A stretch of DNA of 64,000 nt from Bdellovibrionia bacterium (GTDB taxonomy: Bacteria > Bdellovibrionota > Bdellovibrionia > Bdellovibrionales > JAGQZY01). The translations under genes were made by a program, and so were the position numbers. The stretch covers positions 310,001-374,000 of the forward strand of contig JAUICP010000001.1 in assembly GCA_030427805.1 (NCBI GenBank). The letters run 5' to 3'. The notes beneath the pieces were generated by a model. The model did not search any database. It saw only the letters and a list, made by a program, of their open reading frames with translations, and was not told the origin of the DNA. Shown here piece after piece: positions 1 to 64,000 of this stretch. Numbering within the stretch: the first letter of the stretch is position 1; each line of letters begins with the position of its first letter.

Positions 1-1
1 A

Positions 2-988
2 CGGCTAAAAAAAGTAGAAAAAGAAAAATCAATTTTAGTCGATAAAATGATTCACTACAAAGCCAATGTAAAAGAAGTCGCCAAGAGAGTTGTCGAGCTA
101 GAGACTCTATTAAAAGAGCAAAATAAAATTCTACGTGAGCGACTTAAATCCCTTTACAAGGTCAGTGGTCGAGGGGTGATACAGATTTTGTTTTCGACAC
201 AAACGCCTTCTGAACTCGATAAGAACTTAAGGTTTTTTAAATTGATAACGGAACAAGACTATCAATTGGTAAGTAGCTATCGAAAAAATGTCCAACTATT
301 GGTAAACAAAAAAGAAGCCTTACAAGATCAAGTTAAAAAGCTACTGACTTATGAAGAAAAAATTAAGAGTAAAGAGGGGCAGCTAGAAGTTGTCCATAGG
401 CGGAAGCGTTCTTACTTAAAAGACATTGATAAAAAGCGAAATAAAGATATTGCTAAGCTAAAAGGAATTCGACTCAAGTCAAAAAAGTTATTCGAGGACC
501 AAGACCAAGAAGATCTCATCCAAATATTAAAGACGAGCTTTTTCGAATCGAAGGGCAAGCTACCCGTACCCGTTGCCGGAGATCTGAAGCAAGATTACGG
601 GTTAGTGACAGATGAAGAGCTCAGTACAAGAATTAGTCATAAAGGCTATTTTTATGAGAGCTTAGCCCCCATTCCTGTCTTTGCAATTGCCGACGGAGTA
701 ATAAAGTACAAGGGCGATATTCCTGGGTTTGGCCAGACAACGATTATTGATCACGGACATAATTATTATTCCGTATATTCAAATATGGGCGAAATTATTT
801 TATCTATGGGAGATTCAGTAAAGGCCGGAAGCGAGATCGGCAGCACTGGCCCTGGAGGATCAAGGTTCGATCCTGGATTATATTTCGAAATTCGACACTT
901 TTCTGAGCCACTTGATCCCGGTAAGTGGTTAAAGAAAAGAAAGCAGAGAATTGCTAAGACAAGTACTAAAGATGGAGACCAATTATGA
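2..988 (+). CDS. EnvC-like murein hydrolase activator (5' partial)
   Basis: The frame is open to the left edge of the window, so the start lies upstream and the ATG at 47 is internal. The visible N-terminal half is charged coiled coil, and the C-terminal part (from about residue 175 counted from that ATG) is a LytM/M23 fold. The zinc ligands of active M23 peptidases are not intact: a His is kept in the SHKG stretch, but the following Asp is missing and the usual HLHFE reads GLYFE. That pattern fits EnvC/NlpD-type proteins, which activate periplasmic amidases at the division septum and do not cut murein themselves. The last codons overlap the protease gene by ATGA. In many Proteobacteria envC and a ctp gene follow ftsEX, so ftsX may lie just outside the window. 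Family is well supported; the exact role is inferred. Confidence 0.8.
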   Translation, partial: RLKKVEKEKSILVDKMIHYKANVKEVAKRVVELETLLKEQNKILRERLKSLYKVSGRGVIQILFSTQTPSELDKNLRFFKLITEQDYQLVSSYRKNVQLLVNKKEALQDQVKKLLTYEEKIKSKEGQLEVVHRRKRSYLKDIDKKRNKDIAKLKGIRLKSKKLFEDQDQEDLIQILKTSFFESKGKLPVPVAGDLKQDYGLVTDEELSTRISHKGYFYESLAPIPVFAIADGVIKYKGDIPGFGQTTIIDHGHNYYSVYSNMGEIILSMGDSVKAGSEIGSTGPGGSRFDPGLYFEIRHFSEPLDPGKWLKKRKQRIAKTSTKDGDQL

Positions 989-2301
989 AGAAGCCAATTT
1001 TATTTTTACTAGCTATCGCTTTTTCAGGGCTTGTATTGATCGGAGCTTCGAGTCCTGATCGCTACACGGAGCTACAGATTTTTGCAAAAGTTCTTAATAT
1101 TGTGCAAAAGTACTACGTCGATGAGGTAGACACCAAGAAGCTGCTTCAGGGTGCCATCAAAGGAATGTTGTCGGAATTAGACCCTCATACGAACTACCTA
1201 GCGCCACAGATATACAAAGAATTCGAGTCGGAAACATCGGGTGAGTTTGGGGGGCTTGGAATCGAGATAACTATACAGAATGGCTATCTAACAGTGATTT
1301 CCCCAATTGAGGACACCCCTGCATGGAAGGCAGGGATAAAGGCGGGCGATCGCATCGTAGAAATAAATGGAGAAAGTACCAAGGGATTGAGCCTAGCTGA
1401 GGCGGCGAATCTCATGCGCGGTAAAAGGGGAAGCCCAGTGAAGCTCAAGGTACGAAGAGAGGGCGATGATGAGCCGAAATTGTTTGCTATTAAAAGAGGT
1501 CGGGTCAAAGTTAAGTCGGTCAAGTATACCGATCTTGATTCTGGATATGCTTATATTCGACTTACTAGTTTTATTGAAAACTCCGGCAAGGATTTCGGTA
1601 AGGCCATCAAGAAGCATATTGCTAAACATAAAAAAGTTTCCGGTTTAATTATCGACTTAAGAAGAAACCCTGGTGGACTACTCGATCAGGCAGTGCAAAT
1701 TAGCGACTTGTTCTTAGATAAAGGTGTCATAGTCAGCACAATTGGTAGAAACAAAAAAGAAAAAGAAGTGATCTTTGCTAAAAAATCGGGGGCTTATTCA
1801 AATTTCCCGATTATCGTTCTTATTAACGAGTTTTCCGCCAGTGCTTCTGAAATTTTGGCAGGAGCTTTACAGGATAATAAAAGAGCATTGGTGATGGGTC
1901 GTAGAAGTTTTGGAAAGGGTTCTGTTCAATCTGTTGTAAAGCTTGGCGATGGCTCGGGACTGAAAATGACTGTTGCTCGGTATTATACCCCAAATGGCAT
2001 ATCAATTCAGGCCCAGGGAATTCAGCCAGACATTGTTGTTGAAGACATTGATCCAGAGGCATTAGAAAAAGCAGTTATCCACAAGCGGGTACGTCGTGAA
2101 CAAGATATCAAGAACCATCTGGCTGCAGAAAATCAGGATGGTGCTGGGCACAGTGAAGACTATGCTCGCCCCTTTTTACAAATGCGCGCCTTGTTCAAAA
2201 ATAAAAAGAAGTTATCAAAGAGCGAGAAGTTGTTATCTACAGATTATCAAGTTCTTCAGGCCTTTAACTACTTGAGAGCTGTAGCCGCAAATAGGCAGTA
2301 G
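985..2301 (+). CDS. C-terminal processing protease, S41 family (CtpA/Prc-like)
   Basis: This is an exported serine protease that trims or degrades periplasmic proteins by their C-termini. A signal peptide covers residues 1-21. A PDZ domain lies at about 85-170 and the S41 catalytic domain at about 180-350. By alignment with Prc, the catalytic serine is Ser286 in the SASASEI motif and the lysine is Lys311 in FGKGSV, 25 residues later as in Prc. The start overlaps the stop of the EnvC-like gene by ATGA, so the two are translationally coupled. Length (438 aa) is normal for the short CtpA/CtpB class. Likely substrates are cell-wall enzymes or lipoproteins, judged from the neighbour; this is inference. 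Confidence 0.92.
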   Translation: MKKPILFLLAIAFSGLVLIGASSPDRYTELQIFAKVLNIVQKYYVDEVDTKKLLQGAIKGMLSELDPHTNYLAPQIYKEFESETSGEFGGLGIEITIQNGYLTVISPIEDTPAWKAGIKAGDRIVEINGESTKGLSLAEAANLMRGKRGSPVKLKVRREGDDEPKLFAIKRGRVKVKSVKYTDLDSGYAYIRLTSFIENSGKDFGKAIKKHIAKHKKVSGLIIDLRRNPGGLLDQAVQISDLFLDKGVIVSTIGRNKKEKEVIFAKKSGAYSNFPIIVLINEFSASASEILAGALQDNKRALVMGRRSFGKGSVQSVVKLGDGSGLKMTVARYYTPNGISIQAQGIQPDIVVEDIDPEALEKAVIHKRVRREQDIKNHLAAENQDGAGHSEDYARPFLQMRALFKNKKKLSKSEKLLSTDYQVLQAFNYLRAVAANRQ

Positions 2302-2312
2302 GTATTTAAATT

Positions 2313-3740
2313 ATGGCCACAGATATTGTATTAGTAGGTGTGCCTAAGCATATTACCAGTAATCCACCGATGGCCTTGGCCAGCTTAAAAGCTGTTTGTA
2401 CTGAACACGGGTTCAGTTCAAAATGCCTGGATTTCAATATCGAATTCTACAGAGAATTTGCCAACGATCCGGATTTCATTCATGAGATGGAACTTTACTT
2501 TCAAATAAAACTAAGACATGAACTTAAGCCTGACTATAAAAAAAGGTGGACAAATGTAATCAATGAATGGGTCAAACGCATACTCTCGTTTAAACCAAAG
2601 TTTGTTGGCCTTTCGGTGTTTAGCTTTAATACCTGTGCTTGCGCTCGAGATTTAATTCTAGCTCTTAAAGAGAAATCACCCTCTACCGAAATTATAATTG
2701 GTGGAAATGGTCTTTATGACAATTACTTTAAAGAAAATGAGTTACTTGAGCAGGGATTAATTGATTTTTACGTCAAAGGCGAAGGTGAAAAAGCTCTAAT
2801 AGATATTCTCACGGGCAAAATTGACGAACCTGGCATTAACGGTCGAAGTCCTGAGCAAATCGAGAATTTAGATGCTTTACCATTTTCAGACTTTTCCGAT
2901 TTCGACTTAGACCTTTACGACAAAAAGCTTCTACTTATTACTGGCTCGAGGGGTTGTGTGCGCAACTGTAGTTTTTGCGACGTCGGTGTTATCTGGAAGA
3001 AATTTAGATATCGCTCTGGTAAAAATCTCGCTGAAGAAATGTTTTATCAATTTCAGAGACACGGAACAAAATCGTTTTTTTATACGGACAGCCTAATTAA
3101 TGGGTCATTAAAGACCTTGCTCGATTTGTGTACCAATCTCGTTAGTTTTTACAAAGATAACAATATCGAAAAATTTGATTGGGGTGGTCAGTTTATAGTT
3201 CGTTCCCGTAAATCAATGAACGAAGAAAAGTTCAAACTTTGCGCTGAAGCTGGAATGAAGTTTGTATCAATTGGTGTGGAGTCTGGTAGTGATCGCGTAA
3301 AAGCCCATATGAAGAAAAAATTCACGAATGAGGATCTAGATTTCACGCTTGATCAGTGTGAAAAGTACGGAATTGACGTTAATTTACTATTTATTATCGG
3401 ATATCCCACAGAAACTGAGGAAGATTTTCAAGAAACCTTGGATATGCTTACGCGCTATAAAAAATATGTAGATTCGGGCACCCTCAAAAACATCAATCTC
3501 GGAAACACGCTGTCAATCCTTCCCAATACACCCTTATATGAACAAATGGGTGATCTATTAATCGAAGCTGAGGATTTAAATAATTGGCATTCTCAATTGA
3601 ATCCTGAATTAGATTTGAGACGAAGAATTGAAAGGCGAATTTTAGCCCAGGACCACGCGGAAAATCTGGGCTACATCCTGCCCGCTCGAGAGGAGCAAAG
3701 ACGCTATTTAGAGGCCCGTCTAGCGCGAATAAAAGATTAA
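2313..3740 (+). CDS. B12-binding-domain-type radical SAM protein (copy 1)
   Basis: The N-terminal 1-175 residues form a cobalamin-binding-like Rossmann region, including a GGNGLY stretch and the KGEGE motif usual in this class. The radical SAM core follows with Cys215, Cys219 and Cys222 (CX3CX2C) for the 4Fe-4S cluster. The classic DXHXXG cobalamin ligand motif is not visible, so cobalamin may be bound base-on or not at all. Substrate is unknown. The next gene is a close paralogue with the cysteines at identical positions and almost the same first codons, so the pair arose by tandem duplication. There is no clear Shine-Dalgarno site. The gene starts 11 bases after the protease stop and may be read from the upstream operon. 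Confidence 0.85.
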   Translation: MATDIVLVGVPKHITSNPPMALASLKAVCTEHGFSSKCLDFNIEFYREFANDPDFIHEMELYFQIKLRHELKPDYKKRWTNVINEWVKRILSFKPKFVGLSVFSFNTCACARDLILALKEKSPSTEIIIGGNGLYDNYFKENELLEQGLIDFYVKGEGEKALIDILTGKIDEPGINGRSPEQIENLDALPFSDFSDFDLDLYDKKLLLITGSRGCVRNCSFCDVGVIWKKFRYRSGKNLAEEMFYQFQRHGTKSFFYTDSLINGSLKTLLDLCTNLVSFYKDNNIEKFDWGGQFIVRSRKSMNEEKFKLCAEAGMKFVSIGVESGSDRVKAHMKKKFTNEDLDFTLDQCEKYGIDVNLLFIIGYPTETEEDFQETLDMLTRYKKYVDSGTLKNINLGNTLSILPNTPLYEQMGDLLIEAEDLNNWHSQLNPELDLRRRIERRILAQDHAENLGYILPAREEQRRYLEARLARIKD

Positions 3741-3764
3741 ACATCCCATACTAATGTGTATAAT
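3737..3764 (+). promoter_or_regulatory. Promoter before the second radical SAM gene
   Basis: A perfect TATAAT lies at 3759-3764 with a weak -35 (TTAAAC, 3737-3742) at 16 bases. Only 5 bases separate it from the ATG at 3770 and no Shine-Dalgarno site is present. Copy 2 may therefore be made from its own leaderless transcript. Confidence 0.45.
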
Positions 3765-3769
3765 AAATT

Positions 3770-5212
3770 ATGGTCACAGATATTGTACTAATCTCAATTC
3801 CTCTGCAAAGAATCGATACGCCACCTCTCGCCCTTGCGAACTTGAAAGCCGTATGTACAAAACATGGATTTAGTTCACAATGTATCGATTTGAATTTCGA
3901 GTTGTACAATAGTCAAACTGAGATCGATGGTTTTCTCAATGAGTTGGAGCTCTACTTTCAGGTTAAATTGGAGCACCAGTTGTCTCCAGAACACGAGAGA
4001 ATATGGAATGAGATTCTTGACTCCTGGATCACCAAGATACTTTCCCACAACCCAATACATGTAGGAATTTCGGTTTTTAGCTATAATTCGGTGGTTTGTG
4101 CGAGAGATATTATTTTTGCATTAAACAAAAGATCCCCTAAAACAAAAATTATTGTCGGCGGAAATGGCCTCTACGACACGTATATGAAAGAGGATGAGTT
4201 ACTCAGAGATGGTATTATTGATTTCTATGTTAAAGGAGAGGGTGAGGAAGCTCTTGTTAATATTTTAAAAGGTAAGGTCGATCAAGCCGGCATCAATGGT
4301 AAGGAGCCGCAGCAAATTGACGACTTAAACGATCTTCCTTTTTCGGATTTCACAGATTTTTGTTTAGAAAAGTATAATCGCTCACAGCTTCTAATCACGG
4401 GTTCCCGAGGATGTGTGCGAAAATGTAGCTTCTGCGATGTTGGAGTGATTTGGAAAAAGTATAGATATCGGTCAGGAAAGAACATCGCCGATGAAATGGT
4501 ATATCAATATAAGCAACACGGTATTCGATCTTTTGATTTTACAGACAGCTTAATTAACGGCTCACTAAAAGTTTTAGTAGATCTGTGTGAAAGTTTAGTC
4601 GAAAGCTACAAAACGATAGATGTTGGTCGGTTTGGATGGGGTGGTCAATTTATAGTCCGCTCTAGAAAGTCAATGAACGAAGAGAAGTTTCAACTGTGTG
4701 CAGATGCTGGTTTAAAATTTGTATCTATCGGCGTTGAATCTGGCAGCGATCGAGTAAAGTCCCATATGAAAAAAGAGTTTACCAATGAGGACCTTGATTT
4801 TACTCTAGAGCAATGTGAAATACACAACTTTGATGTGAACCTTCTGTTTATAATTGGCTATCCAACAGAAACCGAGGAAGACTTTCAAGACACCCTAAAG
4901 ATGCTAAAAAAATACAAGAAGTATGTAGATTCAGGGACAATCAAACAAATTAACCTAGGCAATACATTATCCATTCTTCCTAATACTCCCTTATATGATC
5001 AACTAGAAGCTTTAGAGATCAAAAATGATGACCTGGAAAATTGGCATTCTAAACTTAACCCAGATTTAGACACCCTAAAGAGAATTGAACGAAGACTTTA
5101 TGCTCAGGAGGTCGCTGAAGAGCTAGGGTACAACTTACCGCAGAAAGATGAGCAAAAACGCTTTTTTGAAGCAAAGATAAAGAAACTGAAACTCCTAAAG
5201 GGTGTTAGTTAA
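3770..5212 (+). CDS. B12-binding-domain-type radical SAM protein (copy 2)
   Basis: This is a paralogue of the gene before it, collinear over its whole length (480 against 475 aa). The N-terminal Rossmann-like domain has GGNGLY and KGEGE motifs, and the radical SAM cysteines are Cys215, Cys219 and Cys222. Differences are spread throughout, so it is an old duplication under selection and not a recent one. Keeping both copies suggests two related substrates or a heteromeric enzyme. It ends one base into the ATG of the third radical SAM gene (TAATG), so those two are coupled. The C-terminal 70 residues are rich in charged residues and resemble copy 1. Reaction unknown. Confidence 0.85.
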   Translation: MVTDIVLISIPLQRIDTPPLALANLKAVCTKHGFSSQCIDLNFELYNSQTEIDGFLNELELYFQVKLEHQLSPEHERIWNEILDSWITKILSHNPIHVGISVFSYNSVVCARDIIFALNKRSPKTKIIVGGNGLYDTYMKEDELLRDGIIDFYVKGEGEEALVNILKGKVDQAGINGKEPQQIDDLNDLPFSDFTDFCLEKYNRSQLLITGSRGCVRKCSFCDVGVIWKKYRYRSGKNIADEMVYQYKQHGIRSFDFTDSLINGSLKVLVDLCESLVESYKTIDVGRFGWGGQFIVRSRKSMNEEKFQLCADAGLKFVSIGVESGSDRVKSHMKKEFTNEDLDFTLEQCEIHNFDVNLLFIIGYPTETEEDFQDTLKMLKKYKKYVDSGTIKQINLGNTLSILPNTPLYDQLEALEIKNDDLENWHSKLNPDLDTLKRIERRLYAQEVAEELGYNLPQKDEQKRFFEAKIKKLKLLKGVS

Positions 5213-6387
5213 TGGGCAATAGTAAGACCGTTTGTTATGCACCTTTAGTTTCTAGAGTTGTTTGGCAAGATGGCAAAATTGCACCCTGTTGCGTTTATGA
5301 AGGTGATATTGGGAGCTGTAAAAATGGAGAAGGAGTCGATCAGGAGAAAATCGATCAATTACTCCGAGGACTAGAGTCCCATGGTTCAGTCAACGCTTGC
5401 CACGTTTGTTGGGAGAGAGAAAAACTGGGCTCATTTTCAACTCGCAGTGTTTATTCGGAACCGGGGACTGAGGTCAGTTTTCTTGAGTTTAATTTTTCCA
5501 GTCTTTGTCATTTAAAGTGTAGAATGTGTGACCCATCGAATAGTTCCTCCTGGTTGGCTGATCATAAAAAAATGAGTGAGACTTTAGATTTCTTGATTCC
5601 TAGTCCTGGAAAGCTCATGAAGGCCTTCGAAAGTAGGGAAGATTTAATTTCTTATTTGGACTCAATTGATATTGAAAAAGTGAAGTTTCTTATTTTTAAA
5701 GGGGGGGAACCCTTATTACACGATGAGGTGCGAACGACTCTCGAATACTTTCGAGACAAAAAATGCACGGACGTCAACATTAGCTTAAATACTAGTGGTC
5801 AAGTCCCCCATGAAAAGCTTTTACCATTTAAATTCTTCCCCAATGTGAATTTCACTATAAGTATTGAGGGTACAGGGAATCTATATAGTTACATAAGAGG
5901 TGGAAAGAAGTTTTCAATCGAAAGCCTTAATAAGAGTCTTGATCATCTTAAGTCTTATTCGAATATAAATATTATTTCAAATTCTGCAATTACGCCCTAC
6001 TCCTACTTTAATTTGGTAGAGTTATTCGACTGGATAGTAACTAATATTCCTGACAATAGTGAAAATGCAGGATTAGGAATTATATATCCTGTTACCGTTC
6101 CGGAGTATGTTAGCTACCGGGCTATTCCACAGAAATTGAGGAAAGAAGCCTATAATGTGAATTTAAAGAAACTTAGGGACTTAAATATAAGTCATACGAC
6201 TGTAGAAGAAATACATCGCCTATTGGGAGTCCTTTTGGCTCCCAATGAAGAACATGACCCCATTCTGTTACAGAGGTTTATAAAGTACACACTTTCTTTA
6301 GATCAATTAAGAGGGGAGACTATGGCTTCAGTTATTCCTGAGTACTTACCAATGGTAAATCAGTGGGAAATAAAAAAGGCTGAGTAA
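5212..6387 (+). CDS. Radical SAM protein with N-terminal twitch/SPASM-like cysteine domain
   Basis: The radical SAM motif is Cys99-Cys103-Cys106 (CX3CX2C). Before it lies a cysteine-rich segment with Cys8, Cys26-Cys27, Cys36, Cys63 and Cys66. Its DGKIAPCC stretch is typical of the auxiliary cluster domain (SPASM/twitch) that normally sits at the C-terminus. I recall an uncharacterised N-terminal-twitch radical SAM family that fits this order. A KGGEP stretch at about residue 163 fits the GGEP motif that follows the cluster in this superfamily. Auxiliary clusters are usual in enzymes that modify peptides or proteins, so a peptide substrate is possible but none is visible nearby. The start shares one base with the stop of copy 2. 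The stop codon lies inside the terminator hairpin. Confidence 0.82.
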   Translation: MGNSKTVCYAPLVSRVVWQDGKIAPCCVYEGDIGSCKNGEGVDQEKIDQLLRGLESHGSVNACHVCWEREKLGSFSTRSVYSEPGTEVSFLEFNFSSLCHLKCRMCDPSNSSSWLADHKKMSETLDFLIPSPGKLMKAFESREDLISYLDSIDIEKVKFLIFKGGEPLLHDEVRTTLEYFRDKKCTDVNISLNTSGQVPHEKLLPFKFFPNVNFTISIEGTGNLYSYIRGGKKFSIESLNKSLDHLKSYSNINIISNSAITPYSYFNLVELFDWIVTNIPDNSENAGLGIIYPVTVPEYVSYRAIPQKLRKEAYNVNLKKLRDLNISHTTVEEIHRLLGVLLAPNEEHDPILLQRFIKYTLSLDQLRGETMASVIPEYLPMVNQWEIKKAE

Positions 6388-6415
6388 AACTCAGCCTTTA
6401 TCAAAATTTTTTTTA
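6375..6415. terminator. Bidirectional rho-independent terminator
   Basis: An 11-bp perfect stem (6375-6385 with 6389-6399) has an AAA loop. A T-rich tract follows on the plus strand and an A tract precedes the stem, giving a T tract on the minus strand. It lies between the converging radical SAM and trigger factor genes and serves both. Confidence 0.85.
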
Positions 6416-6422
6416 AAAAGAA

Positions 6423-7781
6423 CTACTTAGATTCAGAATTCTCCGCCCCAGTATTCTCTTCGTCTGCAGGAGCTTCGAGTTTTTGAATTTCTTCAGAACT
6501 CATCTCAGAAACGGTTGCTTTTTCGATTAACAAATCGACAACTTTTTCTTCAGTAATTTGATGCTTGAGGCGGTTAACGCGTTCCGGATCTTTATAGAAC
6601 TCTTTAACTCTTTCAAGATCGAGACCCGACTGGTTAGCAAAGTCTTCCATCTTAGTTTGAATATCACTAGGGCTCACATCGACATTAGTGTCCTTCGCGA
6701 TTTTATCCATCAAGAAAGTAGATTGAATCATGTGCTTCGCGGTATCTTCAAAGTCTGAACCCCATTTGTCTTGATACTGCATGAAATCTTCTGGGCGCAT
6801 TCCCTGTTGCATCATTCTCTGTTGGAAATCTTGAATAAGAGCTTTCTTTTGCTCTTCGAGGAGCGACTTAGGAACTTCAACTGGGTTGAGTTCAACAAGC
6901 TTCTTTACGATACGGTTTTTCAAGTCTTCTTTGATTCGATAAGACTCATTCTTTTCCATATCTTCTTTGATCTTAGTCTTAAGGTCGTCCATACCTTCGT
7001 AGTCGCCCATTCCTTTGGCGAATTCATCATTCATTTCGGGGAGCTTTTCGTATTTAAGTTCAGTGAGTTTTACTTTAAAATCTACGGGCTTACCGGCAAC
7101 ATCTGGAGCGTGGTATTCTTCTGGAAAGCTAAGATTAATGGTCTTTTCTTCGTCGATTTTCATACCAAGAACGCCATCTTCAAAGCCAGGGATGAATGAG
7201 TTGGACCCAAGGAGAAGCTCATGTCCTTCAGCTTTTCCATTTTCTAATGGAGCGCCATTGATAAAGCCTTCAAAGTTGATGATAGCCGTATCACCATTTT
7301 TTGCGCCACGATCTTCGAGAACCGGCAGTAGTTCAGCCTTAGATTTTTGCATTTGTTCAAGAGCTCTTGTGATCTGGTCTTCTTGAATTTCGAGTTTTTC
7401 TTTTACAACTTCAAGGCCTTCATAGGTTTTCACCTCAACGTCTGGGCGAACTTCAAATGAAGCAGAGAAATTAAATGGAGCTTCTTCGGCGACATCATCA
7501 AATTGAATATCAGGCATGCTGATCGGATCCACTTTATGTTCAGTCAGTGCTTCAACATAATGCTTCTGCACAAGATCTTGAATGACATTTTGCTTTACTC
7601 TGTCTTGGTAAAGACTACGGATGGCATCAATTGGTGCTTTTCCTTTTCTAAATCCCTTAATCTCGGCATTTTTGCGGATCTCACCATAGGCAGCGAGAAA
7701 GGCCTCATTGACTTTTTCGGTTGGAACTTCAATTGTAAGTCGACGCTCCAAGTTGGAAATACTCTCCAAATTCGATTTCAT
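6423..7781 (-). CDS. tig: Trigger factor
   Basis: Trigger factor is the ribosome-bound chaperone and prolyl isomerase that meets nascent chains. The N-terminal ribosome-binding domain carries the GFRKGKAP signature near residue 43. A FKBP-type isomerase domain follows at about 155-240 (GDTAIINFEG) and then the long helical C-terminal arms. At 452 aa it has the usual length, with an acidic tail. In many bacteria tig is followed by clpP-clpX-lon. Here it is about 9 kb from that block and on the opposite strand. Confidence 0.96.
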   Translation of the reverse strand: MKSNLESISNLERRLTIEVPTEKVNEAFLAAYGEIRKNAEIKGFRKGKAPIDAIRSLYQDRVKQNVIQDLVQKHYVEALTEHKVDPISMPDIQFDDVAEEAPFNFSASFEVRPDVEVKTYEGLEVVKEKLEIQEDQITRALEQMQKSKAELLPVLEDRGAKNGDTAIINFEGFINGAPLENGKAEGHELLLGSNSFIPGFEDGVLGMKIDEEKTINLSFPEEYHAPDVAGKPVDFKVKLTELKYEKLPEMNDEFAKGMGDYEGMDDLKTKIKEDMEKNESYRIKEDLKNRIVKKLVELNPVEVPKSLLEEQKKALIQDFQQRMMQQGMRPEDFMQYQDKWGSDFEDTAKHMIQSTFLMDKIAKDTNVDVSPSDIQTKMEDFANQSGLDLERVKEFYKDPERVNRLKHQITEEKVVDLLIEKATVSEMSSEEIQKLEAPADEENTGAENSESK

Positions 7782-7809
7782 ATGTGCTCCTTGAACTTAA
7801 AGCCTTGGA

Positions 7810-7836
7810 AATATAAGTAAAACCATAGAAAATCAA
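7810..7836 (-). promoter_or_regulatory. Candidate tig promoter
   Basis: Read on the minus strand: TTGATT (7831-7836), a 15-base spacer, then TATATT (7810-7815). The spacer is short, so this is only a candidate. A Shine-Dalgarno site (AAGGAG) lies just before the tig ATG. Confidence 0.35.
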
Positions 7837-7876
7837 GAAAGCCCTGCATTTGCTAAGAACCTTGGAGGAATTACAA

Positions 7877-8785
7877 ATGTCCGCTGCCACTGACATGGAA
7901 AAAATCGACCAAGCACTCCTATTTGTAACTGGAAAAGGGGGAGTGGGGAAGTCGGCAGCGGCGGCTCTATTGGCTTTGAAGCTTGCTGAGCGGGGAAAGA
8001 AGGTTCTTCTCGTAGAATTAGGGGATGAATCTTACTACGGGGACCTCTGGGGCATTAATGCAGTAGGTCAAGCGCCGATCAAGACTGATTTTGGATTCTA
8101 TTTGTCCCAATGGACCGGCGAAAGTTGCTTACGCGAATATGTTCTTCACTACATAAAAATTGAGAGTGTCTATCGCCTCTTCTTTGAAAATCGAGTGATG
8201 TCTTCGTTTTTAGGGGTGGCGCCCGCAGTCAACGAACTATCTATTATTGGCAAACTCACTTCCAAGCTCAGAGGCGTGGGACCGGAGATGGAATTTGATC
8301 ATATTGTGGTCGATGCCTTTGCGACGGGACACTCCCTAGCACTGCTTCAGGCACCCTATGGAATGGCTCACGCCGTTAGCATGGGTCCCATGGGCAACGA
8401 AAGTCGACAAATGCAAAAGGTACTAGAAGACCCAAAGCTGATACGGTTTTTCGTTGTGAGTCTGCTCGAAGAGTTGCCTGTTGCTGAAAGTCTCGAGCTC
8501 AGTTCAAAAATTCAGTCACTCGTGGGGCAAAAGCCCGATCTTATTATCAATAAACGGATAGAGCCTCCAGTCGAGGATCAAAGGCTCCTTGAAATTATTG
8601 AAAAGGCCCAAGCACCAGAGCTGGTAGAATTCACAAGATACATTATGGGTCTTAAAGAAAGGCAAGGGGCTTTCGAAAAGGATTTGTCTGGAAAGTTTGC
8701 CCAATCCTATGCGATCCCGATGATTTATGAATCCCACCCAAAAACCTTACTTAAAAAAATGGGAGATAAATTTCGATGTCTATAG
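7877..8785 (+). CDS. ArsA/Get3-like ATPase (first of pair)
   Basis: This is a deviant Walker A ATPase of the ArsA/Get3 class, with GKGGVGKS near residue 20 and a DAFATGH segment in the place of the ArsA D-x-APTGH motif. The start is set at ATG 7877 because GGAGGA (7864-7869) stands 7 bases before it; the longer frame from a TTG at 7850 has no such site. It overlaps the second ATPase by 10 bases. Members of this superfamily work as dimers that couple ATP to release of a client (tail-anchored membrane proteins for Get3, arsenite for ArsA). No arsenic genes and no obvious client are visible here. The two unequal copies may form a heterodimer; that is inference. Confidence 0.82.
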   Translation: MSAATDMEKIDQALLFVTGKGGVGKSAAAALLALKLAERGKKVLLVELGDESYYGDLWGINAVGQAPIKTDFGFYLSQWTGESCLREYVLHYIKIESVYRLFFENRVMSSFLGVAPAVNELSIIGKLTSKLRGVGPEMEFDHIVVDAFATGHSLALLQAPYGMAHAVSMGPMGNESRQMQKVLEDPKLIRFFVVSLLEELPVAESLELSSKIQSLVGQKPDLIINKRIEPPVEDQRLLEIIEKAQAPELVEFTRYIMGLKERQGAFEKDLSGKFAQSYAIPMIYESHPKTLLKKMGDKFRCL

Positions 8786-9864
8786 ATGAAATTATTCTCC
8801 GAAGAAAAGTCATTGTCTGTGCCGGTAGCGGTGGAGTTGGTAAAACAACTTTTTCCGCTTCGTTGGCCTATAAAGCCGCGCAGATGGGACAGACGGCATT
8901 GGTTTTAACGGTGGATCCTGCAAAAAGGTTAGCGACGACACTCAATCTTGATTTAACGGGTCGGTCTTTAACGGAAGTGGAAATCGAAGATAAGTATCCT
9001 GGTCGATTAGAAGCTGGAGTGATTGAGTCTAAAACTGTATTTGACGAATTTGTAAAGCGTCACTCTGCCAACCAAGATCAGGTTGAAAAATTGTTTAAAA
9101 ATAAGCTCTATCAACAGCTTTCGACGACCTTAAGTGGTTCACAAGAGTTTACGGCCCTTGAAAGGCTCTACGAGTGTTTTGAGTCTAAGAAGTATGACTT
9201 GATCATTTTAGACACTCCTCCGACAAAGCATGCCCTTGACTTTTTAAACGCCCCACAAAAAATTAGTCGCCTCTTCGAGGATTCCATTACTAGATGGTTT
9301 ATGAATCCCGAGGTTTTTAAGGGGCAATCTTTTATAGGAAAACTTTTTTCAAAGGGAACCAGAACAGTTTTAAAATCCCTTGAAGTTTTGACGGGTCCCG
9401 AATTTATAGACAATCTCATCGACTTTTTTGAAAGTATTCAGTCCCTCCAATCACAGTTAAGGGATCGCAGTAAGAACGCAGGTCAATTATTAAAAAGCAA
9501 TGAAACGGGTTTCGTATTGGTGACAGGATTTGATGAGGCTAAATTATCAGAAGCTAATTACTTCAAAGATCAACTCGCAAAGCAGAAGTATAATTTAGAA
9601 GCTGTGGTTATCAACCGTGCTTACCCCGAACTTCTGAAGTCGAAAGATGATCAGGTTCTCGCCTATGAGGGTCCCTATAAAGAAGTTTACAGTTACTTTA
9701 AAGAGTTCTCCCAATATTATTCGGATCGCTATAAAATTTATGAACAGTATAAAAACAATTGGCAGGGAGAAACTCCTATTTTTCGAATCCCCGATTTTAA
9801 TCAAGACGTCAGTAGCCTTAAGGGTCTAGGTGGTTTAATTGAAGAAATCGTTGAATTTAAATAG
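8776..9864 (+). CDS. ArsA/Get3-like ATPase (second of pair)
   Basis: The P-loop is GSGGVGKTT at about residues 17-25. A TVDPAKRL stretch resembles the switch I region of ArsA/Get3, and DTPPTKHALDFL matches the DTAPTGHTLR region of the family. The region around residues 200-240 is helical and could be a client-binding part. It is longer than its partner (362 against 302 aa) and diverged from it, so the pair is not a recent duplication. It overlaps the first ATPase by 10 bases and the following lipoprotein gene by 26, so all three are co-translated. Cytoplasmic. Function beyond ATPase is not known. Confidence 0.83.
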   Translation: MSIDEIILRRKVIVCAGSGGVGKTTFSASLAYKAAQMGQTALVLTVDPAKRLATTLNLDLTGRSLTEVEIEDKYPGRLEAGVIESKTVFDEFVKRHSANQDQVEKLFKNKLYQQLSTTLSGSQEFTALERLYECFESKKYDLIILDTPPTKHALDFLNAPQKISRLFEDSITRWFMNPEVFKGQSFIGKLFSKGTRTVLKSLEVLTGPEFIDNLIDFFESIQSLQSQLRDRSKNAGQLLKSNETGFVLVTGFDEAKLSEANYFKDQLAKQKYNLEAVVINRAYPELLKSKDDQVLAYEGPYKEVYSYFKEFSQYYSDRYKIYEQYKNNWQGETPIFRIPDFNQDVSSLKGLGGLIEEIVEFK

Positions 9865-10987
9865 TTTAAAAGTTTTTTCATTTCTTTTGATAAGCTGTCT
9901 TTTTATGGGCGCTTGTTCGACTCTGAATCAGACTGTAGAACCTTTTGTTAAGATGATATTGCCCTACTCACAGCCCAAAGAAAAACCAGGGCATGTTAAG
10001 GGTCCCCTCTGGGAGCAAGCGACGCGGTTTTATGCTCAAGGTGATTGGGATCGGGCGATGCGAAGCTTCGAGTCCAATGCTTTATCTCTCGGAAGCGGCA
10101 GAGCTTATCTCGAATCACTTTATTACTCAGCCGAATGTTCAATGCAATTGGGAGAATATGTTAAGGCGAGAGATAACTTTAGAATTGTCCATCTTGGTGC
10201 GAGAAAAATTGACGATCAACTTGAGGTCATGGCCCTTTATCGAAAGAGTTATGCCCTTGAAGAGCTAGGTATGGATGATGAGGCTCTCGCGAGTTTGCTT
10301 GATGTTTATAGTCGAAAGATAAAACTTCCCTTTGAAGTTCAGGTCGCTGAACTTCCTGCGCGAATCGCCGGTGTTTATGCGCGCTCCGGAAGTTTAAAAC
10401 GTGCCAACAAATATTATGAGATTGCTGAAAATGGAATTAAACTTCTGAAAAGCCGAATTGGAAAAGAGTATCCACCTTGGTACGCAAAGACTCTTTATTA
10501 CATGGGGGCAACGAGCCTAGGTTCGCTTGATCCCAATGAATTTGATGAGCAGTTAAAGCCAATGCGATCTTCACAGAAGTACTTACTCATGGCTGTGGAA
10601 ACAGGTGGAATATCGTGGTCTCGACAAGCTGTAGAGCAAATAATTCAGTCTTATAAAAATTTACTGAAATTGATTAATAATTTGCCGCAAAAAAACTTAA
10701 AAGATACGGGGCTTGCAAAGAAAATAAAGGTCGATCGACAAATCGATATGTCTATAAAAGCTAAAACCCTTTTAGATGAGCTTCAGTCGATGAAGTTGGT
10801 AGAAAATGAACTAACAGGAGTTTTATTTTCGCGTCTCGAAAAAATCGAAACAGAATTTGATTCTTTTATTTATTCTCGTGGTATGGAAACTGAACTGACC
10901 GATGAAGCCAAAAGGAATCGACGTAAAGTGAGGACGATTGATCCGAATCCCATACTCGAAGAAGAGTCTGAAGATCCAAACCTATAG
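9839..10987 (+). CDS. TPR-like lipoprotein
   Basis: The start is a TTG inside the end of the previous gene, 5 bases after GGTGG; a second TTG at 9851 is possible. The signal peptide ends in a lipobox (FMGAC), with acylation expected near Cys26. The body is helical with repeats that look like tetratricopeptide units at about residues 50-200, so it is probably a scaffold on a membrane facing the periplasm. The C-terminal 40 residues are charged. Overlap with the ATPase gene suggests it works with the ATPase pair, although they are in different compartments. No precise family recognised. Confidence 0.7.
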   Translation: MKKSLNLNSLKVFSFLLISCLFMGACSTLNQTVEPFVKMILPYSQPKEKPGHVKGPLWEQATRFYAQGDWDRAMRSFESNALSLGSGRAYLESLYYSAECSMQLGEYVKARDNFRIVHLGARKIDDQLEVMALYRKSYALEELGMDDEALASLLDVYSRKIKLPFEVQVAELPARIAGVYARSGSLKRANKYYEIAENGIKLLKSRIGKEYPPWYAKTLYYMGATSLGSLDPNEFDEQLKPMRSSQKYLLMAVETGGISWSRQAVEQIIQSYKNLLKLINNLPQKNLKDTGLAKKIKVDRQIDMSIKAKTLLDELQSMKLVENELTGVLFSRLEKIETEFDSFIYSRGMETELTDEAKRNRRKVRTIDPNPILEEESEDPNL

Positions 10988-10996
10988 AGGTTAGAA

Positions 10997-11743
10997 ATGA
11001 CAGCATATATCAAGAGAGTTCAGAGGGGCTTTAAGGTTCCAATTAATGGTTTAAATCTCATTAAAAGAGATCCCAAGCTAATAAAGTTCATAGCAATCCC
11101 CTTGTTTATCAATTTCTTTTTATTCATAGGTGGGCTTTTTTATATCACTAGCGAAGTGGGTGAACTCATCAATAGTTTTATGACGGGGCTCAAAGAATAT
11201 AGTGAAACTCTATATTCAGTTTCTTATTACTTTGTAGTCGTTTTAGCTTGGATTGCCTTGACAGGTATTTTAGTTCTCGTTGTTTATTTGATTGCCTCAA
11301 TACTTGCCGCTCCATTTTACTCTCTTCTGGCAGAACGAACCTGGGTTAATATTAATCCGCGGATCGATAAAAAATTTAACTTTGCTCAATTTCTAAAAAC
11401 CGCACTAAGAATGATGATGATTTCACTGGGAAAGGCCGCTGTATTACTCATTGTTTCAGTAGCCGTTTTCGTAATTAGTTTTATCCCTGGACTCAATTTT
11501 ATAGCCATCTATGTCGCCTATATAATAATCGCCTTTGATTGCTCTGATTATGTATTAGAGGTTAAGGAGCTCGGACTGGGTGAAAGGTTTTCATATCTGC
11601 GAAAGTATTTGCCAGAATACTCCGGTGCTGCCTTAATACTCGGAGCCTTTAGCTTTATACCTGGGCTCATCTTTTTAGCTATTCCTTTTACAATAGCTGG
11701 GATGGCCCAAATGATATATGAGCTAGAAGAAAGTGAGAGCTAA
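10997..11743 (+). CDS. EI24/CysZ-like integral membrane protein
   Basis: The 248-aa protein has several hydrophobic segments (about 33-53, 75-107, 145-185 and 210-235) and the overall plan of the CysZ/EI24 family. CysZ transports sulfate for cysteine synthesis in Enterobacteria. GAGG stands 6 bases before the ATG. The next gene makes gamma-glutamylcysteine, so a link to sulfur supply is attractive, but EI24 proteins in other phyla have unknown roles. The gene lies 9 bases after the lipoprotein. Confidence 0.72.
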   Translation: MTAYIKRVQRGFKVPINGLNLIKRDPKLIKFIAIPLFINFFLFIGGLFYITSEVGELINSFMTGLKEYSETLYSVSYYFVVVLAWIALTGILVLVVYLIASILAAPFYSLLAERTWVNINPRIDKKFNFAQFLKTALRMMMISLGKAAVLLIVSVAVFVISFIPGLNFIAIYVAYIIIAFDCSDYVLEVKELGLGERFSYLRKYLPEYSGAALILGAFSFIPGLIFLAIPFTIAGMAQMIYELEESES

Positions 11744-11745
11744 TT

Positions 11746-12996
11746 TTGTTTCAAGAAGAATTTCACAAGACACTTGTAAGTAAGTTAGATCAAATTGGAC
11801 CATGGTTTCAAGAACGTAGAGAGGGTTTGTATTTACCCTTTTATGCCAGCTTTGATATGCGTGATTCTGGAGCTAAAATTTCTAATGTTGATGCCAATAT
11901 TTACCCAGCGGGTTTTAATAATATTTGCCAAGTCGATAAGGAAAGCGCTGCTGAACTAGCAAAGATGTACATTTCCGAACGCTATTCGGATCGGGAAATA
12001 AAAAACATTATAATTCTCACCGAAGAACACACTAACAACCCCTATTATTGGGAAAATGTACATGCCATCGGTAGTATCCTGACGGAAGCGGGTTTTGAAG
12101 TCCGATTTTCTATGCCCAAAGTTTTAGAACCGAACCCGTTATCAGTTCAGACGTCATCTGGGATGGATCTTGATGTTTATTCGGCAGAGCTAACTGGAGA
12201 TGACTTAAACGTTAAAGGGTTTAAGGCTGACTTAGTCATAAGCAACAACGATTTTTCCAACTCCTATGAAGAATTTTTCTCAGGTCACAATATTGCGATT
12301 AATCCGTCTAGGGAGCTTGGCTGGTATCAGCGTAAGAAATCAAATTACTTTTTAGAGTACAATAAGTTGGCAACTGAATTTGCCGAATTTCTTGGTATCG
12401 ATCCGTGGCAGATCACAATTGAAACTCAGTTGTTTTCTGATTTCGATGTCAATTCTGAAGAGAGTCGAGCAGCATTGGCTGACAAAGTAGAAACCCAGCT
12501 CAACCTGATGCGAGAAGAGTATAAAAAAAGAAGCATTAGCGAAGACCCGGTTGTTTTCATCAAAAATAACGCTGGAACCTATGGGCTTGGTGTGATTCAG
12601 GCGAGCTCTGGCGAAGAAGTTCTGAAGTGGAATTATAAATCAAAGAAAAAAATGAAAGCGGCCAAGGGTGGTCGAAATATTGAAGAGCTGATTATTCAGG
12701 AGGGGATTCCCACTTCGTTAATTACAGGTGATGAATCTGCCGAACCGGCACTTTACATGATCGGGTGTCAGCTAGCGGGTGGATTTCTACGAACCCATAA
12801 CAAGAAGGGACCTAACGAGAGCTTGAATAGTCCAGGTGCTGTTTATAAGAGACTTTGCGTTTCGGATCTTGAAATTGACGTCGAGGGAAAGCCTCTTGAG
12901 AATGTATACGGCTGGATCGCGAAACTTGGAATGCTGGCCATTGGTAGGGAAACCCAAGGAATGAAGGCTACTTACAGGGATTACCAGCCCTACTAA
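11746..12996 (+). CDS. gshA: Glutamate-cysteine ligase, T. ferrooxidans type
   Basis: This enzyme makes gamma-glutamylcysteine, the first step of glutathione synthesis. The N-terminal stretch with FYASFDMRDSG and NIYPAGFNN closely matches the ligase family first defined in Thiobacillus/Acidithiobacillus ferrooxidans (TIGR02049 as I recall), which is unrelated to E. coli GshA. The start is a TTG with GAGAG 6 bases before it, 2 bases after the stop of the membrane protein gene. At 416 aa it is of typical length. The second enzyme (GshB) is not in this window. Confidence 0.88.
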   Translation: MFQEEFHKTLVSKLDQIGPWFQERREGLYLPFYASFDMRDSGAKISNVDANIYPAGFNNICQVDKESAAELAKMYISERYSDREIKNIIILTEEHTNNPYYWENVHAIGSILTEAGFEVRFSMPKVLEPNPLSVQTSSGMDLDVYSAELTGDDLNVKGFKADLVISNNDFSNSYEEFFSGHNIAINPSRELGWYQRKKSNYFLEYNKLATEFAEFLGIDPWQITIETQLFSDFDVNSEESRAALADKVETQLNLMREEYKKRSISEDPVVFIKNNAGTYGLGVIQASSGEEVLKWNYKSKKKMKAAKGGRNIEELIIQEGIPTSLITGDESAEPALYMIGCQLAGGFLRTHNKKGPNESLNSPGAVYKRLCVSDLEIDVEGKPLENVYGWIAKLGMLAIGRETQGMKATYRDYQPY

Positions 12997-13051
12997 GGTC
13001 TTTTTATGGTTTTGGAAGACAGAGTCTCAACTTGAATCAATAATTTTCCGA

Positions 13052-13057
13052 TATAAT
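13052..13057 (+). promoter_or_regulatory. -10 element TATAAT
   Basis: A perfect TATAAT overlaps an in-frame ATG at 13056, which shows that this ATG is unlikely to be the start of the following gene. The best -35 (TTGAAT, 13032-13037) is only 14 bases away, so the promoter is probable but not well formed. Confidence 0.45.
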
Positions 13058-13082
13058 GTGTGAAGGCAAGAAGGAGCTTTAT

Positions 13083-13748
13083 TTGCGCACGTCTCACATC
13101 TTTCCCATAGCACTATTTTTTGGATTCTTTGTACTAGGGTTCTCTACAATTGGAGACCTTTTCTCTCAACCCTACGAAGTCGTCAAGGTCAGTGTTGATG
13201 ATCGGTTCCCGGCAGCTTTTCGCAGTGGTTTAGATCTTAATAAGGCGACTAAAGAGCCCCTTAAATTGGCGCTAAAAGATCAATTTCTTGAAAAAGCAGC
13301 CATCAATAACACGATGGATTTTGCTAAAATCCAGTTTAGCCAGTTCGCAGAAGTCGACACAAAAGGAAAGAAAAACCTTTCTTGTTTGGTATACGATAAA
13401 GTTGTGGTTACATTCGAGGCCGAAGGAGTCGCCTCGGGTGGAATTAAACCACAATTAGAAATTGAGTCTCTGTGCAGTTTTAAGGGTAATGACATTACTC
13501 AAATGAATGAAATCAAAGTGCCGGTGGCCGCTTTATTGGGGCAGGATTCTAAGAGCCAAGAGTACACCTTTGCTGAATCTCCAGGTGTGGTTTTTAGAAT
13601 GAAGTACGCCCTGGGGGATTGGCCCAAATCTTGGTTTCTCAAGAAGGTTGAATTCAAGTCTCCTCAGAAAACTCACACTTTTTCTACTGACGAATACATG
13701 TCGGCAAAAGGCCCCGAAAAGGCTCGTCACCTATTCATGCGCTGGTAG
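13083..13748 (+). CDS. Exported protein of unknown function
   Basis: I do not recognise the family. The start is taken as TTG 13083 because AAGGAG (13071-13076) lies 6 bases before it. The ATG at 13056 overlaps a -10 box and would put nine hydrophilic residues before the signal peptide. From the TTG the protein is 221 aa and begins with a hydrophobic segment (residues 5-20) that could be a cleaved signal or an anchor. The rest is a soluble mixed domain with two cysteines about 35 residues apart, possibly a disulfide. It stands alone between gshA and a lipoprotein gene. Confidence 0.65.
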   Translation: MRTSHIFPIALFFGFFVLGFSTIGDLFSQPYEVVKVSVDDRFPAAFRSGLDLNKATKEPLKLALKDQFLEKAAINNTMDFAKIQFSQFAEVDTKGKKNLSCLVYDKVVVTFEAEGVASGGIKPQLEIESLCSFKGNDITQMNEIKVPVAALLGQDSKSQEYTFAESPGVVFRMKYALGDWPKSWFLKKVEFKSPQKTHTFSTDEYMSAKGPEKARHLFMRW

Positions 13749-13838
13749 TTGTTAAGAATTTTATTGCCTAATGAGAAGAGCGCCTTGTATCAATTTATAT
13801 TGAAACTTCTATGATAAAGCTGAAAACAGGAGAGTCTT

Positions 13839-15368
13839 TTGAGGATTTATTTTTTGACCCTCGTTTTTTGGGGTGCGGTTTGTACAATTTCTTGTACGAA
13901 AAGGGAGAAGTTGAATCATCCCAACCCAAAGGAATTTGCTGAGCTTTATCCCGAGGCCCTTGAGTCGGGCTTTGCATGGCCCCAGGTAGTCAGTCCCAAT
14001 GACAAAATTGATTTTTTCATTAGCACTCAGAACGAGAGCCCTCAATTATTGATTTCAAGATTCAAGACAGAGAATCTCGATAACAATAAAATTATTAAAA
14101 AAATAAAGTTTAATCCTATTCCAGAAAACAGTATTCACTCCTGTTCCGTTGCTAAAGGCTGTCTGTGGAAGAGTAATTTGAATTTAATGATTGGTGAAGA
14201 CTGGGAGCCAGGTCTTTATATTGCTCGTTTTTTAGATTCTAAAAATCAGAAGAAGAACATTTATTTTTTTGTGAAGAATGAAAAAAGGGGGACAGAGTTT
14301 TTATTTCTTTTTGATTGGACGACTCTAAATGCCTATAATTTTTATGGTGGGCAAAATTTCTATGTTCGCCTTCAAGGAGGCAAGCTCTACCAGACTGCAG
14401 CCTTTAAAGAAAATATTTCAGGCACCTATTCCTTAAAACGTCCTATGTTTCCTAAAAACCACACCTATTTTCTAGACAGCGAGGAACATTTAGCAGAGTT
14501 AGATGACGAACTGAAACTTAAGTTTTTAGGAACGGATCCTTTGGAGGTTCTATACGAACTCGGCAAAAGGGGGCAGGTGCTTCCCAATGAATTCAGCTTT
14601 TTAAAAAACGACATTGATCTCAGTAAATACGAGGTCATTATTTTGTCGGCGTTTCAGGAGTATTTGAGCTTGGAGTTTTTAAACAGGCTATGGGGTTATG
14701 TCAAAAATGGTGGTCGCTTAATAATAATGGCTAATGAATTCGCCTTCAGAAGAATTCGATCTACACAGGATGCAATAAGCTACTATCCAAGTCCAAGTTT
14801 TGACCCCCTTTTTCAGACAGATAAGACAAAGATAGCTTCAGACTTTCCGAGCCAAATAGTCATTCGTGATTATTTTGGACACGCTCTCGAACATGGGATT
14901 AGCTTCGGTTTTAAGAGTAAAGGCAGAGAGTTTCAACTTTTTGAAAGTGACCATCCGCTCTCTCAGAGTTTCAAAGACGATATGTCAAAACTCCGCACGG
15001 GCTGGATGCCTGGAGTAAAGATGAAGAAGGGGCCAAACGGAAAGCACTGTGTGGAGACCAAAGCCTTTTCTTGCGATGACCAAATCGTTTTGGGCAGTTA
15101 TGTTTACAAAAACAAAAACAAAAACAAAAAAACGTGCTGTAGGAATCAACTCGCATTTGATGAACTCTTAGATGGAAGGCAAGACAAGGTCTCAAAATCT
15201 GTTTCTGAAACCCTCTATATGCCCGTGTACTATGCCAAATATGGAAAAGGCCATTTGTTTGTGGCCCCCGAAGCCTATTTCTTTAGGCCTGATGCCTTTG
15301 CCAAATTCTACACGGAATTTATAAAGTTCGATTTGAAGAGAGTTAAGGCTATTGAGCCTAGCATTTAG
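13839..15368 (+). CDS. Lipoprotein with N,N-dimethylformamidase-like domain
   Basis: The start is TTG with AGGAGA 5 bases upstream. The signal peptide ends in a lipobox with Cys19. The body resembles the large-subunit fold of N,N-dimethylformamidase: a WTTLNAYNFYGG stretch (about residue 160), then YEVIILSAFQEY (about 270) where the amidase family has a GHDEYW-type motif, followed by a glycine-rich NGGRLIIMANE strand. The HDE residues of that motif are FQE here, so the amidase activity may be lost or altered. An in-frame (CAAAAA)4 repeat encodes an Asn/Lys run near residue 425, between cysteines. A lipid-anchored form of this fold is unusual. Confidence 0.62.
   Translation: MRIYFLTLVFWGAVCTISCTKREKLNHPNPKEFAELYPEALESGFAWPQVVSPNDKIDFFISTQNESPQLLISRFKTENLDNNKIIKKIKFNPIPENSIHSCSVAKGCLWKSNLNLMIGEDWEPGLYIARFLDSKNQKKNIYFFVKNEKRGTEFLFLFDWTTLNAYNFYGGQNFYVRLQGGKLYQTAAFKENISGTYSLKRPMFPKNHTYFLDSEEHLAELDDELKLKFLGTDPLEVLYELGKRGQVLPNEFSFLKNDIDLSKYEVIILSAFQEYLSLEFLNRLWGYVKNGGRLIIMANEFAFRRIRSTQDAISYYPSPSFDPLFQTDKTKIASDFPSQIVIRDYFGHALEHGISFGFKSKGREFQLFESDHPLSQSFKDDMSKLRTGWMPGVKMKKGPNGKHCVETKAFSCDDQIVLGSYVYKNKNKNKKTCCRNQLAFDELLDGRQDKVSKSVSETLYMPVYYAKYGKGHLFVAPEAYFFRPDAFAKFYTEFIKFDLKRVKAIEPSI
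15107..15130 (+). repeat. In-frame hexanucleotide repeat (CAAAAA)4
   Basis: Four exact copies of CAAAAA, followed by two more A, encode an alternating Lys-Asn run in the lipoprotein. Gain or loss of whole units keeps the frame, while slippage in the adjoining A7 would break it. Confidence 0.85.
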
Positions 15369-15403
15369 AAAAAAAAGAGCATCTCGGTTTCAGAGATGCT
15401 CTT
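15369..15403 (-). terminator. Terminator of pepA
   Basis: An 11-bp stem (15375-15385 with 15393-15403) has a 7-base loop. On the minus strand it is followed by a run of 8 T (plus-strand A at 15369-15376). The plus strand has no T tract, so it mainly ends pepA. Confidence 0.8.
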
Positions 15404-15430
15404 GGTAATTAGACATTTAATCGATAAAAA

Positions 15431-16960
15431 CTAGGCTTTGTGATCCATCGCCATTTGAATGAATGTGCGCACGATACTTCCAGTGGCCCCTTTTTTGGGG
15501 TTGTAGCTGAGGCGATTTCCAGCATTCCAAGCAGTTCCCGCTACATCAAAGTGAGCGTAAGGAACCTCTTCTGGCACAAAGTTTTTAAGAAAGGCAGCGG
15601 CTGTCGCACTTCCAGCGCCTCGGCTACTAGCGAGATTTGAAAGGTCGGCATAGGTTCCCTTCATATCATCTTGGTGGTCTTGAACGACTGGCATACGCCA
15701 AACTCTTTCGCCAGACTCCTCGGCTGCTTTTTCAACCTTTTTAGCTACGGCATCGTCAGATGTGTAAAAACCTGTGTGGATATTTCCTAGGGCGACAACC
15801 ATGGCACCAGTCAAAGTGGCAGCATCACAGATCCAAACCGGCTTTTTCTCAGCGGCATAGGTCAGAGCATCGGCTAGAATCAGTCGGCCTTCAGCATCGG
15901 TATTATTAACTTCGATGGTTTTTCCATTTCTCGCTTGAACAACATCACCTGGTTTATTGGCTGATGGGCCGGGCATGTTTTCGGTAGCTGGAACAAAAGC
16001 AATAACATTCACTTTAAGTCCAAGCTTAGCAATCCCAATCATGGTCCCGATGACAGAAGCTCCCCCGCACATGTCGTACTTCATTTCTTCCATACCAGCA
16101 GAAGGCTTCAAGCTTATTCCACCCGCATCGAAGGTAAGGCCTTTACCGACATAGCAAATTGGTTTTTTAGAAGCGGCTGCACCTTTGTATTCCATCATAA
16201 TAAAACGAGGTTCGGCATCACTTCCAAGGCTCACACTGAGGAAGGATCCCATGTTTTCTTTTTTAATTCGTGCTTTATCCCAAACGGTGACTTTCAGTTT
16301 AGTGCCTTTTGCTGCTTTCACAGTTTCTTCAGCAAGAATCTTTGGATTCATTCGGTTGCCGGGCATGTCTCCGAGCCAGCGAGTGAAATTTGTGGCTTCA
16401 CCAATAATGGTCCCCTGTTCGAAGGCCTTTTTGGTGCCGGCAGAAGAGTCGCCCATTCCCAACTCGATATTTAGTTCTTTTGCCTTGGACGTTTTCTTTT
16501 TAGATTTCTTTTCGCCCATGTTCTTAAGCGTATCAAAATTGTAACTGGCAAGGGTAACACCCTCGGCTGCAGCCCGGGCAATGTCTGCATTTTTATTTTT
16601 GTTGATCACGAGGCCATCGGCAAAGATAACAGCGGACTGAGTTTTTAGGGCAGAAAGATACTTATATGCATTGGCAGAAGCCTGTCTCGCCTTTTCAGCC
16701 GTGAATTCTTTTTCAGGACCTAGACCAATGAAGGTTATATTTTTTCCACCTTGAGACTCCATTCCCCGAAAAGAGAGAGTACTAGACCATTCCCCTTTGA
16801 AGACTTCGTCTTTTTCCGCATCTTTTACAATTTTTTGCAGGTCTTTGGGGATGTTGTTAAGCTTCATCCCTTGATCACCAGTACCCTTTTGAGAGACAAA
16901 ATAGACTAGGCTCTGAGCCTTGGAATTCGTCTTATTGAGATTTTGAATTTGAAATTGCAC
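15431..16960 (-). CDS. pepA: Cytosol (leucyl) aminopeptidase, M17 family
   Basis: This is a two-metal aminopeptidase that removes N-terminal residues and forms hexamers in the cytosol. The NTDAEGRL signature is present at about residue 357, and metal-binding segments GKGLTFDAGG and KYDMCGGA precede it. Length is 509 aa, the normal size. It is divergent from clpP across a 198-base gap, so peptide trimming and ClP proteolysis genes face each other. It ends in a strong hairpin terminator. Confidence 0.95.
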   Translation of the reverse strand: MQFQIQNLNKTNSKAQSLVYFVSQKGTGDQGMKLNNIPKDLQKIVKDAEKDEVFKGEWSSTLSFRGMESQGGKNITFIGLGPEKEFTAEKARQASANAYKYLSALKTQSAVIFADGLVINKNKNADIARAAAEGVTLASYNFDTLKNMGEKKSKKKTSKAKELNIELGMGDSSAGTKKAFEQGTIIGEATNFTRWLGDMPGNRMNPKILAEETVKAAKGTKLKVTVWDKARIKKENMGSFLSVSLGSDAEPRFIMMEYKGAAASKKPICYVGKGLTFDAGGISLKPSAGMEEMKYDMCGGASVIGTMIGIAKLGLKVNVIAFVPATENMPGPSANKPGDVVQARNGKTIEVNNTDAEGRLILADALTYAAEKKPVWICDAATLTGAMVVALGNIHTGFYTSDDAVAKKVEKAAEESGERVWRMPVVQDHQDDMKGTYADLSNLASSRGAGSATAAAFLKNFVPEEVPYAHFDVAGTAWNAGNRLSYNPKKGATGSIVRTFIQMAMDHKA

Positions 16961-17095
16961 AAGTCCCCCTTTTTATTGCAACGCGCAAAGATCGGTTTTG
17001 AGATATTGTTACTGGACTAAGGACTTAACACAGAGATTTAACTCTTGGAAGCTTTTTAGTAGGTAAAGTCAGCTCTGTAATATCCGAAAAGTAAC

Positions 17096-17123
17096 TTGTC
17101 AGCTAAGATTTCAGTCTCATATT
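17096..17123 (+). promoter_or_regulatory. Candidate clpP promoter
   Basis: TTGTCA (17096-17101), a 16-base spacer and CATATT (17118-17123) lie about 35 bases before the clpP start. The rest of the pepA-clpP gap shows no clear HrcA (CIRCE) repeat. Confidence 0.5.
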
Positions 17124-17158
17124 GGCAGTAAGATGAAACAGCGATGAAGGAGATAACA

Positions 17159-17767
17159 GTGGCATTAGTACCGATAGTTGTAGAGCAAACCCCGCGAGGC
17201 GAACGAAGTTACGATATATACTCAAGACTTCTTAAGGATCGAATCATATTCCTCGGTACACCCGTAACTGATGATGTTGCCAACGCTATTGTTGCTCAAA
17301 TGTTGTTTCTAGAGGCGGATAATCCTGACAAAGATATTCAGCTTTATATTAATTCTCCCGGGGGAAGTGTTTCTGCCGGATTAGGAATTTACGATGTTAT
17401 GCAATTTGTGAAATGCGATGTTGCTACAACCTGTATTGGATTGGCAGCAAGTATGGGATCTTTACTTTTAGCGGGTGGTGCCAAAGGAAAGCGTCACTGT
17501 CTACCTCATGCACAGGTAATGATTCACCAGCCCCATATCATGGGCGGCGGTATTTCAGGTCAAGTCACAGACATTGAAATACACGCCAAAGAGCTCGTCA
17601 GAACGAAAGAGGAGCTCACTAAGATTTATGTCAGACACACTGGCAAGGAATTTGAATTTCTACGAGATAGTATGGAGCGCGATTATTATATGCGCGCTGC
17701 TGAAGCAAAGGAAATGGGGCTCGTCGACGGAATCGTTGAAACTCGCAAATTGAGTAAGAAGGACTAA
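17159..17767 (+). CDS. clpP: ATP-dependent Clp protease proteolytic subunit
   Basis: ClpP forms the tetradecameric peptidase chamber that works with ClpX. The start is taken as GTG 17159: AAGGAG lies 6 bases before it and the product then begins [10 protein letters not shown], as in other ClpP proteins. The ATG at 17144 overlaps that ribosome site. The catalytic Ser is in [11 protein letters not shown] and the His in HAQVMIHQP; 202 aa is normal. clpX begins 2 bases after the stop, so they form an operon. Confidence 0.96.
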
Positions 17768-17769
17768 AC

Positions 17770-19068
17770 ATGAGTAAAAAAGATGGAAACGGACTCCTCC
17801 GTTGTAGTTTTTGTGGAAAAAGTCAAAACGAAGTCAAAAAGCTAATTGCTGGCCCTGGTGTCTACATTTGCGATGAGTGTATTGAGCTTTGTAACGATAT
17901 TATCGAAGAGGAAAGAGAAAGGGATGATACAACAAAAACAGCCCTTAAAGTTCCGAAGCCCATCGATATTAAGAATTTCTTAGATGATTATGTTATTGGC
18001 CAACAGCAGGCAAAGAAGGCCCTTTCTGTTGCTGTTCACAATCATTACAAAAGAATTAATGCCACTGGTGGAAAGAAAAAAGAAGATGTTGAGCTTTCTA
18101 AGTCGAACATTCTTCTGATCGGGCCAACTGGATCGGGTAAAACTCTTCTCGCCCAAACAATTGCAAAGATTCTTAACGTTCCCTTTGCAATGGCCGATGC
18201 GACGACTCTTACTGAGGCTGGCTATGTTGGTGAGGACGTTGAAAACGTCGTACTCAATCTCTTGCAGGCTGCTGATTACGATGTAGATCGTGCCCAGCGC
18301 GGTGTTATTTACATCGATGAAATTGATAAAATTACGAGAAAGTCTGAAAACCCATCAATTACTAGAGATGTCTCTGGTGAGGGTGTGCAACAGGCCCTTC
18401 TTAAAATTCTAGAAGGTACCGTCGCTAATCTACCGCCGAAGGGTGGTCGAAAGCATCCCCAGCAGGAATTTATTCAAGTGGATACTTCCAATATTCTATT
18501 TATTGCCGGTGGAGCTTTTGTTGGTCTAGACAAAATGGTCGAGTCCAGAGTTTCAAATAAAACACTGGGAATTACGGCTGATATCAAAGCACAATCCGAG
18601 ATCGAAGAAGAAGGTGTCAGTATTTTAGACAAACTCGAGCCGGATGATTTAGCTCGCTATGGTTTAATTCCTGAATTTATTGGTCGACTTCCGGTCATAG
18701 CTGTTCTTAAGCCGCTTGAAATTGATGCACTTATTGAAATTTTAATAAAACCAAAGAATGCCTTAACAAAGCAGTATCAGAAGCTGTTTAGCTACGAAAA
18801 TGTGGATTTAAAGTTCACTGACGAGGCGCTTCGTGCGATTGCACAACAAGCCCTAGACCGAAAAACCGGGGCTCGAGGACTTCGTGGGGTGATAGAATCT
18901 TCAATGCTAGACATTATGTTTGAAATTCCTAGCATGGATAACGTGAAGGAATGTATAATTGATGCAGATTGCATCACTGAAGGTGCAAAACCCAAGGTTA
19001 TCTTCGGGCAAGCTGACAGTTCTTCAGAAGAGAAAAAGCCGAAGGATGGCTCAGCAGAAAGTGCTTAA
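17770..19068 (+). CDS. clpX: ATP-dependent Clp protease ATP-binding subunit
   Basis: ClpX is the AAA+ unfoldase that feeds ClpP. The N-terminal zinc domain has CSFC and CDECIELC (four cysteines). Walker A is [11 protein letters not shown], followed by the GYVGEDVE pore-region motif and the Walker [10 protein letters not shown]. The C-terminal sensor region is complete. Length is 432 aa. It is 2 bases behind clpP and 52 bases ahead of lon, the classic order. Confidence 0.97.
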
Positions 19069-19077
19069 GATTTAGTC

Positions 19078-19129
19078 ATCGCCCAATGATAACCTCTGTC
19101 TAGATGGATTGGAGATTGAGTTGGGCGAT
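19078..19129 (+). promoter_or_regulatory. Inverted repeat spanning the lon leader
   Basis: ATCGCCCAA (19078-19086) pairs perfectly with TTGGGCGAT (19121-19129), leaving a 34-base loop that holds the ribosome-binding GGAG. The right arm covers the TTG start candidate and ends directly before the ATG at 19130. It may act as an mRNA hairpin that hides the start, or as an operator. Confidence 0.45.
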
Positions 19130-21577
19130 ATGAAAACTAAAGGCGAAAAGTACGAATTACCTCTTCTACCTCTTAGAGATCTCATAATTTTTCCACATAT
19201 GATGATGCCTCTCTTCGTCGGAAGAGAGAAGAGCATCAATGCTCTTGAAGAAGCCATGACTAATAAAACGAGTATTGTCTTGGCTGCACAAAAAGATGCA
19301 AAAACAAACAACCCTGAAGCTGATGAAGTTTACTCGGTGGGAACTGTTGGATCCATCATTCAATTGCTTCGCCTCCCCGACGGTACAGTAAAAGTTCTCG
19401 TTGAAGGTCAGCGCCGAGTATTTATCGAGGGCTTCAAGCAGACCGACAGCTTTTTTGTCGTCGAAGTCAAAGACATCGAAGAAAATGAAACCACTGTAGT
19501 CGAAGCCCAAGCGCTGATGCGATCAGTGAAATCGACTTTCGAGCAATATGTAAAACTTAATAAGCGCATCCCACCAGAAATTCTGATGCGAGTTTCAAGT
19601 ATCGAAAAGCCTGGAGAGCTTGCTGATATTATCGTTGCCCAGCTCAATCTCAAACTTGAGAAAAAGCAACTGATCCTAGAAATCGGTGATCCGGGCAAGA
19701 GACTCGAAGAGCTATTGAGTTTAATGACTGGCGAAATCCAGATCCTCGAAGTCGAAAAGAAAATTCGCTCACGAGTCAAAAAACAAATGGAACGCTCGCA
19801 AAAAGAGTACTATCTCAATGAGCAAATGCAGGCCATTCAAAAAGAACTTGGCGAAAAAGATGATTATCAAACTGAACTCATGGAGCTTGAAGAGCAAATT
19901 AAGAAAAAGCCCATGACAAAAGAAGCGCAGAAGCGTTCTTTGAAAGAGCTTAAAAAATTAAAAATGATGTCTCCGATGAGTGCGGAGGCCACTGTTGTAA
20001 GAAATTATATCGACTGGATGCTTGGTCTGCCATGGGAGAACTATTCCGAAGAGCGAGTTGATATCGATTATGCTCAAGAGGTTCTCGATGACGATCATTG
20101 GGGACTTGAAAAAGTAAAAGAGAGAATTATCGAGCACATTGCTGTTAAAGCACTGAGCGACGAACTCAACGGTCCCATTCTTTGTTTGGTAGGTCCTCCG
20201 GGCGTTGGTAAGACTTCACTCGCTCGATCTGTTGCCAAAGCGCTCAACCGTGGGTTTGCGAGAATTTCTCTCGGTGGTGTTCGCGATGAAGCTGAAATTC
20301 GTGGACACAGAAAAACCTATGTCGGAGCTATGCCCGGCAAAATTATTCAGGCCTTGAGAAAAACTGAATACGGCAATCCATTAGTTCTTCTCGATGAGAT
20401 CGATAAAATGAGTAATGATTTTAGGGGAGATCCCTCATCAGCATTACTTGAGGTTCTCGATCCTGAACAAAATGCAACATTCAATGATCACTATCTCGAA
20501 GTAGATTATGACCTTTCAAAGGTTCTCTTCTTTACGACGGCGAACTCTCTTTACCCAATTCCGAGACCACTGCTCGATCGTATGGAAGTAATTTCGCTCG
20601 AGGGTTACATTGAAAGTGAAAAATTAAATATTGCGAAAAAGTATCTGATCCCCAAGCAAGTGAAGCGTCACGGTCTCCAAGATTACAAAGTGACCTTTAC
20701 CGACGGAGGTATCAAAGAGATCATTCGCTTCTATACCAAAGAGGCCGGCGTTAGAAATCTCGAAAGAACGATTGCGACTGTTTGTCGTAAGGTAGCTCGA
20801 GAGATCGTAAAAGCAGAGGCCGTTAGCAGTATGAAAAAGAAAAAGACGGCTAGCAAAGTAAAGGCCTTTTCGATCACTCCTAAGAAAGTGCAAGAGCTGC
20901 TCGGTCCTCAAAAATTTAAGCACGGTAAAGTTGAGGCTGATAACGAAGTGGGTCTTACTAATGGTATGGCATATACCGAAGTTGGTGGTGACTTGCTTGC
21001 CGTCGAAGCGACTGTTGTTCCTGGCCGTGGTAAGTTTACGGTTACGGGCCAGTTAGGTGACGTCATGAAAGAGTCTTGTTCCGCAGCCATGAGTTATGTG
21101 CGATCCAGAGGACCTCTTTTTGGCCTCGATAAAGACTTTTTTGCGAATATCGACATTCACATACACGTGCCAGAGGGGGCGATTCCTAAAGATGGTCCAT
21201 CGGCAGGGTGTGCAATTACCACGAGTATCGTTTCGGCAATCACAAAAACTCCCGTAAAACGGATTGTGGCTATGACCGGAGAGATTACACTTCGTGGTCG
21301 AGTCTTACCCATTGGTGGTTTGAAAGAGAAAATTATCTCAGCCCATCGTGGTGGGATCAAAGAGATCATTTGTCCGAAAGAAAATGAAAAAGACCTAAGG
21401 GATATTCCAAAAGAAGTCCTTCAGGATCTCAAAATTGTTTTGGTTGATCATGTCGATCAAGTACTCGTGAATGCCCTTGATATTAAAAATGCCAAGGAGC
21501 TATTCAAGGCGCGAAGGGATGCTACTTTAGGATTAAAAGCTCAGTATACTGGGCATTCTTATCAGCAACTACAGTAG
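19121..21577 (+). CDS. lon: ATP-dependent Lon protease
   Basis: Lon degrades misfolded and short-lived proteins as a hexameric AAA+ serine protease. The N-terminal LAN domain begins with LPLLPLRD. Walker A is GPPGVGKTS and Walker [11 protein letters not shown]. The catalytic serine sits in [10 protein letters not shown], with the lysine about 43 residues later near the TGEITLRG segment. Three starts are possible: TTG 19109, TTG 19121 (GGAG 6 bases upstream, chosen) and ATG 19130. Length is about 818 aa, normal for LonA. A strong terminator follows. Confidence 0.95.
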
Positions 21578-21628
21578 GCTGCCAAAGCATCTGGGCTGAA
21601 TAAGGCCCTTGAAATAAATACCTACACT

Positions 21629-21665
21629 GACCCAATTTTCGTTTCTTGAAAATTGGGTCTTTTTT
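21629..21665 (+). terminator. Terminator after lon
   Basis: A 12-bp perfect stem (21629-21640 with 21648-21659) with a 7-base loop is followed by six T. It closes the clpP-clpX-lon operon. Confidence 0.92.
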
Positions 21666-21801
21666 ATGAACCCCCTTTAAACTCGAATTTGTTGTTAATA
21701 GGCAATAGGTTGAATTTGAGAGGGCGGTTGTGACTCTGCTTCAGGTCTAACTAGTAAAAAATACTTGGTTTATCGGTATGGGGAATGCTTAAGGATTTCA
21801 T

Positions 21802-22716
21802 ATGCTGAGATTATCTCGAGTTCTATCAGTCACTCTATTTCTGTGGACGCTCTCGATTGTGGCAATTGCCCAGGGAGCGAAGTCGACCAACAGTCGATGT
21901 GAATTCCTATTGGCAGCCAAAGATCAGCAATACATGCAGATGATAAATCAACTCGTCGAAGATCCCAATTACAACCCCATGAAGCCATTTAGCGACGATC
22001 AAAGTCGCCTCATCCTTGAATCAGAACTTTCGGTTAGAGAGTTGCTATTTGGATCGAGTATTGAGTATTTACGACTTCACGTTACGCCGGATGCATTAGG
22101 GGATGAGGGTAAGTTTGTACATAAGCTGACTCGCCGAACGAACGAGAAAATTTACTTTATGGTAAGAAAAAGCCGTTACATGAAATTGGCCCAAGAAGTG
22201 AATGGTGCTAGCTTTTCTCGACAGATTCAAGCGGTCGACAGTTTCTATCGGAGCCTGCGAAAGGACTTGGGTTTATCCACAATCGAATATAGCGCCCTTG
22301 AAGTGGCGAATGCATTTAGTGAAATTTATGAGAGCTTCACCGATGAGCTTGGGTTTTCTGGCGACGTTGAACTTGTCTTCTTTGGCAGTGTACCCAACGG
22401 AAAGGCTCGCTTGGGTCACTCGGACTGGGACTATGTCTTCGGCCAAGAACTGGAATTCAATTACTTGAGGTTGCAAGGTAACGAAGAATTGAAAAGAACC
22501 ATCGAAAAGGACATGCACCGGTTTTCAAATTCTGCCGAAGCAAAAATATCAAATCTCTTTGCCCTTGATGGTGAGCCCCGGGATTGGGTGAATTCACGGC
22601 CTGACTCAGAATATTCAGCTCTCAAGTACCTGACCCATTACAATCCCCTGGTATTTCGAATCGGTCCTGACGGACATGGGTTTGAGGTTCAGTTGCAAGA
22701 TGAAGGACACCACTGA
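21802..22716 (+). CDS. Exported protein with nucleotidyltransferase-like motif
   Basis: An N-terminal hydrophobic signal (residues 7-25, ending near AIAQGA) sends the protein out of the cytoplasm. Residues 194-210 read as the polymerase-beta-type nucleotidyltransferase signature: Gly195-Ser196, then Ser207-Asp208-x-Asp210. A possible third carboxylate is in the C-terminal GFEVQLQDE segment. If active it would be a secreted nucleotidyltransferase, with no obvious periplasmic nucleotide source. Possibly it acts on host material or has lost activity. AAGGA stands before the ATG. The flanks are a terminator upstream and a regulator gene downstream. Family not recognised. Confidence 0.6.
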   Translation: MLRLSRVLSVTLFLWTLSIVAIAQGAKSTNSRCEFLLAAKDQQYMQMINQLVEDPNYNPMKPFSDDQSRLILESELSVRELLFGSSIEYLRLHVTPDALGDEGKFVHKLTRRTNEKIYFMVRKSRYMKLAQEVNGASFSRQIQAVDSFYRSLRKDLGLSTIEYSALEVANAFSEIYESFTDELGFSGDVELVFFGSVPNGKARLGHSDWDYVFGQELEFNYLRLQGNEELKRTIEKDMHRFSNSAEAKISNLFALDGEPRDWVNSRPDSEYSALKYLTHYNPLVFRIGPDGHGFEVQLQDEGHH

Positions 22717-22857
22717 AGAGAAAGCTGCAAGGCGTTACAAGGGGTAAAAATACTCATTTTTGACCGCGAAATTGCTACATTTATCGGATGCCAAAGTGGG
22801 CTAAAAAGGCTTGAAAGATAACATGTAGACTCATTTTCACAATCCTGTTGACCACCT

Positions 22858-24054
22858 ATGGGCCATTTGCAAAAACTAGTCATTGGTATAACAGATTTTT
22901 TAAGATCTGAGGGCCTTGTGGATAAAACTGTTGAACATAATGAATCACTTTTTGAACTCGGAAAGCTTTACTGCGACCGAGGGGATTTGTTGATAGCCAT
23001 TAATAAATTAGAAATGGCTCGTGATTTATTTTTCAAGAATCAAAATTTTGATCGTTATCTTGATTGCCACAATATGCTTCTCCGAAATTATGCCGAAACC
23101 AAACAGTTCGAAAAAATTACCGAAGCAAAAGAGAGCTTACAAAAACTCGTGGTCGAAGAAGGCTTTGAGCTTAATGCCAAGACCTATTACACCTTAGGGA
23201 TTTGTTCATCCTACAACCAGGATTACGACGTCGCTCTCGAGTACTTTCAAAAGTCTTTAGCGATTGCACTTTCAGAAGACGATAAGAAAGATATCTGTTT
23301 TGCTATTAACGGAATTGCAATTACCTACTACAATCTCGATAAGCTTCAAGAAGCCCTAAAAGAGATTTATAATTTACAAGTTTTCTTCCAGGTTCTTCCA
23401 TTACAAGAGCTTCGACTTTCGAGTCAGATATTGAATGCCAATATTTTGCGAAAGATGAAGAAGTTTGATCAGGCTCTCGATATTTTGTGGGAATGCTATG
23501 ACACCTTAAGAGTAAATAAAAATATGTATCAATATTTCTTTTTGCTCTTCTGCTTAGGAAAGCTCTACAAAGAATCAGGTGAAGTGAATCTCGCGACCAT
23601 GTATCTAGAGCTCGCTAAAAAATCTATCGATCCAGAAAATTTAATTTGGTTGTCAGAGCAAGTAGACACCCAGCTCAAAGAGTTAGGCGTAACTGAAAAA
23701 GATAACTATGACATTGTTTTCGATTCTTCTACCAACTCAATCGTTGAGAAGAAAAAAGGTAAGGTCGATTTCAAAAATCAATTTATCCTTATGGATATGT
23801 TGAGACTATTTATAAGACATCCCGGACAGGTTTATTCGAAAGAAGAGCTCGTTCGTGAAGTTTGGCGGCAAGAATACAATCCGGCCGTCCATGACAATAA
23901 AATATATGTAACCATTAAACGCTTGCGCAAATTAATTGAGCCTGAATATGACAAACCAAAATACATATTTAGAGCCAAAAATGGTTATTATTTGAATAAG
24001 AACACATCTATCTTATTGCAAAACGAAACATCATCAATAGAGAGGGGAATTTGA
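22858..24054 (+). CDS. TPR protein with C-terminal OmpR-type winged helix
   Basis: The first 270 residues are helical repeats of TPR type, such as segments around 150-160, 190-205 and 235-255. Residues about 300-385 form an OmpR/PhoB-like DNA-binding domain with the recognition helix near NKIYVTIKRLRKLI and the C-terminal hairpin YIFRAKNGYYL. There is no receiver domain, so the TPR part probably senses a protein or peptide, as in SARP/HilA-like regulators. The start ATG has no good ribosome site. The stop overlaps the following exported protein gene by one base, so that gene is in the same transcript. Confidence 0.78.
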   Translation: MGHLQKLVIGITDFLRSEGLVDKTVEHNESLFELGKLYCDRGDLLIAINKLEMARDLFFKNQNFDRYLDCHNMLLRNYAETKQFEKITEAKESLQKLVVEEGFELNAKTYYTLGICSSYNQDYDVALEYFQKSLAIALSEDDKKDICFAINGIAITYYNLDKLQEALKEIYNLQVFFQVLPLQELRLSSQILNANILRKMKKFDQALDILWECYDTLRVNKNMYQYFFLLFCLGKLYKESGEVNLATMYLELAKKSIDPENLIWLSEQVDTQLKELGVTEKDNYDIVFDSSTNSIVEKKKGKVDFKNQFILMDMLRLFIRHPGQVYSKEELVREVWRQEYNPAVHDNKIYVTIKRLRKLIEPEYDKPKYIFRAKNGYYLNKNTSILLQNETSSIERGI

Positions 24055-24569
24055 TGAGTCGAGTTTTAAAGATTTTAAGTTTATTTCTAGTTGTATTTTT
24101 TATGAGCGGAACGACTCATGCCCAGCAGTTTAATAATCTAACTGGTGGTGACGTACCATTTCCTTGGGGAACAGAAATTCCTTTTCCATGGGATTCAATT
24201 GATGGTGTCTGGGTTGCTCAAGATGGACTCAACGAATTCTACTATAACATCAAAGTTGTGGATGCTAACGAAACGGGAAGCCACCATGTTCAGATGTCAC
24301 AATTCAACCCTGTGAATATGGACCTAATGGCATCTGGTGGAGGATTTTTCTCATCCCATGATCGTGTCCTTCGGGTCATCATGAATATGAAAGACTCAGA
24401 AGCCAATTACCTTTCAATTGTTCGTGCTTACGAGTATGAGCGACATGGAGTTACAGACGTCGCAACGGTTATTACCATCAAGTTCTTCGGCGATAACGCC
24501 AACGAAGATCTTCACTTCATTCTAAAGAAGGTTTCAGATATTCCTCTGGCCTTCCCCGAAGAACAATAA
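24054..24569 (+). CDS. Small exported protein of unknown function
   Basis: The start ATG 24054 lies 6 bases after GAGGGG and shares its first base with the regulator's stop. An N-terminal signal peptide (about residues 1-24, ending at THAQQ) leads to a 147-aa mature domain rich in beta structure, with a PFPWGTEIPFPW repeat near its start. No family recognised. Coupling to the TPR/winged-helix regulator suggests it may be its signal partner or its target. A hairpin terminator closes the pair. Confidence 0.7.
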   Translation: MSRVLKILSLFLVVFFMSGTTHAQQFNNLTGGDVPFPWGTEIPFPWDSIDGVWVAQDGLNEFYYNIKVVDANETGSHHVQMSQFNPVNMDLMASGGGFFSSHDRVLRVIMNMKDSEANYLSIVRAYEYERHGVTDVATVITIKFFGDNANEDLHFILKKVSDIPLAFPEEQ

Positions 24570-24589
24570 AGATCTTCTGAGTAATAAAG

Positions 24590-24616
24590 AGCCTCGCCGC
24601 AAGCGAGGCTTTTTTT
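24590..24616 (+). terminator. Rho-independent terminator
   Basis: An 8-bp GC-rich stem (24590-24597 with 24603-24610) with a 5-base loop is followed by a T7 run. It ends the regulator and exported protein operon. Confidence 0.9.
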
Positions 24617-24654
24617 ATGCCTAAATTCAGGTACTTAGAGTATTTAAAAAGCTC

Positions 24655-24683
24655 TCGACAAAGGTCCTATACTTGTGTATAAA
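24655..24683 (+). promoter_or_regulatory. tRNA-Val promoter
   Basis: TCGACA (24655-24660), a 17-base spacer and TATAAA (24678-24683) put the start of transcription around 24690, just ahead of the tRNA. Confidence 0.65.
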
Positions 24684-24697
24684 ACTGATCTTTCCGT

Positions 24698-24773
24698 AGG
24701 GAATTAGCTCAGTTGGTAGAGCGCCACCCTTACAAGGTGGATGTCGTCGGTTCGAATCCGGCATTCCCTACCA
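24698..24773 (+). tRNA. tRNA-Val (anticodon UAC)
   Basis: All arms fold: acceptor 24698-24704 with 24763-24769, D stem GCTC/GAGC, anticodon stem CCACC/GGTGG around the loop CTTACAA (anticodon 24731-24733) and the TTCGAAT T-loop. The 3' CCA is encoded. It reads GUA and other valine codons. Confidence 0.97.
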
Positions 24774-24838
24774 ATCTTTCTCTTCGCTTCGTCCTTTGAA
24801 AACTAGACTCACTCGGCTTCGGTCACCTATTGTTCATA

Positions 24839-24962
24839 GGCTCCCTTCAGCTCTCGTTCGTCTATTTCCAAATGACTCGCGCTTAGAAAGCTTGGTTGAT
24901 GGCTCCATTGGGCTTTCGATCTCTCTATTTTCAACTGACTCGGGTCTAAAAGAATTGGATAT
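24839..24962. repeat. Two imperfect tandem repeats of about 62 bp
   Basis: Units 24839-24900 and 24901-24962 share a start (GGCTCC) and a core of the form TCTATTTYCAAMTGACTCG, with one indel. A more decayed related piece may precede them at about 24796-24825. They fill most of the gap between tRNA-Val and the next gene. No coding frame of note is seen, and origin is unknown. Confidence 0.55.
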
Positions 24963-24971
24963 GGTGGGTTT

Positions 24972-25688
24972 GTGAAATACCTTGTGACGCTATTATTTCT
25001 ATTTTCAATTAATGCCCAATCCATGGAGGTTCCTCGTCTCAAGCTCGAGTATTCCTACGCGATTGATATGTATTGTCCGCTCAGGGTAGAGCCTGAGGCT
25101 CTTGAGCCCTGGCAGCTGGCCCTGATCCCAAAAATTTCGATTTACCAAGTTGAGCTCATTCAGAAACTGGACTGGTTTCAATTTCAGTGGGACACCCAGG
25201 GCGTACCTCTTTTAATGGCCGCAATGAATGAGGTAGGAGCTCCCTTTCCGGTGAGTGCTCTTCAGGCGGCGGTCTTTTTATGCCCGCGATATCCTTTTAT
25301 GGGAACGCCCTTGGCCTTTAATGCGATTTCTTACTTAGAGTCTTCAGCGGATGATATTCCGAGTCTTGGCGGGCAGCCACTTCCAGTTTTCTTTTTTATA
25401 TCAACAGCCTTTCACGAGGTTTTACACAAATATATTACGAGCTTGTTAAAATTAAGACCTTCGAGAATCTTACAAAAGATTCCGAATGAAACACCTCTCT
25501 ATCGGGCCCACCTTCATCTCTTTGCCCTGCAAAGAAAGAGTTTTGAATCACTCGGTCTGTCACATCTACTTCCCCATATCAAAAAGTTAGAATCCCTTCA
25601 TGGCTTGGATTATAAAAGAGCATGGGAGTCTGTTTACTCGAATAACGAGCTTTATAGGGAATTGCTTGGAGAACTCAAGTGGCGATAA
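24972..25688 (+). CDS. Exported protein with HEXXH motif
   Basis: The GTG start gives a clean signal peptide (residues 1-17). The mature part is about 220 aa. His148-Glu149-x-x-His152 (HEVLH) sits in a helix following a hydrophobic strand, as in zinc metallopeptidases. A third ligand could be a His among HLHLF at about residue 180. No wider family match recognised, so a metalloprotease role is inferred from the motif alone. GGTGGG lies only 3 bases before the GTG, which is closer than usual. Confidence 0.58.
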   Translation: MKYLVTLLFLFSINAQSMEVPRLKLEYSYAIDMYCPLRVEPEALEPWQLALIPKISIYQVELIQKLDWFQFQWDTQGVPLLMAAMNEVGAPFPVSALQAAVFLCPRYPFMGTPLAFNAISYLESSADDIPSLGGQPLPVFFFISTAFHEVLHKYITSLLKLRPSRILQKIPNETPLYRAHLHLFALQRKSFESLGLSHLLPHIKKLESLHGLDYKRAWESVYSNNELYRELLGELKWR

Positions 25689-25720
25689 TTGGAGTTCCCC
25701 AAGTTTGAATTTGTTGTCCC

Positions 25721-26410
25721 TTAGATTTTCCAAACGTAACCGAAATTAATTGGACAGTCTCTGAATTTCTCCCACTTTGGTTTCAGTTGCACCCAATCTT
25801 CATCAATGACCCCTTCCACAAATTCGATCAGTTTCCATCCGCTGGACGTCGCAGAGGTAAAGTGGTGACTTGGCAAGTGGATGTAGGTTTCAATTGCCTT
25901 AGGGTTTCCATCTTTATCGTCATAATGAGTCGGCATACCATTCATTAAGAAAAATGGATGAATGCCAACAACAATAAAAATTGCCCCTTCCTGCGAAAGT
26001 CTCGCAGCCTCTTGATAGACTTTCATGAGGTTAGGTAAATGTTCGTCAACGAGACTCATAGTAATAAGATCGTATTCATTGGCCGGTAAATTTGTTTCCT
26101 CGACGCTTCCAAGGTTAAGCTCTTCGTATAAATTTTTTGTCCTGGCCAAATCTAACATCTCAGGAGTGAGATCAAGACCATCGATATTCTGTAGACCTTT
26201 ATTTTGCAAGAATTGTCCGATTCGTCCTGTGCCACAGGCTAAATCAAGACATTTTTGTGATTCGCTCCAATTCACTGATTCTAGTGAATCAAAAATTTTT
26301 ATATCTAATAAATCAGGTACCGTTGATTCGTAGGTATCGGCCCACTCTCCATAACCAGTTTTTGGATTAACAGTCGGGTATCCTCTTTTGTCGAAATTCT
26401 TAAATTTCAT
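25721..26410 (-). CDS. SAM-dependent methyltransferase, class I
   Basis: The SAM-binding motif LDLACGTG is at residues 55-62, with DGLDLTPEML as motif II and a later LITMSLVDEHL segment as motif IV region. Length (229 aa) and plan match the Methyltransf_11/25 type, which act on small molecules or quinone-like substrates. No substrate can be named. It is a single gene, 32 bases from the convergent HEXXH gene. Confidence 0.82.
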   Translation of the reverse strand: MKFKNFDKRGYPTVNPKTGYGEWADTYESTVPDLLDIKIFDSLESVNWSESQKCLDLACGTGRIGQFLQNKGLQNIDGLDLTPEMLDLARTKNLYEELNLGSVEETNLPANEYDLITMSLVDEHLPNLMKVYQEAARLSQEGAIFIVVGIHPFFLMNGMPTHYDDKDGNPKAIETYIHLPSHHFTSATSSGWKLIEFVEGVIDEDWVQLKPKWEKFRDCPINFGYVWKI

Positions 26411-26480
26411 ATTTCTATCCTAAAATTAGAATTAATGTTTTTAAAAAAGAATAATATAGATTAGTGACATGAAATTACAT

Positions 26481-26534
26481 AAATACTCCTTTCCCTGAGG
26501 AAATTGGGAGACAGCCTTCTCCCAAGGAGTATTT
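26481..26534. other. Nested inverted repeat between two minus-strand genes
   Basis: A perfect 11-bp outer stem (26481-26491 with 26524-26534) encloses a second stem GGGAG/CTCCC (26506-26510 with 26519-26523). There is no long T tract. It could end the lipoprotein transcript from 26622, or be a structured leader of the methyltransferase gene. The rest of the 26411-26621 gap shows nothing else. Confidence 0.55.
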
Positions 26535-26621
26535 ATTTGTGAGGAAAGAAATCCTTAAGCTTCACCAAAGCTCTGAGCAAAATTATTTAAAAAGAAAGTT
26601 GATGTCAAATATCATTTTATT

Positions 26622-27362
26622 TTAGTTCTTAGAGCACTGAACATCGAGGAGAAGTTGCGGGACATCAGCTTTATTGGCTTCATCTTTATTTCGTGCCGAG
26701 ATTGAAGCGTTGAAGCTACCTCCATATTCTGGAGACAACTGGTGATTTTCGTACTTATAAACAATCTTATCGGCAAAGCCTTGGCCAACTTTTGAATTCA
26801 CATTAAGGACCAGGGGGGCATTTTCTTGGCTGTAGTCTTGAGTCAGGTTAAAGCGAAGCTCAATTTGTGGTGTTTCCAATTTTAAATCTTCTTCCACTTC
26901 AAGTTGCGGATGCTCAAGGTCAGCGTAAAGACCAAAATAGGCAATTTTCTGGTAGCCAATATTTTCGAAATTAAATTCTTTTTTACTTTCACTGACTTCG
27001 AATGTGTACAGACGATAGAGTCGGTAATCGTAGTCTTCACAGTTTTCACAGACTTTTCCACTTCTTCGGATTTGATCCTGAAGAAAAGCTGAACATTCGT
27101 AGGTCCCAGAAATTTCAATAGGTTCTGGAGGCATTACAGGATCACCAAAAGAGTCCCAATCGCCCATGGTAGCGGCATCAACTGGGCGGCCCACTAAAAC
27201 AGAAGGACCCTGCTTGCCAGCCACTTCTGGATTGGTTTCAGTGGAGGTTGGACTTGTGGGTGTAATTGGAGCTAGAGGAGCTTCGGGCTTAGAGCTAGTA
27301 TTTGGTGAACAAGAAACGAGAAAGAAACCCGCTAAAATAATAAGTACCGCATTTAGTTTCAA
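26622..27362 (-). CDS. Lipoprotein of unknown function
   Basis: Signal peptide with lipobox FLVSC, acylation at Cys18. A Pro/Thr/Ser-rich linker (about residues 22-50) follows, then a soluble domain of about 190 residues with a CENC pair near 118 and a final Cys near 243. The plan resembles surface or periplasmic lipoproteins with a tethered domain. No family recognised. It is alone in its transcript as far as I can see. Confidence 0.72.
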   Translation of the reverse strand: MKLNAVLIILAGFFLVSCSPNTSSKPEAPLAPITPTSPTSTETNPEVAGKQGPSVLVGRPVDAATMGDWDSFGDPVMPPEPIEISGTYECSAFLQDQIRRSGKVCENCEDYDYRLYRLYTFEVSESKKEFNFENIGYQKIAYFGLYADLEHPQLEVEEDLKLETPQIELRFNLTQDYSQENAPLVLNVNSKVGQGFADKIVYKYENHQLSPEYGGSFNASISARNKDEANKADVPQLLLDVQCSKN

Positions 27363-27469
27363 AAGACGTCTCCTCTTTATCGTGCTCGAGGCATAGCATA
27401 GGTGGGCTTTAGGGGTTAAGTAGTATTTAAAACCTTGTAGGGAGTTTAAAAGAGTGCCGTTGAGGGTAC

Positions 27470-27496
27470 AAAAAAAGGGTTCACTTTCGCAAACCC
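27470..27496 (-). terminator. Terminator of the small exported protein gene
   Basis: Read on the minus strand: a stem of at least 5 bp (plus 27477-27481 with 27492-27496) followed by T7 (plus-strand A at 27470-27476). It lies 29 bases after the stop at 27525. Confidence 0.7.
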
Positions 27497-27524
27497 CATA
27501 ATCTACTCAATTTCTCTGTAAATA

Positions 27525-27941
27525 TTACTCACAGTGGCTCTGCCAGCTCGTGCTTTCTTCACAAATGAAGAATTTGGCTTGAGTCCCCACGACTTCCTTA
27601 ACTCGGTCGCTGGCATTTTTGGGTAGATTCAACTTTGCTTTAATTACGTATGTTCGAGATGCCGATCCCCAGCTTGAATTGATTTCTTTATCACACTGAC
27701 CTTGGTTCGACGTACTTTCTAAATCTCCGAGGGTCTCAATGATTTCTAGTTCGGCTTCTGGAAGATCAGCGACATATCTCTTTCCTGTTTTCCAATCCTT
27801 GTAGCGCACTTGGGTTTCCCAGGCATGCCCTGTGAGATTAGTGATGCTGCCATCTGCGGTTGTACATTCAATGTAGTAGCTAGATGCGCCAGCTGTTTGA
27901 GCGAATACCATCATGATTGTAGCGAGGATTATTTTTTTCAT
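27525..27941 (-). CDS. Small exported protein of unknown function
   Basis: Signal peptide of about 19 residues (ending TAGASS). The mature 119 residues have four cysteines (YIECT, GQCD, FFICEE and near the last residue SHCE), so two disulfides are likely. No family recognised. It diverges from the TIGR02147 gene at 28105; such regulators often sit beside exported protein genes in Bdellovibrio-type genomes, so control is possible. Confidence 0.68.
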   Translation of the reverse strand: MKKIILATIMMVFAQTAGASSYYIECTTADGSITNLTGHAWETQVRYKDWKTGKRYVADLPEAELEIIETLGDLESTSNQGQCDKEINSSWGSASRTYVIKAKLNLPKNASDRVKEVVGTQAKFFICEESTSWQSHCE

Positions 27942-28069
27942 TTTGTTCTCCTAAGTTATCTGGGCCGTGGGGCCGAAGTTTGTGTTTCAAGTTGAGACTG
28001 TTGTACCCAGCACCTCGACCAAGATCCATTACTACTTAATTAAAAATTAAAGATTAAATTATAAATAAA

Positions 28070-28098
28070 TTAATATTTGGCGTGAGATCTGTTATATT
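28070..28098 (+). promoter_or_regulatory. Promoter of the first TIGR02147 gene
   Basis: TTAATA (28070-28075), 17 bases, TATATT (28093-28098). The ATG at 28105 follows after 6 bases and there is no Shine-Dalgarno site, so the transcript is probably leaderless. Confidence 0.55.
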
Positions 28099-28104
28099 GG
28101 CTCT

Positions 28105-28929
28105 ATGAACCTCTTTGAGCAAGAAGACTATCGTGTGGCCCTGAAATGGGCCGCAGAGCTTTGGAAAAAAGCCCGTCCTGGCAGAACCTACCTCAAGCTT
28201 TCGCAAGCTGGGGGGGTTCATGCTCCTTATTTTTCCAATGTCCTTAAAGAAAAAGCTCACCTGAGTTCAGATCAGCTCTTCGCAATTTTGCAATACATGG
28301 GTCACGCCCATGACGAAATGGAGTACATGCTTCTTCTATTGGAACAGGATAAGTGTGTTCTTGATGGCAGAAAGAAGGCTTTGAGACTCCAGCTGCAAAA
28401 GCTCAAAGAAAAACAAGAGAAGACCGAAAGCAGCCTCAAAGTTGAAGTCATAGCACCTACCGATGATTATCTCAGTCGTTACTATCTAGATAACACCATT
28501 CGCCTAGTTTACGCCTTCATGGGGATACCTGACTTTGCCAACAATCCCCAAAAGATTGCCGAGTCCCTTAACTTTAGTGAAAAGACGGTTCAAGAGGCCA
28601 TCGTTTACTTACTCGACGTGAAACTCATTGAAAAAGACGAAAAGGGTCGCTTGCAAAAAACAAAAACTCAAATGCACTTACCTCGTCAGAGTCATCTCTT
28701 CGAGGCCCAGCGAAAACTGTTCTTGTACCGCTGTCTCGAGCACCAAGATCGAACCAGAAACTCAACGGATTATAATTTTGGTGTTACCTTTTCAGCCACT
28801 TCTGACACCAAAGAGAAAATCAAAAAGAAATTCTTAGAGTTTCTCAACGACATCCAGCCCCTAGTAAACGATGCGGAGGCTGAAGAAGTGTTTCAAATGA
28901 ATTTCGATTTATTTAACTGGTCTTCTTAA
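28105..28929 (+). CDS. TIGR02147 family protein (putative regulator)
   Basis: Length (274 aa) and plan match the TIGR02147 family: an N-terminal helix-turn-helix-like region (about 5-70, with SQAGGVHAPYFSNVLKEK), a charged linker, then a domain with a winged-helix appearance (about 125-190, KIAESLNFSEKTVQEAIVYL) and a C-terminal half ending in FDLFNWS. The family is multi-copy in Bdellovibrio-type and Fibrobacter genomes; roles are not settled but a DNA-binding regulator is likely. A second member is at 47065. Confidence 0.85.
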   Translation: MNLFEQEDYRVALKWAAELWKKARPGRTYLKLSQAGGVHAPYFSNVLKEKAHLSSDQLFAILQYMGHAHDEMEYMLLLLEQDKCVLDGRKKALRLQLQKLKEKQEKTESSLKVEVIAPTDDYLSRYYLDNTIRLVYAFMGIPDFANNPQKIAESLNFSEKTVQEAIVYLLDVKLIEKDEKGRLQKTKTQMHLPRQSHLFEAQRKLFLYRCLEHQDRTRNSTDYNFGVTFSATSDTKEKIKKKFLEFLNDIQPLVNDAEAEEVFQMNFDLFNWSS

Positions 28930-28979
28930 AGTTACTTTTCCCTTTGCAAAACCGAGAGCCTTTGACACTATTGGCAAAT

Positions 28980-29657
28980 ATGAAAACTCTTCTTAGCAAA
29001 ATTAGATCTCAATTAAAAAGGCAAGCGAGTGCGAAAAAGGCCCTTGAGATGCAGGCTTATATGAAGTCTGAAATGCCTTATCATGGGGTGCAGGCGCCAG
29101 AGGTTAAGAAAATCGCAAGAGAGGCCTTTAAAGACTTTGAATATACCGAGGAGAATTGGCGTGAATCAGTTCTGTATTTATGGCGAAACGCCAAATTTCG
29201 AGAAGAGCGCTATCTCGCCTTGAATCTTTGTCGACAAACAAAGGCTCGAGAATTCCAAACTTCAAAGAATCTAAAAATGTACGAAGAAATGATAGTCGAC
29301 GGTGCTTGGTGGGACTATGTCGATGATATTTCGAGCCGAGTTGGTGAAATTCTAAAAAATGAACCTGAAAAAATGAAAAAGAAGATGCTCCAATGGGGTC
29401 GATCTAAGAACATGTGGAAGCGACGGGTTTCAATAATTTGTCAGCTTAAATTTAAAGCAGAGACCGACACAGACCTTCTCTATCGAAGTATCGAAGAGTC
29501 GATGGGTTCCGATGAATTTTTCTTAAGAAAAGCCATTGGTTGGGCTCTTCGCGAATACGCTAAAACCGACTCAAAAGAAGTTAAGAGATTCGTTAAGGCC
29601 AATCGAGATCGATTAAGTCCCCTAAGCCAGCGTGAAGCTTTAAAAAACCTCAAGTAA
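28980..29657 (+). CDS. DNA alkylation repair protein, AlkD-like
   Basis: AlkD enzymes remove N3- and N7-alkylated purines using HEAT-like helical repeats. The family's marks are present: YHGVQAPEV near the N-terminus, WWDYVDDISSRV in the middle, MWKRRVSI and FFLRKAIGWALREY in the C-terminal half. The start is set at ATG 28980, giving 225 aa; a TTG at 28944 would add 12 residues with no support. No strong ribosome site is seen at either. It is 50 bases after the TIGR02147 gene. Confidence 0.86.
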   Translation: MKTLLSKIRSQLKRQASAKKALEMQAYMKSEMPYHGVQAPEVKKIAREAFKDFEYTEENWRESVLYLWRNAKFREERYLALNLCRQTKAREFQTSKNLKMYEEMIVDGAWWDYVDDISSRVGEILKNEPEKMKKKMLQWGRSKNMWKRRVSIICQLKFKAETDTDLLYRSIEESMGSDEFFLRKAIGWALREYAKTDSKEVKRFVKANRDRLSPLSQREALKNLK

Positions 29658-29763
29658 TTAAACGAGTTATAAAAATATAAATAATTTTTTTAATAAAACC
29701 CTGTCAAAATCGTCTTAATAGGAGAGCGTTTATTATCAAGGTGAAGGACGATTGGAGAAACCT

Positions 29764-30243
29764 ATGAAATATATCTATATTCAGATATTTTGCTTACTTA
29801 TTCCATTGAGTTTATGGGCGACTAAGTTCCGTCCATTGTCTATAGAAGATAGAGTGAAGCGCTCATCGATTATTGCGGAGGGAGAAATAGTTAGTCTTCA
29901 GTGTATCGACCCCAAAGGACAAAGAGTTGGCGTTGGTAAGCGATGCACGGGCCCCGGTAATCCCAACCAATTAAGCTATGTTTTTACAATTAAGAATGTT
30001 CTCAAAGACTCGACGAACTTTTTCAAAAACAAAAACTTGCCCTTGAATGTCAGTTTCAAATTTACATCTATGGCTCACTTACGTGTACCGGAAGACAATT
30101 ATGACTCGGCAAAAGGAAAGAAGAGGCTCGTCTTCTTGCAATGGTTTAAAGATGAGTTAAAGCCCGCTCATCAAGCTTTTTATTTCATGAATGTAGAGGA
30201 TTTACCCAAGGTTGAAGAAGCCATAAAAAAAGGGCCCGAATAG
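29764..30243 (+). CDS. Small exported protein of unknown function
   Basis: ATG 29764 is chosen because GGAG (29754-29757) is 6 bases before it. The signal peptide covers about residues 1-19. The mature part is about 140 aa. A DRVKRSSIIAEGEI stretch followed by a V-F-x-I-K-x-V-L-K pattern recalls small beta-barrel exported proteins, but I cannot name a family. The stop codon lies inside a hairpin. Confidence 0.62.
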   Translation: MKYIYIQIFCLLIPLSLWATKFRPLSIEDRVKRSSIIAEGEIVSLQCIDPKGQRVGVGKRCTGPGNPNQLSYVFTIKNVLKDSTNFFKNKNLPLNVSFKFTSMAHLRVPEDNYDSAKGKKRLVFLQWFKDELKPAHQAFYFMNVEDLPKVEEAIKKGPE

Positions 30244-30252
30244 AGCCCTTTT
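30228..30252 (+). terminator. Short terminator overlapping a stop codon
   Basis: The 8-bp stem AAAAGGGC/GCCCTTTT (30228-30235 with 30245-30252) has its T residues within the right arm. It contains the TAG at 30241-30243. Confidence 0.6.
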
Positions 30253-30381
30253 AGATTTGATTCTTTGAAAGAATACACATTCAAAATTGAAAATCCACAC
30301 CCCATCCCTGACCTTTATCCTGCTCCTAGACCTTTGGACTCGATAGATGTCGTATTTATTTTCAGGACCTGTTCAGTCATT

Positions 30382-30394
30382 TGTCAGTATGACA
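30382..30394 (+). promoter_or_regulatory. Palindrome TGTCA-GTA-TGACA upstream of the P450 gene
   Basis: A perfect 5-3-5 inverted repeat about 50 bases before the P450 start. It looks like an operator, although I find no well-formed -35/-10 pair around it. The rest of the 30253-30443 gap is plain. Confidence 0.35.
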
Positions 30395-30443
30395 CTATTA
30401 ATAGAGGTTTATAGACATTCTAAAATACTGATTTGGAGAACTT

Positions 30444-32303
30444 GTGAAGAACTTGATTTTACTATTCACTGTCTTTTCTATGGTGGCTTGTACAAGCACA
30501 TCGCACTATCGCCGAGGCCCATCTAATGTTGATGTAAAACATACGGATCGCCAGGATTATTCAAGAATTTATACGGATACATCAAGTGACGCTTATAAAG
30601 AAATCATGGGAATACAACTTCCCGAGGGCCAACGTATGCGACGAGATATACTTGATCGCTACGAGCAGCTTAAGGCCGAAGATAACTTAGTGGCCGTCGG
30701 ATATATCCTTGAGCAAGTTCGAGTGCAGCCGATAGAACTTTTTAAGCAACTTAGAACCTATATGCCAGTTCTTGAGTTGGAACTGCCGGGTGGATCGAAC
30801 ATGTTTCTCGTTTCTCGAGATGAATCTGTTCGAGAAGCGCTCTTACAACCAAAAGTATTTAGTGTTGCCGATTATAGAGATCGAATGCAGCCCTCAGTCG
30901 GTGAGTACATGCTCAACCGTGATGTGACACAAGGGCAACTTGAGATTGCCGAGCAAATAATGCGTGGAGAACTTCAAGGTGAAGCTTTACAAAATGCTAT
31001 TGCGGCTCTGGATTACTATAATCTAAGAGAAAAAATGTGGATGCGCCGGCTTCTATCAGCTGATGATTATCCGAGGATTCGTCAAGTTGTTCGAGAAAAA
31101 ATGCAGGCTGCTATCAGCGAGCGCACGAGTTGGAATGGCGAGCTTGAGTTGACGAGCCAGATATCACGGGTCGTTCCAGTTCAATTGATTCAAGACTACA
31201 TGGGATTTGGTGCTCCTCTCCACAAGATGCAAGAATGGTCCTTTAAAACCCAAGATAGCTTTTTCCACAATGTGGGCTACTTTAGAGGCTATCGAGGATC
31301 TATTGCTGATAATTTTCTACCAAACTTCATCGGTACAACCCTATTTCTTAAAGAATTTGCCGCCGGCGATAGATCGGGTCGACAAAGATTAGCATCGCGT
31401 GTTCACGCCGATGGAATTGGTGCCGGCCAAGAAATGCATGAGTTTTTAAAAAAATATATAAGAGATAACAAAGGTCAACTGACCCAAGGCAATTTTGAAG
31501 ACTTAACGATTCTTGGTAGAATGTTGAGGCTCCAAGAAGAAGAGGGGATTGATCTCCGAAAAGGAGCGGGCCGTCTTGCAATCAATGGCCGGCGTATTGA
31601 CCAGGCTCCAAGAACGGCAATGAAGGTTGCTGAAGATGGTCGTATACGCACGAGCATTATCGGCGGCCTCGTTGGCGCGATCGAAACATCGAATGCTGCC
31701 ATCGTACAATCAATCAATTATTTACTAAAAAAACCTGAACATCTCAGGGCCACTATCGCTGCAGCCAATGAACTCAGTGATAGTGATAGTATTCATGATT
31801 CAGACTTTGCCAATCATGTCTGGGAGGCACTGAGGTTTCATCCCATTAATCCATTTGTCGTAAGAACTGTTGAGAAAAATCATTACGTCCACTATACAGC
31901 GAGAAACGAAATCGGTTCTACTAATCAAGTAAGAGTTGAAATTCCTGAAGGGGCTAGAGTCCTTCTTGCGACTCACTCTGCAATGCACGATCCACGAACT
32001 GTGTTTAACCCTGATGAGTTCAATGCCGATAGAAATCCACAAGACCGAAGAATGAATTTAGGTTTTGGACTTCACCGCTGCCTTGGAGACTATGTTTCCG
32101 AAGTTATGATCCCTGAGATTGTCAGGCAAATCGTCGTTCTTCCTGGTCTAGAGCGGGTTGATGAGGATGAGGTTAAACCGGCCGAGGGGCAAACGATGGC
32201 AAGAAACCAAGGAATAGATTTCGGTCGAAGAGATTCGTTTCCTGAAAGTTTCAAAATTAAATACGATAAAGAGCAGTTGGAAAACCAGAATGGAGGTGAG
32301 TAA
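30444..32303 (+). CDS. Cytochrome P450 with lipoprotein signal peptide
   Basis: All P450 landmarks are visible: the I-helix GAIET (411-415), the K-helix ExxR as EALR (461-464), and the haem loop LGFGLHRCLG with the thiolate ligand at Cys546. The usual Phe seven residues before that Cys is Leu. The N-terminus is a classic lipoprotein signal (MKNLILLFTVFSMVAC, Cys16), so the enzyme should be anchored outside the cytoplasm. That is odd, because bacterial P450s are normally soluble in the cytosol and haem is loaded there. The body is long (619 aa), with extra sequence before the I-helix. Start GTG, GGAG 5 bases before it. It shares one base with the next gene. Redox partner and substrate unknown. 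Confidence 0.85.
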   Translation: MKNLILLFTVFSMVACTSTSHYRRGPSNVDVKHTDRQDYSRIYTDTSSDAYKEIMGIQLPEGQRMRRDILDRYEQLKAEDNLVAVGYILEQVRVQPIELFKQLRTYMPVLELELPGGSNMFLVSRDESVREALLQPKVFSVADYRDRMQPSVGEYMLNRDVTQGQLEIAEQIMRGELQGEALQNAIAALDYYNLREKMWMRRLLSADDYPRIRQVVREKMQAAISERTSWNGELELTSQISRVVPVQLIQDYMGFGAPLHKMQEWSFKTQDSFFHNVGYFRGYRGSIADNFLPNFIGTTLFLKEFAAGDRSGRQRLASRVHADGIGAGQEMHEFLKKYIRDNKGQLTQGNFEDLTILGRMLRLQEEEGIDLRKGAGRLAINGRRIDQAPRTAMKVAEDGRIRTSIIGGLVGAIETSNAAIVQSINYLLKKPEHLRATIAAANELSDSDSIHDSDFANHVWEALRFHPINPFVVRTVEKNHYVHYTARNEIGSTNQVRVEIPEGARVLLATHSAMHDPRTVFNPDEFNADRNPQDRRMNLGFGLHRCLGDYVSEVMIPEIVRQIVVLPGLERVDEDEVKPAEGQTMARNQGIDFGRRDSFPESFKIKYDKEQLENQNGGE

Positions 32304-33073
32304 TGAAAAGACTGGTACTTGTTTTCACATTGACCTTAAGTTTCAGCCTCCAATCGAATGCATCCAGAGAATGGCTTGAAAATTCCTGGCTCGGCGACAC
32401 TGTCGATAGCATTCGCAATATGACAAAAAAGCCAGTTCAAATTGGTGACCTTATTGTTCACGAAATTAACTATCTCAAGCAATCTGGAATTGGTGACAAG
32501 ATCGTCGAATTCCTTAAAGCAGACGTAGCGGTCGATAACCTGATTCGAGCGGAATATGGCTTTCGAGTAAAGAAGGGTGAAATAGCTAAATTCAAATTGT
32601 GTGTGCTAGCTCTATCTATTGCGTCTCTCGATGTCGACTTTGCCTATAGAGAAGTCGCTTACACCTATTGCTCTAAAGTCGCCCTCGAAAGACCAATAGT
32701 TCTCGAACCTCGGGATATCGAAGCCATTCATCAGTTAATTCCAGTTAACTATATTGTGGATGTACTAAAGGGGCTTCGCGACGAACAGGATCAGATGAAT
32801 CACACTGAAACTCTATTTGAACTCTGCAAAAAGAACCCCCTGGGATCGACGGCTTTCTCGAGCTCTTCGGAAAACGAGTACTATTGTACTCTCAACCTCG
32901 GTTTTAGGGCGTGTAATTTGCTGATTACTTTTAGTTATCCTGAAGATATGTCAGTGGCCGAGAAGAGGCTCAAGGCATTTAACTTTTGTAAAGACAACAA
33001 AAGACTTCCGTTGACCGAGCAACAAAAGAGCGACTACACAGAACGGCTTTCAAATTACATGGCAGGCGCCTAA
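32303..33073 (+). CDS. Exported protein coupled to the P450
   Basis: The ATG shares its A with the P450 stop (TAATG), so translation is coupled. Signal peptide about residues 1-20. The mature 235 residues are mainly helical with six or seven cysteines, several in the second half (LCKKN, YYCTL, RACN, FNFCKD), so disulfides are likely. No family recognised. By coupling it is the best candidate for a partner or a chaperone of the exported P450. Confidence 0.65.
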   Translation: MKRLVLVFTLTLSFSLQSNASREWLENSWLGDTVDSIRNMTKKPVQIGDLIVHEINYLKQSGIGDKIVEFLKADVAVDNLIRAEYGFRVKKGEIAKFKLCVLALSIASLDVDFAYREVAYTYCSKVALERPIVLEPRDIEAIHQLIPVNYIVDVLKGLRDEQDQMNHTETLFELCKKNPLGSTAFSSSSENEYYCTLNLGFRACNLLITFSYPEDMSVAEKRLKAFNFCKDNKRLPLTEQQKSDYTERLSNYMAGA

Positions 33074-33095
33074 TAAAATAAGGCACAATTTAAAT

Positions 33096-33130
33096 AAAAA
33101 AAGAGTCGGTATAATACCGACTCTTTTTTT
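33096..33130. terminator. Bidirectional terminator between P450 operon and di-haem gene
   Basis: The 15-bp stem (33096-33110 with 33116-33130) has a 5-base loop and A7/T7 ends, so it works for both converging transcripts. Confidence 0.92.
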
Positions 33131-33148
33131 TGTGCTCTGTCAAAAATT

Positions 33149-35713
33149 CTATTCAGAAACAGCTGAACAACTGGCATTTGCTGGAGAAAGTGCCTGCAGT
33201 GGATCAATCTTATTGATTTGGTAGTAGTTTCCAGGATTCTCCCAAGCATATTCTGGCTCGGGTTGTAGGACCTTTAAGAATTCAATTAAATTTCGCTTAT
33301 CCGCAAAAGTCATATCATCAAAATGATCAAAGTAATGACCTCTATTACTATTACCACTTCCAAGTTGATCGAGTTGCGAGTAAACGGCCTCAATCGCTTG
33401 CCTTGCCAAAACGGGATCGGGTTGCTTGTTGCCGTACCTATCAAGAATAAAATTGCCGTCCTCGTCTTTCAATGAGCCAGCGTCCATCAAGTTGTAAAAC
33501 CAATCAACGGATTCATTATCAACGATGAAGCACTTTTCAGAATCGTCTTTGCAGATTTTTCTCAGAAGACCTTGATTAGGTTGGAAGTATCCGAGCTTCA
33601 CACCGTCGTAGGCTCGACCGGGTAATAAAACTTCTCCGGTTTCGACATCGGTAATAGGTTGGCTTGCTGCATAGAATTGAGTCATACGATTTTCAGGTGG
33701 CGTTAGAAGTTCCATTATATTGGCAACAGAACCGTTGTGTAGGTAAGGTGCTGTGGCCCAAACTCCAGAAAGGTGACGGGCTACATAGCCAGTTAACATT
33801 GGAGTGTTGAGGTAGCCAAGGTCGAATTGTGCGTTGGCTTCAGTCTCTCCTCTAAATGAATCTCTAAAAACCTCTGGCCCTCTAATTTCTTTGACGTATG
33901 AAAAGTCGTTAAGGAAGCCTTCAGCATCGACTGAACCAGGACTATCAGAAGCAAACTGATCCCGAACTGCTTGGGTGAAACCAAATAAAACTTCTTTAAG
34001 TGGTTTTCCATCGATAAACTTTGCTTGCATAACAGACTGATTGGGGTCTGTACCAATGGTCGTTAACGGAAAGGAATGATAGTTGATAAGTTCTCCAGAA
34101 GGCCCTACTCGAGTCTCAGCTCCTGTGTGACATCCCATACAATTTTTAACATAGACTTCACAACCGGGAACAACTTTTTCGCGATCAATGTCGTCGCCCA
34201 TAAGTTCTGTCCATTGTGGAATTTTAATATCGTAGATCTTCTTTTCTAAGTAACCGAGATTTGGAATATTTGTCGTGGCTCTGAAGCGCCCTTTTTCGAT
34301 GAGATAATTCCTCTGTTCGTCTTCAGACATCTCAGCCATTTCTTGGGCTTCAGCTTGTGCCTCTTCGGGAGTTGCCTTGTTACTAAGAACAGCGCCTAGG
34401 CCGAAACTTTGACCAATATTTCTCATTAAAACTGAGTTTGTATTAGCATTCCAATGAAACATAGATCGATATTTGATTCCCCACATATGAGGAAACGACA
34501 CATTGGCCTTTAAAGGAACAGGATCATCGTATCGTGCAACTGTGTTGCCGATTCTTCCAAAGGCGTCGGTTGTTCCATACCCCGAAGGTGTTTGGTCAGT
34601 GTCTGGGTAACCAGAAATTGTGTTAGCTAACCATTCCATTCGAGCCTGTAGTTCTTTTGTGAGTAAATTTTGTGCCTTGAACCACTCATGCTCTTCGTCA
34701 GTAGGCATTTTATTTTGATTGGCCTCTTCCCTAAGATCTTTAAAGACTGTAATGATTAGAAGCTTCTCTAAATATTCTTTTACTGTCGTTCTATATTCGA
34801 GAATATGTGATCGCGCTCTATTTTTAAACCAACTTCTGAGAGCTTGTATCGTGATTAAGCGCGATTCTCCAGATGTTTCTTCTTCTTCCTCACAGGGGAT
34901 TTCTCCTGCTTCGTATTGTGGTGTTTCTGTGCGTTCAATCCAGTTTCCAAACAAAAACCTTTTTGTGGAGTTTCTTGTAACATTGAATTCAATATCATTT
35001 TTAAACTGACATACAAATTGACTTGCCATCGGTAAAGCCTGGTCGACTGGATAACCAAATCCGAGAATGTTCTGGGTTCCAGACAAAAACTCTCTCAGTT
35101 TTTTAACATTGAGAAACATCAATACCGTAGACCCAGCCATGTCGCGAAAGAAACCTCGAACATTCATAATGTTTCCGGCTCCTTCGACAAACACATGTTT
35201 AAAATTTTCGGAAATATTAGATCGATAAGTCATCGAGTTTGAATGGCAGAACGTACAATTTGTTCCGATCATCGCTATACTTGGTGTTCCATCAATGATT
35301 CTAAATGCTCTTTTAAGTTGGGCCCAGCTAGCAACATCCTCATCGAGATTTCCTACCGGCTTGTAAACATCGGCTTGATCGTGGGGAGCATTGCTCCAAC
35401 TCGCCGATACCCCGATATAGGGAAGTAAGTAAGGGCTTTTATAATAGTCAGCAACATCTTCGGCAGCGTAAGGGTTTGGTATTATCCCATACTTTTCATC
35501 CAAATTATCGAGGTACATACTGCCATCACCTGCGTGGTTTCTTAGACTAACGGCCCAAGCATAGGGATAAACGTCAGCCCCTTCAGTGACGTGCCAGAAC
35601 TTATTGAGATCTTGTGGATTATTAATCCCTGGCGGTATTTCTGGTTTTGCCCACAAAGCTAAGGACGAACCAAGGGTGATTAAAATAATAAAGAGATTTC
35701 GAATTTGTTTCAC
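33149..35713 (-). CDS. RoxA-like exported di-haem cytochrome c
   Basis: The GTG start has GAAGG 5 bases upstream. A signal peptide (1-22) leads to an 832-aa mature protein with two c-type haem sites: CTFCH (153-157) and CMGCH (525-529). The segment VWATAPYLHNGSV (about 651-663) is a hallmark of the di-haem peroxidase-like family that includes the rubber oxygenase RoxA. MauG/CcpA-type proteins are much shorter. An acidic CEEEEE stretch near 274 and a helical insertion (295-360) fill the middle. Likely a periplasmic or secreted dioxygenase or peroxidase. It converges on the exported P450, so a joint oxidation pathway is possible. Substrate unknown. Confidence 0.83.
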   Translation of the reverse strand: MKQIRNLFIILITLGSSLALWAKPEIPPGINNPQDLNKFWHVTEGADVYPYAWAVSLRNHAGDGSMYLDNLDEKYGIIPNPYAAEDVADYYKSPYLLPYIGVSASWSNAPHDQADVYKPVGNLDEDVASWAQLKRAFRIIDGTPSIAMIGTNCTFCHSNSMTYRSNISENFKHVFVEGAGNIMNVRGFFRDMAGSTVLMFLNVKKLREFLSGTQNILGFGYPVDQALPMASQFVCQFKNDIEFNVTRNSTKRFLFGNWIERTETPQYEAGEIPCEEEEETSGESRLITIQALRSWFKNRARSHILEYRTTVKEYLEKLLIITVFKDLREEANQNKMPTDEEHEWFKAQNLLTKELQARMEWLANTISGYPDTDQTPSGYGTTDAFGRIGNTVARYDDPVPLKANVSFPHMWGIKYRSMFHWNANTNSVLMRNIGQSFGLGAVLSNKATPEEAQAEAQEMAEMSEDEQRNYLIEKGRFRATTNIPNLGYLEKKIYDIKIPQWTELMGDDIDREKVVPGCEVYVKNCMGCHTGAETRVGPSGELINYHSFPLTTIGTDPNQSVMQAKFIDGKPLKEVLFGFTQAVRDQFASDSPGSVDAEGFLNDFSYVKEIRGPEVFRDSFRGETEANAQFDLGYLNTPMLTGYVARHLSGVWATAPYLHNGSVANIMELLTPPENRMTQFYAASQPITDVETGEVLLPGRAYDGVKLGYFQPNQGLLRKICKDDSEKCFIVDNESVDWFYNLMDAGSLKDEDGNFILDRYGNKQPDPVLARQAIEAVYSQLDQLGSGNSNRGHYFDHFDDMTFADKRNLIEFLKVLQPEPEYAWENPGNYYQINKIDPLQALSPANASCSAVSE

Positions 35714-36049
35714 TTTTGCCTTCTTTTCACTAAAGGATTCTTCTATTTACAGAGCTTTTCTAAAACGACGTTTAATAAAGCAAAAAAATTGCCGAAAATT
35801 AAGAATACTAATATATGCAAGTGTTGATTGAACTACTGGTAATGATTCAGAAATTTACTGAATAGTGAGATTATGGCCAATTTTGAAAGAGTTCAATTAA
35901 ACGACACTCAACAAAAATTGTCGGCTTGATGGGCCCGCTCCCAATATTGAGTAACAATAGCCCTTAAAGAGTCAATATGCCTCTATTATTTTCGTCTCGA
36001 GCAATCTCTTTGTTTTAGTTTTGGCATGATTTGAGTATAATGTGCGGGT
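35714..36049. other. Intergenic region between two haem protein genes
   Basis: This 336-base gap holds the divergent start regions of the di-haem cytochrome and the CXXCH lipoprotein. I see a small hairpin (ATTCAG 35845-35850 with CTGAAT 35858-35863) and a -10 box at 36036. No coding frame or repeat of note. Confidence 0.6.
36036..36041 (+). promoter_or_regulatory. -10 element TATAAT of the CXXCH lipoprotein
   Basis: A perfect TATAAT ends 8 bases before the ATG at 36050. No good -35 and no Shine-Dalgarno site are seen, so a nearly leaderless mRNA is expected. Confidence 0.45.
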
Positions 36050-37252
36050 ATGAAAAACTTAAAAATATATATTATTGTTTTGTTCGCAATTTGTTTTGGA
36101 TTAGTTTCGTGTACATCATCTGATACTGAAAATGGACAGAAGGCCGATCTCAAGTCATCGATGCATCGTTTTGCTGCCACGATTTCAAACCTTATTCCGT
36201 ATATGGGTCAACTCTATAAGTTTGAAGACCAAAAAAACCAGAAGATTATTTTGGCCAACTTACAAGAACTTAAAGCGACCAATGCATTAATAAGTCACCA
36301 GCTTGAGAAAAGCTATAGTGACCCAGCGATGTTGACGGTGATCGAGCAATTTAATGATGATATCAATGCTATTACCGATGATTATCAAATGGAGAAATAT
36401 CTTCGCGCCAACTGGCGACTGCGACATATTATTTCGAATTGTAATACCTGTCATAGCAGATCGTCGGAGGACTTTAAGTTAAAACCGATCCGGTGGGATG
36501 TAAAAACAGAGGGTTTGAGGCCTGAAGAAAGTATAGAAATACTTCTGGCTCTTAAAATGTACAGAGAAGCTATCGATAAACTGTTTCGAGCTATGGATTT
36601 AAATCAAATTACTGGTTATCCGCTGAAGCAAACCTTAAAAAAGTCATTAGCTGTATCTGTACGAGTTTTACGTAACTATGACTTAAGTTCAAATATTGTT
36701 AATCATGCGATGAAGACCGGAAACCAGACGCTCTTTCAAAGGGGCATGCTTAAGTTTTGGAAGCAGAGTTTAGCAAATATTAAAAACAATCCTGCGACCG
36801 CTCAGACGTTTTATGAAAAAGGCTTGAAGGCCGAAAAGCGTGGTAAAGATTATGGGTTTGTTTTCTTTCTTGAGGGGTCTGCTCGAGTTAATAAAGACTT
36901 AAATAAGTACTCGAGTGATTATCGATATTCAAAGAATCTTTTGCTTGCGGGTCAGCTATCTACAAAATTAGTTTCAATTTCTGAGGGTGAGCAGGACATA
37001 GCTTTTTTTGAATCCTGCATTCTGCATCGACCCCATTCGAGTTTTGCACGAAAATGCTATAAGTATTTGAAGAGTAGTTACCAACGGCGTGGTTTTCTAA
37101 AGAAGTCTGCCTATAAAAAAAGACTAGATCGCTTCTGGGTTGAGGCCTCTGATAGAGAAGAACCACTTCACGAAAAGATGCGTGATAAGAAAGAATTAGA
37201 TGACGAATTTATCTTTCTTAGACGCATTTATCTCGACGATCTTTCTCTCTAG
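36050..37252 (+). CDS. Lipoprotein with cytochrome c'-like CXXCH site
   Basis: Lipobox FGLVSC, acylation at Cys21. The next 115 residues look like a four-helix bundle with the haem site CNTCH (131-135) near the end of the fourth helix, as in cytochrome c'. The remaining 265 residues form a helical C-terminal extension with a basic tail; they match nothing I recognise. As a membrane-tethered one-haem protein facing the periplasm it could pass electrons to the RoxA-like protein or the P450. It diverges from the RoxA-like gene. Confidence 0.72.
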   Translation: MKNLKIYIIVLFAICFGLVSCTSSDTENGQKADLKSSMHRFAATISNLIPYMGQLYKFEDQKNQKIILANLQELKATNALISHQLEKSYSDPAMLTVIEQFNDDINAITDDYQMEKYLRANWRLRHIISNCNTCHSRSSEDFKLKPIRWDVKTEGLRPEESIEILLALKMYREAIDKLFRAMDLNQITGYPLKQTLKKSLAVSVRVLRNYDLSSNIVNHAMKTGNQTLFQRGMLKFWKQSLANIKNNPATAQTFYEKGLKAEKRGKDYGFVFFLEGSARVNKDLNKYSSDYRYSKNLLLAGQLSTKLVSISEGEQDIAFFESCILHRPHSSFARKCYKYLKSSYQRRGFLKKSAYKKRLDRFWVEASDREEPLHEKMRDKKELDDEFIFLRRIYLDDLSL

Positions 37253-37380
37253 TCAAAGTTTAGACAGTGGGCTGCCCTAATTGGTCAGCCCTGTCATGAT
37301 TCTATCAGTTGAGTGAAATAGGTGGCTTTACACGTGAGCCTCAGTTTTGCAGTTACTTTGCTGTGAAAGCGAGGTCCCTT

Positions 37381-37776
37381 GTGAAATTCTTTATCAGTCT
37401 CTTAGCAGTTCAGCTTATATGTTCAGTGAGCCTTGCCAGTCTATTCAATTGGCAGATTTCGAGTCCCGGAGAAAAAGTCGCAGATAGTGATGTTCTCGAG
37501 GGTCAGAGGGATAGCCTTAGTTCAGCAAACAATTTGGTAGCGATTCGGTGGAAGGAGCCAATAGTCATTCCTTTGGCCCATGATAACTCAAATGCACCCT
37601 CGGTATTTTTAGTGACCCAGAAAGGGCAATCAGTTACTGGATCCTCCTATCACGTTAGTGCTCTTGTTCGATATGAAAATGGCCAAGTCGCCTCCCATAT
37701 TCCCGTGGCGATCGAGCAAGTCCTACAATACCTTCCAGAAGACAAGAAAAAGGGCATAGACCCCCCTCAAACCTAA
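37381..37776 (+). CDS. Small exported protein of unknown function
   Basis: GTG 37381 has GAGG 6 bases upstream and gives an immediate signal peptide (MKFFISLLAVQLICSVSLAS). A longer frame from 37309 would place 24 polar residues first. The mature part is about 110 aa, of mixed beta type, without cysteines. No family recognised. Confidence 0.65.
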   Translation: MKFFISLLAVQLICSVSLASLFNWQISSPGEKVADSDVLEGQRDSLSSANNLVAIRWKEPIVIPLAHDNSNAPSVFLVTQKGQSVTGSSYHVSALVRYENGQVASHIPVAIEQVLQYLPEDKKKGIDPPQT

Positions 37777-37794
37777 TTAATGGCTCTCTAACGG

Positions 37795-37822
37795 TTGACA
37801 TCGGCTTTTGCCATGCTAATTC
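37795..37822 (+). promoter_or_regulatory. Promoter with consensus -35
   Basis: Perfect TTGACA (37795-37800), 16 bases, then extended -10 TGC-TAATTC (hexamer 37817-37822). The ATG at 37830 follows after 7 bases, so the AAGGG at 37823 would lie at or before the transcription start. Confidence 0.6.
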
Positions 37823-37829
37823 AAGGGTC

Positions 37830-38477
37830 ATGAATACAGAGAAATTAAACGAGTTATTGAAGCTTCATCCCTCTGCTAGAGATGCCAGTTGGGAACAAGA
37901 TTTTTTAGTCCTCTTACCCGAGCTCAAATTTAAGTTATTGAAGGATCAGCCTCAAATGGGTCCGGATAGTTGGCCCTATATGATGGTTGAGATCAGCGAA
38001 ACCGAAGGCGAACCGTGTCTCAATTTAGTACGATGGGCGAGCGAGCGTGGAATCGGTATTGCCATTAACCCTCATAAAGAATATCCAGATTATGTTCTGA
38101 CCTATGGAATGATATGGAACTATATGCAGAGAGGGCAGTTTGTAACTCCTGTTCAGCAAGAGGAACTCAATTCTCAATTTGAATTAAAAGAGGGACAACA
38201 GCTCTATGTGGGAGATCCTTCAGAGGAGTATTTTCCACAATATGCTCGCAAGGTATTTCGTAACTTCTTAAATAATCAAAATCTAGTACAGCCGAAGATT
38301 TTGATGGTCAGTACGGACCAAAAAAATTATGACATGGCATTTTCTCTAGAGTCTTTAGGCAATCCTCCGCAAGAAGAATGGCGTGGAATATTAGAAGCCT
38401 TTAGTTGGTTCATGCCCGCTCACTATCGACTGAGTCTTATGAGTGAACAGGCGATTGAGGGGTTTTCTCCCCTTTAA
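37830..38477 (+). CDS. Hypothetical cytoplasmic protein, possibly SseB-like
   Basis: 215 aa with no signal peptide or membrane segment. The middle segment (SERGIGIAINPHKEYPDYVLTYG) and the C-terminal part on enhanced serine/regulatory-type folds recall SseB-family proteins, but the likeness is weak. Acidic overall. It stands alone with its own promoter. Confidence 0.55.
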   Translation: MNTEKLNELLKLHPSARDASWEQDFLVLLPELKFKLLKDQPQMGPDSWPYMMVEISETEGEPCLNLVRWASERGIGIAINPHKEYPDYVLTYGMIWNYMQRGQFVTPVQQEELNSQFELKEGQQLYVGDPSEEYFPQYARKVFRNFLNNQNLVQPKILMVSTDQKNYDMAFSLESLGNPPQEEWRGILEAFSWFMPAHYRLSLMSEQAIEGFSPL

Positions 38478-38499
38478 TGGGTTTTATTTTCGGATTGTT

Positions 38500-38529
38500 A
38501 AAAAGAATTTAGGCCCGCAAAGGCCTAAA
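38500..38529 (-). terminator. Weak terminator after the PilZ gene
   Basis: An 8-bp stem (38508-38515 with 38522-38529) is followed on the minus strand by a T-rich stretch interrupted by one C. It sits 6 bases past the PilZ stop. Confidence 0.5.
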
Positions 38530-38534
38530 ATTAC

Positions 38535-38978
38535 TTATAATTCCCCAGATTTAGGGAGTAGGTCTAAAAGGCATTCGCGCCAGTATTGTGGAGCATCCTC
38601 TGAATAGTCTATAGCAAGTTCAAAAATACTTGTTCCGATTCGGCGAGTTCGAATCACTTGGCCGATCACGTCTAATTTCATGTTTTCAATTTCAACGCTT
38701 AGAGTTTTACCAATGATCGCATCTAGAGAAAGAGACTCTCTGTAATTTTGATTTACCAAATCTCTTCGATCAATATGAATAAGGAAACCACTAGAAGAGG
38801 CATCGATCAAAACACCCTTGGAAGCAACTGTATCTGTAGAGTCGAGATCGACAATCTCAATCACTTCAACTGTATCAATATTTAACCTTGGGGCATAACG
38901 CCTTTCCGCACCCATAATAACTCCATTAGAACTCATTTGTTCACCATCATTCACTGTTCTTATATAAGCTATCGGCAT
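38535..38978 (-). CDS. PilZ domain protein
   Basis: PilZ domains bind cyclic di-GMP. The two binding motifs are present: RxxxR as RRYAPR (26-31) and D/NxSxxG as DASSSG (59-64), so binding is expected. It is a single-domain protein of 147 aa and probably an effector that acts by contact. The start could also be the internal ATG at residue 15. A weak promoter (CATTAG at 38986-38991 read on minus) ends 7 bases before the first ATG. c-di-GMP controls the predatory switch in Bdellovibrio, and mglA is close by. Confidence 0.86.
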   Translation of the reverse strand: MPIAYIRTVNDGEQMSSNGVIMGAERRYAPRLNIDTVEVIEIVDLDSTDTVASKGVLIDASSSGFLIHIDRRDLVNQNYRESLSLDAIIGKTLSVEIENMKLDVIGQVIRTRRIGTSIFELAIDYSEDAPQYWRECLLDLLPKSGEL

Positions 38979-39161
38979 GGCCGGACTAATGTTGAGTAAA
39001 ATTACAATAATCGACTACTTTTTAACATTTCAGATAATCCACCGTATATCTTTTGATCACTTGCCTGACGATTTACGACGCTAAAAATGTGGTAAAAAAA
39101 CTAAAGATATTTTAAAAACAGCCTTAGAAAAATGAGGTTATATAGATAGTGCACAAGGAAT

Positions 39162-40121
39162 TTAGTTCGAAAATTGCTGTGGCCATTCCACTTTTTTGTC
39201 GTTCGAAATGTCCATCATTCTTTGTAAACTGAGTGCAGCCTTTTTTCGAATGTTTTCATCGACGCTGACCTGTGGCTCCAGATCTCGCAAGGCATTTCTG
39301 ATTTTCTCGAGATTATTAAGCTTCATGTAAGGGCAATCATTGCAGGCACAATGGTTAGTTACGGGTGCTTGAATCAACTCAGCATCGGGCCGTAGTTTTT
39401 TCATTTGGTGGAAAATACCTGTCTCTGTAGCAACGATGAATTTCTTATACTTCTTATTGTTTTCAACTTCGCTTAAAAGCTTGGATGTGGAACCAATAAC
39501 GTCTGCATGTTCAAGCACGGCTTCGCTACATTCTGGATGAGCGATAACAAGTGCATCGGGGTGTTCTTGTTTAGCTTCAAACAATTTCTTATGGGAGAAC
39601 AGGACATGTACTTCACAGGTTCCATCCCAAAAATCCATCTCCCGCTTCAATTTGAGTGCGAGATATCTCCCTAGGTTTTTATCAGGTCCAAACAGAATTT
39701 TTCGATCAGCAGGGATTGAATTAACAATTTTCTCAGCATTGCTCGAGGTACAGATAACGTCTGAAATCGACTTAACATCCGCACTACTATTAATATAGGT
39801 CATTGCTATCGCTTCGGGGTTGTCTTTTCGCCACTGGAGATACTTCTCATAGGGTGACTCAAAAACCAAAGAACAGCCCGCTTTCATGTCAGGAACCAGA
39901 ACAGTTTTATTTGGAGAGAGGATTTTCACAGACTCAGCCATAAAGGTGACACCGGCCAATAAAATGACATCAGCGTCGCTCTCTTGACCTTTCTTAGCGA
40001 GGAAGTAGCTGTCTCCACAGAAGTCGGCAATATCTTGGATATCACCTTCTTGATAATAGTGAGCGAGTACGAGGGCGTTTCGTTCTTTCTTGAGCTGATT
40101 GATTTCTTCAATAATGCTCAT
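39162..40121 (-). CDS. nadA: Quinolinate synthase A
   Basis: NadA condenses iminoaspartate with dihydroxyacetone phosphate to quinolinate in NAD synthesis, using a 4Fe-4S cluster. Cysteines expected to hold the cluster are Cys83, Cys169 and one of the CACNDC group (258, 260, 263). The 319-aa length and ALVLAHYYQEGDIQDIAD start are typical. It overlaps mglA by ATGA, at the end of the dnaX operon. nadB and nadC are not in this window. Confidence 0.95.
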   Translation of the reverse strand: MSIIEEINQLKKERNALVLAHYYQEGDIQDIADFCGDSYFLAKKGQESDADVILLAGVTFMAESVKILSPNKTVLVPDMKAGCSLVFESPYEKYLQWRKDNPEAIAMTYINSSADVKSISDVICTSSNAEKIVNSIPADRKILFGPDKNLGRYLALKLKREMDFWDGTCEVHVLFSHKKLFEAKQEHPDALVIAHPECSEAVLEHADVIGSTSKLLSEVENNKKYKKFIVATETGIFHQMKKLRPDAELIQAPVTNHCACNDCPYMKLNNLEKIRNALRDLEPQVSVDENIRKKAALSLQRMMDISNDKKVEWPQQFSN

Positions 40122-40708
40122 ATTTCTCCACCCTTTAACTTTTTGATGAGTTCTTTTGAGAGCGCCTTAAAGCTTTCCATAACGCCTTCACCGTTTTGCG
40201 CCGTCGCTTCAAAATCTGGGGCGTTGTACTTGTTAAGTGCGGCTCGTAGTTCGGCGACCGAGGCAATGTTTTCGAGATCTCTCTTGTTGTATTGGAGAAC
40301 CAGGGGCACCTTCTTGATATCGTAGCCCTGTTGCTCAAGATTCTTTTCGAGATTTTTCATAGATTGTATATTCTCATCCATGCGATCCGTTTGGGAATCC
40401 GCTACAAAAATAACACCATCAGTGTTTGTTAAGAGCATTTTTCTTCGGTGATCAAAAACTTCTTGTCCGGGAACCGAATAGAGGTGAAATCTAACTTTCA
40501 AGCCTCGCCACTCTCCGGCCATAACAGGTAAAAAATCAAACTTTAAAGTTCTCTCAGGGTCGGCAGTGAATTCAGTCAATTTTGATTTAGAAACTCCACT
40601 TATTTGATCGTAGACCCATTTAACGTTTGTGGTTTTACCACCCAGAGAAGGGCCGTAATAAACAATTTTACAATTGAGGTCTTTAGTTTCGTGACTAATT
40701 AAGGCCAT
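40118..40708 (-). CDS. mglA: MglA-like Ras-type GTPase
   Basis: MglA sets cell polarity and motility in Myxococcus, and in Bdellovibrio it acts in prey invasion. The P-loop GPSLGGKTT (19-27) is of the MglA form, the switch region is followed by VPGQEVF, and NKRD is the base-binding motif. 196 aa. It follows recR with no gap and overlaps nadA by 4 bases. The GAP partner MglB is not next to it. Confidence 0.93.
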   Translation of the reverse strand: MALISHETKDLNCKIVYYGPSLGGKTTNVKWVYDQISGVSKSKLTEFTADPERTLKFDFLPVMAGEWRGLKVRFHLYSVPGQEVFDHRRKMLLTNTDGVIFVADSQTDRMDENIQSMKNLEKNLEQQGYDIKKVPLVLQYNKRDLENIASVAELRAALNKYNAPDFEATAQNGEGVMESFKALSKELIKKLKGGEI

Positions 40709-41323
40709 TTATAATTCCACCCTATATTCCATGGCTCTTCCCATAGTTCGTTCGTCAATATAGTCAATGTCTCCACCAATGGGTACACCCTGGGCGATAC
40801 GGCTTACTTTAAAACCCATCTCTCTGAGACTTTTTGAAAGATAGAGAACCGTTGTGTCTCCTTCAAGGTCAGCATCGAGCGCAAGGATGATTTCCTTGGT
40901 CAGTGGTTCCCCCATATCGTCTTTCTTTTCTAAGCGATGTACGAGCTCTTTAATTTTGAGATCCTCTACGCCAATTCCATCCAATGGAGAGAGAGCTCCC
41001 CGGAGAACATGGTATCGGCCTTTGAAAACCCCGGAAGAATCAATTCGTTCGATGTTAGCCGGGTCTTCGACAACACAAATTACGTCATCACTCCGCATAG
41101 GATCTAGGCAATAGTCACACTCAGCTTCATTATCCGTAAATGAAAAACAAACAGGGCAATCATGAACTTCATTTTCGACTTGAACAAGGGCTTCGCGAAG
41201 GTTTTTAGAGTAGTCCTTGTTCTTGAGAATAAAGTAAGCCAGGCGGCCCGCAGTTTTTGGGCCGATGCCAGGAAGTTGGCTGAGTTCATGAATGAGTTTT
41301 TTGAGTGCAGAAATCTTTAACAT
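40709..41323 (-). CDS. recR: Recombination protein RecR
   Basis: RecR with RecO and RecF loads RecA at gaps. A helix-hairpin-helix (LPGIGPKTAGRLAY) is followed by a zinc site Cys56-Cys59-Cys69-Cys72 and a TOPRIM domain (VVEDPANIERI onward). 204 aa, typical. It lies 8 bases after ybaB, the usual dnaX-ybaB-recR order. Confidence 0.96.
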   Translation of the reverse strand: MLKISALKKLIHELSQLPGIGPKTAGRLAYFILKNKDYSKNLREALVQVENEVHDCPVCFSFTDNEAECDYCLDPMRSDDVICVVEDPANIERIDSSGVFKGRYHVLRGALSPLDGIGVEDLKIKELVHRLEKKDDMGEPLTKEIILALDADLEGDTTVLYLSKSLREMGFKVSRIAQGVPIGGDIDYIDERTMGRAMEYRVEL

Positions 41324-41331
41324 TTAATTCT

Positions 41332-41661
41332 CTAGAAGCCAGGAATGTTCATCCCACCAGTCAGTTGAGACATTTGTTCTTCGTTGTCTTTTTTCGCTTC
41401 TGCAAGAGCCTCATTGGTTGCCGTTAAAAGTAGGTCTTGCAGCATTTCAGTGTCACCAGAAGACATAACATCTTCACTAATTACTAAACCCACAACTTTA
41501 TTGTCACCATTGACAGTTACTTTCACGGCGTCCCCACCAGAAGTTGCAGAGTATTCCTTTGCTGATAACTCTTCTTGGAGTTTCTTCATCTTAAGCTGCA
41601 TTTGATTGGCTTGTCTCATTAGGGCTTGCATGCTGCCGCCGCCTTTACCTCGACCTCTCAT
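41332..41661 (-). CDS. ybaB: YbaB/EbfC nucleoid-associated protein
   Basis: A 109-aa DNA-binding protein of the YbaB/EbfC family, with the Gly-rich start and the MQLKMKKLQEEL helix and GDAVKVTVNGDNKV strand of the family. It overlaps dnaX by ATGA and precedes recR. Role in organising DNA or in recombination is known only in outline. Confidence 0.93.
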   Translation of the reverse strand: MRGRGKGGGSMQALMRQANQMQLKMKKLQEELSAKEYSATSGGDAVKVTVNGDNKVVGLVISEDVMSSGDTEMLQDLLLTATNEALAEAKKDNEEQMSQLTGGMNIPGF

Positions 41662-43415
41662 GGTTTCTCCTTAATAGATACAATTTGTGATTTAAATTGC
41701 TTTTGTGCTGATTGAATCAGCGGATGGCTTTCAACTTGTTCTTTATCAGAAACTTTCTTCTTTTGAATAAGCTCTTCTTTTTTTTGTTTTGGAGTTTGAA
41801 CACTGCCCTCGTTCCCATCAGAAAGTGAGATTTCAACATCGAGGTCTTCGTTCCAAAATGTTTTCAAGAAAGTTTTGATGCGTTTTAAATTGTCAGGCTC
41901 TTTAATCTTTTCAGAAAAAAAAGCCATTTTTTTAGGAATCACCAAGTATACGATTCCATCTTTCTTTTCTAAAAGGCTCGTGTTCTCAAGCATAGCACCG
42001 AGAAGTCCGTTGGCCCCCTTCACCTTATCAACAAACTCGACCCACGGCCCTTTGGCGGCTGGAGCTGTCTGAGGTGAACTATTCTGTGGTTCTATGGGGC
42101 TATGACTTTTTGCTGTGCTGCTAGGTTCTGTAATTTCTTGGGTAGCCCCTGAGCCCTGATCGTGTTCAGAAGCTTTTTGTACCGAGGGTTTGGCTTCTGC
42201 TGAAGGAGTTGGTTGATGTGTATTTACAGAAGCTTGTTGGGCTGGCTGAGTTCTTGTTTCAACTTTTTTTTTAAGGGCTTGCCCTTGACCGGAGAAGCCA
42301 GCCTGAATTTGCGCCAATGGAACAATTCGCGGAGCATTCACCATGCGTAGTAAGAGCATTTCTAAAACAATTCGAGAGTCCTGGCTGCGATGAATATCTG
42401 TTGAGCCTTTTAGGGTCATATCGAAAAGAAGGTGGATATCGTGATCCCCTAGCTTTTCTGAAACTGTCCTTAAAAAATCGATTTCAGAGTCGGGGAGGTC
42501 GACGAGCTCGGCTCCCTTTTCTCCGACTTTGACATAGAGAAGGTTACGAATCTCTTCGAGAAGTTCTTGTACAAAAACTTTTGGATCTAGGCCCGATTTA
42601 AAAATACTCTGGGCAATTTCAATAACCCCTTGTTCGTCTCGGTCGACTAGGGATTGCAGGGTTTTTGTAAGAAGGGAGCGATCAGTGAGGCCGAGAACAC
42701 TAACGACGGCATCGAGGCTGACTTCTCCTTGGCAGAATGTAATAACTTGGTCGAGCAAACTTTGACTATCGCGCATTGATCCGCCAGCTTGACGAGCCAG
42801 GGTCCAAAGAGCTTCCATTTCGGCTTGAACGCCATCTTTATCGCATATCTGTTTGAGGTGCTCGGCGATTTTTCGCGTGGCAATTGTTCTAAAGTCAAAG
42901 CGCTGGCAACGAGAGAGAATCGTATTTGGTATCTTTTGCAGCTCAGTCGTGGCTAAAACAAACGTGACGTGAGAGGGCGGTTCTTCGAGTGTTTTCAACA
43001 AAGCATTGAAGGCACTGGTCGATAGCATGTGAACTTCATCGACAATATAAACTTTATTTTTGCCAGAAGAAGGCATGTAACCCACAGTTTCGCGAAGCTC
43101 GCGAATGGCATCGACACCATTGTTACTAGCACCATCGATCTCGACGACATCGAGACTTCGACCTTGTGAAATATCATTGCACTCGGAGCACTCATTACAG
43201 GGAACAAAATCTTTAGCATTCGGACAACGAAGGCTTTTTGCCAAAATGCGAGCGCTTGAAGTTTTACCCGTACCACGGGGCCCTGTAAAAAGAAGAGCAT
43301 GGGGGAGTCGACCACTTCGAAGGGCATTAATCAGGGTTTGAGCAATGTGATCTTGCCCGACAAGCTGTTCGAATGATTGAGGTCGCCATTTTCTGGCAAT
43401 CACTTGGTAGGACAA
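41658..43415 (-). CDS. dnaX: DNA polymerase III subunits tau/gamma
   Basis: DnaX is the clamp-loader ATPase. Walker A is GPRGTGKTSS (45-54) and the zinc site uses Cys64, Cys73, Cys76 and Cys79. Walker B VDEVH is at 125-129, and the SRC sensor motif is at 168-170. Domain III ends near residue 370. A proline/glutamine-rich linker and a C-terminal tau domain follow. An A9 run at 42264-42272 encodes Lys382-384 exactly at the junction; slipping by -1 yields a 385-aa gamma-like product. 585 aa in full. The SRP RNA gene lies just upstream. Confidence 0.96.
   Translation of the reverse strand: MSYQVIARKWRPQSFEQLVGQDHIAQTLINALRSGRLPHALLFTGPRGTGKTSSARILAKSLRCPNAKDFVPCNECSECNDISQGRSLDVVEIDGASNNGVDAIRELRETVGYMPSSGKNKVYIVDEVHMLSTSAFNALLKTLEEPPSHVTFVLATTELQKIPNTILSRCQRFDFRTIATRKIAEHLKQICDKDGVQAEMEALWTLARQAGGSMRDSQSLLDQVITFCQGEVSLDAVVSVLGLTDRSLLTKTLQSLVDRDEQGVIEIAQSIFKSGLDPKVFVQELLEEIRNLLYVKVGEKGAELVDLPDSEIDFLRTVSEKLGDHDIHLLFDMTLKGSTDIHRSQDSRIVLEMLLLRMVNAPRIVPLAQIQAGFSGQGQALKKKVETRTQPAQQASVNTHQPTPSAEAKPSVQKASEHDQGSGATQEITEPSSTAKSHSPIEPQNSSPQTAPAAKGPWVEFVDKVKGANGLLGAMLENTSLLEKKDGIVYLVIPKKMAFFSEKIKEPDNLKRIKTFLKTFWNEDLDVEISLSDGNEGSVQTPKQKKEELIQKKKVSDKEQVESHPLIQSAQKQFKSQIVSIKEKP
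42259..42286 (-). promoter_or_regulatory. Probable dnaX frameshift or slippage site
   Basis: On the minus strand a perfect small hairpin (AAGGGC-AA-GCCCTT, 42273-42286) is directly followed by A9 (42264-42272). After a -1 shift the next codons are AGT and TGA (stop at 42259-42261). A +1 shift also stops within about 12 codons. The position matches the known gamma boundary. Confidence 0.6.
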
Positions 43416-43486
43416 AGTTTTCGCCTCTTCTTTTTACCAGTTAAGTTTTTTACCAGTTAAGGAAACCCACAATTCCCTAAAGAAAA

Positions 43487-43586
43487 AAGTGGCCAGGCGG
43501 CCCATATCACAAAGTGTGCAAGTTGCCGCTGCTTCCTTCCGGACCTGACGGGGTTCACAAGACGCTTTTGTATGGGACCTGGCCTT
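43487..43586 (-). ncRNA. ffs: Signal recognition particle RNA (4.5S type)
   Basis: On the minus strand the conserved SRP apical core CAGGTCCGGAAGGAAGCAGC is present (within about 43526-43546), with GGAAG and AGCA loop motifs. The outer arms GGCCAGG and CCTGGCC (43578-43584 with 43491-43497) close the long hairpin. A T6 tract (plus-strand A at 43483-43488) ends it. Ends are approximate. Confidence 0.92.
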
Positions 43587-43644
43587 GTGTAACTTAGCGG
43601 TGTGCTTGAAATAGGGCAAGAGTTCCAACACTTAATGCAGGGCA

Positions 43645-44604
43645 CTATGTCAGTTTGTTTACGCAGGCTTTCAAGGATGCGAGTTCGTCGGCCCAGTAGT
43701 TGTAGGTCGTAAATTGGGGGAAGGTTTGCTTAAAAAATGGATCATGCCACCGGGCGGCAATCCAGCCGGCATACATGATTATGCGCAAGCCTCTGAGCCC
43801 GGGAATTAAATCAAGTTGGCTGCGATCAAAATCTCTCAATTCTTCGTAACCTTCTAGTATTAAATCAAACTCTCGCTGGTCATTGGGATCGGCAACAAGC
43901 ATCCAAAGATCTTGAACTTCGGGACCATTACAAAAATCATCAAAATCAATAAAGTAGAATTCATTTTCGAGCTGCAGGAGGTTTCCTCGGTGACAGTCGC
44001 CGTGAATACGTATGTAGGGGTATTCTGCGAGCCCATCATCAACCCATTCGAGAATTTCTTTGGCCACTTCTTTGTAATCGTGGAGGAGAGAGGGCTCAAT
44101 CCACTGGGTTATTCGCTCTAATGACTGCCATCCGTAATCTTCAGTGTCAAAATCGGGGCGATTCTCCGCTACCTTTTGCGCACCGACATTGTGAAGAAGT
44201 GCGAGTCGTCGTCCGATTTGCAGTAAATCATCATCAAGGAACTCTTGGGGCATTCTCCCGCGGAACTTCGGGAAAAGACTCGTAAAAAAACCATGGTGTT
44301 CTAGTATCGTCTCTCCCTCGAACAAACGAAATGCGCCAATTGCAGGCATACCCTCGGCTGCAAGATTTTCGATAAATTCGTGTTCCTCTCGAATGGATTC
44401 TTTTGACCATCGATGGGGACGATAAAACTTGGCGATAATTGATTTATCTTGGATCGGAGACAGGGGTGTCGGTTCCAAAATAATTTCGTAAACGCGATTT
44501 TCATAGGAATTGAGCTGCCTGACTTCTCCAGTCGGAAACATCTTTGCTTTTTCTACCGCGGTAAGAATGGTCTCCGGAACGAGACTTTTAAAATCTCCAG
44601 TCAT
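43645..44604 (-). CDS. srkA: Stress response kinase A
   Basis: SrkA (YihE/RdoA) is a cytoplasmic Ser/Thr kinase of the choline-kinase fold that protects against stress-induced death in E. coli. NSYENRVYE, the HGDCHRGN catalytic loop and the DFDD metal motif are present. The start is ATG 44604, with AGGA 6 bases before it; the longer frame to 44661 adds 19 unrelated residues. 319 aa. It diverges from the YgjP-like gene. Confidence 0.88.
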   Translation of the reverse strand: MTGDFKSLVPETILTAVEKAKMFPTGEVRQLNSYENRVYEIILEPTPLSPIQDKSIIAKFYRPHRWSKESIREEHEFIENLAAEGMPAIGAFRLFEGETILEHHGFFTSLFPKFRGRMPQEFLDDDLLQIGRRLALLHNVGAQKVAENRPDFDTEDYGWQSLERITQWIEPSLLHDYKEVAKEILEWVDDGLAEYPYIRIHGDCHRGNLLQLENEFYFIDFDDFCNGPEVQDLWMLVADPNDQREFDLILEGYEELRDFDRSQLDLIPGLRGLRIIMYAGWIAARWHDPFFKQTFPQFTTYNYWADELASLKACVNKLT

Positions 44605-44636
44605 AAAAATTCCTATCCACTGCACAATAGACTTGA

Positions 44637-44664
44637 TTGATTCAATTCTCAAGTTGTGCATAAT
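44637..44664 (+). promoter_or_regulatory. Promoter of the YgjP-like gene
   Basis: TTGATT (44637-44642), 16 bases, CATAAT (44659-44664). The ATG at 44671 follows after 6 bases without a ribosome site, a leaderless layout. Confidence 0.5.
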
Positions 44665-44670
44665 AAATTT

Positions 44671-45513
44671 ATGTTTGAGCAGTTGCGACTTTTTTCATTT
44701 AAATCTCGATCCTCAGCAAAGAGGATCAACGAGCCCGAGGAGAGAGAAGTTATCTCCTATAAAGATCTTAACTTTGTCGTTGAAAGAGCTCCGAGAAAGC
44801 GTCTTTCTGTTCAATCAAAGACTAACGGACACATCAAGGTTTCGGCTTCGAAATCCCTGTCTCGATCTATAATTCTTGAATTCATTGCAGAGAATTATCC
44901 CTGGATTGCCGATCATCAAAAGGAAATGGATAAGATTAGGCAAAAGTATCCACCGAAGCGTTTTATTCACGGAGAGCATTTTCCTTTTTTGGGCAAAGAA
45001 TATCCCGTTCAATTTCAGGTCGTGGCGGGTGGCAAAAAATTTGAAATGGGATTCGTCGGAAATCAGTTGGTTCTAGATGTTCCGCAAAAGTATTTACAAG
45101 GGCCAGAAATCAAAAGGGAACACCACGATATGGCCCTAGAAAAGGTCAAAGACTTTTATAAAAACGCGGCTCGGGTTTTTATCTTGCCGCGAATCGATCA
45201 GCTGGGCGATCAAATGCAGCTCAAGCCACAAAAAGTGAGTTTGAGAAATCAAAAAACGATGTGGGGCTCCTGTTCATCGGCGGGAGCGATCAGTATCAAT
45301 TGGAAGCTTATGGTCGCTCCCAAAGAAGTTATTGATTATGTTTTAATTCATGAGTTAGCTCACTTGCGCCACCAGAACCACTCAAAAGCCTTTTGGAGCC
45401 TGGTCTCTAGGTACTCGCCCGATTTTGATTCCCATCGAAAGTGGCTCCGCGGTAACCAATTTACCTGTGATTTCTTGGCTAAAAAATCTGAACTTTATCA
45501 TCCAGAGACTTGA
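44671..45513 (+). CDS. YgjP-like metallopeptidase domain protein (DUF45)
   Basis: The zinc motif is HELAHLRHQNHSKAFW: HELAH followed by a third His in the NHSKAFW part. QKTMWGSCSS and INWKLMVAPKEVIDYVLIHEL are typical of the DUF45/YgjP family. ATG 44671 is favoured by the promoter, giving 280 aa; GTG 44656 would add five residues. Cytoplasmic; substrates of the family are not known. Confidence 0.84.
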   Translation: MFEQLRLFSFKSRSSAKRINEPEEREVISYKDLNFVVERAPRKRLSVQSKTNGHIKVSASKSLSRSIILEFIAENYPWIADHQKEMDKIRQKYPPKRFIHGEHFPFLGKEYPVQFQVVAGGKKFEMGFVGNQLVLDVPQKYLQGPEIKREHHDMALEKVKDFYKNAARVFILPRIDQLGDQMQLKPQKVSLRNQKTMWGSCSSAGAISINWKLMVAPKEVIDYVLIHELAHLRHQNHSKAFWSLVSRYSPDFDSHRKWLRGNQFTCDFLAKKSELYHPET

Positions 45514-45634
45514 GATCTAAAATCTCTGACAAACTAGGGCTAGGCTTTGAAAAAAGGTAAGCTCAAATCCCTGCAAAGAGAGTTAGAAATGGTGTTGGCC
45601 TTGCTAGGTAATAGGCTCAGGAGAGTTTATTACT

Positions 45635-46969
45635 ATGGTTTCGCGTTTATTTAGATCTGAAATAATTTGGCGCAAAATTGTCACTTTTGCCCTCGTTGCA
45701 CTTGTTTCAAGTGTGCTTATCTCTTGTGGAAAGAAAGACGGGAAACCGCAAATAGATACCTCCACTCCCCAAGATACTTCAACTCAAGAGCCTGAAGTGA
45801 ATGCGGACCGAGAGGTCGAAGAAGAGAGCGAAGGGTCAGGTCGAGAGATCGATGAAGGTGGCTTGCTTCGTGAAAGGTCCCCTTCAGACTTGGTGGGAGA
45901 TTTCGTTCGAGGTCGCGGTCATGGCTATGATGGCAATCTCGAAGTCGACCACGCCGGCTTAACGCCAGATATACTTCACCCGCGAGATATCCACCCTTTG
46001 GATTTATATCGTCATACGGTACCAAGTTATACTGGTGCCCATTATTCAGGAAACTACTTCTACTCTGGTGCAGGCCAAGACAATATTTTATCTTTACTTT
46101 TAAGTACTATGGATTCCCGTGAATCTGGTTCTGGCACTGCGGCTGACAAAGCACTTGCACAAAAAATTCACCGCTTTCGCGTCGAGGTGAAATCAGGTGG
46201 TCGAATAAAATCGAGTTTTATCTTCTGGGAAGATCTCAATGGTAATGATCGCCTTCACTACCATTACGAAGGTCGCTTGAATGAAAATAGAGTCGCGCAA
46301 ATGACGATGACAAGTGACTGTCCTGATCGTTTTGATCTAAAGATCACTTGCATGGATGCTGGCTCTACTTGTCAGATTAAAGTCGCAAGAATTCTTGAGA
46401 AACAACCAGAGAATCCAGCTCGAGCTTTTGTTGTCGAAAGAAATACCAATGCCCATGTATATATGGAAGTCGACTCTAATAAAGTAGACACTAACCCCCT
46501 TTACGCAACTTGGTTTGCGTTCACTAAAAATACTGAAAGGTATTTAGAGGGTGGTGGCACGAGACTTCCTCTTATGCACTATATGAGTCTTCAGAGCTCA
46601 GCGGTGGTCAATGGTGAAGCGTCTTACCTTGTTACCATGGGGATTGAGCAGGCGAATCAGGCAAGAGAGTACATTAACTTTTCTGGCCCTCTTGTTAAGA
46701 ATAGATCCAATTGGGAAACAAATATCCCTGTTGATCTCAACCCCAGTGTCCAGGGCTGGTACCAGGGTAACCAAACCCAATTAAGTGAGTCGTACCGAGA
46801 CTTGGTGCAGCGTGCTCAACTGATAGGCAATGACGGTCGTGGTAACTTGAGATTCCAGATTTCACTCTCAGATAGAAATAGCGGCCTTAGTACGCCGGTC
46901 TTTTATTCATTTTTGAGAGATCACGTTGAAATTGATTACTCTCGTCTAAGCTCAGCTGTTCGAAATTAA
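45635..46969 (+). CDS. Large lipoprotein of unknown function
   Basis: Signal region (residues 10-31) with lipobox LISC, followed by an acidic, Thr/Ser/Glu-rich linker (about 35-80) and a 350-aa domain of beta type. One Cys pair (CMDAGSTCQI) is visible near 245. The ATG has AGGAGAG 9 bases before it. No family recognised. It precedes the second TIGR02147 gene by 95 bases. Confidence 0.7.
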   Translation: MVSRLFRSEIIWRKIVTFALVALVSSVLISCGKKDGKPQIDTSTPQDTSTQEPEVNADREVEEESEGSGREIDEGGLLRERSPSDLVGDFVRGRGHGYDGNLEVDHAGLTPDILHPRDIHPLDLYRHTVPSYTGAHYSGNYFYSGAGQDNILSLLLSTMDSRESGSGTAADKALAQKIHRFRVEVKSGGRIKSSFIFWEDLNGNDRLHYHYEGRLNENRVAQMTMTSDCPDRFDLKITCMDAGSTCQIKVARILEKQPENPARAFVVERNTNAHVYMEVDSNKVDTNPLYATWFAFTKNTERYLEGGGTRLPLMHYMSLQSSAVVNGEASYLVTMGIEQANQAREYINFSGPLVKNRSNWETNIPVDLNPSVQGWYQGNQTQLSESYRDLVQRAQLIGNDGRGNLRFQISLSDRNSGLSTPVFYSFLRDHVEIDYSRLSSAVRN

Positions 46970-47064
46970 TCTAAGAGCCCGATTTCCTAGGGCTAAGTGT
47001 TCAAAACTATTTGCCAAAATTATAAACTTCAGCAAGCATTATCTGAGAACTTCAGGGGGCAATA

Positions 47065-47961
47065 GTGATCGACACCCATGTGAATAAATATCGCGCTGAA
47101 AAACCACCCTTGCTTTCAACCTATACGGATTTTCGAAAGTATTTGAGTGACTTCTACAAGTTCAAAAAAAGAACCGAATCGGGTGGAATTAGAGCCTATA
47201 CCTATTCTAACTTTTCGGCCGCTGCGGATATCAAGTCACCCAATTATCTAAAATTGATTATCGAGGGAAAGAGAAACCTTTCTGACGATATGATGAAGAA
47301 GTTTTCGAAGGCCTTGAAGTTAAATAAGGCTGATACGGAAGAGTTTATTGCCCTCGTCAAATATGGACAGGCAACGGACCCTTTGCAGAAGAATTCGTTT
47401 TTAAAAGAACTTTCAGAAATTCGCTCTAAGCGAGCGCTCCAGGCAGGAGAAATCGATCAAGAAACCTGGGATCAGGTCCCCGATTGGATTGCTTGGGTTA
47501 TCTACGCGATGATTGATCAAAAAGATGTTGGATTTGCGCCCAAAGATCTAAAAAAACTATTTAGAAGTCACGTTACTGAGGACCAAATTAAGGCCTCAAT
47601 CGACCGCCTTCTTCAATCTAATCAAATTAGCAAAGAAGAGAGCGGAGAGTTTGTTCAGAATCGATCAATGGTCGAAGGTCAGAGTAATATTCCCGTAGAA
47701 CTGGTTAGAAAACTTCAAGCGGAACTCATCTATTTGGGATTGGAGTCATTGTATCGTGATAATCCCAAGGACAGAGAATTTGGAGCCTTCACATTGGCCC
47801 TCAATAAAGAAGAATTTGAGGAAATTCGTTTTGAATTGCGCAAGCTTCGCAAGAAATTTCAAAAAGATATAATGATGAATAGAGAAAAAGATAAGGGCGA
47901 GAGAGTCTACCAATTTAACGTTCAGCTCTTTCCTGTGACTAACGAAAACAAAGACCTCTAG
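47065..47961 (+). CDS. TIGR02147 family protein (putative regulator)
   Basis: The family pattern is clear: YTDFRKYLSDFYKFKK near the N-terminus, the helix-turn-helix-like segment YSNFSAAADIKSPNYLKLIIEGKRNLS, and a C-terminal part ending YQFNVQLFPVT. 298 aa. Start GTG with a run of G just upstream. It is diverged from the member at 28105. Lipoprotein gene upstream, same strand; whether it controls that gene is unknown. Confidence 0.9.
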   Translation: MIDTHVNKYRAEKPPLLSTYTDFRKYLSDFYKFKKRTESGGIRAYTYSNFSAAADIKSPNYLKLIIEGKRNLSDDMMKKFSKALKLNKADTEEFIALVKYGQATDPLQKNSFLKELSEIRSKRALQAGEIDQETWDQVPDWIAWVIYAMIDQKDVGFAPKDLKKLFRSHVTEDQIKASIDRLLQSNQISKEESGEFVQNRSMVEGQSNIPVELVRKLQAELIYLGLESLYRDNPKDREFGAFTLALNKEEFEEIRFELRKLRKKFQKDIMMNREKDKGERVYQFNVQLFPVTNENKDL

Positions 47962-47977
47962 GTTTTAGAGAGTCTTA

Positions 47978-49084
47978 CTATCCATCTTTTTTAATAAATT
48001 GGGCCACCAGTTCTAGGTGGTTCGTATATGGAAATTGATCGACAAAAGCCATATTGGCTATTTCGTACCCTTGATTCATAAGCACCTTTACGTCTCGAGA
48101 AAAACTTTCTGGAAAGCAAGATACATAAATAACTTGAGTCGGAGGATTTGGCGTTACGATCAATTGACCAATTTCTTTTATTCCGGAGCGCGGAGGATCT
48201 AAAAAGAGAAGCCACTCCTTAACCGGACTTTGAAAATCATTGAGTCTATTAAAATCAAAGTTAATGACCTCGGCATTACTGCCCTGGGCACTAAGGTTCT
48301 TCTCTAGGGATTTTAGGGCCCACTTATCATTTTCTAGGCAAATCAACGAGTCTGTTAAAGAACTCAAGGGTATCGAGAAATTTCCAATTCCCGACCCTAC
48401 CTCGACAATGGCTCCCTCTCGGGGCCAGGATTTCAGGCAAGTCTCTATGTATGAAATCATCTTCTTGTTGGCCTCGATACTTGGTTGAGTGAAAGAGGCG
48501 ATTTGCGAAAGAATGGGCACTTCCTTTTCTTGGGTAAAGCTACTAAACCAATAATCCAATGACTCTTTTTTCAATTTAAACTCGTCACCAATTTTATCTA
48601 AGGCTTTTCGCCGTTGTCCCACTTCAATTTTTGCGATCTGAGAAATATGGCTGAGCCAACTTTTTTCTTCGAATAAGTATTGAATGTCTTTATTTGAAAA
48701 ATCGAGCCAAAGTCCGCGATTATTTTTGGGGCCAATGCGAATCCTTAGACTCCCTTTTTTAATTGGAGGTAGGGACTTTCTCAAATCTTTGAGAAAAAGG
48801 TTGAGCTCAGGGGTTAGGGCCTCACAGGATTCTATATCGACTAACCCGCCATGATCCTTAGCATAGAGTCCTAAATTCGACTGAGTGCCCTCTCGAATAA
48901 TAGTAAGGTCCATTCGGTTTCTGATCTGCGGGTTTTTAAATGTGATGTCAGTAAAATGAGTTCTAGCGGTCAGCCCATTTGGAAGAGATGCAAGTATGGT
49001 CTCTTTCTTAAGGAGGTAACTTTTTTCATAGTCTTCATTTATTGAAGAGCAACCCGAACAAATTTCACCGTAATTGCACAACAT
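47978..49084 (-). CDS. RNA (uracil-5-)-methyltransferase, RumA/TrmA family
   Basis: The family methylates C5 of uracil in 23S rRNA or tRNA. N-terminal cysteines Cys3, Cys9 and Cys12, plus a later Cys87, fit the 4Fe-4S site of RlmD-like enzymes. The SAM site includes VEVGSGIGNF, and DPPRSG, the catalytic cysteine in YVSCFPESFSRD and the terminal FPYTNHLE motif are present. There is no TRAM domain, and 368 aa is short for RlmD, so target is uncertain. Confidence 0.88.
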   Translation of the reverse strand: MLCNYGEICSGCSSINEDYEKSYLLKKETILASLPNGLTARTHFTDITFKNPQIRNRMDLTIIREGTQSNLGLYAKDHGGLVDIESCEALTPELNLFLKDLRKSLPPIKKGSLRIRIGPKNNRGLWLDFSNKDIQYLFEEKSWLSHISQIAKIEVGQRRKALDKIGDEFKLKKESLDYWFSSFTQEKEVPILSQIASFTQPSIEANKKMISYIETCLKSWPREGAIVEVGSGIGNFSIPLSSLTDSLICLENDKWALKSLEKNLSAQGSNAEVINFDFNRLNDFQSPVKEWLLFLDPPRSGIKEIGQLIVTPNPPTQVIYVSCFPESFSRDVKVLMNQGYEIANMAFVDQFPYTNHLELVAQFIKKDG

Positions 49085-49097
49085 AGCTACTAGTGGC

Positions 49098-49529
49098 CTA
49101 TCTTCTTTTTAATATTTTTGTAGTTAACTTTGAGCTACAGAGAAGCTTATCGGCTTCATTATAGATTTTGATTTCCCAGACGTGAATTTGCTGACCGAGG
49201 TGAAGAGGGGTGCATATTCCGGTCACAAGCCCACTTGATTCTGAGCGCAAGTGATTGGCGTCGATGTGTATGCCCACCGCCATTTGTCCGTTTTCATAAA
49301 CAAGGACGTTCGAAGCAACGCTTCCCATAGTTTCAGCAAGAACAACCGAAGCGCCACCATGGAGCATACCATAGGGTTGCTGCGTTCGATGGTCGACTGG
49401 CATGGTCGCTTTCAAGGCTCCATCTTGAATTTCGCTAAACTGGATGTCCAAATTTTTGGTCATATTAATGTTGAGTTGATCTCCATTGAGAACTTCAAGA
49501 CTGAGGTGAGAGGGCCAAATACGCTTCAT
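49098..49529 (-). CDS. PaaI/MenI-like hotdog thioesterase
   Basis: The segment YGMLHGGASVVLAETMGSVAS is the hallmark of the PaaI/EntH/YbgC-like hotdog acyl-CoA thioesterases; HGG and the following Glu are the active-site part. 143 aa is the typical length. Natural substrate may be a naphthoyl or aryl CoA, as for MenI, but no menaquinone genes are near. Downstream partner on the same strand is the RNA methyltransferase, 13 bases away. Confidence 0.85.
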   Translation of the reverse strand: MKRIWPSHLSLEVLNGDQLNINMTKNLDIQFSEIQDGALKATMPVDHRTQQPYGMLHGGASVVLAETMGSVASNVLVYENGQMAVGIHIDANHLRSESSGLVTGICTPLHLGQQIHVWEIKIYNEADKLLCSSKLTTKILKRR

Positions 49530-49583
49530 CTTCGAGAATTTCCTATAGGTAGGTGCAGCATAATAGGCTGCAATTATTAACTC

Positions 49584-49613
49584 TTGCGTCGCAATTCATT
49601 TGGACTTTAAAAT
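49584..49613 (+). promoter_or_regulatory. Promoter of lipoprotein 49620
   Basis: TTGCGT (49584-49589), 18 bases, TAAAAT (49608-49613). Six bases later the ATG begins and no ribosome site is seen. Confidence 0.45.
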
Positions 49614-49619
49614 AGCCTT

Positions 49620-50138
49620 ATGTGGCGTTTTTTATCAATAGTTTATATTTTAGTTTTTCTGAGCTCTTGCTCATCAATTGATAAGTCTAAACGGGTCTAT
49701 TCAGACTCTGAGGCAAAAGTGACTCTTGAGAAGATTGAAACGCTTTTTGAGGATCTCGCTGAAAATAATTTAAGTCTCGCCAAGCTAGAGAAGGTTCTCG
49801 GCATGACCTTTAAGAAGTCAGAAGAGGATTTCTTATATTTTACGTCAGGCGATCGTTTTGATGCTGTCGCTCGTTTAAGTAGCGACGAAGGAAAAGAAAA
49901 ATCTTTTCTCTATCAATTGAAGTTTAAGTTCATCGGTAAGCAGGGAATATCTCTGAAAGATACTGAAATGGTTTTTGGACCCACCTCTGTTCGAAGAGAG
50001 GGCGGAAGTTTTCTTCTCGATGTGAAAGGCAATCGAAAGGCCTTTAAAGAGAGTGTTCAGCTCATTATCCACACGCAAAATGCGCCGAATGAAAAGGATT
50101 CCCCCATTCTATCAATACTGGCTCGTCAAAGAGATTAG
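49620..50138 (+). CDS. Lipoprotein of unknown function
   Basis: Lipobox LSSC with acylation at Cys17. The mature 155 aa are charged and of mixed structure. No family recognised. tsaC begins 2 bases after its stop, so they share a transcript, probably leaderless at the 5' end. Confidence 0.68.
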   Translation: MWRFLSIVYILVFLSSCSSIDKSKRVYSDSEAKVTLEKIETLFEDLAENNLSLAKLEKVLGMTFKKSEEDFLYFTSGDRFDAVARLSSDEGKEKSFLYQLKFKFIGKQGISLKDTEMVFGPTSVRREGGSFLLDVKGNRKAFKESVQLIIHTQNAPNEKDSPILSILARQRD

Positions 50139-50140
50139 AC

Positions 50141-51115
50141 GTGAGCAATGGAATCATCAGTGTTGACCAAGCTGTATCTCAGCTTGAAGACTCAAAAGTC
50201 GTAGCGATTCCAACTGAAACGGTTTATGGCTTGGCCGGTAGAATTGACTCTGAAGACGCTTTGAACCTTATTTTCTCAACGAAGCAGCGTCCTTTTTTTG
50301 ATCCACTGATTGTGCACGTTTCTTCAGTCGAGCAGGCTAAAACTTTGGTTTCCTGGTGGCCCAAAGAAGCTGACCTACTTGCAAATGGATTTTGGCCCGG
50401 CCCTTTAACTATAGTGCTGCCCAAAAATAGGGACTCAGTCTCAGATCTAATTACTTCGGGCTTAGATTCGGTGGCGTTACGATTTCCGGGGCACCCGATT
50501 GCTCAAGAAATTGTGAAAAAATTAGGAGTTCCCCTAGCGGCTCCCTCGGCTAATATGTTTGGAAAAACGAGTCCTACAAGTGCTGAACATGTTCTCGAAG
50601 AATTTAGTTCAACTGTCGCTGTCGTAGATGGTGGGCCGGCGGACCACGGAATTGAATCAACAGTGTTAGAGCTTGTGGGATCTGAAAAGGGCAGTGTGAC
50701 GAGCATTCAAATTTATCGTCCGGGTACAATCACCAAATCACAAATAGAGTCCTGCCTCGGGCCTACAATTTCGGTAAATTATAGTCAGTCTAAGGTTTCC
50801 CCGGGCCATGTTGAAAATCACTATCAACCCAATAAACCGCTTTATAGTTTTCTTGGTCCCTATACTAAAAATGAAATTCAATCTGAATTAAGTGATGTTC
50901 TCGAAGGCGAGTCGGAGATTCATGTCATAGAACTGGAAGAGCCTAGTGCAATTGTCGCAAGAAAGCTCTATTCTGAAATCAGAAAAGCCGACAAGCAGGC
51001 GGGCTCGAAAAAAACTCTCGTTATGGAAATTAGAAAATTCGACTCAAGTGATGACTGGGCGGCAATTGAAGATCGATTGAATAGAGCGAGTCGAAAACTC
51101 TTCAAAAAATCTTAG
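50141..51115 (+). CDS. L-threonylcarbamoyladenylate synthase (Sua5/TsaC type)
   Basis: This enzyme makes the donor for the t6A base of ANN-reading tRNAs. PTETVYGLAGRI, STKQRPFFDPLIVHV, the SVALRFPGHPIA segment and the SANMFGKTSPTSAEHV stretch are family marks. At 324 aa it has the C-terminal Sua5 domain after a linker near residue 210, so it is the long YwlC/Sua5 form. GTG start, 2 bases behind a lipoprotein gene. Confidence 0.94.
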   Translation: MSNGIISVDQAVSQLEDSKVVAIPTETVYGLAGRIDSEDALNLIFSTKQRPFFDPLIVHVSSVEQAKTLVSWWPKEADLLANGFWPGPLTIVLPKNRDSVSDLITSGLDSVALRFPGHPIAQEIVKKLGVPLAAPSANMFGKTSPTSAEHVLEEFSSTVAVVDGGPADHGIESTVLELVGSEKGSVTSIQIYRPGTITKSQIESCLGPTISVNYSQSKVSPGHVENHYQPNKPLYSFLGPYTKNEIQSELSDVLEGESEIHVIELEEPSAIVARKLYSEIRKADKQAGSKKTLVMEIRKFDSSDDWAAIEDRLNRASRKLFKKS

Positions 51116-51116
51116 G

Positions 51117-52625
51117 CTATTTTTTGCCCTTTCTACTTAATTCATAGAGAAAACCATTTTGCCTTCTTAGCTGAATGTCGGCTCCCTTTTTTGTGATCCT
51201 CATAGTTTCGCGCAAGGTGCCGGTGTAGGCATCAACCATGTAAACTCCAGGACCCGTATTGTCTGCCTTGTAAACATATCGACGTGTTTTTTCATCTCCT
51301 GTGTTCATTTCGAAGTTTTTCTCATCAACCTTCAATTCAATTAAAGCTTCGGAGGCATCCGCAAATCCACTAGCATCGATTCTCTTACCTTCCCAATGTC
51401 CGTGGAAAAATCGTTTAAAACGACTTTTTCCAAAACGAGTTTTATCCAATTGAACTCTGTCGACATACTGGGCGGATTGCAATTGATTGCCATCAATATC
51501 GACAAAACCATCTTGTGTAAAATCGACATTTTCTTCGACGACAAATCGTTTTGCCTTGTAATTCCATTCACCTTTCGGAACCTCAGGGCCGGGCCCATTT
51601 AAATAGCCAATTCTCTGTTTCTTGTTTTGTGCTTTATACTCTCGCCAAATTTCACCGATATAGCTGGTTGTTCTCATAATCTTGTGAATTTCTTCACTCG
51701 CTTCGATATTTCCAGAAATTTTTGCCCGAGTTGCTATAAAGTTATTTCCAAATCTAAGATGTGGGCGAATGTCGATCACTGTTTTCTGCGGAGCTGAACC
51801 GTATTGTCTGTGGTGTATCAGCGTACCATTGACGTAGACGCCGACTTCGTAGGGATCAACTGCTTTGAATTCGAGATATACTTTGTCACCGAGAGCCGAT
51901 GCCGTTGCTACCGTAAACCCTCTTCCAGCATCAGGTGGAGCATCGGAATTATCATCAACGATAATTTCTTCGACATCGAGATCTACGAATTTACTAATAT
52001 ATAAAAGAGCAGTCGCTTTGATCGATGACAAATCCCTAAGGTTTCGTACTTCTTTAACTGCCAGTCTTAATTCACCTTCGGTCTTTTCGTAGACGTAGTA
52101 TCCATACACACCAATACCCAGGGCAACGGTTACGGCAATGAGCTTGCTGATCACTCCTGTTCGGTACTTTATCACCCGAGTCTTAGATAGCATATCCACA
52201 ATTGAAGTGTGTTGATTAGTAAAAAAGATAGGAAGGTACATGGCCGCCGTGAACAGAACAAAACCAATCATAAATTGGTAATTAACTTTAAAAAAGAAAC
52301 TGGTGATAATCGGTCCGAAGGCCAATAACCATATCCCTCTCCTGATAAATGATTGGAGGATGAATAGGTCTTCTCCATTTTTTGCTTGGACCCTCAAGCC
52401 GACAATTTTCTTTCCTGGAGTGGCTTGCCATTTGTTTGATTCAAAAATGGCGCAAATTGATGCAAAACAAAGGGTAAAATGAACGGGAAAGGGGACGTTT
52501 TCGTCCGCCAGGTAATAGGCAAAGGTAATTGAAACTCCTCCGACGAGTATGAAGTCTAAGAGGAGGGCAGCGATTCTCAGGCAGGCGTAAAGCAGAATGT
52601 TATATATTCTATTTAAGATTTCCAC
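51117..52625 (-). CDS. RDD-family membrane protein with large soluble domain
   Basis: The start is GTG 52625 (GGAG 5 bases upstream); a GTG at 52643 would add six residues. The N-terminal 150 residues hold four hydrophobic segments of the RDD type, with TPGKKIVGLRV between the second and third. A further hydrophobic segment near 165-185 precedes a large soluble part (about 310 aa) that is probably periplasmic, with beta-rich character. Unknown role. It lies 32 bases after the NagB-like gene. Confidence 0.75.
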   Translation of the reverse strand: MEILNRIYNILLYACLRIAALLLDFILVGGVSITFAYYLADENVPFPVHFTLCFASICAIFESNKWQATPGKKIVGLRVQAKNGEDLFILQSFIRRGIWLLAFGPIITSFFFKVNYQFMIGFVLFTAAMYLPIFFTNQHTSIVDMLSKTRVIKYRTGVISKLIAVTVALGIGVYGYYVYEKTEGELRLAVKEVRNLRDLSSIKATALLYISKFVDLDVEEIIVDDNSDAPPDAGRGFTVATASALGDKVYLEFKAVDPYEVGVYVNGTLIHHRQYGSAPQKTVIDIRPHLRFGNNFIATRAKISGNIEASEEIHKIMRTTSYIGEIWREYKAQNKKQRIGYLNGPGPEVPKGEWNYKAKRFVVEENVDFTQDGFVDIDGNQLQSAQYVDRVQLDKTRFGKSRFKRFFHGHWEGKRIDASGFADASEALIELKVDEKNFEMNTGDEKTRRYVYKADNTGPGVYMVDAYTGTLRETMRITKKGADIQLRRQNGFLYELSRKGKK

Positions 52626-52657
52626 CGTAGCTCCATTATACACTACTTTTGTGAAAG

Positions 52658-53293
52658 CTATGTAAAATCAAGAGTCTCGCCTATGGCATCTTCATCCGCA
52701 ATGACAGTGAGGCGTACGTGGCCTTTCAAGTAAGTCGCCGGAAAGGTTTTTTCTTCTTCGAGAAATCTTTTAAAAATTTCTTGCTTAGACTTTCCAGAAA
52801 CAATTAGCAAAATCGATTGTGAAGAAAGAAAACTTGCTAGGCCATAGGTAAGGCCCCAGGAGTTGTTTTCGATATTTAAGCCCTCACAGGTCGCTTTGCA
52901 GAGTTGAACACATCCCCCAAAAAACTCGGGTGGAATTCCGGGTTCGTGAAACGCCACATGGCCATTCGAACCCAATCCAAGGACGGCAAGGTCAGCTATA
53001 GGTAGGTCGTCTTCGATTCCTTGCAGATTTGTTTTAAATTGAGATAGATGTTCTTCAAAAAAATTTTTGAACATGCCTCGGGACGAGCCCGTGATCACGT
53101 CATCAACTTGTAATAGTTTCATAGAGGAGAGGAATTCGGGTTTACTCTGATTCCAGTATTCATAGAGGGGAATCGGAGTTTGGCCCGCCGGTAAAAATAT
53201 GGATTGAGCTTTCCTACTCGTTGAATGTCTTTGAATCCATTCAGAGGCCTTGTGAGCTAAGGATTCTTGGCTAGAAACACTAACAATTTCCAT
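52658..53293 (-). CDS. NagB/6-phosphogluconolactonase-like sugar phosphate enzyme
   Basis: The LGLGSNGHVAFHEPG motif (about residues 109-123) is the catalytic signature of glucosamine-6-phosphate deaminase. The protein is shorter than NagB (211 against about 266), and the C-terminal lid is lacking. Deamination of glucosamine-6-phosphate would be useful to a cell that takes up prey wall sugars; this is inference. AGGAGAG lies upstream. Divergent from the MarR-type regulator. Confidence 0.8.
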   Translation of the reverse strand: MEIVSVSSQESLAHKASEWIQRHSTSRKAQSIFLPAGQTPIPLYEYWNQSKPEFLSSMKLLQVDDVITGSSRGMFKNFFEEHLSQFKTNLQGIEDDLPIADLAVLGLGSNGHVAFHEPGIPPEFFGGCVQLCKATCEGLNIENNSWGLTYGLASFLSSQSILLIVSGKSKQEIFKRFLEEEKTFPATYLKGHVRLTVIADEDAIGETLDFT

Positions 53294-53342
53294 AGTTTAT
53301 TATCTCTCCTGGGATCTCCAAAAACCAAGTCCTAAGGAAAAA

Positions 53343-53379
53343 TTGGACCTATTAGATAATTAGTTATATAATTAGTTAT
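53343..53379 (+). promoter_or_regulatory. Promoter with perfect 12-bp tandem repeat
   Basis: ATAATTAGTTAT occurs twice in tandem (53356-53367 and 53368-53379). TATAAT (53367-53372) spans the junction, with TTGGAC (53343-53348) 18 bases before it. The repeat over the -10 of a MarR-type gene is a likely self-repression site. Confidence 0.5.
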
Positions 53380-53413
53380 GTAAATTGTATATTTCCACAG
53401 AGAAGGCAAAACC

Positions 53414-54397
53414 TTGTTATTTCAGACACTTACACCTTTAGAGATCGTTTACCTCCTAGAGGAGGTTAAAAAGAAGATAGAGAATTCGCTTTTAAACCAT
53501 TCTTCTATGAAGAGTAACAAGCTGGACCTAAGGCAATATCTTTTCCTCTACCATCTCTACCAAAAGGAACCTCTGAGTGTCTCAGATCTCTCTCGCAGCT
53601 TGAGTTGTAGTCAGCCCCATATTAGTCAGCTCTTCAAAAAGCTCGAAAAAAAAGCTCTGGTTTATAAGGTGAAGGATGAGGAGGATCAAAGATCCAACTT
53701 ACTTCGATTGAGTAACCAAGGCCGTGATCTTGTACGAGATCTACAAACCCAACATATCAAAGTTGAAGAGCAGATAGAGTCTTCAATGAAAGCCATTGAT
53801 ATTGATTTATTTAGGGTCCTTCGTTTTTTCAGTTCGAATTTTGGTGTCGACGATAAGACAGTTCCTACGGTCTTGCCTCCTAAAACTGAAACTCCGAGTG
53901 AGCCCGAAAAACCAGACAGAAAGATACGTGTTCTCTCTTTTGATCAAAGTGAACCTGTTCGCTCAGCTCAATTAAAAAACCTGGTGTCAATTAGGGGATA
54001 TATAGAGAGATGTTTTGATTCATGGGGTATTGAAATGTCAGTAGAAGACTTTTTAAGTCTCCATGTTGATCAGCTATGGCTCGATAACTGTAGCGTATTT
54101 GGTGTTGATGATGAGGTAAAAGCTGTTATCTCCTGGATGCACGATGAAAGGAATATGTTCGAGCTTTATATTCTTTGGGATGAAAGTATTCCGTTAAAAG
54201 CAGCTGTGATCGTTGAAGAGGTGGAGAGAATTAAATCTATAGCAAAAAAACTGGAGTTAAATACCGTCTATTTAACGATCTCGGATAAGCAGCAAGAGTT
54301 ATCGACTCTTCTACAAAGAAATGGATTCGAAATTATTACTGCCAAAGAGAACAATAACCATTACGGTCGTCTATTTTTTAAGTCATTTTTAACCTAA
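53414..54397 (+). CDS. MarR-type regulator fused to a GNAT-like domain
   Basis: TTG start with AAGG 7 bases before it. Residues about 35-110 form a winged helix of MarR type (VSDLSRSLSCSQPHISQLFKKLEKKALV, then the wing at KDEEDQRSNLLRL). After a linker with Pro/Glu the C-terminal 150 residues have the strand order of a GNAT fold, including EIITAKENNNHYGR after a RNGFE segment. Key acetyl-CoA loop residues are not clear, so it may sense and not acetylate. 327 aa. It faces the NagB-like gene. Confidence 0.72.
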   Translation: MLFQTLTPLEIVYLLEEVKKKIENSLLNHSSMKSNKLDLRQYLFLYHLYQKEPLSVSDLSRSLSCSQPHISQLFKKLEKKALVYKVKDEEDQRSNLLRLSNQGRDLVRDLQTQHIKVEEQIESSMKAIDIDLFRVLRFFSSNFGVDDKTVPTVLPPKTETPSEPEKPDRKIRVLSFDQSEPVRSAQLKNLVSIRGYIERCFDSWGIEMSVEDFLSLHVDQLWLDNCSVFGVDDEVKAVISWMHDERNMFELYILWDESIPLKAAVIVEEVERIKSIAKKLELNTVYLTISDKQQELSTLLQRNGFEIITAKENNNHYGRLFFKSFLT

Positions 54398-54696
54398 TCA
54401 AAAATTTGACGAAATTTCTCTAGTTGAAAACTGGTGATAACTAAATAATCACTTCATTTCAGATTGTCGAAACTCAATTCAACGCTTTGTGATGCCTTTA
54501 CTTGAAACTGTCGAATGAGTTTCCAAAGGAAATTATTTTTCGTTGTAGAAAAAAATGTCAAACAAAGTGATTACGAGTATTTAAGCTGCCTCGTTATGGA
54601 TCGAAGGGCAAAAACACTGAGGTGTTTCGCCTCTTTACAGCCAATTTGGTGCCTAGACCTTGTACCTGTAAACTAATTGCATACAAGGGGAAGAAT
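54398..54696. other. Intergenic region before the VWA lipoprotein
   Basis: About 300 bases with no convincing gene, hairpin or repeat. A TTG-started extension of the next gene runs from 54622, but the ribosome site favours a later start. No clear promoter. Confidence 0.5.
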
Positions 54697-55749
54697 ATGC
54701 GCCTTCTTTTGACGTTGATGGTTTTTGGCGCCTTACTAACTAGCTGCACCGAGAATAGCTCATTTAAGTTGGAAGGTGAGACTAACGTTTTTAAGCAAAA
54801 CGAACCAGAGTTTGCATCGAAAATTGATATCCTATGGGTTATCGATAATTCGGGTTCTATGGCAAGTTCTCAACAGAACTTGGCAAAAAACTTCGACTCC
54901 TTTATTAATGAATTTACTGATAGAGGCCTTGATTTTCAAATGGCTGTAGCAACAACTGAGGCCTACAAAGATTATTTCTTAGACAACGGAGACCCTCAAC
55001 GCACGTTTAGTCTATTAAGGGACGGTAACCCCACGGATGGGAAAAACGGATTCTCTATTGTCCATAGAAAGACACCTGATTTACGACCAGTGTTTCTTGA
55101 AAACATACTCCAGGGAACTGCTGGCTCAGGAGACGAAAGACCCTTTCAAAGTATTGTTGCAACTCTAGAAAATATTAACAATGAAGACTTTCTTCGTCCC
55201 AATAGCTTTCTTGCAGTAGTTATCGTTAGTGATGAGGATGACTTTTCGCACGAAGAAGAGGCATCGATTGGTGGGCAGTATAGTAACCCGAACCTCATCG
55301 ATGTCGAAGCCTATTATAACTACCTCGATAGTTTGACGAGAGGGGACGCAACACTTCCGCGCTTCAGTGTTTCATCTATTTTGGTGCCCGATCAAGCCTG
55401 TCTCGATGAATTGATGGTAGAGTCTAGTGGGCAAAAGATTGGTTTTAGGCTGATTGATTTAGTCGAAATGACAGACGGAATTATCGGGAATATTTGTGAT
55501 GATTTCGCAGGTGCTCTTACAAGTATCTCTGGAAAAATTTTAGAATTAGCGACGCAATTTCCTTTAAATAGAGATCCAGATATAAGAACTATTCGGGTGT
55601 ATGTTGCTGATCAGGAGATCGAGCAGAGTAAGTCAAACGGTTGGAGTTACGACTCTTTGTCGAATGCGATTCGATTTCACGGGTCAGCCATTCCTTCACA
55701 AGGTGCTACGATTAAAGTGGATTATACTCCAAGAACCGCGAAGCCTTAA
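54697..55749 (+). CDS. Lipoprotein with von Willebrand A domain
   Basis: Start ATG 54697 has AAGGGG 6 bases upstream; the frame from 54622 is rejected. Lipobox LLTSC, acylation at Cys17. The VWA MIDAS is Asp50-Ser52-Ser54 (DNSGS), followed by a domain to about residue 230, with a conserved-looking VIVSDEDDFS segment. The last 80 residues may be a beta domain. Such surface VWA lipoproteins often mediate adhesion. It overlaps the convergent small gene by 4 bases. Confidence 0.84.
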   Translation: MRLLLTLMVFGALLTSCTENSSFKLEGETNVFKQNEPEFASKIDILWVIDNSGSMASSQQNLAKNFDSFINEFTDRGLDFQMAVATTEAYKDYFLDNGDPQRTFSLLRDGNPTDGKNGFSIVHRKTPDLRPVFLENILQGTAGSGDERPFQSIVATLENINNEDFLRPNSFLAVVIVSDEDDFSHEEEASIGGQYSNPNLIDVEAYYNYLDSLTRGDATLPRFSVSSILVPDQACLDELMVESSGQKIGFRLIDLVEMTDGIIGNICDDFAGALTSISGKILELATQFPLNRDPDIRTIRVYVADQEIEQSKSNGWSYDSLSNAIRFHGSAIPSQGATIKVDYTPRTAKP

Positions 55750-56192
55750 ATTTTCTCATACAAACAAATCTCTTTTCCACTCTTGAAGTTTCGAATGGAT
55801 CGGAGCTTCTTTTTTGCTTTTTTAATTGAACCGGCTCCAGCGCCTGACCATGTTTTAGGCTGATTGAGGTTCCAACCCAGCCACCTGATACTTATAAGAA
55901 GTTGAGTTGATTCTTCAGACCACCGAAGATTATATGAATTAACCTCCTTGTATTGGTTTCCATCTTTATCGGTACTGTTTTTGACTTCAATCGTTGGTTT
56001 ACCTATGTAGTAGTTCTGTCCATTGATTTCGATTTCAGTGCAGCTATCCTGTTTGATCAACGTCTCAGACTCGTAGGTCTTCTCTTTGAGTTTACAACTC
56101 CCTATCCATTCACCAGAATAATTGGGACAGGATTCAGTAGCCATAAGTGCTTGGCTAAAAATCAAAACTAAGAATAGGCTGATTTTAGACAT
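55746..56192 (-). CDS. Small exported protein of unknown function
   Basis: Signal peptide of about 18 residues (ending ALMATES). The mature part is about 130 aa with four cysteines (SCPN, GSCK, DSCT and near the end ICLY), so disulfides are likely. CPNYSGEWIGSC is a notable start. No family recognised. It converges with the VWA gene, overlapping it by 4 bases. Confidence 0.65.
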   Translation of the reverse strand: MSKISLFLVLIFSQALMATESCPNYSGEWIGSCKLKEKTYESETLIKQDSCTEIEINGQNYYIGKPTIEVKNSTDKDGNQYKEVNSYNLRWSEESTQLLISIRWLGWNLNQPKTWSGAGAGSIKKAKKKLRSIRNFKSGKEICLYEKI

Positions 56193-56274
56193 ACCTAACT
56201 ATAATGAGGTTAGGGCGACATGAGGATCAGCCAACTATTGCATTTTACTTTTCTTACAAAAGCAAAGGCGAATT

Positions 56275-57300
56275 TTACAGGTTATTGGGGAGTCTTCCCG
56301 CCAATAGTTCAGAAATGGCATGGGTTGATTCGATCTTACTAAGAACGATTTTAATAATAGCAGTTATAGGTACAGCTAGAAACATTCCTGGTACTCCCCA
56401 AACAAGCCCCCAAAAGGTTAAAAATGCCATCACTACCACAGGGTGAAGGTCCATACTTTCTCCCATGAGTTTAGGTTCGATGATATTACCTATGGTGATT
56501 TGAGTCGATGCAGTGATGATCAGAACTCCGAAGAAGGTGCCGCCAATTCCGTGCTCCAAAAGTAAAATCGGTAGGGGGAGAAGAACCGCGAAAATAGAGC
56601 CGATAGAGGGTATAAAGTTTAGTAGTATTGTTAATACGGCAAACATGAACGCAAGGTCTACACCAAAAAAGTACAGAGTTAGGCCAGTGATAATACCTGT
56701 CGCTAATGACATCAAGAATTTAGTCGCGACATACTTTGAGATTTTTTCTGCGATGCTGTTGATGAGTGGGCTTTGAATGGTTCCGGAGCTTCCAAATATT
56801 AAAAACATTACATAAATAATAATAAGAGTCGAATTCCCGATAATGAGTAAAGAGAAGTTACCGACTACGGATACAAAATTAGAAGATCCCTTTAGAACTG
56901 ATTCTAATGGAACCTTTTTTAAATCGTTCTGTATATTCCGCAAATCAAAATTAACCTCCCAGCTCTCAAGGAGTCCGTTTACGAAGGAAATGGCCTGTAT
57001 CACCCGCTCCTTGTAGATTGTTGTGGCCTTAACAAAGCTCTCAATGGAAGAGGTCACCATTACAATTAAGAGTGTCGAGAAGAACAAGAAAATTAGAATC
57101 GTCAAAACTATAGAAACAACCCGAGGGACTTTCAGTTTGGTTTGTAGGAAATTTATAAATGGTGAAGTTATTGCGAATATAAATAGCGAGATGACAAGGG
57201 GTACTAAGACAGGCCTTGTAAAGATTAGAGCTGAAGTCAGACCAATTGCCGCTAGTATCATTAAGCAATAGCTATTAATTCGTTGCTGAGTATCAGACAT
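56275..57300 (-). CDS. AI-2E family transporter (PerM/TqsA-like)
   Basis: ATG 57300 is chosen, with GAGG 5 bases upstream. The 341-aa protein has the family's plan: three N-terminal helices, a loop with amphipathic helices, then a set of five C-terminal helices with the GTFFGVLIITAST region and a terminal PITAIIKIVLSKIE. Members export quorum molecules or exchange sodium and protons; substrate cannot be told. Confidence 0.86.
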   Translation of the reverse strand: MSDTQQRINSYCLMILAAIGLTSALIFTRPVLVPLVISLFIFAITSPFINFLQTKLKVPRVVSIVLTILIFLFFSTLLIVMVTSSIESFVKATTIYKERVIQAISFVNGLLESWEVNFDLRNIQNDLKKVPLESVLKGSSNFVSVVGNFSLLIIGNSTLIIIYVMFLIFGSSGTIQSPLINSIAEKISKYVATKFLMSLATGIITGLTLYFFGVDLAFMFAVLTILLNFIPSIGSIFAVLLPLPILLLEHGIGGTFFGVLIITASTQITIGNIIEPKLMGESMDLHPVVVMAFLTFWGLVWGVPGMFLAVPITAIIKIVLSKIESTHAISELLAGRLPNNL

Positions 57301-57382
57301 TTTCACCTCATTTCATTCATAGAAATCATAGACAAATCTTGCGTAATTAAGCAAACTTAAAGGCGATTAAGGACAAAAAACT

Positions 57383-59725
57383 ATGACTGAAAAAAAGCTA
57401 CCCAAAGAATTAACCAACCTTGTGCATCAATGTTTAGATATATTGGGTCAGTGTATTAAGGACCAGTATGGAAGCCAGCTGTACAAATTAACAGAAAAAA
57501 TGCGGCAGCAGAGTAAATCTCTTAGGTATTCTGGATTAGAAAAGCGTATAAATGGTTTGAATTCTATAGATCGATCTCTAGAGAAGCTTACAAAACCCGA
57601 AGATCGTTTTAAGCTGGCCCATAGCTTTGGTCTTTATCTAGAGGTAGTTAATCAATGCGAACTGGCATACCGAAGCTTTAGGAATTCAAAAAAGAAGGCC
57701 AGCGAAGATGGTAATTCTTTATCAGAGAGAATTACATTTGTTATAACAGCCCATCCTACTGAGTCTCGTTCAAGGGAGTGTGTCGAGTTTCTAAAGAGAA
57801 TTAGAAGGTTATTGATCGATTATCTTTTCGGGAAAAATAAAAACTTCGAAGAGCAGCTCAAATACTTACTAAAACTTTTGCTTAAAATTCCTTTGAGCAA
57901 GCAGACAAAGCCGACAGTGCAAGACGAAGCCGATTACCTCTATTCGACTCTATTAGAAAATCGAGAAGTCATTGATGAGTTAATTGCCGCCAATGAATCG
58001 AAACACCAAGTTTATATTAGGAGCTGGGTCGGTGGTGATAAAGATGGTCACCCTGGGGTTGATGAAGATGTTATGCTGGACTCCTTAACGACATCGAGAA
58101 AGTACGTATTAAAAATAGCCCTCGACAAAATTGTCGCGTTCAAAGAAGACTCGATGAGGGTGATTCAAGACGAAGGGATTCGACTTAAAATTGATAAATA
58201 TATTGAGTCAATTCTTCTCATCTCTGAACGTCTTAAGGTTGTAAAAGAAGAGGATGGTCGATTTATTAATGATTTTATGCAAAAAGTAGACGGACTTTTG
58301 CAAACTATCGAGCAGGGGATCTCCTATAAGCTTCCGCAAGATCATCAGTTAAGAATCTTCTTTAAAATATTTCCCGGTCTATGCATTCCCTTAGAAATGC
58401 GTGAGGATGCAGAGGTTGTTTCTGAGGCGGTAAATAGCGATGGTAATCAGTTTGCGATTTACAGAATGCTCAAGACTCTTAAAACCTTGTCGAAAGATTC
58501 AGATCCCCGAAATTACTGTCGTGCCCTTATTCTAAGTATGACTGAATCGTCACAAGATATTCTAAATGGAATAAAGGCAGTGAAATCAATTTTTGAGAGT
58601 TATGACTTACCTGTAGTTCCACTATTAGAAAATAAGAAAGCACTCGATTCTGGCGAAGAAATATTAGAGGGTATATTGTCGGATGAAGAAATTAGAAATA
58701 CCCATTTGAAAAATTTTGGCGGTCGTTACGAAGTAATGCTCGGTTATTCGGATAGTTCAAAAGAGTCGGGAAGTTTGGCGAGCCGTGTACTCATAGCTAA
58801 TTCACTTGTGCGTCTTTGCAAAAAAATAGAGTCCTATAAAATGAAGCCCGTGTTTTTTCACGGTTCGGGAGGAAGTATTTCTCGCGGAGGAGGGAATCTA
58901 AGTGACCAAATTTCATGGTGGCCAGATTCTGCGGTTAAAAACTATAAGGCAACAATTCAAGGAGAAATGGTTCAACGAACATTTTCAACGGACTTTATTC
59001 TCAGAAGAAAAATAGACAAAATAAAGAGTTTGAAAAAGAAAAGAAATGTCAGTTCGAAAGAACTACTTCCTTCTGAGGATCTAATGAACTTCTCTGAAAA
59101 AGTAGCCTCTTTCTACCGCGAATTAGTGGCACAGCCCAAATTTTTAGAATTCGTCGAGACCATTACACCTTACTCTTACTTAGATCGATTAAGAATTGGT
59201 TCGCGTCCTTCAAAAAGAAAAAAGGAACTCAATGTAAACAATCTTCGGGCTATCCCATGGATTCTGTGTTGGACACAGACACGAATTTTATTGGTCGTCT
59301 GGTGGGGGATTGGCTCTGCTTGGGCGTCTTTAGATGAAAAGAGCAAAAAGCGAATAAAGACTCTTTATAAAAAGGAAAAGGTTTTTCAATCTTATATTAA
59401 GATGTGTTCCTTTAGTCTTGCCAAAGTTGATTTGAGTATTGTGAATTACCTGTTACAAAAATCTGAGTACTCTAAAAATGAGCAACTAGAGTTTTCGGAA
59501 CAACTTTCTAAAGAATTCAAATTAGCCATGAAGGCCGTTAAGGAAATATCTGGGGAATCAAATATCCTATGGCATACTCCTTGGCTCAAAGGATCAATTG
59601 AACTAAGGACGACGGCTATTTATCCCTTGAATGTACTTCAACGAATCGCGATCGAGCAGGGTGATGATCTGCTTCTCAGGGAAACAGTAACGGGCATCGC
59701 CTCAGGTATGTTAACGACGGGCTAG
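57383..59725 (+). CDS. ppc: Phosphoenolpyruvate carboxylase, divergent
   Basis: The enzyme makes oxaloacetate from PEP and bicarbonate. The catalytic His is in ITAHPTES (His124), and WVGGDKDGHPGV, GYSDSSKESG, GSRPSKRK and LRAIPWILCWTQTR are conserved. The catalytic loop differs: HGRGGSIGRGG of E. coli is HGSGGSISRGG here, so the first Arg (E. coli Arg581) is Ser495, while Arg501 (E. coli Arg587) is kept. The C-terminal RNTG is LTTG, losing the Asn that binds aspartate in E. coli. At 780 aa it is about 100 residues short of the usual. Activity is likely but altered. Confidence 0.9.
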   Translation: MTEKKLPKELTNLVHQCLDILGQCIKDQYGSQLYKLTEKMRQQSKSLRYSGLEKRINGLNSIDRSLEKLTKPEDRFKLAHSFGLYLEVVNQCELAYRSFRNSKKKASEDGNSLSERITFVITAHPTESRSRECVEFLKRIRRLLIDYLFGKNKNFEEQLKYLLKLLLKIPLSKQTKPTVQDEADYLYSTLLENREVIDELIAANESKHQVYIRSWVGGDKDGHPGVDEDVMLDSLTTSRKYVLKIALDKIVAFKEDSMRVIQDEGIRLKIDKYIESILLISERLKVVKEEDGRFINDFMQKVDGLLQTIEQGISYKLPQDHQLRIFFKIFPGLCIPLEMREDAEVVSEAVNSDGNQFAIYRMLKTLKTLSKDSDPRNYCRALILSMTESSQDILNGIKAVKSIFESYDLPVVPLLENKKALDSGEEILEGILSDEEIRNTHLKNFGGRYEVMLGYSDSSKESGSLASRVLIANSLVRLCKKIESYKMKPVFFHGSGGSISRGGGNLSDQISWWPDSAVKNYKATIQGEMVQRTFSTDFILRRKIDKIKSLKKKRNVSSKELLPSEDLMNFSEKVASFYRELVAQPKFLEFVETITPYSYLDRLRIGSRPSKRKKELNVNNLRAIPWILCWTQTRILLVVWWGIGSAWASLDEKSKKRIKTLYKKEKVFQSYIKMCSFSLAKVDLSIVNYLLQKSEYSKNEQLEFSEQLSKEFKLAMKAVKEISGESNILWHTPWLKGSIELRTTAIYPLNVLQRIAIEQGDDLLLRETVTGIASGMLTTG

Positions 59726-60450
59726 CTGTCTATAAACTCGGCGACGAATTCAGTTTTTGGACTTTCTCTGACCTCTTTTGGTGAGCCAACCTGCTCAACC
59801 AAACCTTGATTCATGATGACCATTCGGTCGCTCATTTCGAAGGCTTCTATTTGGTCGTGGGTGACGTAGACAACGGTAATGCCAAATTTCTGTTGTATCT
59901 CCCTAATATCCTTACGCATTTTTGCCCTTAATTTCGCGTCGAGATTAGAGAGCGGTTCGTCCAAGCATAAAACTTTTGGCTCCATAACTAGGCCGCGTGC
60001 AAGAGCAACCCTCTGCTGTTGGCCACCGCTCAGCTGGTTGGGCATACGTTTTTCGAGGCCTTCGAGCTCGACTGTATGAAGAACTTTAGAAACAGCGTCT
60101 TCAATTTCATCTTTTTTTAGGTTTCTAATTTTTAGGGGATAGGCAACGTTGTCGTAGACATTCATGTGGGGCCAAACGGCATAGCTTTGAAAGACCATTC
60201 CCACCGAACGCTTTTCTGGCGGAATATTTAAACTTTCGGAAGAGTCATAGACGGTGTCATCATCAATTTGAATGAGTCCTGAAGTGGGCTCCTCAAGTCC
60301 GGCGATCATTCTTAAGCACGTCGTTTTACCACAACCAGATGGGCCCAGAAGGGCGAGGAACTCGCCATCCTTCACAGTAATATTAAAATTGTTTACAACC
60401 TGAAGTTGACCATAAAACTTATTTAAATCTTTAATTCGAATTTCACTCAT
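59722..60450 (-). CDS. ABC transporter ATPase, FbpC/PotA-like
   Basis: Walker A GPSGCGKTT (36-44), signature LSGGQ (140-144), Walker B LCLDEP and the H-loop VTHDQIEAF are complete. At 242 aa it lacks the C-terminal regulatory TOBE domain usual in FbpC/PotA. It is coupled to the permease by a 4-base overlap and converges on ppc with a 4-base overlap. Confidence 0.93.
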   Translation of the reverse strand: MSEIRIKDLNKFYGQLQVVNNFNITVKDGEFLALLGPSGCGKTTCLRMIAGLEEPTSGLIQIDDDTVYDSSESLNIPPEKRSVGMVFQSYAVWPHMNVYDNVAYPLKIRNLKKDEIEDAVSKVLHTVELEGLEKRMPNQLSGGQQQRVALARGLVMEPKVLCLDEPLSNLDAKLRAKMRKDIREIQQKFGITVVYVTHDQIEAFEMSDRMVIMNQGLVEQVGSPKEVRESPKTEFVAEFIDS

Positions 60451-62129
60451 AAGCCATAGGCTCCATTACTCATTTTTTTAATTAAGAAGTTTAAGCTAAT
60501 GACGAAGCCCACAACGACCAAGCTTAAAACTGCAGATCCTCCTCCGGAAGCGTCGGAATATTCTTGCAATTGAAATAGGAGGGTACCAACGGTTTCAGTT
60601 CCGGGACCGGCTAAAAGAATTGTCATCGTAAGTTCACTAAAACATGGCATTAAAATTAAAAACCAGCTCGCAAAAATAGAATTTCTTAGTAAAGGAAACC
60701 AAATTGTTCTTAAGGTGGTAAACCAGTTGGCACCACTGACTCGTGCCGCCTCTGCAAGCGAGTTGTCGATTTGCTCGAGTCCGTCAGCATTTACATTAAT
60801 AGCAAGACTGAGATATTTAACGACATATACGATGATAAGCAAAATACTGGTATTATAGAGCGAAAAGGGAAATCCAAAAAAAGACTGGCTAAACGCTAAT
60901 ATAAATGCGAGAGCGACAACGGTTCCTGGAGTTGTGAAAGGAAGGTTAGCCGCAGTCGTTAAGAACTTTCGACCCTTCATTTGCGTCTTTGTCGAGATAA
61001 ACGCAATCATAAATCCCAGGATACAACCAATAAAGGCGGCGCTAACTGCCAGTATACTTGAGTTCGTCAGTGCTCTCGATGTTTCACTCATTTCAAAAAA
61101 GACCTTTTTGAAATTCGCAAATCCCATCAAGTTGATGTCAACCTTGCCAGGTACCTCACTGAGAGCAGTGACTAGGATGCTTAATATTGGCAGGCCAAAG
61201 AGAATAAACAGACAAAGATAAAGTCCAACGAAAATGGGCCACTTTAACCTTTTTAGGGGAACGAGCGATGGCCTCGGACTTTTTCCACTAATTGTTTTAT
61301 AGGAAAGGTTTTGTTGAATCCATAGATTCCCGTAAACAATCATTATTGAAAAGAGAAGTAAGCTTACAGAGAGAGCTCCTGCCTGGTATATTCCCGAGAA
61401 CGAGCCCATTTTTTGTAGCGTGTATATTTTAGTAGTTAGCAAGAAAATGTCACCCGGAGTGCCAATCAAAGCCGGAACTCCAAAACTCGCCATAGAAGCT
61501 AAGAATACAAGTAAGAAACCACTAGTTAATGAGGGAAGGATGAGGGGAAGTGTTATTTGCATAAACACTTTCCTGGGGCCAGCACCAGAAATTCGTGCCG
61601 CTTCTTCCAAGCTTGGGTCTAGGCGGTCAAATGCGTTAAGGAGGTTGAGTAGAACTAGAGTATAAAAGAAACAGGACATTACAAATATGAGTCCTAAGTG
61701 AGAATAAATATTTAAAAATCCTGTTCCAAATATGAGTTCATTTAGAAATCCATTTGTAGGATTAGCTAAACTAATCCACGCAATAGCTCCAATATATGGG
61801 GGAACCGCGTATGGCAAACAGCAAATGGTCTTACTGAACTTTGCATAGGGGAGGTCAGTTCTTTTTAGAAGCCATGAAATCGGCAAGGCAAAAATACAAC
61901 TGAGAAGAGCGGTTCCAAAAGATACTATGATTGTATTAAAAAAAGCGGATTGAGTCGAACTCGACTTAAATACCTTTTCAAAGTACTGACCGCTCAATCC
62001 CCCATCAATCCAGCTGACTTTAAAAAGGAGTATCAGGAGTGGATAAATACAAAAAGCCCCTATCAAAATCATCAATAGGGACTTGAGAATATTTTCTTGT
62101 TGAAAGTATTGGCTAACTTTTTGAGTCAC
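60447..62129 (-). CDS. ABC transporter permease, FbpB-like (two fused domains)
   Basis: About 12 hydrophobic helices in two similar halves. EAA loops are at EEAARISGAGPRKVFMQ in the first half and AEAARVSGANWFTT in the second, which is the FbpB plan for iron(III) and related importers. 560 aa. Operon order is binding protein, permease, ATPase, all overlapping or nearly so. Confidence 0.91.
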   Translation of the reverse strand: MTQKVSQYFQQENILKSLLMILIGAFCIYPLLILLFKVSWIDGGLSGQYFEKVFKSSSTQSAFFNTIIVSFGTALLSCIFALPISWLLKRTDLPYAKFSKTICCLPYAVPPYIGAIAWISLANPTNGFLNELIFGTGFLNIYSHLGLIFVMSCFFYTLVLLNLLNAFDRLDPSLEEAARISGAGPRKVFMQITLPLILPSLTSGFLLVFLASMASFGVPALIGTPGDIFLLTTKIYTLQKMGSFSGIYQAGALSVSLLLFSIMIVYGNLWIQQNLSYKTISGKSPRPSLVPLKRLKWPIFVGLYLCLFILFGLPILSILVTALSEVPGKVDINLMGFANFKKVFFEMSETSRALTNSSILAVSAAFIGCILGFMIAFISTKTQMKGRKFLTTAANLPFTTPGTVVALAFILAFSQSFFGFPFSLYNTSILLIIVYVVKYLSLAINVNADGLEQIDNSLAEAARVSGANWFTTLRTIWFPLLRNSIFASWFLILMPCFSELTMTILLAGPGTETVGTLLFQLQEYSDASGGGSAVLSLVVVGFVISLNFLIKKMSNGAYGL

Positions 62130-62131
62130 TT

Positions 62132-63130
62132 TTATTCAAATAATATCTGCGAGAACTTTTCTTTTATCTGCTCTCTGTCTTTGACAACCTTATTAATAAA
62201 CTCTGGAGTCCACTTAAATGCATTCTGTTTGATAGTTCTCAATGGCGGAGCGCCAGCTGGTGGGTCATACTTATCCAGTGGAGAGTACATGAAAGAGCGT
62301 ATCATGGCTTCTTGACCTTGCTTTCCGAAGAGCCAATTAGAAACCTTTTCGGCGAGTTCACGCTGACCTTCTTTTTTCGTAATAGCCAATACATTAGACT
62401 GAATAACGACGCCATCTTTTGGATATATAACTTTAAGTCTATCATCCTTATCTTTAAACCTCAGGACGTTCTCAAGAAGGACCCAACCTACGGGGCGTTC
62501 CTTTGATTGGATTCTTCTGAGTACAGCACTGTTCCCACCTTGCGAAATCGTTTTATTCTTTCTCAAAGCTTCAAAAAACTCCCAGCCATAATTATGCTGA
62601 AGCATCGCCACAGTTGTAAAATTTGTACCCGAGGCAAGGGGGCTTCCGGTTGTGAACTTTTGCATCCACTTGTCTTCGACGAGTTCTTTAAATGTTTTAG
62701 GGGCTTCGCTGTCCTCGATGACGTCATTGTTATAGCAAATAACCATTACGGGTAGACTGAGTGTCGTATAATAGTTTTTCGTACTCCGCATGGACTCAGG
62801 AACCCCTACAGAATTAGGGGGGCGATATGTGTGAAGTTTTCCAGCATTTCCCATTTCTTCATACCAGAAGCGGTCCGAAGAAATTAGAATATCGGCTTGA
62901 GTGCCACCAGCAAGTATCTCTGTATTTACTTTCGCCGCGATCTCTTCGGATCCAGCTTGATAGAAGTTAAACTTCACACCGGGAAAGTCTTTTTCTAAGC
63001 GAGGCTTTAGATCATTTATTGTGTCCTTATAGAGTGATGTATATATCCAAAGCGTCTTGTCGTCAGATGCACCCTTCTTTGTGCAAGCTCCGAGCATTAG
63101 CAGTAGTAAAATGCTTAATAAGATCCTCAT
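62132..63130 (-). CDS. ABC transporter substrate-binding lipoprotein
   Basis: Lipobox MLGAC with acylation at Cys16. The class II binding-protein fold is seen from LWIYTSLYKDTINDL and NTEILAGGTQADILIS. The family takes up iron(III), thiamine or phosphonates, among others. The iron-binding Tyr pair near the C-terminus is not evident, so substrate is open. 332 aa, start 191 bases from the divergent exported gene. Confidence 0.88.
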   Translation of the reverse strand: MRILLSILLLLMLGACTKKGASDDKTLWIYTSLYKDTINDLKPRLEKDFPGVKFNFYQAGSEEIAAKVNTEILAGGTQADILISSDRFWYEEMGNAGKLHTYRPPNSVGVPESMRSTKNYYTTLSLPVMVICYNNDVIEDSEAPKTFKELVEDKWMQKFTTGSPLASGTNFTTVAMLQHNYGWEFFEALRKNKTISQGGNSAVLRRIQSKERPVGWVLLENVLRFKDKDDRLKVIYPKDGVVIQSNVLAITKKEGQRELAEKVSNWLFGKQGQEAMIRSFMYSPLDKYDPPAGAPPLRTIKQNAFKWTPEFINKVVKDREQIKEKFSQILFE

Positions 63131-63321
63131 TGGGCCCCCTGATATTTTTTTGGCAATCTAGTCTTAATTGGCTCATCATTCAAAATAGTCAGGCATATAA
63201 TGTACCGCATCATGAAGCTTTTGGATGGGAAATGTGAAATGTTAGTTCTAATTTTTACAAATGCCGACATTTCTTGTCTGTAAAGGGCTTTGCAGATATC
63301 CATAGGTCGATTGGGGAGCCT

Positions 63322-64000
63322 ATGGCTAAGTTGTTTCTAATTTATGTTGTTTTGTTTGTTCTCGCTCTGAGTCCTATTTGCGCCCAAGCTGCCGAGAAGT
63401 TTAGTGCCGGAGCCATTGATTTTGAAGTCTCTGATCGTATTACTGACTTTCAACTCGATAGGAACGGTCGCCCCCAAAGGAAAGAAGGGCGAGTACCAGA
63501 TCGAAGTTTGTTTAGTTGGATTCCTTCTGGTGAAAACCATAATCATACAGAGTCTCATTGTGCGAGCGATGAAATTAAAAGGATTTTTCAATCCCACCCT
63601 GGAAATGTCGATCGTCAAGCCGATCTCTTACAGAGATGGTTTAATCGGTGTAATTCGCAGATTGGAAATGGCCAAGATGGAATTCAACCCCTCTACAAAG
63701 CACTGACTCTTTACTACCCAATGGTCGCTAATAAGGCCATCAAGTCACTTAAACTGGAAATGCCAAGGGGAGATATTCTGAGGGGCTTTATTGCCATGAA
63801 GAGAAGTAGTAAGCCGCGACCTTTGGTCATCGTTAAGTGCGGTATCTATTGTAACGCCGACCCCATACGCAGCCAGTTTTTATTTTTTATGCATCTCTTT
63901 GATGAAAGCCCGTTCCACGTAATTACCTTGGCCAATGTGTCTGGTTCTGAGTATGAGTTCGAAAATGCTTCGGTGGCCTTGGGTGGCTTCCATGAAGGTC
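63322..64000 (+). CDS. Exported protein, alpha/beta-hydrolase-like (3' partial)
   Basis: The frame runs open through the right edge, 226 codons seen. Start ATG 63322 after a GGGGAG. Signal peptide about 1-23 (ending ICAQA). A cysteine (ESHCASDE) and a His-rich patch lie near residue 75. From about residue 155, DILRGFIAMKRSSKPRPLVIVKCG resembles the first strands of the alpha/beta-hydrolase fold with its oxyanion region; the nucleophile would lie past the window edge. A TATAAT is at 63196-63201, with a long leader. Confidence 0.6.
   Translation, partial: MAKLFLIYVVLFVLALSPICAQAAEKFSAGAIDFEVSDRITDFQLDRNGRPQRKEGRVPDRSLFSWIPSGENHNHTESHCASDEIKRIFQSHPGNVDRQADLLQRWFNRCNSQIGNGQDGIQPLYKALTLYYPMVANKAIKSLKLEMPRGDILRGFIAMKRSSKPRPLVIVKCGIYCNADPIRSQFLFFMHLFDESPFHVITLANVSGSEYEFENASVALGGFHEG

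Follow-up and report, generated by a model that had tools for sequence, protein, structure and literature searches.

The window, that is, the whole stretch of 64,000 nucleotides analyzed here, is part of the 4.5 Mb genome of a Bdellovibrionia bacterium and encodes a predicted exported cytochrome P450 next to an exported RoxA-like di-haem protein. We consider it probable (roughly 0.6) that these two proteins form an extracytoplasmic pair composed of a RoxA-like fatty-acid dioxygenase and a hydroperoxide-converting P450, with a substrate and a reaction that we infer from related systems and neighboring genes. Comparison with related loci suggests a two-step pathway, located beyond the cell interior, that would oxidize fatty acids to signals or other chemicals of the oxylipin type. 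The open reading frames between positions 30444 and 37252 agree with those of a preliminary description of this region, and the features used below are the following.

30434..30446, plus strand: GGAGA ribosome-binding site and GTG start of the P450 (direct reading of the sequence)
30444..32303, plus strand: predicted exported lipoprotein cytochrome P450, 619 aa (open reading frame, Pfam, alignment, model)
30444..30491, plus strand: predicted lipoprotein signal peptide and lipobox of the P450, Cys16 (sequence; signal conserved in homologues)
31683..31688, plus strand: acid-alcohol pair E414-T415 of the P450 I-helix (alignment of 25 sequences)
32079..32081, plus strand: haem-thiolate ligand Cys546 of the P450 (invariant in the alignment of 25 sequences)
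32303..33073, plus strand: predicted exported partner, 256 aa, six cysteines (hhalign, BLAST, cysteine count)
33149..35713, minus strand: predicted exported RoxA-like di-haem protein, 854 aa, NF040606 subfamily (profile searches, structure model)
35243..35257, minus strand: first haem-c motif of the RoxA-like protein, CTFCH, residues 153-157 (sequence; invariant in alignments)
34127..34141, minus strand: second haem-c motif, CMGCH, residues 525-529 (sequence; invariant in alignments)
33725..33760, minus strand: WATAPYLHNGSV motif (WATAPYLHNGSV), residues 652-663 (PF21419 match at 642-680)
33335..33355, minus strand: GN.N.GH motif with a conserved His, residues 787-793 (G787-H793 conserved in alignments)
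36050..37252, plus strand: CNTCH lipoprotein, a neighbor outside the conserved module (family survey of phylum genomes)

The P450 and its cysteine-rich partner

The 619-aa protein is a member of the cytochrome P450 superfamily, as it scores 34.2 bits with PF00067 (cut-off, 22.8) and its AlphaFold model has the P450 fold (pTM 0.79), with CYP134A1 as the best Foldseek match (E 1e-14). Throughout the alignment of 25 sequences the ExxR motif (E461/R464, residues 461-464), Thr415 and the haem Cys546, the ligand in the F/L-G-x-G-x-H-x-C-x-G signature, are invariant, and Glu414, within an I-helix that reads GAIET, is nearly so; the complete catalytic set claimed in the preliminary description (ExxR, I-helix Thr, haem Cys546) is therefore confirmed. 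The acid-alcohol pair, a feature of O2-activating P450 monooxygenases, is present. We rejected an identity as a CYP152 fatty-acid peroxygenase, for which the protein scores 13.9 bits with model NF053744, far under its cut-off of 600.

The N-terminus of the P450 (VKNLILLFTVFSMVAC, followed by TS) has a lipobox with Cys16 and lacks a twin-Arg motif, and by its sequence the protein has the features of exported (lipo)proteins (n-region, hydrophobic stretch, and lipobox or SPase I site). Among the P450 homologues, lipobox signals recur in several families of this order and in more distantly related bacteria of the phylum, while part of one genus carries SPase I signals instead. Signals were called by visual inspection and with a short script, which missed four that were accepted by eye. 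A textbook lipoprotein signal had been claimed for the P450, with homologues devoid of a signal named as an argument against it; the claim stands, as every Bdellovibrionota homologue with an intact start that we examined possesses a signal peptide.

The cysteine content points in the same direction. The window P450 contains only Cys16 (lipid) and Cys546 (haem), and non-haem cysteines are absent from 14 of the 16 exported P450 cores, with one pair in each of the other two, while 18 signal-less relatives from other phyla have from 1 to 6 of them (Mann-Whitney p ~3e-7 for exported versus cytosolic, calculated ahead of small corrections to the counts and without adjustment for common ancestry). 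As the loss of free thiols is the selection expected from an oxidizing periplasm, this depletion would be an independent sign of export and indirectly supports the predicted location outside the cytosol. The P450 tree has long branches, which blur the grouping of the exported members.

To our knowledge, P450s are intracellular in nearly all bacteria. The part of the literature that we searched contained no report of a bacterial P450 that is exported, and signal peptides and the periplasm go unmentioned in a survey of P450s from proteobacteria. The genome of the window codes for another exported P450, unrelated to the first, and the assembly of P450s in the periplasm may thus be more than an isolated accident. 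Regarding haem export, ResB was found in this genome, which indicates System II, and CcmE was not found in it.

The open reading frame of the partner overlaps that of the P450 by one base. Most P450 homologues are longer (666-1009 aa) owing to a Cys-rich C-terminal domain that the window P450 does not have, and the partner matches the profile of this domain from the fused P450s (hhalign 94.3%, E 1e-7; BLAST E 1e-4). By these matches, the exported partner that had already been described as coupled to the P450 can be further identified as the detached C-terminal Cys domain that the homologues carry fused to the P450. This Cys-rich domain perhaps has a docking or stabilizing role.

The RoxA-like protein and the distribution of the pair

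The di-haem protein scores 59.7 bits with PF21419 (cut-off, 26.7) and 223 bits with NF040606, named di-heme-cytochrome C peroxidase (curated cut-off, 150), which together with the two CXXCH motifs supports its earlier description as a RoxA-like di-haem protein. Among solved structures, RoxA (4b2n) comes closest by both profile and fold, and the GN.N.GH motif lines up with the GNDNGGH of RoxA; the profile alignments to 4b2n leave the stretch of RoxA W302/F317 uncovered. The structure model has a low confidence (pTM 0.71) and is too weak for pocket analysis. Identity with the rubber oxygenases was rejected, as the equivalog cut-offs of RoxA, RoxB and RoxC (1000, 900 and 900) are all widely missed, with scores of 34, 50 and 55 bits, respectively.

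The nearest relative of the window is a genome of the same genus, whose P450 is 96% identical. Within Bdellovibrionota the RoxA-like and P450 genes are neighbors in ca. 10 distinct loci, and both genes are present in 16 of the 369 genomes of the phylum, with the RoxA-like gene alone in 2, the P450 alone in 1 and neither of them in 350 (Fisher p 6e-25, uncorrected for ancestry). In the only genome with the P450 alone, the match is a lipoprotein whose haem Cys has been lost, and in four genomes that have both genes these lie on different contigs. The distances in the P450 and RoxA-like trees are correlated (Mantel r 0.81 within Bdellovibrionota and 0.91 in the others), values that also reflect shared species history. 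The family of the CNTCH lipoprotein occurs in 102 of the 369 genomes and its presence does not follow that of the P450, so we rejected this lipoprotein as a pathway member, and the conserved module is limited to the P450, the partner domain and the gene of the RoxA-like protein. The proposal of a four-protein extracytoplasmic oxidation pathway is thus supported for the exported P450 coupled to the di-haem protein and not for the CNTCH lipoprotein; the P450/RoxA-like pair is conserved in Bdellovibrionota, and the precise order of the four genes does not extend beyond the genus. As a third recurrent neighbor, a DUF1304 membrane protein is found beside both exported and cytosolic types, and the genome of the window has one, unlinked to the P450 locus. 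One Bdellovibrionota member has a MAPEG gene directly upstream of the pair.

A scan of named genomes identified P450 relatives with 35-43% identity in Bradyrhizobium, Reyranella, Neptunomonas, Verrucomicrobia, Chromatiales, Nitrospirillum, cyanobacteria and others; those of Roseomonas and Sphingomonadales are further removed (26-31%). These relatives in other phyla have a size of ca. 410-460 aa and no signal. Most of the closer ones adjoin a RoxA-like gene, and the three such neighbors tested score 455-462 bits with NF040606. Other haem proteins are found at this position in several groups: an animal-type haem peroxidase (PF03098) adjoins the P450 in cyanobacteria, Rhizobium etli and Sinorhizobium medicae, a DyP-type peroxidase is its neighbor in Roseomonas and Skermanella, and Pararhizobium has a fusion protein of 1423 aa that combines the P450 with a DyP-like domain. 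Genes linked to lipids are also present, as a patatin phospholipase gene follows the P450 in two Neptunomonas and one Verrucomicrobium, a secretory lipase gene lies near it in one cyanobacterium, and NGR234 has a catalase-like protein, a di-haem protein and a patatin together. Among the alphas and gammas, most P450s are devoid of a signal, while their RoxA-like neighbors carry an anchor for the periplasm. No electron donor gene (ferredoxin or reductase) was recognized adjoining the listed P450 loci.

Possible reactions of the pair

In the pathway that we favor, the RoxA-like di-haem protein would, like PA2077, add a hydroperoxide to an unsaturated fatty acid. The P450, lipoprotein-anchored and probably located at the outer membrane, would then use this fatty-acid hydroperoxide as both substrate and oxidant and rearrange it to a diol, an epoxy-alcohol or a similar product. 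With the hydroperoxide as the oxidant, the P450 would need no electron supply. The usual ferredoxin route cannot supply electrons in the periplasm. Both steps have precedents, as PA2077/PA2078 of P. aeruginosa, RoxA-related periplasmic di-haem proteins, convert oleate to a 10S-hydroperoxide and then to a diol (PMC4496055), and hydroperoxide-isomerizing P450s are self-sufficient, without an electron donor, some of them with a Thr at the distal site (PMC13049297). The swapping of three unrelated types of haem oxygenase or peroxidase beside one P450 clade, together with the lipid hydrolases and MAPEG, suggests a lipid hydroperoxide as the shared link, and the neighbor genes in other phyla favor a lipid or fatty acid as the substrate.

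Several observations count against a dioxygenase-P450 pair. The patatin and secretory lipase neighbors come from other phyla and not from loci with exported P450s, and the signal-less P450s beside periplasmic RoxA-like proteins in most alphas and gammas imply that the two are not always in one compartment. We also know of no DyP peroxidase that acts as a fatty-acid dioxygenase. Last, O2-activating monooxygenases typically have the acid-alcohol pair that is conserved here, and it has disappeared from many of the known hydroperoxide P450s.

As E414/T415 are conserved across both exported and cytosolic members, an O2-dependent periplasmic monooxygenase stays the main rival, in which the P450 would hydroxylate a substrate with O2 and take its electrons from the RoxA-like di-haem protein or from some other cytochrome c in the periplasm. 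The co-conservation of a partner with two c-type haems and the System II haem export of the genome would suit this role, but RoxA-type proteins are oxygenases and not carriers (PMC4496055), and elsewhere the di-haem protein is replaced by COX-like or DyP haem proteins without c-type haem, which a shared chemistry explains better; we regard the monooxygenase as unlikely. Still less likely is a system of peroxide defense or an H2O2-driven peroxygenase, in which H2O2 would be scavenged by the di-haem protein, working as a cytochrome c peroxidase, and would serve the P450 as its oxidant. The name of NF040606 and the haem peroxidases that act as alternative partners would fit with it, but the score of 13.9 bits with the CYP152 peroxygenase model does not, and the patatin, lipase and MAPEG neighbors indicate lipids. 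A polyisoprenoid had been proposed as the substrate; it could be rubber-like or a quinone- or dolichol-like compound of the prey, and its use would involve a RoxA-type cleavage and the oxidation of the aldehyde products by the P450. The relationship to RoxA 4b2n by profile and fold and the PYLHNGSV mark in common speak for this reading, which was not borne out by the RoxA/RoxB/RoxC models (34-55 bits against cut-offs of 900-1000); the COX-like partner swaps and patatin neighbors favor fatty acids, and we consider a polyisoprenoid highly improbable.

Going back to the fatty-acid dioxygenase and hydroperoxide-converting P450, we see an even chance that the Bdellovibrionota assemble a Sec-exported, lipid-anchored P450, purged of non-haem cysteines and with an added Cys-rich domain, beside a RoxA-like dioxygenase, as an oxylipin pathway separate in origin from the fungal DOX-CYP and animal COX-P450 systems. 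If true, P450 chemistry and haem-thiolate assembly would take place outside the bacterial inner membrane, and one would directly have to ask by which route a Sec-exported P450 obtains its haem b. A further consequence would be that a general bacterial oxylipin module (a RoxA-like, COX-like or DyP protein plus a P450, with lipases) exists in several phyla and spans from relatives of predatory bacteria to rhizobial plasmids.

Relation to known systems

The P. aeruginosa PA2077/PA2078 proteins (FadCcp; 10S-DOX and 7,10-DS) are likewise exported and RoxA-related, with two CXXCH motifs and PY.HNGSV, and perform a two-step oxygenation of fatty acids in the periplasm (PMC4496055), a scheme that would apply here by analogy. 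In that system both steps are carried out by di-haem paralogues, whereas at the window locus the second protein is a P450, and the window RoxA-like protein is larger (854 versus 634 aa), the likeness being drawn from the published description. With RoxA, RoxB and RoxC, the window protein has in common the RoxA-like_Cyt-c domain, the two CXXCH motifs and 4b2n as the best fold match, but it falls well short of their family cut-offs and has a companion P450.

The pairs of a P450 and an animal-type haem peroxidase in cyanobacteria and rhizobia belong to the same P450 clade and also place it beside a haem dioxygenase-like gene; the members from cyanobacteria share 35-39% identity with the query sequence. 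However, these P450s have no signal, a size of ca. 420 aa, several cysteines and no C-terminal Cys domain, and the fold of their partner is unrelated.

Most likely, judging by analogy, the window pair is a bacterial counterpart of the fungal DOX-CYP enzymes (linoleate diol, epoxy alcohol and allene oxide synthases). In these, as in the route from COX to thromboxane or prostacyclin synthase, a haem dioxygenase makes the peroxide and a companion P450 isomerizes it without a reductase (PMC13049297). Both systems have intracellular P450s and COX-fold dioxygenases, whereas the window has a RoxA-like di-haem partner with both proteins predicted to be exported, and its P450 keeps the acid-alcohol pair. 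Dioxygenase-P450 tandems are known from fungi and animals, and what would be new here is the fold of the partner and the compartment.

A repeated neighbor of the P450/RoxA-like pair

The gene pair coding for the P450 and the RoxA-like di-haem protein has a repeated neighbor, a DUF1304 membrane protein, which accompanies the exported and the cytosolic types of P450 alike and is a candidate third component beside the other two. It was located at the following compared loci:

L035, 8119-8484
L037, 10488-10859
L039, 5419-5841
L040, 9728-10090
L061, 5296-5655
L072, 9267-9665
L077, 9123-9521

Other P450-related proteins

The genome itself codes for a second P450, outside the window (locus L050):

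G000:C4:6804-8474, (-) strand, second P450

This protein carries a Sec signal (KKPFFKELLFLGLLLFAGALNA|QS), with AGHETT, ETLR, and FGCGPRVCTG all intact, and is adjoined by an exported alpha/beta hydrolase. It falls outside the clade of the window P450, and no match to it was found among 147 relatives at an E value of 1e-40. At the contig end of the same locus, an ORF (G000:C4:3-1589) contains a long GSTKSS tandem repeat.

Further P450-related proteins were the following:

L067, 6013-8112, P450-like exported lipoprotein, haem cysteine lost
L104, 850-2019, P450-like exported lipoprotein, haem cysteine lost
L147, 3881-8152, P450 with a C-terminal DyP-type peroxidase domain in a single 1423-aa protein (Pararhizobium qamdonense plasmid p2)

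The CNTCH lipoprotein and a symbiosis plasmid cluster

The CNTCH lipoprotein (window 36050-37252) is one member of a family that is widespread in Bdellovibrionota and has two more matches in the same genome. The N terminus of the lipoprotein matches NCBIfam BamM weakly (21.4 bits against a cut-off of 315).

One cluster lies on the symbiosis plasmid of S. fredii NGR234:

L153, pNGR234a 408306-417997, catalase-like protein, di-haem peroxidase, and patatin

This cluster could possibly be a version of the proposed extracytoplasmic fatty-acid oxidation pathway without the P450.
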